A stretch of DNA of 11,840 bases from Thermoplasmata archaeon (lineage in GTDB: Archaea; Thermoplasmatota; Thermoplasmata; SG8-5; JAGLSY01): positions 1-11,840 of the forward strand of contig JAGLQE010000225.1 of assembly GCA_023137005.1 (NCBI GenBank), written 5' to 3'. Position numbers and translations under genes: made by a program. Under the pieces are notes generated by a model. It had not been told where the DNA came from, made no database searches, and was given only the letters and a program-made list of their open reading frames with translations. This document shows positions 1-11,840 of this stretch, piece after piece. Position 1 is the stretch's first letter, and each line of letters starts with the position of its first letter.

Positions 1-2841
1 GAGTACTATGGAGTGCGCTACGAATCCAATACCTCCATGAGCGTGGTCATGACCATGTCCTTCATGAACATCATCGGAGGTGATGGTGATAATTACATTA
101 ACGGTGAAAATGCCAGTAAAGAACTGGGCTACATGATATTCCACTGGTTCGGGAAGCCGGACATGAGGACGGAGCTCAGAATTACCAAGATAGATTTCAG
201 CATATCCAATGCACACCCGACCCTGGGAGATGCCTACATACTCCAGGCAACCATTCACAATGCCGGTCTTATCGAGGGAACCCCACTTGTAAGGTTCATG
301 GACGGCGATACCCAGATCGGTTCGGATTCATTGGGCATAGACCCGGATGACACCACCACCGCCGAGGTAATATGGAGGCCGTTATTCGCCGGAAGCCGTA
401 ATATCTCTGTCAGGGTGGACCCCCCGGATGTTTCTGGAGTGAATGAGATATTCGAGGACTTCAACAATGAGATAGTCATGCCCATCTATGTCTATTATTT
501 CTGGGACGATATGGAGAGTGGACAAGGTAGCCTGAATAAATGGAGCCATTACTCAACAGTTGTCAATATCAATGGGGAGAATCCCATAGACTACTTCACC
601 ACGACCACGGACATGGACACCGATATAATCTCTGATTGGAATGAGAGTGCGAGCATGGAAGTTCAGGTAGTGGATGATACATATCACACCTACAATTCTT
701 CATACTACATGAGAGAGGGGACTGGCATATTCGGAGAGATAGATGTCCTCATCAGCTTCGCACTGGATGACTCAAAATCAATGACCCAAAGATACCAAGA
801 TGAGGATCTCACTGTGGACAGTGATGGGGACGGTGATGCTACAAATGATCCTGACATAACCTGGCTGGAGGCCGCGAAGAATGCGGCTCTGATCCTTCTC
901 AATGAACTGTCTGATAATTCAGTATGTGTGAGCATCTGGGATTTCAGCGGTAATAATGAAAGAAGATGGTCTGGACCAGATGAGGGCATCGGCGGTCGTC
1001 TCGCTACCGATCCGGCTGCGTCAACCAACTTAAATAGACTGCCTGTACGCCTTGGTGATACTTACATCAACGCCACTGGAGACCCTATTGATGGCAGACA
1101 AAAGATCAGAGATGAGATAATCGCAATGGACAATCCCTCTGGTACGACCATCCTCTGGGATGCAATAGGGGAGGCATATTTGGATAATCTGTGGTGGAGA
1201 CCATATTACTCTATGGACCTGTTGCCCGTGGTCATAGTTCTGTCAGATGGTGCGGACTGCCAGGCTTCGGATCAGGCAGGCATTGCAGCCAACAGGATAG
1301 AAGGTGGCAGTGACTATTGGTGCCCATGGGATGATATAGATAATGGGCTTCAAGATTATGGAGACAATGGCCACAGCATGCACTATGGAAAATACACTTT
1401 TGAATGGGATGACCCATTGGGAACCACCCAGTGGCTCGAAGCCGGAAGCCTCGGTGCCATGCAGTATACTGACCGCTTGGGACTCCTAGGTGCGAAAATG
1501 AAGATATTCACTATCGGATTGGGACTAGAACATCATGACCCACCTTATGAGCCGGAGATCGTTGACCCTGCTCCTTATCCTGGAGACGAAGCCTTGGACA
1601 ATGACAATGCCTTTTATAATGGAACTAATGGCCAGTATTACGCAACAAATCCAGAGATATATCAACAGAGTGGAACCCTGGAATATAACCTTTGGAAATT
1701 AGCGACCAGCACAGGTGCCGAATACTTCCATGCTCCATCTGCGGATGATCTGGAAGATATATTCTATCAACTCGGGGCATTACTAGGCTCGGGATTCAAT
1801 CAAACCCGTTCTGGTGGAGAGGATTCCAGGGCAAGCACATTGCATGATAATTCAGACAAGCGGGCCGTGACCGAGACCTTTAACCTGACGGGAGTGGAGA
1901 GTGCGAAGCTCAGCTTCTGGCACAAGTACAAGCTCATCCAGGGAGGCAATGGAGCTTTCCTTCAGGTCGCTTACAAGAACGATGCAGTTGACAGTAATGG
2001 TGATGGAGACCCTACCAATGACTGGGATCTCAAGTACGTGGTCCCACCTGGCCAGTACTCCGGTGGATTGTATTTCAATTATAATGTCCTGGATGATTTC
2101 AATACCACCATCAAGTGGTGCTGGAATGGCCTGAGTGGTGGAGGGACCTATGCATGGGACTATGTCAATGTGGATATCTCACCTTACATTCCAGAGGGTT
2201 ACCGGGATGAAGTGAGACTTGTGTTCAATTACACCCAGTTCGGTGGAGGCCTTGGAGAAGGATGGTGGATAGATGATGTCAATCTGAAAGTATCCAGGTA
2301 TGATGGAATTAATCCATCTCCAGGAGATGATTATAAGGACATATGGAACCTGGTAAATATGACGGATATGAATATGAGTGCCAACAGTGGTGATCATGCC
2401 TGGGCCAATTTCGATCCCGACACAGGATACATGAAAGGTGGTATCGACAATTCACTTCAGACCATGCCGATCGACCTGAGCAATGCTCAGAATGCTTATC
2501 TTTCAGCCTATGTGAAGTTCAATCTTAACAATGATACTGGAACACCACCGGACGGCTTCCGGGTCGAGATCTCCATAAATGGTGGAATGACATGGCATTC
2601 GATGAGCCAGGCGTATAGAGCGGCCAGTGGCGTCTCCACTGGATCCAATGGTTGGACATACATTGATGACCTGAACGAGATCAATGTGGATCTGACCAAT
2701 TGGCGTGGGTATCAGATAATCCTCAGGTTCAGGGTATGCACATCCTCAGAATTAGGTTATGATCATTATGATATTGCGGCCGTGGATGGCGGTTTCTATG
2801 TGGATGATGTCCAGATCAAGGGAGAGTCCATACACAATTGA
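1..2841 (+). CDS. Secreted CARDB / VWA / beta-sandwich multidomain surface protein, 5'-truncated
   Basis: The frame is open from base 1 to the TGA at 2839-2841 (946 codons). The first possible start, GTG at 13, has no visible ribosome site and no signal peptide, so the true start lies upstream. Codons are counted from base 1. Codons 1-55 are the end of an unidentified domain. Codons 58-160 form a CARDB Ig-like domain ending in its usual acidic, Asn-rich tail. A jelly-roll (MAM / immune-inhibitor-A-like) beta-sandwich starts at codon 167 (WDDMESG). A VWA domain fills codons 248-598, with MIDAS residues DDSKS at 256-260, T at 382/383 and D416. The beta-sandwich then resumes (LSFWHKY near 637, WWIDDV at 755). 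A second beta-sandwich covers 778-946. There is no C-terminal membrane helix, so it is either secreted or anchored through the missing N-terminus. The likely role is calcium-dependent adhesion or substrate binding; no catalytic site is seen. It is probably cotranscribed with the next gene. Confidence 0.93.
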   Translation, partial: EYYGVRYESNTSMSVVMTMSFMNIIGGDGDNYINGENASKELGYMIFHWFGKPDMRTELRITKIDFSISNAHPTLGDAYILQATIHNAGLIEGTPLVRFMDGDTQIGSDSLGIDPDDTTTAEVIWRPLFAGSRNISVRVDPPDVSGVNEIFEDFNNEIVMPIYVYYFWDDMESGQGSLNKWSHYSTVVNINGENPIDYFTTTTDMDTDIISDWNESASMEVQVVDDTYHTYNSSYYMREGTGIFGEIDVLISFALDDSKSMTQRYQDEDLTVDSDGDGDATNDPDITWLEAAKNAALILLNELSDNSVCVSIWDFSGNNERRWSGPDEGIGGRLATDPAASTNLNRLPVRLGDTYINATGDPIDGRQKIRDEIIAMDNPSGTTILWDAIGEAYLDNLWWRPYYSMDLLPVVIVLSDGADCQASDQAGIAANRIEGGSDYWCPWDDIDNGLQDYGDNGHSMHYGKYTFEWDDPLGTTQWLEAGSLGAMQYTDRLGLLGAKMKIFTIGLGLEHHDPPYEPEIVDPAPYPGDEALDNDNAFYNGTNGQYYATNPEIYQQSGTLEYNLWKLATSTGAEYFHAPSADDLEDIFYQLGALLGSGFNQTRSGGEDSRASTLHDNSDKRAVTETFNLTGVESAKLSFWHKYKLIQGGNGAFLQVAYKNDAVDSNGDGDPTNDWDLKYVVPPGQYSGGLYFNYNVLDDFNTTIKWCWNGLSGGGTYAWDYVNVDISPYIPEGYRDEVRLVFNYTQFGGGLGEGWWIDDVNLKVSRYDGINPSPGDDYKDIWNLVNMTDMNMSANSGDHAWANFDPDTGYMKGGIDNSLQTMPIDLSNAQNAYLSAYVKFNLNNDTGTPPDGFRVEISINGGMTWHSMSQAYRAASGVSTGSNGWTYIDDLNEINVDLTNWRGYQIILRFRVCTSSELGYDHYDIAAVDGGFYVDDVQIKGESIHN
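742..1791 (+). other. VWA domain with intact MIDAS, inserted in a beta-sandwich
   Basis: This is a domain annotation within the first gene. The metal-ion-dependent adhesion site is complete: DxSxS at 766-780, Thr at 1144-1149 and Asp at 1246-1248 in LSDGAD. The domain ends in YFHAPSADDLEDIFYQL, typical of the last VWA helix. It is long, about 350 residues against the usual 180-200. The extra length comes from a calcium-loop insert between the MIDAS strand and the first helix (817-855), a segment after LSDGAD bounded by two Cys codons (1258-1260 and 1321-1323) that could form a disulfide, and an acidic, aromatic insert at about 1534-1690. Flanking sequence on both sides reads as the two halves of a single beta-sandwich. 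Confidence 0.85.
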
Positions 2842-2848
2842 TATTGAC

Positions 2849-2854
2849 AGGTGA
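2849..2854 (+). promoter_or_regulatory. Ribosome binding site AGGTGA deciding the start of the protease gene
   Basis: AGGTGA lies 7 bases before ATG 2862 and matches the archaeal 16S anti-Shine-Dalgarno. It favours ATG 2862 over the in-frame TTG at 2838, which overlaps the previous stop codon. The signal peptide also begins exactly at this ATG. Confidence 0.75.
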
Positions 2855-2861
2855 ATATCCC

Positions 2862-5800
2862 ATGAAGGCCCAATACCTTGCCCAGATAGTGATAGCATTA
2901 CTGCTTCTTTCCAGTCTGGGGTTTGGCTCCTTTGCCAATGCACCCCGACCAGATATTGAGATCGTGGAGAATGGGACAAGAAGTGTGGCCTTCCATTCAT
3001 ACCATGGTTACGATGCCATGGTCAGCGTGATCAATGACCTTGTTTCAGAATACCCCGATATCGCCAGCCTTCATGACCTTGGTGATACGAGCCAGGGAAG
3101 GGACATCCTGGCTGTCAAGATATCGGATGATGTGGATACCGATGATGCAACCGAGCCAGATATTCTCTACATGGGGGCGCATCACGGCAATGAGCCCATT
3201 TCGGTGGAAGTACCCCTGTATCTCCTGGAATTCCTACTGACCAATTATGGGATAAATGGTACGGTCACAAAATGGGTTGATACCCGAGAGATATGGATAG
3301 TTCCCATGGTCAACCCGGATGGCATCGAGGCCGGTACACGCAAGAACGCCAATGGCACTGGTGTGGATATAAACCGGAACTATGATCAGAATTGGGGCAC
3401 TCAGGGGACCAGCACGAACCCCAGTGACACCATTTACTGTGGCCAGTATGCTTTTTCCGAGGCAGAGAGCAAGGCCATCAGGGACCTGGCGATCGATCAG
3501 AGATTTGAATTGTCCATGTCCTTCCACAGTTATGGGCAGTTGGTGTATTATCCCTGGGGTAATTCCATCGAGACCATATCGGCGAGTGAAGGATTACTTA
3601 TCGATATTGGATCTGAGATCGCCGAGAGGAACGGTTATCATCCCACCGAAGGCAATGAGGATGGGGCCTACCTGACCTCGGGAGACAGTGATGACTGGCT
3701 TTATACCAAAGGCACGCTGCCTTTCACTATCGAGCTTAGCACCGTGTTCCAGCCACCCGAGAACCAGATATTGGGTATCTGCGAGCGGAACCTTGATTCA
3801 TCCCTTTATCTGTTGGATATTGCAGACCTCCCAGAGGTATCCAGCCTTCCGGACTGGACCTTCATGGTCTATATGGCGGGGGACAATTCACTCTCCTCGG
3901 CCGCCCTGAAGGACCTCAATGAGATGGAAGTTGGAGGCTCAAGCCAGGATATCAATATCATTGCTTTGTTCGATGGCTCGACAGATGGGGATTCCAAAAT
4001 ATATCGAGTTGACAAGGATCCAGACGGCCTGAACACACAGATAATCAGCACAGTGATCGATGATCAAGGGTCGGTCATCGACCCTGCCACGAATGAGGCA
4101 GATATGAGCTCTTCCAAGGTCCTGGAGGATTTCGTGGACTGGACAATGGCTAGATACCCTGCTCAGAACACCGCCCTCATCATATGGGATCACGGGGATG
4201 GATTATTGGGAGGACTGGCAAGAGACGGGACCACCTGGATGCCAACCTGGGAGATGAGAAAAGCCCTGGCGGGCTACCATATTGATGTGGTTGGAACCGA
4301 CCTGTGCTGGCATGGGAACCTGGAGAATGCATATGAGCTCAGAGGGCTGGCCGACTTTTATGTTGGGTCAATTGCCGAGGAGCCATCAGATGGTTGGGAT
4401 TATGCAGCCATATCCGAATACTTGACGAATGAACCAAATACCCACCCCAGAGAACTGTCCAGGGAGATCGTGAGGACCTACAAGGCCGCTACGATTTCCA
4501 CACCATATGCCACACTTTCTTCCATTGACCTGTACCAGATGGAGAAGAACTTCCTCCCCATCTTCAATGAGTTCGCCATCTGCATAAGGGATCATATGTA
4601 CCGGGATCAGGCAAAGATAAGGACCGCGAGGTCCATGGCCTCGATCTTCGACATAGGCGAGCCATACTTCATTGACCTCGGAGAGTTCCTGGAGAGCCTT
4701 ATCGCGGCCGATACCAGCCAGCCATTGAACGATAGAGCCATATCACTATCACATCAATTGGACATGATGATCCTGGAGAGCCATGCAGGAATTCAATACC
4801 CAGATATTTCAGGCATAGGCATCTACCTGCCAGATAGGATATATGATAATAGGTATCATACCGAGCTTAGGTTCGAGGCCACCTCATGGGATGAGTTCTT
4901 ATCGGTTTTCAGAATTCCGATCCAGACCCCGGAAATATCCCATGATCCTGCAATAGATGTGTATGAATCCAATTCTACAATTCATTTCAATGTGACCATC
5001 AATGATGATGGACTTGACAGCGATTCTTTATTCCTCTACCATAGACCTGTGGGAGGAACGTGGACCCAGACATCCTTGACGGGATCGGGCAATTCTTATA
5101 GTGGCCAGGCATCCAGCCAGGCGGGAGTGAATGAGATCGAATATTATTTCTCGGCTACGGATCTGGGAGATAATACGATCACCCTGCCATACGGAGTGAA
5201 ACTTGGTTCATCCGACCTCTTTGTCCATGTGCTGGAGAATGCCATGGTGGTCGAGATCAGGTCCATTGACCATTATCCGAACACGAATATCACGGCCGGA
5301 GACAATATAACCATAACCATCCAGATCGAGAACACTGGCATGGTGGAGGTCCTGGGGGCTAATGTTTCACTGTTCCTTGTGGTGGATGGAACCCAGAATG
5401 TAATTGACTCGTCCTTGCAGAATATCCAGCCAGGGGAAATAAAGAACATATCATTCATGTGGTTGGCGGTTGAAGGGAATTACACCATCCTCGCAACCCT
5501 GGAATTCGGTGACGTGCACAGGGATATAGCCATAGACCTGGAGGTCCAGGGATCGGCCTATGTGGATCCAAACCTCAATGATCAGATCGAGGAGGAGCTG
5601 AACCAATTATGGCTGGGTGTCATCATCATGTTCGCGGCAGCCTCTGCCATATCCATGGGAGCGCTGTTCATCGGCAAGTCCAGGATCCGGCAGAAGAAAA
5701 AGGCACTGGCCTACAAGGCGGTTGATAATGCCAGTTACTATGTGAACTCCTTTGCGGATTTTGGAGCAGAGGTCCAGGTGGCCTCGTGGAAATTGGAAAA

Positions 5801-5918
5801 GGCGAGAGAGGCATTGGAGGAGAAGAAATATGATTCAGCCTATAACCTGGCATTGGAGGCAAAGAAATCGGTCGATACCTTCAATACCGGCCCAAAGAAC
5901 AATTCAGGAGAGATATAA
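2862..5918 (+). CDS. Membrane-anchored double protease: M14 zinc carboxypeptidase fused to C11 clostripain-type peptidase
   Basis: Predicted 1018 residues. A signal peptide covers about residues 1-27, with a cut near FANA. The M14 carboxypeptidase spans about 40-330: zinc ligands H108, E111 (HGNE) and H222 (SFHSY); substrate-binding R160 and N171-R172; Y270; catalytic E291 (TIELS). D277 in SGDSDDW aligns with CPA residue 255, which is Asp in carboxypeptidase B, suggesting basic C-terminal residues as substrate. A C11 clostripain-type peptidase spans about 335-680: catalytic H444 (WDHGDG) and C482 (GTDLCW), with D480 two residues before the Cys, where the family has an S1-pocket Asp linked to Arg/Lys preference. 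A fibronectin-III/Ig-like domain (about 690-790) and a CARDB-like domain (about 795-905) follow, then a membrane helix (916-938), a basic stop-transfer (KSRIRQKKK) and an 80-residue helical cytoplasmic tail. Both active sites look intact and should face outside the cell. The 20-base gap to the previous gene suggests one operon. Confidence 0.95.
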   Translation: MKAQYLAQIVIALLLLSSLGFGSFANAPRPDIEIVENGTRSVAFHSYHGYDAMVSVINDLVSEYPDIASLHDLGDTSQGRDILAVKISDDVDTDDATEPDILYMGAHHGNEPISVEVPLYLLEFLLTNYGINGTVTKWVDTREIWIVPMVNPDGIEAGTRKNANGTGVDINRNYDQNWGTQGTSTNPSDTIYCGQYAFSEAESKAIRDLAIDQRFELSMSFHSYGQLVYYPWGNSIETISASEGLLIDIGSEIAERNGYHPTEGNEDGAYLTSGDSDDWLYTKGTLPFTIELSTVFQPPENQILGICERNLDSSLYLLDIADLPEVSSLPDWTFMVYMAGDNSLSSAALKDLNEMEVGGSSQDINIIALFDGSTDGDSKIYRVDKDPDGLNTQIISTVIDDQGSVIDPATNEADMSSSKVLEDFVDWTMARYPAQNTALIIWDHGDGLLGGLARDGTTWMPTWEMRKALAGYHIDVVGTDLCWHGNLENAYELRGLADFYVGSIAEEPSDGWDYAAISEYLTNEPNTHPRELSREIVRTYKAATISTPYATLSSIDLYQMEKNFLPIFNEFAICIRDHMYRDQAKIRTARSMASIFDIGEPYFIDLGEFLESLIAADTSQPLNDRAISLSHQLDMMILESHAGIQYPDISGIGIYLPDRIYDNRYHTELRFEATSWDEFLSVFRIPIQTPEISHDPAIDVYESNSTIHFNVTINDDGLDSDSLFLYHRPVGGTWTQTSLTGSGNSYSGQASSQAGVNEIEYYFSATDLGDNTITLPYGVKLGSSDLFVHVLENAMVVEIRSIDHYPNTNITAGDNITITIQIENTGMVEVLGANVSLFLVVDGTQNVIDSSLQNIQPGEIKNISFMWLAVEGNYTILATLEFGDVHRDIAIDLEVQGSAYVDPNLNDQIEEELNQLWLGVIIMFAAASAISMGALFIGKSRIRQKKKALAYKAVDNASYYVNSFADFGAEVQVASWKLEKAREALEEKKYDSAYNLALEAKKSVDTFNTGPKNNSGEI

Positions 5919-6085
5919 TGAAAATAGATAGATTCATGAAGAATATTATTAAGCCTATTATTACTATAAATATATTAACCAGGCTTGTTTTTACTAATAA
6001 GGTATATATACGGTTAACGGTTACTACAAGTATTACACCAAGCATTGATTCTCGCATTAGAGAGTATACTATCGGGGTGACTTAA
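5918..6085 (+). CDS. Doubtful small open frame (55 codons) in the AT-rich gap
   Basis: ATG 5918 overlaps the protease stop codon (TAATG), with GGAG 7 bases upstream. The frame stays open to TAA 6083-6085, which overlaps the ATG of the giant gene in a second TAATG. The product would be a 55-residue Ile/Thr-rich basic peptide, unrecognised and without a membrane helix. Against it: base composition (about 30% G+C) and codon endings (mostly A/T) differ from both neighbours, TATA-like elements lie inside it, and the GGAG is also protease coding sequence. The other two forward frames are full of stops here. It is more likely non-coding than real. Confidence 0.18.
   Translation: MKIDRFMKNIIKPIITINILTRLVFTNKVYIRLTVTTSITPSIDSRIREYTIGVT
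5964..5972 (+). promoter_or_regulatory. Archaeal TATA-box-like element (upstream candidate)
   Basis: CTATAAATA fits the archaeal TATA consensus. With usual spacing, transcription would start near 5993-5998 and leave a leader of about 90 bases before ATG 6085. The AT-richness of the region makes chance matches easy. Confidence 0.4.
6003..6010 (+). promoter_or_regulatory. Archaeal TATA-box-like element (downstream candidate)
   Basis: TATATATA lies 75 bases before ATG 6085. With usual spacing, transcription would start near 6030-6036 and leave a leader of about 50 bases. It abuts the tandem heptamer at 6010-6023, which would then sit between the TATA box and the start site, a common operator position for archaeal repressors. 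Confidence 0.4.
6010..6023 (+). repeat. Perfect tandem heptamer ACGGTTA x2, possible operator
   Basis: ACGGTTA occurs twice head to tail with no gap (6010-6016 and 6017-6023), directly after the TATATATA element. It is the most GC-rich patch in the middle of the gap. The position suits a regulator site, but two 7-base copies may also arise by chance. Confidence 0.4.
6074..6080 (+). promoter_or_regulatory. Ribosome binding site GGGGTGA of the giant surface-protein gene
   Basis: GGGGTGA lies 4 bases before ATG 6085. The spacing is slightly short but the match is strong. Together with the signal peptide that follows, it fixes the start. Confidence 0.65.
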
Positions 6086-9000
6086 TGAGAAGGGGAACAA
6101 AGAACAATGTTAATTACGCAGGAAAATGTTTGAGCATCATCATCGTATGGTGCATGGTCTTGAGTGGTTTCGCTGGCCTATTACTGGTCAATGTTGGGAC
6201 TGCCAGTGAGGTCGGGTCTAGCACTATGGCAATACCTCAGATAATTGATGGTGTCGATGTCGTCATAGAAAGTAAGCCGGGTGAACCCTGGATATATGAC
6301 CACGACGGGCCTCTGGATATCATCAATGGTGGATCTCTGACCCTGATAAACTCGACCCTGAATTTCCCTCAGGATGGAGCATATTATTTGGATGTCAATA
6401 CTGCCAGTACACTCAAGCTGATCAACTCTACCATAACCACTGGAGCCAATGCCCAGGCTACCTGGAGTCCATTCCTTGATATTACCATAGATAACTCTGA
6501 CTTCATCATGGAGGATTATTCTGCATTGGTCTTCCCAGGGACTCTGGATATTACCAATTCGGATGTCTATGTCAATGATTCCTGGATCACTGGATTAAGC
6601 AATACGTTTACAGAAGATCTGGATTTTCCAAATTGGTTACAAAATAATCCCACAGCTGAACAAGTACTGAGTGAATCTTGGTATAATGGCTATATGGTTG
6701 ATGCATCAAATGACGGCCCGATCATGACCTTCACGGACTGTGATGATGTTACGATAGCTGGCTCAAGGATCGATATGCTGTACGAGAACTCCACCTTTGA
6801 TGCTTCGGCAGTGGCTGATCTGGACGAAAGATTTGCTCTTATAAACACAGAGATGACCATGATCGATACATATATTTCACTGGATTGGGTAAGTAGCTTT
6901 ATATTGACTGGAACACCAAATATGTGGGCAAAGAATATGGCAAGCCTTTCTCTGGATTCCCATATCTACGCCTACAATGTGACCCATGACCTTCCGGCCA
7001 CATATCCAGCATTCCCTGTCGGCTCTGACTCCCCCTATCTCTTCGCTGACACTTCTGAACTTTATTATTACAAGTGGGCTAGTATGTTAGCGGTTGATTC
7101 AAATAGCAATCCCATAGAGGATGCCTTCGTTAATTTCACTTACAAATTTTATTTGAATGACATACCATATGGTGATTATGTTTATGCCATGAACGACCTC
7201 AGCGATCTAAGTCCAGAAGATATAAGGATCCTTGATTACATGGACAGGGTTTCCATGTACACGATTGATGAGAACAATTACAATGTGACAAACAGTGATG
7301 GCATGGTCATGATACCACTTTTGAGTGATATTCACCCTGCACTGGATGCAGATATAGACGGTGACCATTGCGGCGAGTACACTGTAGATATCTCATATGA
7401 TGTAGCATCCTGGAATACCTATGTTGATTTCTCACCATACCCAATGATCACCTCAGATGACAATACGGTCGATGCGCCACTAGTCCAAATGATGGATGTC
7501 ACAGTGGATCTACCAGACCTCACACCCGGCATAATGATCTTCACACCAGCCACGAATATAATTGTAGAAGACACAATTGTGGAAATAAATGTCACCATAG
7601 AGAACCTCGGTAACACTAATGCCAGGGATGTCTTTGTGCAGGTATTTGACTATGATGGTGTTGGAGCACCGATCTTGATCGGAAATACCACTATTGATTC
7701 TATTCCAGGCCTTGGCGAAGATTACTTTATTTTTGAATGGAGCAATATCATGGTCGGAGGAAACCATACCATCAAAGTGATCATAGACTCCAATTACACG
7801 GTAACTGAAGACGATGAGGATAACAATATCAGAGATTATTACATTGATGTCGTACCAAAACTACCGGAATTATCCATAGAGGCCGCGAATATAGGTTTCT
7901 CAAATGATAATATCTCCTTCGACAATGAGATCACAATAACCGCCTTGGTCAGCAATGATGGTGGAAGAGACAATGGAACCAATGTGCTGGTGTCCTTCTA
8001 CGAAGGCGACCCAGCGGTTGACGGCGTCTTTATTGGATCTGGCTCCATTGCGGACATAGCACCTGGTGCGTACATAGAGACCTCGGTGAACTGGATACCC
8101 ACGACCAACGGTACCTATGACATCTATGTCTGGGTGGATTCAAATAATGCTAATATTGAATACAATGAGGATAATAATACCGCATTCGCACAGATCACGA
8201 TATTGCCAAAGCCCAACCCAACACTTGAGAACCTGGTCTTTGATGATGAGACACCCATGATGGGTGATAATATCCTCATCACCGTTGACCTGACAAATGA
8301 GGGAAGCGAAGATGCCATTGGAAATATCAGTATAGAATTCTATGACTATGATATGGACGGAAACCCGCTAGGCCAGATAGGGACCACGCAAGTTCAGGCA
8401 GACCTGTTAAGCGGACAAACTGTTCAGGTCAACCAGCCCTGGACGCCAGGAATAATAGATTACCATCAAATACAGGTCGTGATCACTTGCGAGGCAAAGA
8501 TCGATGAAGGCGACTTAACTGACAATGAGATATTCGCGAATATCCTGGTCTACGATGGTGGCTTCCAGGATCTCATAGTCAATGATACCATGCCCATGGG
8601 ATTCGCAGGGAACTTCGCGATAAGTGGAGATTATGACCAGGACGGATATGTACTTGTTGAGGAAGGAGGTATTCTCAGTATTCAGAATGCTGATTTCACA
8701 ATGATGCAAGAGAGATCGTATCAGTACAATATCATCGTGAAGGACAATGGTGTACTGAACATTGATAGTGAGGTTGTCTCCACGAACGGTTATTACATGG
8801 ATATCTTCATAATGGATAATGCCGAGGTCAATATCATAGACAGCACCACACCATCGAACCTCAACCTCCATGCGTCCGACAATTCAAATATTTACATTGA
8901 TAACTCAGATATTGGTGGGATCTTCAGTGCTCCATCAGGAGCCGTGACCCTTAAAGTAGAGAATACGACCTTCAGGAAGGCATTGACCTCCTTTGGTGGA

Positions 9001-11840
9001 GATTCAACTGCTGACCTGATAGCCCTGACCATGACCACACCAATTGTCTGGGCACAGGACAATGCCGAGATCAAACTTTACAGGTGCATAGACGTCACAG
9101 TATTGGATGCTAATAATTGGCCGATAGAGAATGCGGCTGTGAACCTGGAATACCTGGTACCCAACTATCTGCAGGCTCTATTGGCAAATAATGGGATCAC
9201 CGATGTGGATGGATACATCCAATTCACCACCCTGAGCGACATAATAAATCAAACAGTACATCAGAGCTCGGCCTCGGTGAGCAATTACAGGCTGACATCC
9301 AACTTCGTGGGATCCACGGATGTATTCACGGATGTAGTGAACATCGCATTACCATCATACAATGTCATGACCCTTGCGTCCAATAATGTACCAGTGACCA
9401 TAAAAATGAACGATGTGAGACCAGATCTGGATCCACCCTTTGAGGTATCCACCCATTCGGTTGGAAAGGACGAGACCGTGATGTTGTCGGCCAATATCTC
9501 CAATGGCGGAGATGCGGATGCCTATAATTTCTTTGTCACATTCGCTGACGAGACCAATGATTATATCCTTGAGATTATACCAATGGCATTCCTAGAGAGA
9601 AACACGTACCAGTGGGTGTTCATCAATTACACATGGACGGACAGGGCGGACTTCGGGAATCACACGGTAAATGTGACTGTTGATTGGGGAAATTTCATCA
9701 TCGAGCAGGATGAGGAAAATAACTACAATTCCACATGGATCAATGTGGTCGGAAGACCAGACCTCACCATAGAAGAAAGTGACATTTCAATGATCAGTTC
9801 CAGTGTTGTGAACTATGAGGTCATGATCGGTGTCACCGTGAATAATATTGGAGACACGGACATAACCAATGTCAGTGTGAGTATCTATGATTCTGATGCA
9901 AATGGAACCCTGATAGGGAATGTGACCATTGATAGTATCCTATTTGACAGCTCGGCCAGTATCGTGCCGATCATCTGGACACCGACCGAGGTAAGGGAAT
10001 ACAATGTCATGGTCATTATAGATGAAGATAATACTGTTATAGAGGTCAATGAAACGAACAATGATGCAACAAGGTCGATCCTGATAAATGATTATTCAGA
10101 TATCTATGTTGGACAGGTATTGTTCATTGTCAATGGAGATGCTATAACAGAGGTCAATAACAGAACCGTGGTAACCATAAGGGCACTTGTGAACAACTCG
10201 GGAGGAGTGGCCAATACTGGAATTGCAAGGTTCTATGATCATTATAATATTGAGATAGGCTCATACATCCTACCGACCATCTACCCCAATGGAAGTACCA
10301 TAGCCGAGATCACCTGGTTCGCCGATGCAGACCTGGATGGTAATTCAGTGAACCGGAACATAGATGTTAGAGTGACCGACATAGCAATGGGTGAGAATCC
10401 CGGAGGTCAGAGCAATACACGGACTGCTGTTCTATCTATCATTGATACAAGAGCAGACCTAATGGCCACCAGCGCTGATGTGAATATTACCACCGAAGAC
10501 CTCATCGAATCCACTGCCATTGATGTGAATGTTACAGTTCACAATGATGGTGCGGATGCGGCACAGGATTTCACTGTCGAGATATTCTACGACGAGATAG
10601 ACAGTACTCACCTGATCGGAACTGCTATTATAGAAACACTTAACGGCAACTCGGAGATGAGTGTCATAATCACCTGTGCCGGCATACCGTCTGTGGGTGA
10701 GCATTACTTATTGATAGTGCTTGACAGGGACATCCTTATCGGTGACAACTTCACGGTCAATGGAATGGATTATAACTACACAGGCAGTGTTGAGGAATAT
10801 AATGAACTGAACAATCAGCTCATAAATGTCACAGTGGACATAGAGGCTGCCGAGTACCTGATCAGGATCAATTCACCATCCTCGGAACAGAACTACACTA
10901 TCGGAGAGGAGAACAATACCTGGGTCAGTGGAAGACTCACCAAGGTCATTGGAGGACAGGGTGTAGGCGGCGCCGAGGTCGTCATAATGCTGGATGGAGA
11001 GCGCTTCACCGCAACAACTGATATGAGCGGGAACTTCGGTACCGCTGTTGATCTTCCTGGAATTGTTGGCCAGTACACGATAGTGGCAAGCACAGGCAAT
11101 GCAGAGGATGAATCCACCATAATAAATGTCAATGGAGATACAGGCCTCGATTGGTTCTTGATAATTTTGATAATCGTTCTCGCTGTGGTTGGAATAATCA
11201 TTGGTGTAACTGCTTATCTTAAATTTGTTGGACTGGGAAAGACCGTGGAGTGCGGTGAGTGTGGAGCATTCATACCAGACTCAGCCACCAAGTGTCCAAA
11301 GTGTAATACTGAATTCGAGACCGACACCGCCAAGTGCAGTGTTTGTGGAGCATGGGTACCAATAAACAGCAAGACCTGCCCAGAGTGTGAGTCCGAGTTC
11401 ACCATCGGTGATGAGGAACTGGATGATTACAAGACACAGATGAAGAAGCAGTACGATGATGTCATCAATGGCTTCAAGATCGAGGCGAAGAAGGAACTAG
11501 GAGACACTTTCTCAGAGAAGGACTTCCAAACATGGTGGGCCACACAGCCAACATTCATTACCTTTGACCAGTGGCTGAAAGAAGATGAAGAAATGAAGAG
11601 ACTTGGTTCCAAACCATGCCCCAACTGTGCGACACCCAATAGCGTGACAGCCACCATATGCCACAAATGCGGTACAGTGATGGAGGAGGAGGAGGCAAAA
11701 CCAATACCGGCAGCAGCCACTACAAAGGCCCCAGGGGCAGAGAAGGCTCCAGCACCGGTCGAAGCAGCACCTGCACCAGTAGTTGCTCCAGTAGCCGAGG
11801 CACCAGCACCGGGCGAAGAAGAGGCGAAGAAGAAGTGCCC
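6085..11840 (+). CDS. Giant surface protein: duplicated beta-helix / Ig / CARDB modules, membrane helix, cytoplasmic zinc ribbons; 3'-truncated
   Basis: One frame with no stop, 1918 complete codons, running off the window. Residues 1-40 are a basic N-terminus plus hydrophobic signal peptide, with a cut near GTAS. Residues about 70-330 contain short strands ending in NS (LTLINS, LKLINS, ITIDNS, LDITNS), like a parallel beta-helix. An Ig-like, carboxypeptidase-regulatory-like domain (about 330-475) and three CARDB domains (474-592, 593-710, 711-825) follow. The order then repeats: beta-helix-like (825-1000), regulatory-like (1003-1110), four CARDB domains (1110-1590) and a last Ig-like domain (1591-1686). 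A membrane helix covers 1690-1712. The cytoplasmic side has CxxC-CxxC ribbons at 1723-1740, 1751-1768 and 1845-1862, a helical segment between the second and third, an Ala/Pro linker (about 1866-1913), and KKKC at 1914-1918, probably the start of a fourth ribbon. No enzyme motif is seen. Likely a surface adhesin, scaffold or sensor with an internal protein-binding tail. Confidence 0.93.
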   Translation, partial: MRRGTKNNVNYAGKCLSIIIVWCMVLSGFAGLLLVNVGTASEVGSSTMAIPQIIDGVDVVIESKPGEPWIYDHDGPLDIINGGSLTLINSTLNFPQDGAYYLDVNTASTLKLINSTITTGANAQATWSPFLDITIDNSDFIMEDYSALVFPGTLDITNSDVYVNDSWITGLSNTFTEDLDFPNWLQNNPTAEQVLSESWYNGYMVDASNDGPIMTFTDCDDVTIAGSRIDMLYENSTFDASAVADLDERFALINTEMTMIDTYISLDWVSSFILTGTPNMWAKNMASLSLDSHIYAYNVTHDLPATYPAFPVGSDSPYLFADTSELYYYKWASMLAVDSNSNPIEDAFVNFTYKFYLNDIPYGDYVYAMNDLSDLSPEDIRILDYMDRVSMYTIDENNYNVTNSDGMVMIPLLSDIHPALDADIDGDHCGEYTVDISYDVASWNTYVDFSPYPMITSDDNTVDAPLVQMMDVTVDLPDLTPGIMIFTPATNIIVEDTIVEINVTIENLGNTNARDVFVQVFDYDGVGAPILIGNTTIDSIPGLGEDYFIFEWSNIMVGGNHTIKVIIDSNYTVTEDDEDNNIRDYYIDVVPKLPELSIEAANIGFSNDNISFDNEITITALVSNDGGRDNGTNVLVSFYEGDPAVDGVFIGSGSIADIAPGAYIETSVNWIPTTNGTYDIYVWVDSNNANIEYNEDNNTAFAQITILPKPNPTLENLVFDDETPMMGDNILITVDLTNEGSEDAIGNISIEFYDYDMDGNPLGQIGTTQVQADLLSGQTVQVNQPWTPGIIDYHQIQVVITCEAKIDEGDLTDNEIFANILVYDGGFQDLIVNDTMPMGFAGNFAISGDYDQDGYVLVEEGGILSIQNADFTMMQERSYQYNIIVKDNGVLNIDSEVVSTNGYYMDIFIMDNAEVNIIDSTTPSNLNLHASDNSNIYIDNSDIGGIFSAPSGAVTLKVENTTFRKALTSFGGDSTADLIALTMTTPIVWAQDNAEIKLYRCIDVTVLDANNWPIENAAVNLEYLVPNYLQALLANNGITDVDGYIQFTTLSDIINQTVHQSSASVSNYRLTSNFVGSTDVFTDVVNIALPSYNVMTLASNNVPVTIKMNDVRPDLDPPFEVSTHSVGKDETVMLSANISNGGDADAYNFFVTFADETNDYILEIIPMAFLERNTYQWVFINYTWTDRADFGNHTVNVTVDWGNFIIEQDEENNYNSTWINVVGRPDLTIEESDISMISSSVVNYEVMIGVTVNNIGDTDITNVSVSIYDSDANGTLIGNVTIDSILFDSSASIVPIIWTPTEVREYNVMVIIDEDNTVIEVNETNNDATRSILINDYSDIYVGQVLFIVNGDAITEVNNRTVVTIRALVNNSGGVANTGIARFYDHYNIEIGSYILPTIYPNGSTIAEITWFADADLDGNSVNRNIDVRVTDIAMGENPGGQSNTRTAVLSIIDTRADLMATSADVNITTEDLIESTAIDVNVTVHNDGADAAQDFTVEIFYDEIDSTHLIGTAIIETLNGNSEMSVIITCAGIPSVGEHYLLIVLDRDILIGDNFTVNGMDYNYTGSVEEYNELNNQLINVTVDIEAAEYLIRINSPSSEQNYTIGEENNTWVSGRLTKVIGGQGVGGAEVVIMLDGERFTATTDMSGNFGTAVDLPGIVGQYTIVASTGNAEDESTIINVNGDTGLDWFLIILIIVLAVVGIIIGVTAYLKFVGLGKTVECGECGAFIPDSATKCPKCNTEFETDTAKCSVCGAWVPINSKTCPECESEFTIGDEELDDYKTQMKKQYDDVINGFKIEAKKELGDTFSEKDFQTWWATQPTFITFDQWLKEDEEMKRLGSKPCPNCATPNSVTATICHKCGTVMEEEEAKPIPAAATTKAPGAEKAPAPVEAAPAPVVAPVAEAPAPGEEEAKKKC
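7504..8556 (+). repeat. First CARDB array (three Ig-like domains)
   Basis: Three consecutive domains of about 115-120 residues start at 7504, 7861 and 8215. Each has the CARDB strand pattern ITV-x-NxG followed by a strand with FY/FD. The first two end in the family tail of acidic and Asn residues (DEDNN, NEDNN); the third ends in a weaker TDNE. The copies are diverged at protein level, so the array is old. Confidence 0.75.
9412..10854 (+). repeat. Second CARDB array (four Ig-like domains)
   Basis: Four domains start near 9412, 9754, 10090 and 10447. Their tails read DEENN, NETNN, a loose GQSNT in the third copy, and NELNN. The third and fourth copies are more diverged, and the fourth carries an insert before its tail. 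Strand order and length match the first array. Confidence 0.7.
11251..11670 (+). other. Three cytoplasmic zinc ribbons with an aromatic helical insert
   Basis: Four-Cys ribbons have their CxxC pairs at 11251/11260 with 11293/11302, at 11335/11344 with 11377/11386, and at 11617/11626 with 11659/11668. The first two are back to back, like a double zinc ribbon. About 75 residues separate the second from the third: an acidic, Lys-rich helix and then an aromatic motif (FQTWWATQP...FDQWLKEDEE) near 11524-11595. All lie just after the membrane helix. Confidence 0.85.

Follow-up and report, generated by a model that had tools for sequence, protein, structure and literature searches.

Two peptidases of different catalytic type are joined in one gene product of a Thermoplasmata archaeon, and their union raises the question of whether the second domain trims what the first has cut and, if so, on which proteins. 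The first-pass annotation of the window (the whole stretch of DNA that was analysed, 11,840 nucleotides) had proposed that a clostripain-type C11 domain and an M14 carboxypeptidase domain share a preference for Arg and Lys. In the best explanation reached here, held with roughly even confidence, the protein is a surface endo/carboxypeptidase whose C11 domain would cut and whose M14 domain would trim the new ends, Arg and Lys included, within a conserved locus of giant pilin-type proteins. It builds on the domain order, the catalytic sets, the aligned pocket residues, the conserved neighbours and the separate origins of the two fusion orders.

Architecture of the fusion protein

Positions 2862-5918 form one open reading frame that encodes a single chain, in the order signal peptide, M14, C11, CARDB, one transmembrane (TM) helix and cytosolic tail:

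2862..5918, + strand: M14-C11 fusion gene, 1018 aa
2862..2939, + strand: predicted signal peptide, about residues 1-26 (hydropathy peak 5-25; model helix 3-18, low confidence 20-43)
2985..3839, + strand: M14 carboxypeptidase domain, residues 42-326 (domain search and fold match)
3849..4928, + strand: C11 clostripain-type domain, residues 330-689 (domain search, alignment and fold match)
5268..5498, + strand: CARDB domain, residues 803-879 (domain search)
5607..5675, + strand: predicted TM helix, residues 916-938 (structure model and hydropathy)
5676..5915, + strand: cytosolic helical tail, residues 939-1018 (structure model and hydropathy)

The claim that both peptidases are fused in one surface-anchored chain is borne out by the predicted signal peptide, the two domains and the TM helix. 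Structure prediction, suggested at the outset as a check, gave a model that matches the folds of carboxypeptidase T (CPT) and clostripain. As part of the whole best explanation, and at the same even confidence, the chain would be anchored in the membrane with both active sites facing outward.

A helical tail of this kind is found in 30/37 forward (M14-C11) fusions. It has no Pfam match, though it is conserved among them, and might bind a cytosolic partner. The idea that it is a shared module was dropped, as the only matches elsewhere in its own genome were weak (best 0.002). An Rfam search returned no match, and promoter and terminator patterns occurred at chance level; these patterns are bacterial and of little use for an archaeon.

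Active sites and pocket residues

Every catalytic residue named in the first-pass annotation is present in the alignments, and both sets are complete. In the M14 domain these are, all by alignment:

3183..3194, + strand: zinc ligands H108 and E111 (HGNE)
3339..3341, + strand: R160, substrate-side Arg
3372..3377, + strand: N171-R172, anchor of the C-terminal carboxylate
3525..3527, + strand: zinc ligand H222
3669..3692, + strand: S1' wall from Y270 to D277, with Y270, D275 and D277 (alignment to CPT)
3732..3734, + strand: catalytic E291

The domain carries the residue set of A/T-type M14 peptidases (HxxE...H, catalytic Glu, Asn-Arg and the Tyr248 equivalent), and the fold agrees. We take R160 to be R127 of carboxypeptidase A (CPA), N171-R172 to be CPA N144-R145, and CPA Tyr248 to be the Tyr from which the spacing to position 255 is counted. 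The closest solved relative is CPT (3.8e-47), carboxypeptidase B (CPB) being far weaker (8.7e-25). The alignment with CPT has no gaps between Y270 and W279 and places D275 on CPT D260 and D277 on CPT 262, which is Thr in that enzyme. Because the spacing from the Tyr is an equal seven residues, CPT 262 would correspond to position 255 of CPA and CPB, and D277 then supplies the Asp of the CPB type. CPA has Ile255 and CPB Asp255, according to the available part of one report (PMC6937156), and CPT mutants at 211, 251, 254 and 262 are named in PDB titles. The pocket predicted from the alignment thus contains two acids, D275 as in CPT and D277 as in CPB; this stretch of the model has a pLDDT of 74. 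Little room is left ahead of the M14 domain for an A/B-type propeptide.

The C11 domain has a His-Cys dyad, an Asp two residues ahead of the Cys and the C11 fold. Its residues of interest, all by alignment, are:

3912..3914, + strand: D351, on PmC11 Asn50 (the MALT1 Asp365 position)
4191..4193, + strand: catalytic H444
4299..4307, + strand: D480 (S1 Asp) and catalytic C482
4389..4391, + strand: D510, on PmC11 Asp207

In the accessible portion of a structural report, PmC11 Asn50, Asp177 and Asp207 overlie MALT1 Asp365, Asp462 and Glu500, and Asp177 is conserved throughout C11 (PMC4850288); D351, D480 and D510 align with these three positions. D351 and D480 are invariant in 37/37 fused and 27/27 stand-alone C11 rows, and position 510 is Asp in four of the 37 fusions and six of the 27 stand-alone domains. 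The autolytic activation loop of C11 enzymes lies between His and Cys and is marked by Lys147 in PmC11 and by a nonapeptide in clostripain. Only 11 residues separate H444 from D455 in the window protein, and the longer PmC11 loop appears to be lacking. At the autolytic site no Lys or Arg was counted in the window protein, with R454 nearby, a reading affected by the shortness of the loop and the uncertain placement of gaps.

Forward fusions and members with a dead M14 site

The search for the M14-C11 order across archaeal genomes, also suggested at the outset, returned at least 37 proteins, that of the window included, among the best 120 of 149 homologs. In a profile search of 250 genomes from the window's class, at least 13 had a forward fusion, which a contig end truncates in two cases; at most three candidates were scored per genome, so that genome counts are lower bounds, and the 37 database proteins and 13 survey loci overlap. 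Named relatives come from Thermoplasmata, Methanomassiliicoccales and Euryarchaeota metagenome-assembled genomes. No paper naming an M14-C11 fusion was found in a literature search with full texts under open licence.

H444, D480 and C482 are kept in 37/37 proteins and the complete M14 site in 33/37. The remaining four (P0034-P0037) have lost the zinc ligands and the catalytic Glu, and L020 and L022 (2/13) are M14-dead in the class survey. Six dead-M14 fusions (L061, L062 and P0034-P0037) lack both the zinc ligands and E291, retain D277 in five cases, and keep R172 and a live C11 site in all six. They form one group of the M14 tree, away from the window, and differ from it at the C-terminus. 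A separate origin for these fusions, hinted at by the C11 tree, is not needed because neither tree rejects a single origin for the forward fusions as a whole (M14 p 0.106, C11 p 0.438). The closest tree neighbours of L001, a second C11 gene in its genome (G000, contig C275; frame of 673 aa), are the C11 domains of the dead-M14 fusions; the branch concerned is unstarred.

Stand-alone M14 domains of family f6 are nested inside the forward group of the M14 tree. This looks like a later loss of the C11 domain, and the fusion therefore seems dispensable in the genomes concerned. An apparent Tyr at position 291 in the stand-alone L031 and L035 is treated as alignment wobble, since a larger alignment gives Glu (overlapping loci L123 and L096, the same genes).

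Reversed fusions and a second origin

The two domains have also been joined the other way round. Nine long M14 frames were selected from the class, and in five of them C11 lies upstream of M14 (L045-L049; 2029-2501 aa, five genomes); all five have both sites complete and a GD[ST]DDW motif. Big_7 and CARDB domains lie between C11 and M14 in the three that were scanned with Pfam. By eye, these five proteins have no C-terminal TM anchor, and they end in a GWNLVGYP...AYWV-type domain that also occurs in some neighbouring frames. The database matches listed contain 13 reversed-type proteins, all with HARE and GD[ST]DDW, and a C11 Asp-x-Cys is readable in 12 of them (P0142 is cut). These proteins overlap with loci L046-L049, at least four being the same or near copies: P0121 served as the query, and P0125, P0134 and P0136 match L049, L046 and L047, so that the gain is about nine proteins.

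Both orders occur within genomes G042 and G023. Forward and reversed types fall into different groups of an M14 tree of 119 domains and are apart in the C11 tree too; an AU test without P0149 rejects a single clade for the M14 domains of both orders (p 2.8e-58). On the evidence of the M14 tree, the fusion therefore arose at least twice, in opposite orders. P0149, from Methanomicrobiales, has C11 followed by M14 with the pocket GEHDDW and is possibly one more independent fusion, outside Thermoplasmatota. In P0138-P0140 a C11-Big_7 part precedes a divergent M14-like domain (HGDE; GAYEDY in P0138), which may be another case in which both enzyme types were joined. They were excluded from the M14 counts and tree, and the C11 tree contains two of them.

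The double-Asp pocket in fused and stand-alone enzymes

The pocket with Asp at both 275 and 277 is common to both fusion orders. In the tree set it occurs in 41/43 live fused M14 domains versus 11/69 live stand-alone ones; to obtain this set, 146 domains were filtered at 85% identity and by a length limit of 220, which left 119, and the stand-alone proteins in it are a selection from the listed matches. The fused domains that deviate are L063, with Asp and Cys, and P0149, with Glu and Asp. Among the 11 stand-alone proteins with both acids, six fall within starred groups of fused domains, and another, P0039, borders on the forward group.

A table of the class, in which each distinct M14 domain is counted once, gives 13/14 fused versus 3/63 stand-alone domains with the double Asp, and D277 alone in 17/63 stand-alone domains. 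It was built without weaker M14 matches, the window, L019 and L024-L027, and has no row for L149 or L150; L054-L056 coincide with L007, L006 and L004, and L050, whose frame is cut by the contig end, enters as stand-alone. Four more stand-alone double-Asp loci (L024-L027) lie outside this table.

The raw counts are strong, and a tree-aware paired test of the link between fusion and pocket, with six pairs and hence no power, was not significant (1.5 pairs the same way, 0.4 the other way and 4.1 without a difference; median p 1). Sequences that share ancestry do not count as independent and the paired test gives no support, so that two or three origins carry the pattern; the counts are suggestive of a pocket that goes with fusion.

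A conserved locus with giant pilin-type proteins

The neighbouring genes bring in a pilin-linked locus that lay beyond the reach of the first-pass annotation:

1..2841, + strand: upstream gene, whose 5' end lies beyond the contig; encodes part of a giant surface protein with a MAM domain and, by homology, a VWA-like part
6085..11838, + strand: downstream gene, open at its 3' end; encodes CARDB repeats, a TM helix (from sequence) and zinc ribbons

The upstream gene stops 20 bases ahead of the fusion ATG, and its full-length homologs start with an archaeal type IV pilin N-terminus. A homolog of this giant lies upstream on the same strand in 8/8 other live-M14 fusion loci examined (L054-L060 and L063; 36-54% identity), with another frame between giant and fusion in L055 and L057. 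A Schlafen/AlbA_2-type regulator gene occupies positions 9559-10950 on the minus strand of L055, between giant and fusion. The downstream gene has a homolog in five of the seven loci with downstream sequence (L054, L055, L057, L058 and L060); none was found in L059 or in the 1.6 kb available in L063, and the contig of L056 ends downstream of the fusion.

Pilin_N was found in 4/4 giants scanned with their N-termini (27.3-37.4 bits, cut-off 25.2); those of L058 and L054 are immediate upstream neighbours of the fusion, and L155 and L161 lie one gene beyond. CARDB is present in all four, and their VWA and MAM matches are weak, below the Pfam cut-offs. Giants upstream of the fusion, in frames of 1780-2434 aa, often stand two in a row. 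Pilus genes were scanned on the two contigs that run past the downstream gene, G011 and G023, the downstream stretches of G012 and G010 lying outside the scan. In G011 two T2SSE (pilus ATPase) and two T2SSF membrane genes, encoded on the other strand, come straight after the downstream gene. G023 has one gene of each kind, separated from the downstream gene by about 7 kb that contain further genes. The window's own genome has the start of a Pilin_N giant close to the end of contig C232, where its frame leaves the contig, and ATPase genes on contigs C87 and C2.

These neighbours support the main rival reading, in which the principal job of the enzyme would be to process or shed the giants: the C11 domain would cut them and the M14 domain trim the ends, in analogy to the maturation of gingipains, which are trimmed by CPG70 according to the accessible text of one report (PMC5445135). 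The recurrence of the giant and downstream homologs, the pilin N-termini and the nearby pilus genes all speak for it. Set against them, the upstream giant and the downstream gene are both absent beside the dead-M14 fusions L061 and L062, the reversed fusions also have surroundings other than those of the live forward fusions, and the neighbours could all simply serve capture and digestion. The conserved locus fits both digestion and maturation, and we consider maturation as the main job a serious but rather unlikely alternative to the surface endo/carboxypeptidase proposed here.

Do the two specificities match?

As first proposed, the C11 domain would generate exactly the basic C-termini that the M14 domain removes. 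The acids at D275/D277 and D351/D480/D510 favour such a match, as does the same pocket in the reversed fusions, and it stands as plausible only. D480 is in place two residues before the Cys, but it is found in every C11 row examined, fused or stand-alone; it therefore does not discriminate and is ruled out as a specificity marker. D277 keeps its alignment with CPA 255 and its likeness to CPB, yet its retention in five of six dead M14 domains downgrades it as proof of a basic pocket, and a live forward fusion (L023/L063) has Cys there.

Experience with related enzymes counsels similar caution. In the available part of the CPT study, this enzyme removes hydrophobic, basic and acidic residues despite Asp260 (it hydrolyses substrates with C-terminal Leu, Phe, Arg or Glu), and its specificity did not change when it was given the complete pocket of CPB; pocket residues alone thus failed as a predictor there (PMC6937156). 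Globupain, a C11 enzyme from an archaeal metagenome-assembled genome (PMC10315481), prefers Nle, Leu, Asn, Arg and Lys (PMC12280095), and C11 enzymes vary in specificity despite similar active sites, as far as the accessible text describes them (PMC10315481).

One could accordingly picture two active but unmatched proteases, with a broad, CPT-like M14 domain and a fusion that serves general protein digestion. The nearest solved relative is indeed CPT, well above CPB, and its pocket swaps did not narrow its range; however, the double Asp recurs in nearly all live fused domains of both orders, and CPT has Thr at 262. This reading is given less than an even chance, about as much as maturation of the giants. 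It is improbable that the M14 domain serves chiefly as a structural or peptide-binding module and that the C11 domain alone matters: the six fusions without zinc ligands and E291 that keep R172 and a live C11 site suggest such a role, but they form one M14 group away from the window with another C-terminus, the two dead loci examined sit in other surroundings, and the M14 site of the window is complete. Because of the weak points from CPT, the C11 literature and the dead-M14 fusions, C11 cleavage after Arg or Lys is rated likely and an M14 preference for C-terminal Arg or Lys somewhat more probable than its absence, both judged from aligned residues; the hand-over of products from C11 to M14 is put forward as a hypothesis.

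Proposed mechanism and implications

According to the surface endo/carboxypeptidase model, the ectodomain would hang on the membrane by one TM helix. A protein held near the surface, perhaps by giant pilin-type fibres, would be cut internally by the C11 domain, and the cuts would probably follow Arg or Lys. Being a CPT relative with an unusually acidic predicted S1' pocket, the M14 domain would then trim the new C-termini, Arg and Lys among them, and the resulting peptides and amino acids would be taken up. The giants and the CARDB/zinc-ribbon membrane protein would cooperate in this, most likely in the breakdown of surface-held proteins. Activity of both domains, a basic preference, product hand-over and a nutritional role are all presumed by this scheme. 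The MBG-D archaea, which we take to be relatives within Thermoplasmatota, possess peptidases of the families C11, C25 and M14 and express amino acid utilization genes, as stated in the available portion of one report (PMC6461988).

A bolder and more doubtful version holds that Thermoplasmatota twice joined C11 with a CPT-type M14 domain, in opposite orders and with the same double-Asp pocket, to cut after and then remove Arg and Lys, the forward type being the anchored digesting or processing unit of a pilin-giant apparatus with a dedicated type IV pilus machine. The repeated origin suggests that keeping both steps together pays. These matters bear on protein feeding and surface building in the uncultured archaea of the group, and an enzyme that unites endo- and exopeptidase in one chain, each with an acidic pocket, is directly testable, with the six dead-M14 relatives as natural controls. 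Should the link to pilins be true, it would join protein breakdown or surface protein maturation to a pilus-type apparatus.

Comparison with known systems

Compared with CPT of Thermoactinomyces vulgaris (M14A), the window protein has Asp instead of Thr at 262, a two-residue insert ahead of Y270, little room for a propeptide, a C11 fusion and a membrane anchor. It resembles the basic-specific CPB (M14A) in the Asp at the position that would be 255, and differs from it in the extra acid D275, where CPB presumably has Gly, and in an overall similarity below that to CPT. Unlike clostripain and PmC11, its C11 domain has a short H444-D455 loop, apparently without the Lys147 loop of PmC11, and is fused and anchored.

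The closest parallel in division of labour is the surface of Porphyromonas gingivalis, where gingipains cut after Arg or Lys and the zinc carboxypeptidase CPG70 removes C-terminal Arg and Lys, according to the accessible part of the report (PMC5445135). There, the same two tasks on one cell surface are carried out by separate chains exported by bacterial type IX secretion, whereas here they would fall to a single chain. Gingipains belong to peptidase family C25, not C11. Another membrane-bound multidomain chain with M14 is human carboxypeptidase D, which is not known to have an endopeptidase domain. It contains several M14 domains, one of them predicted to be inactive, in the available text of one report (PMC5683605). 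The peptidase families and their division of labour are known; the single-chain form is new.
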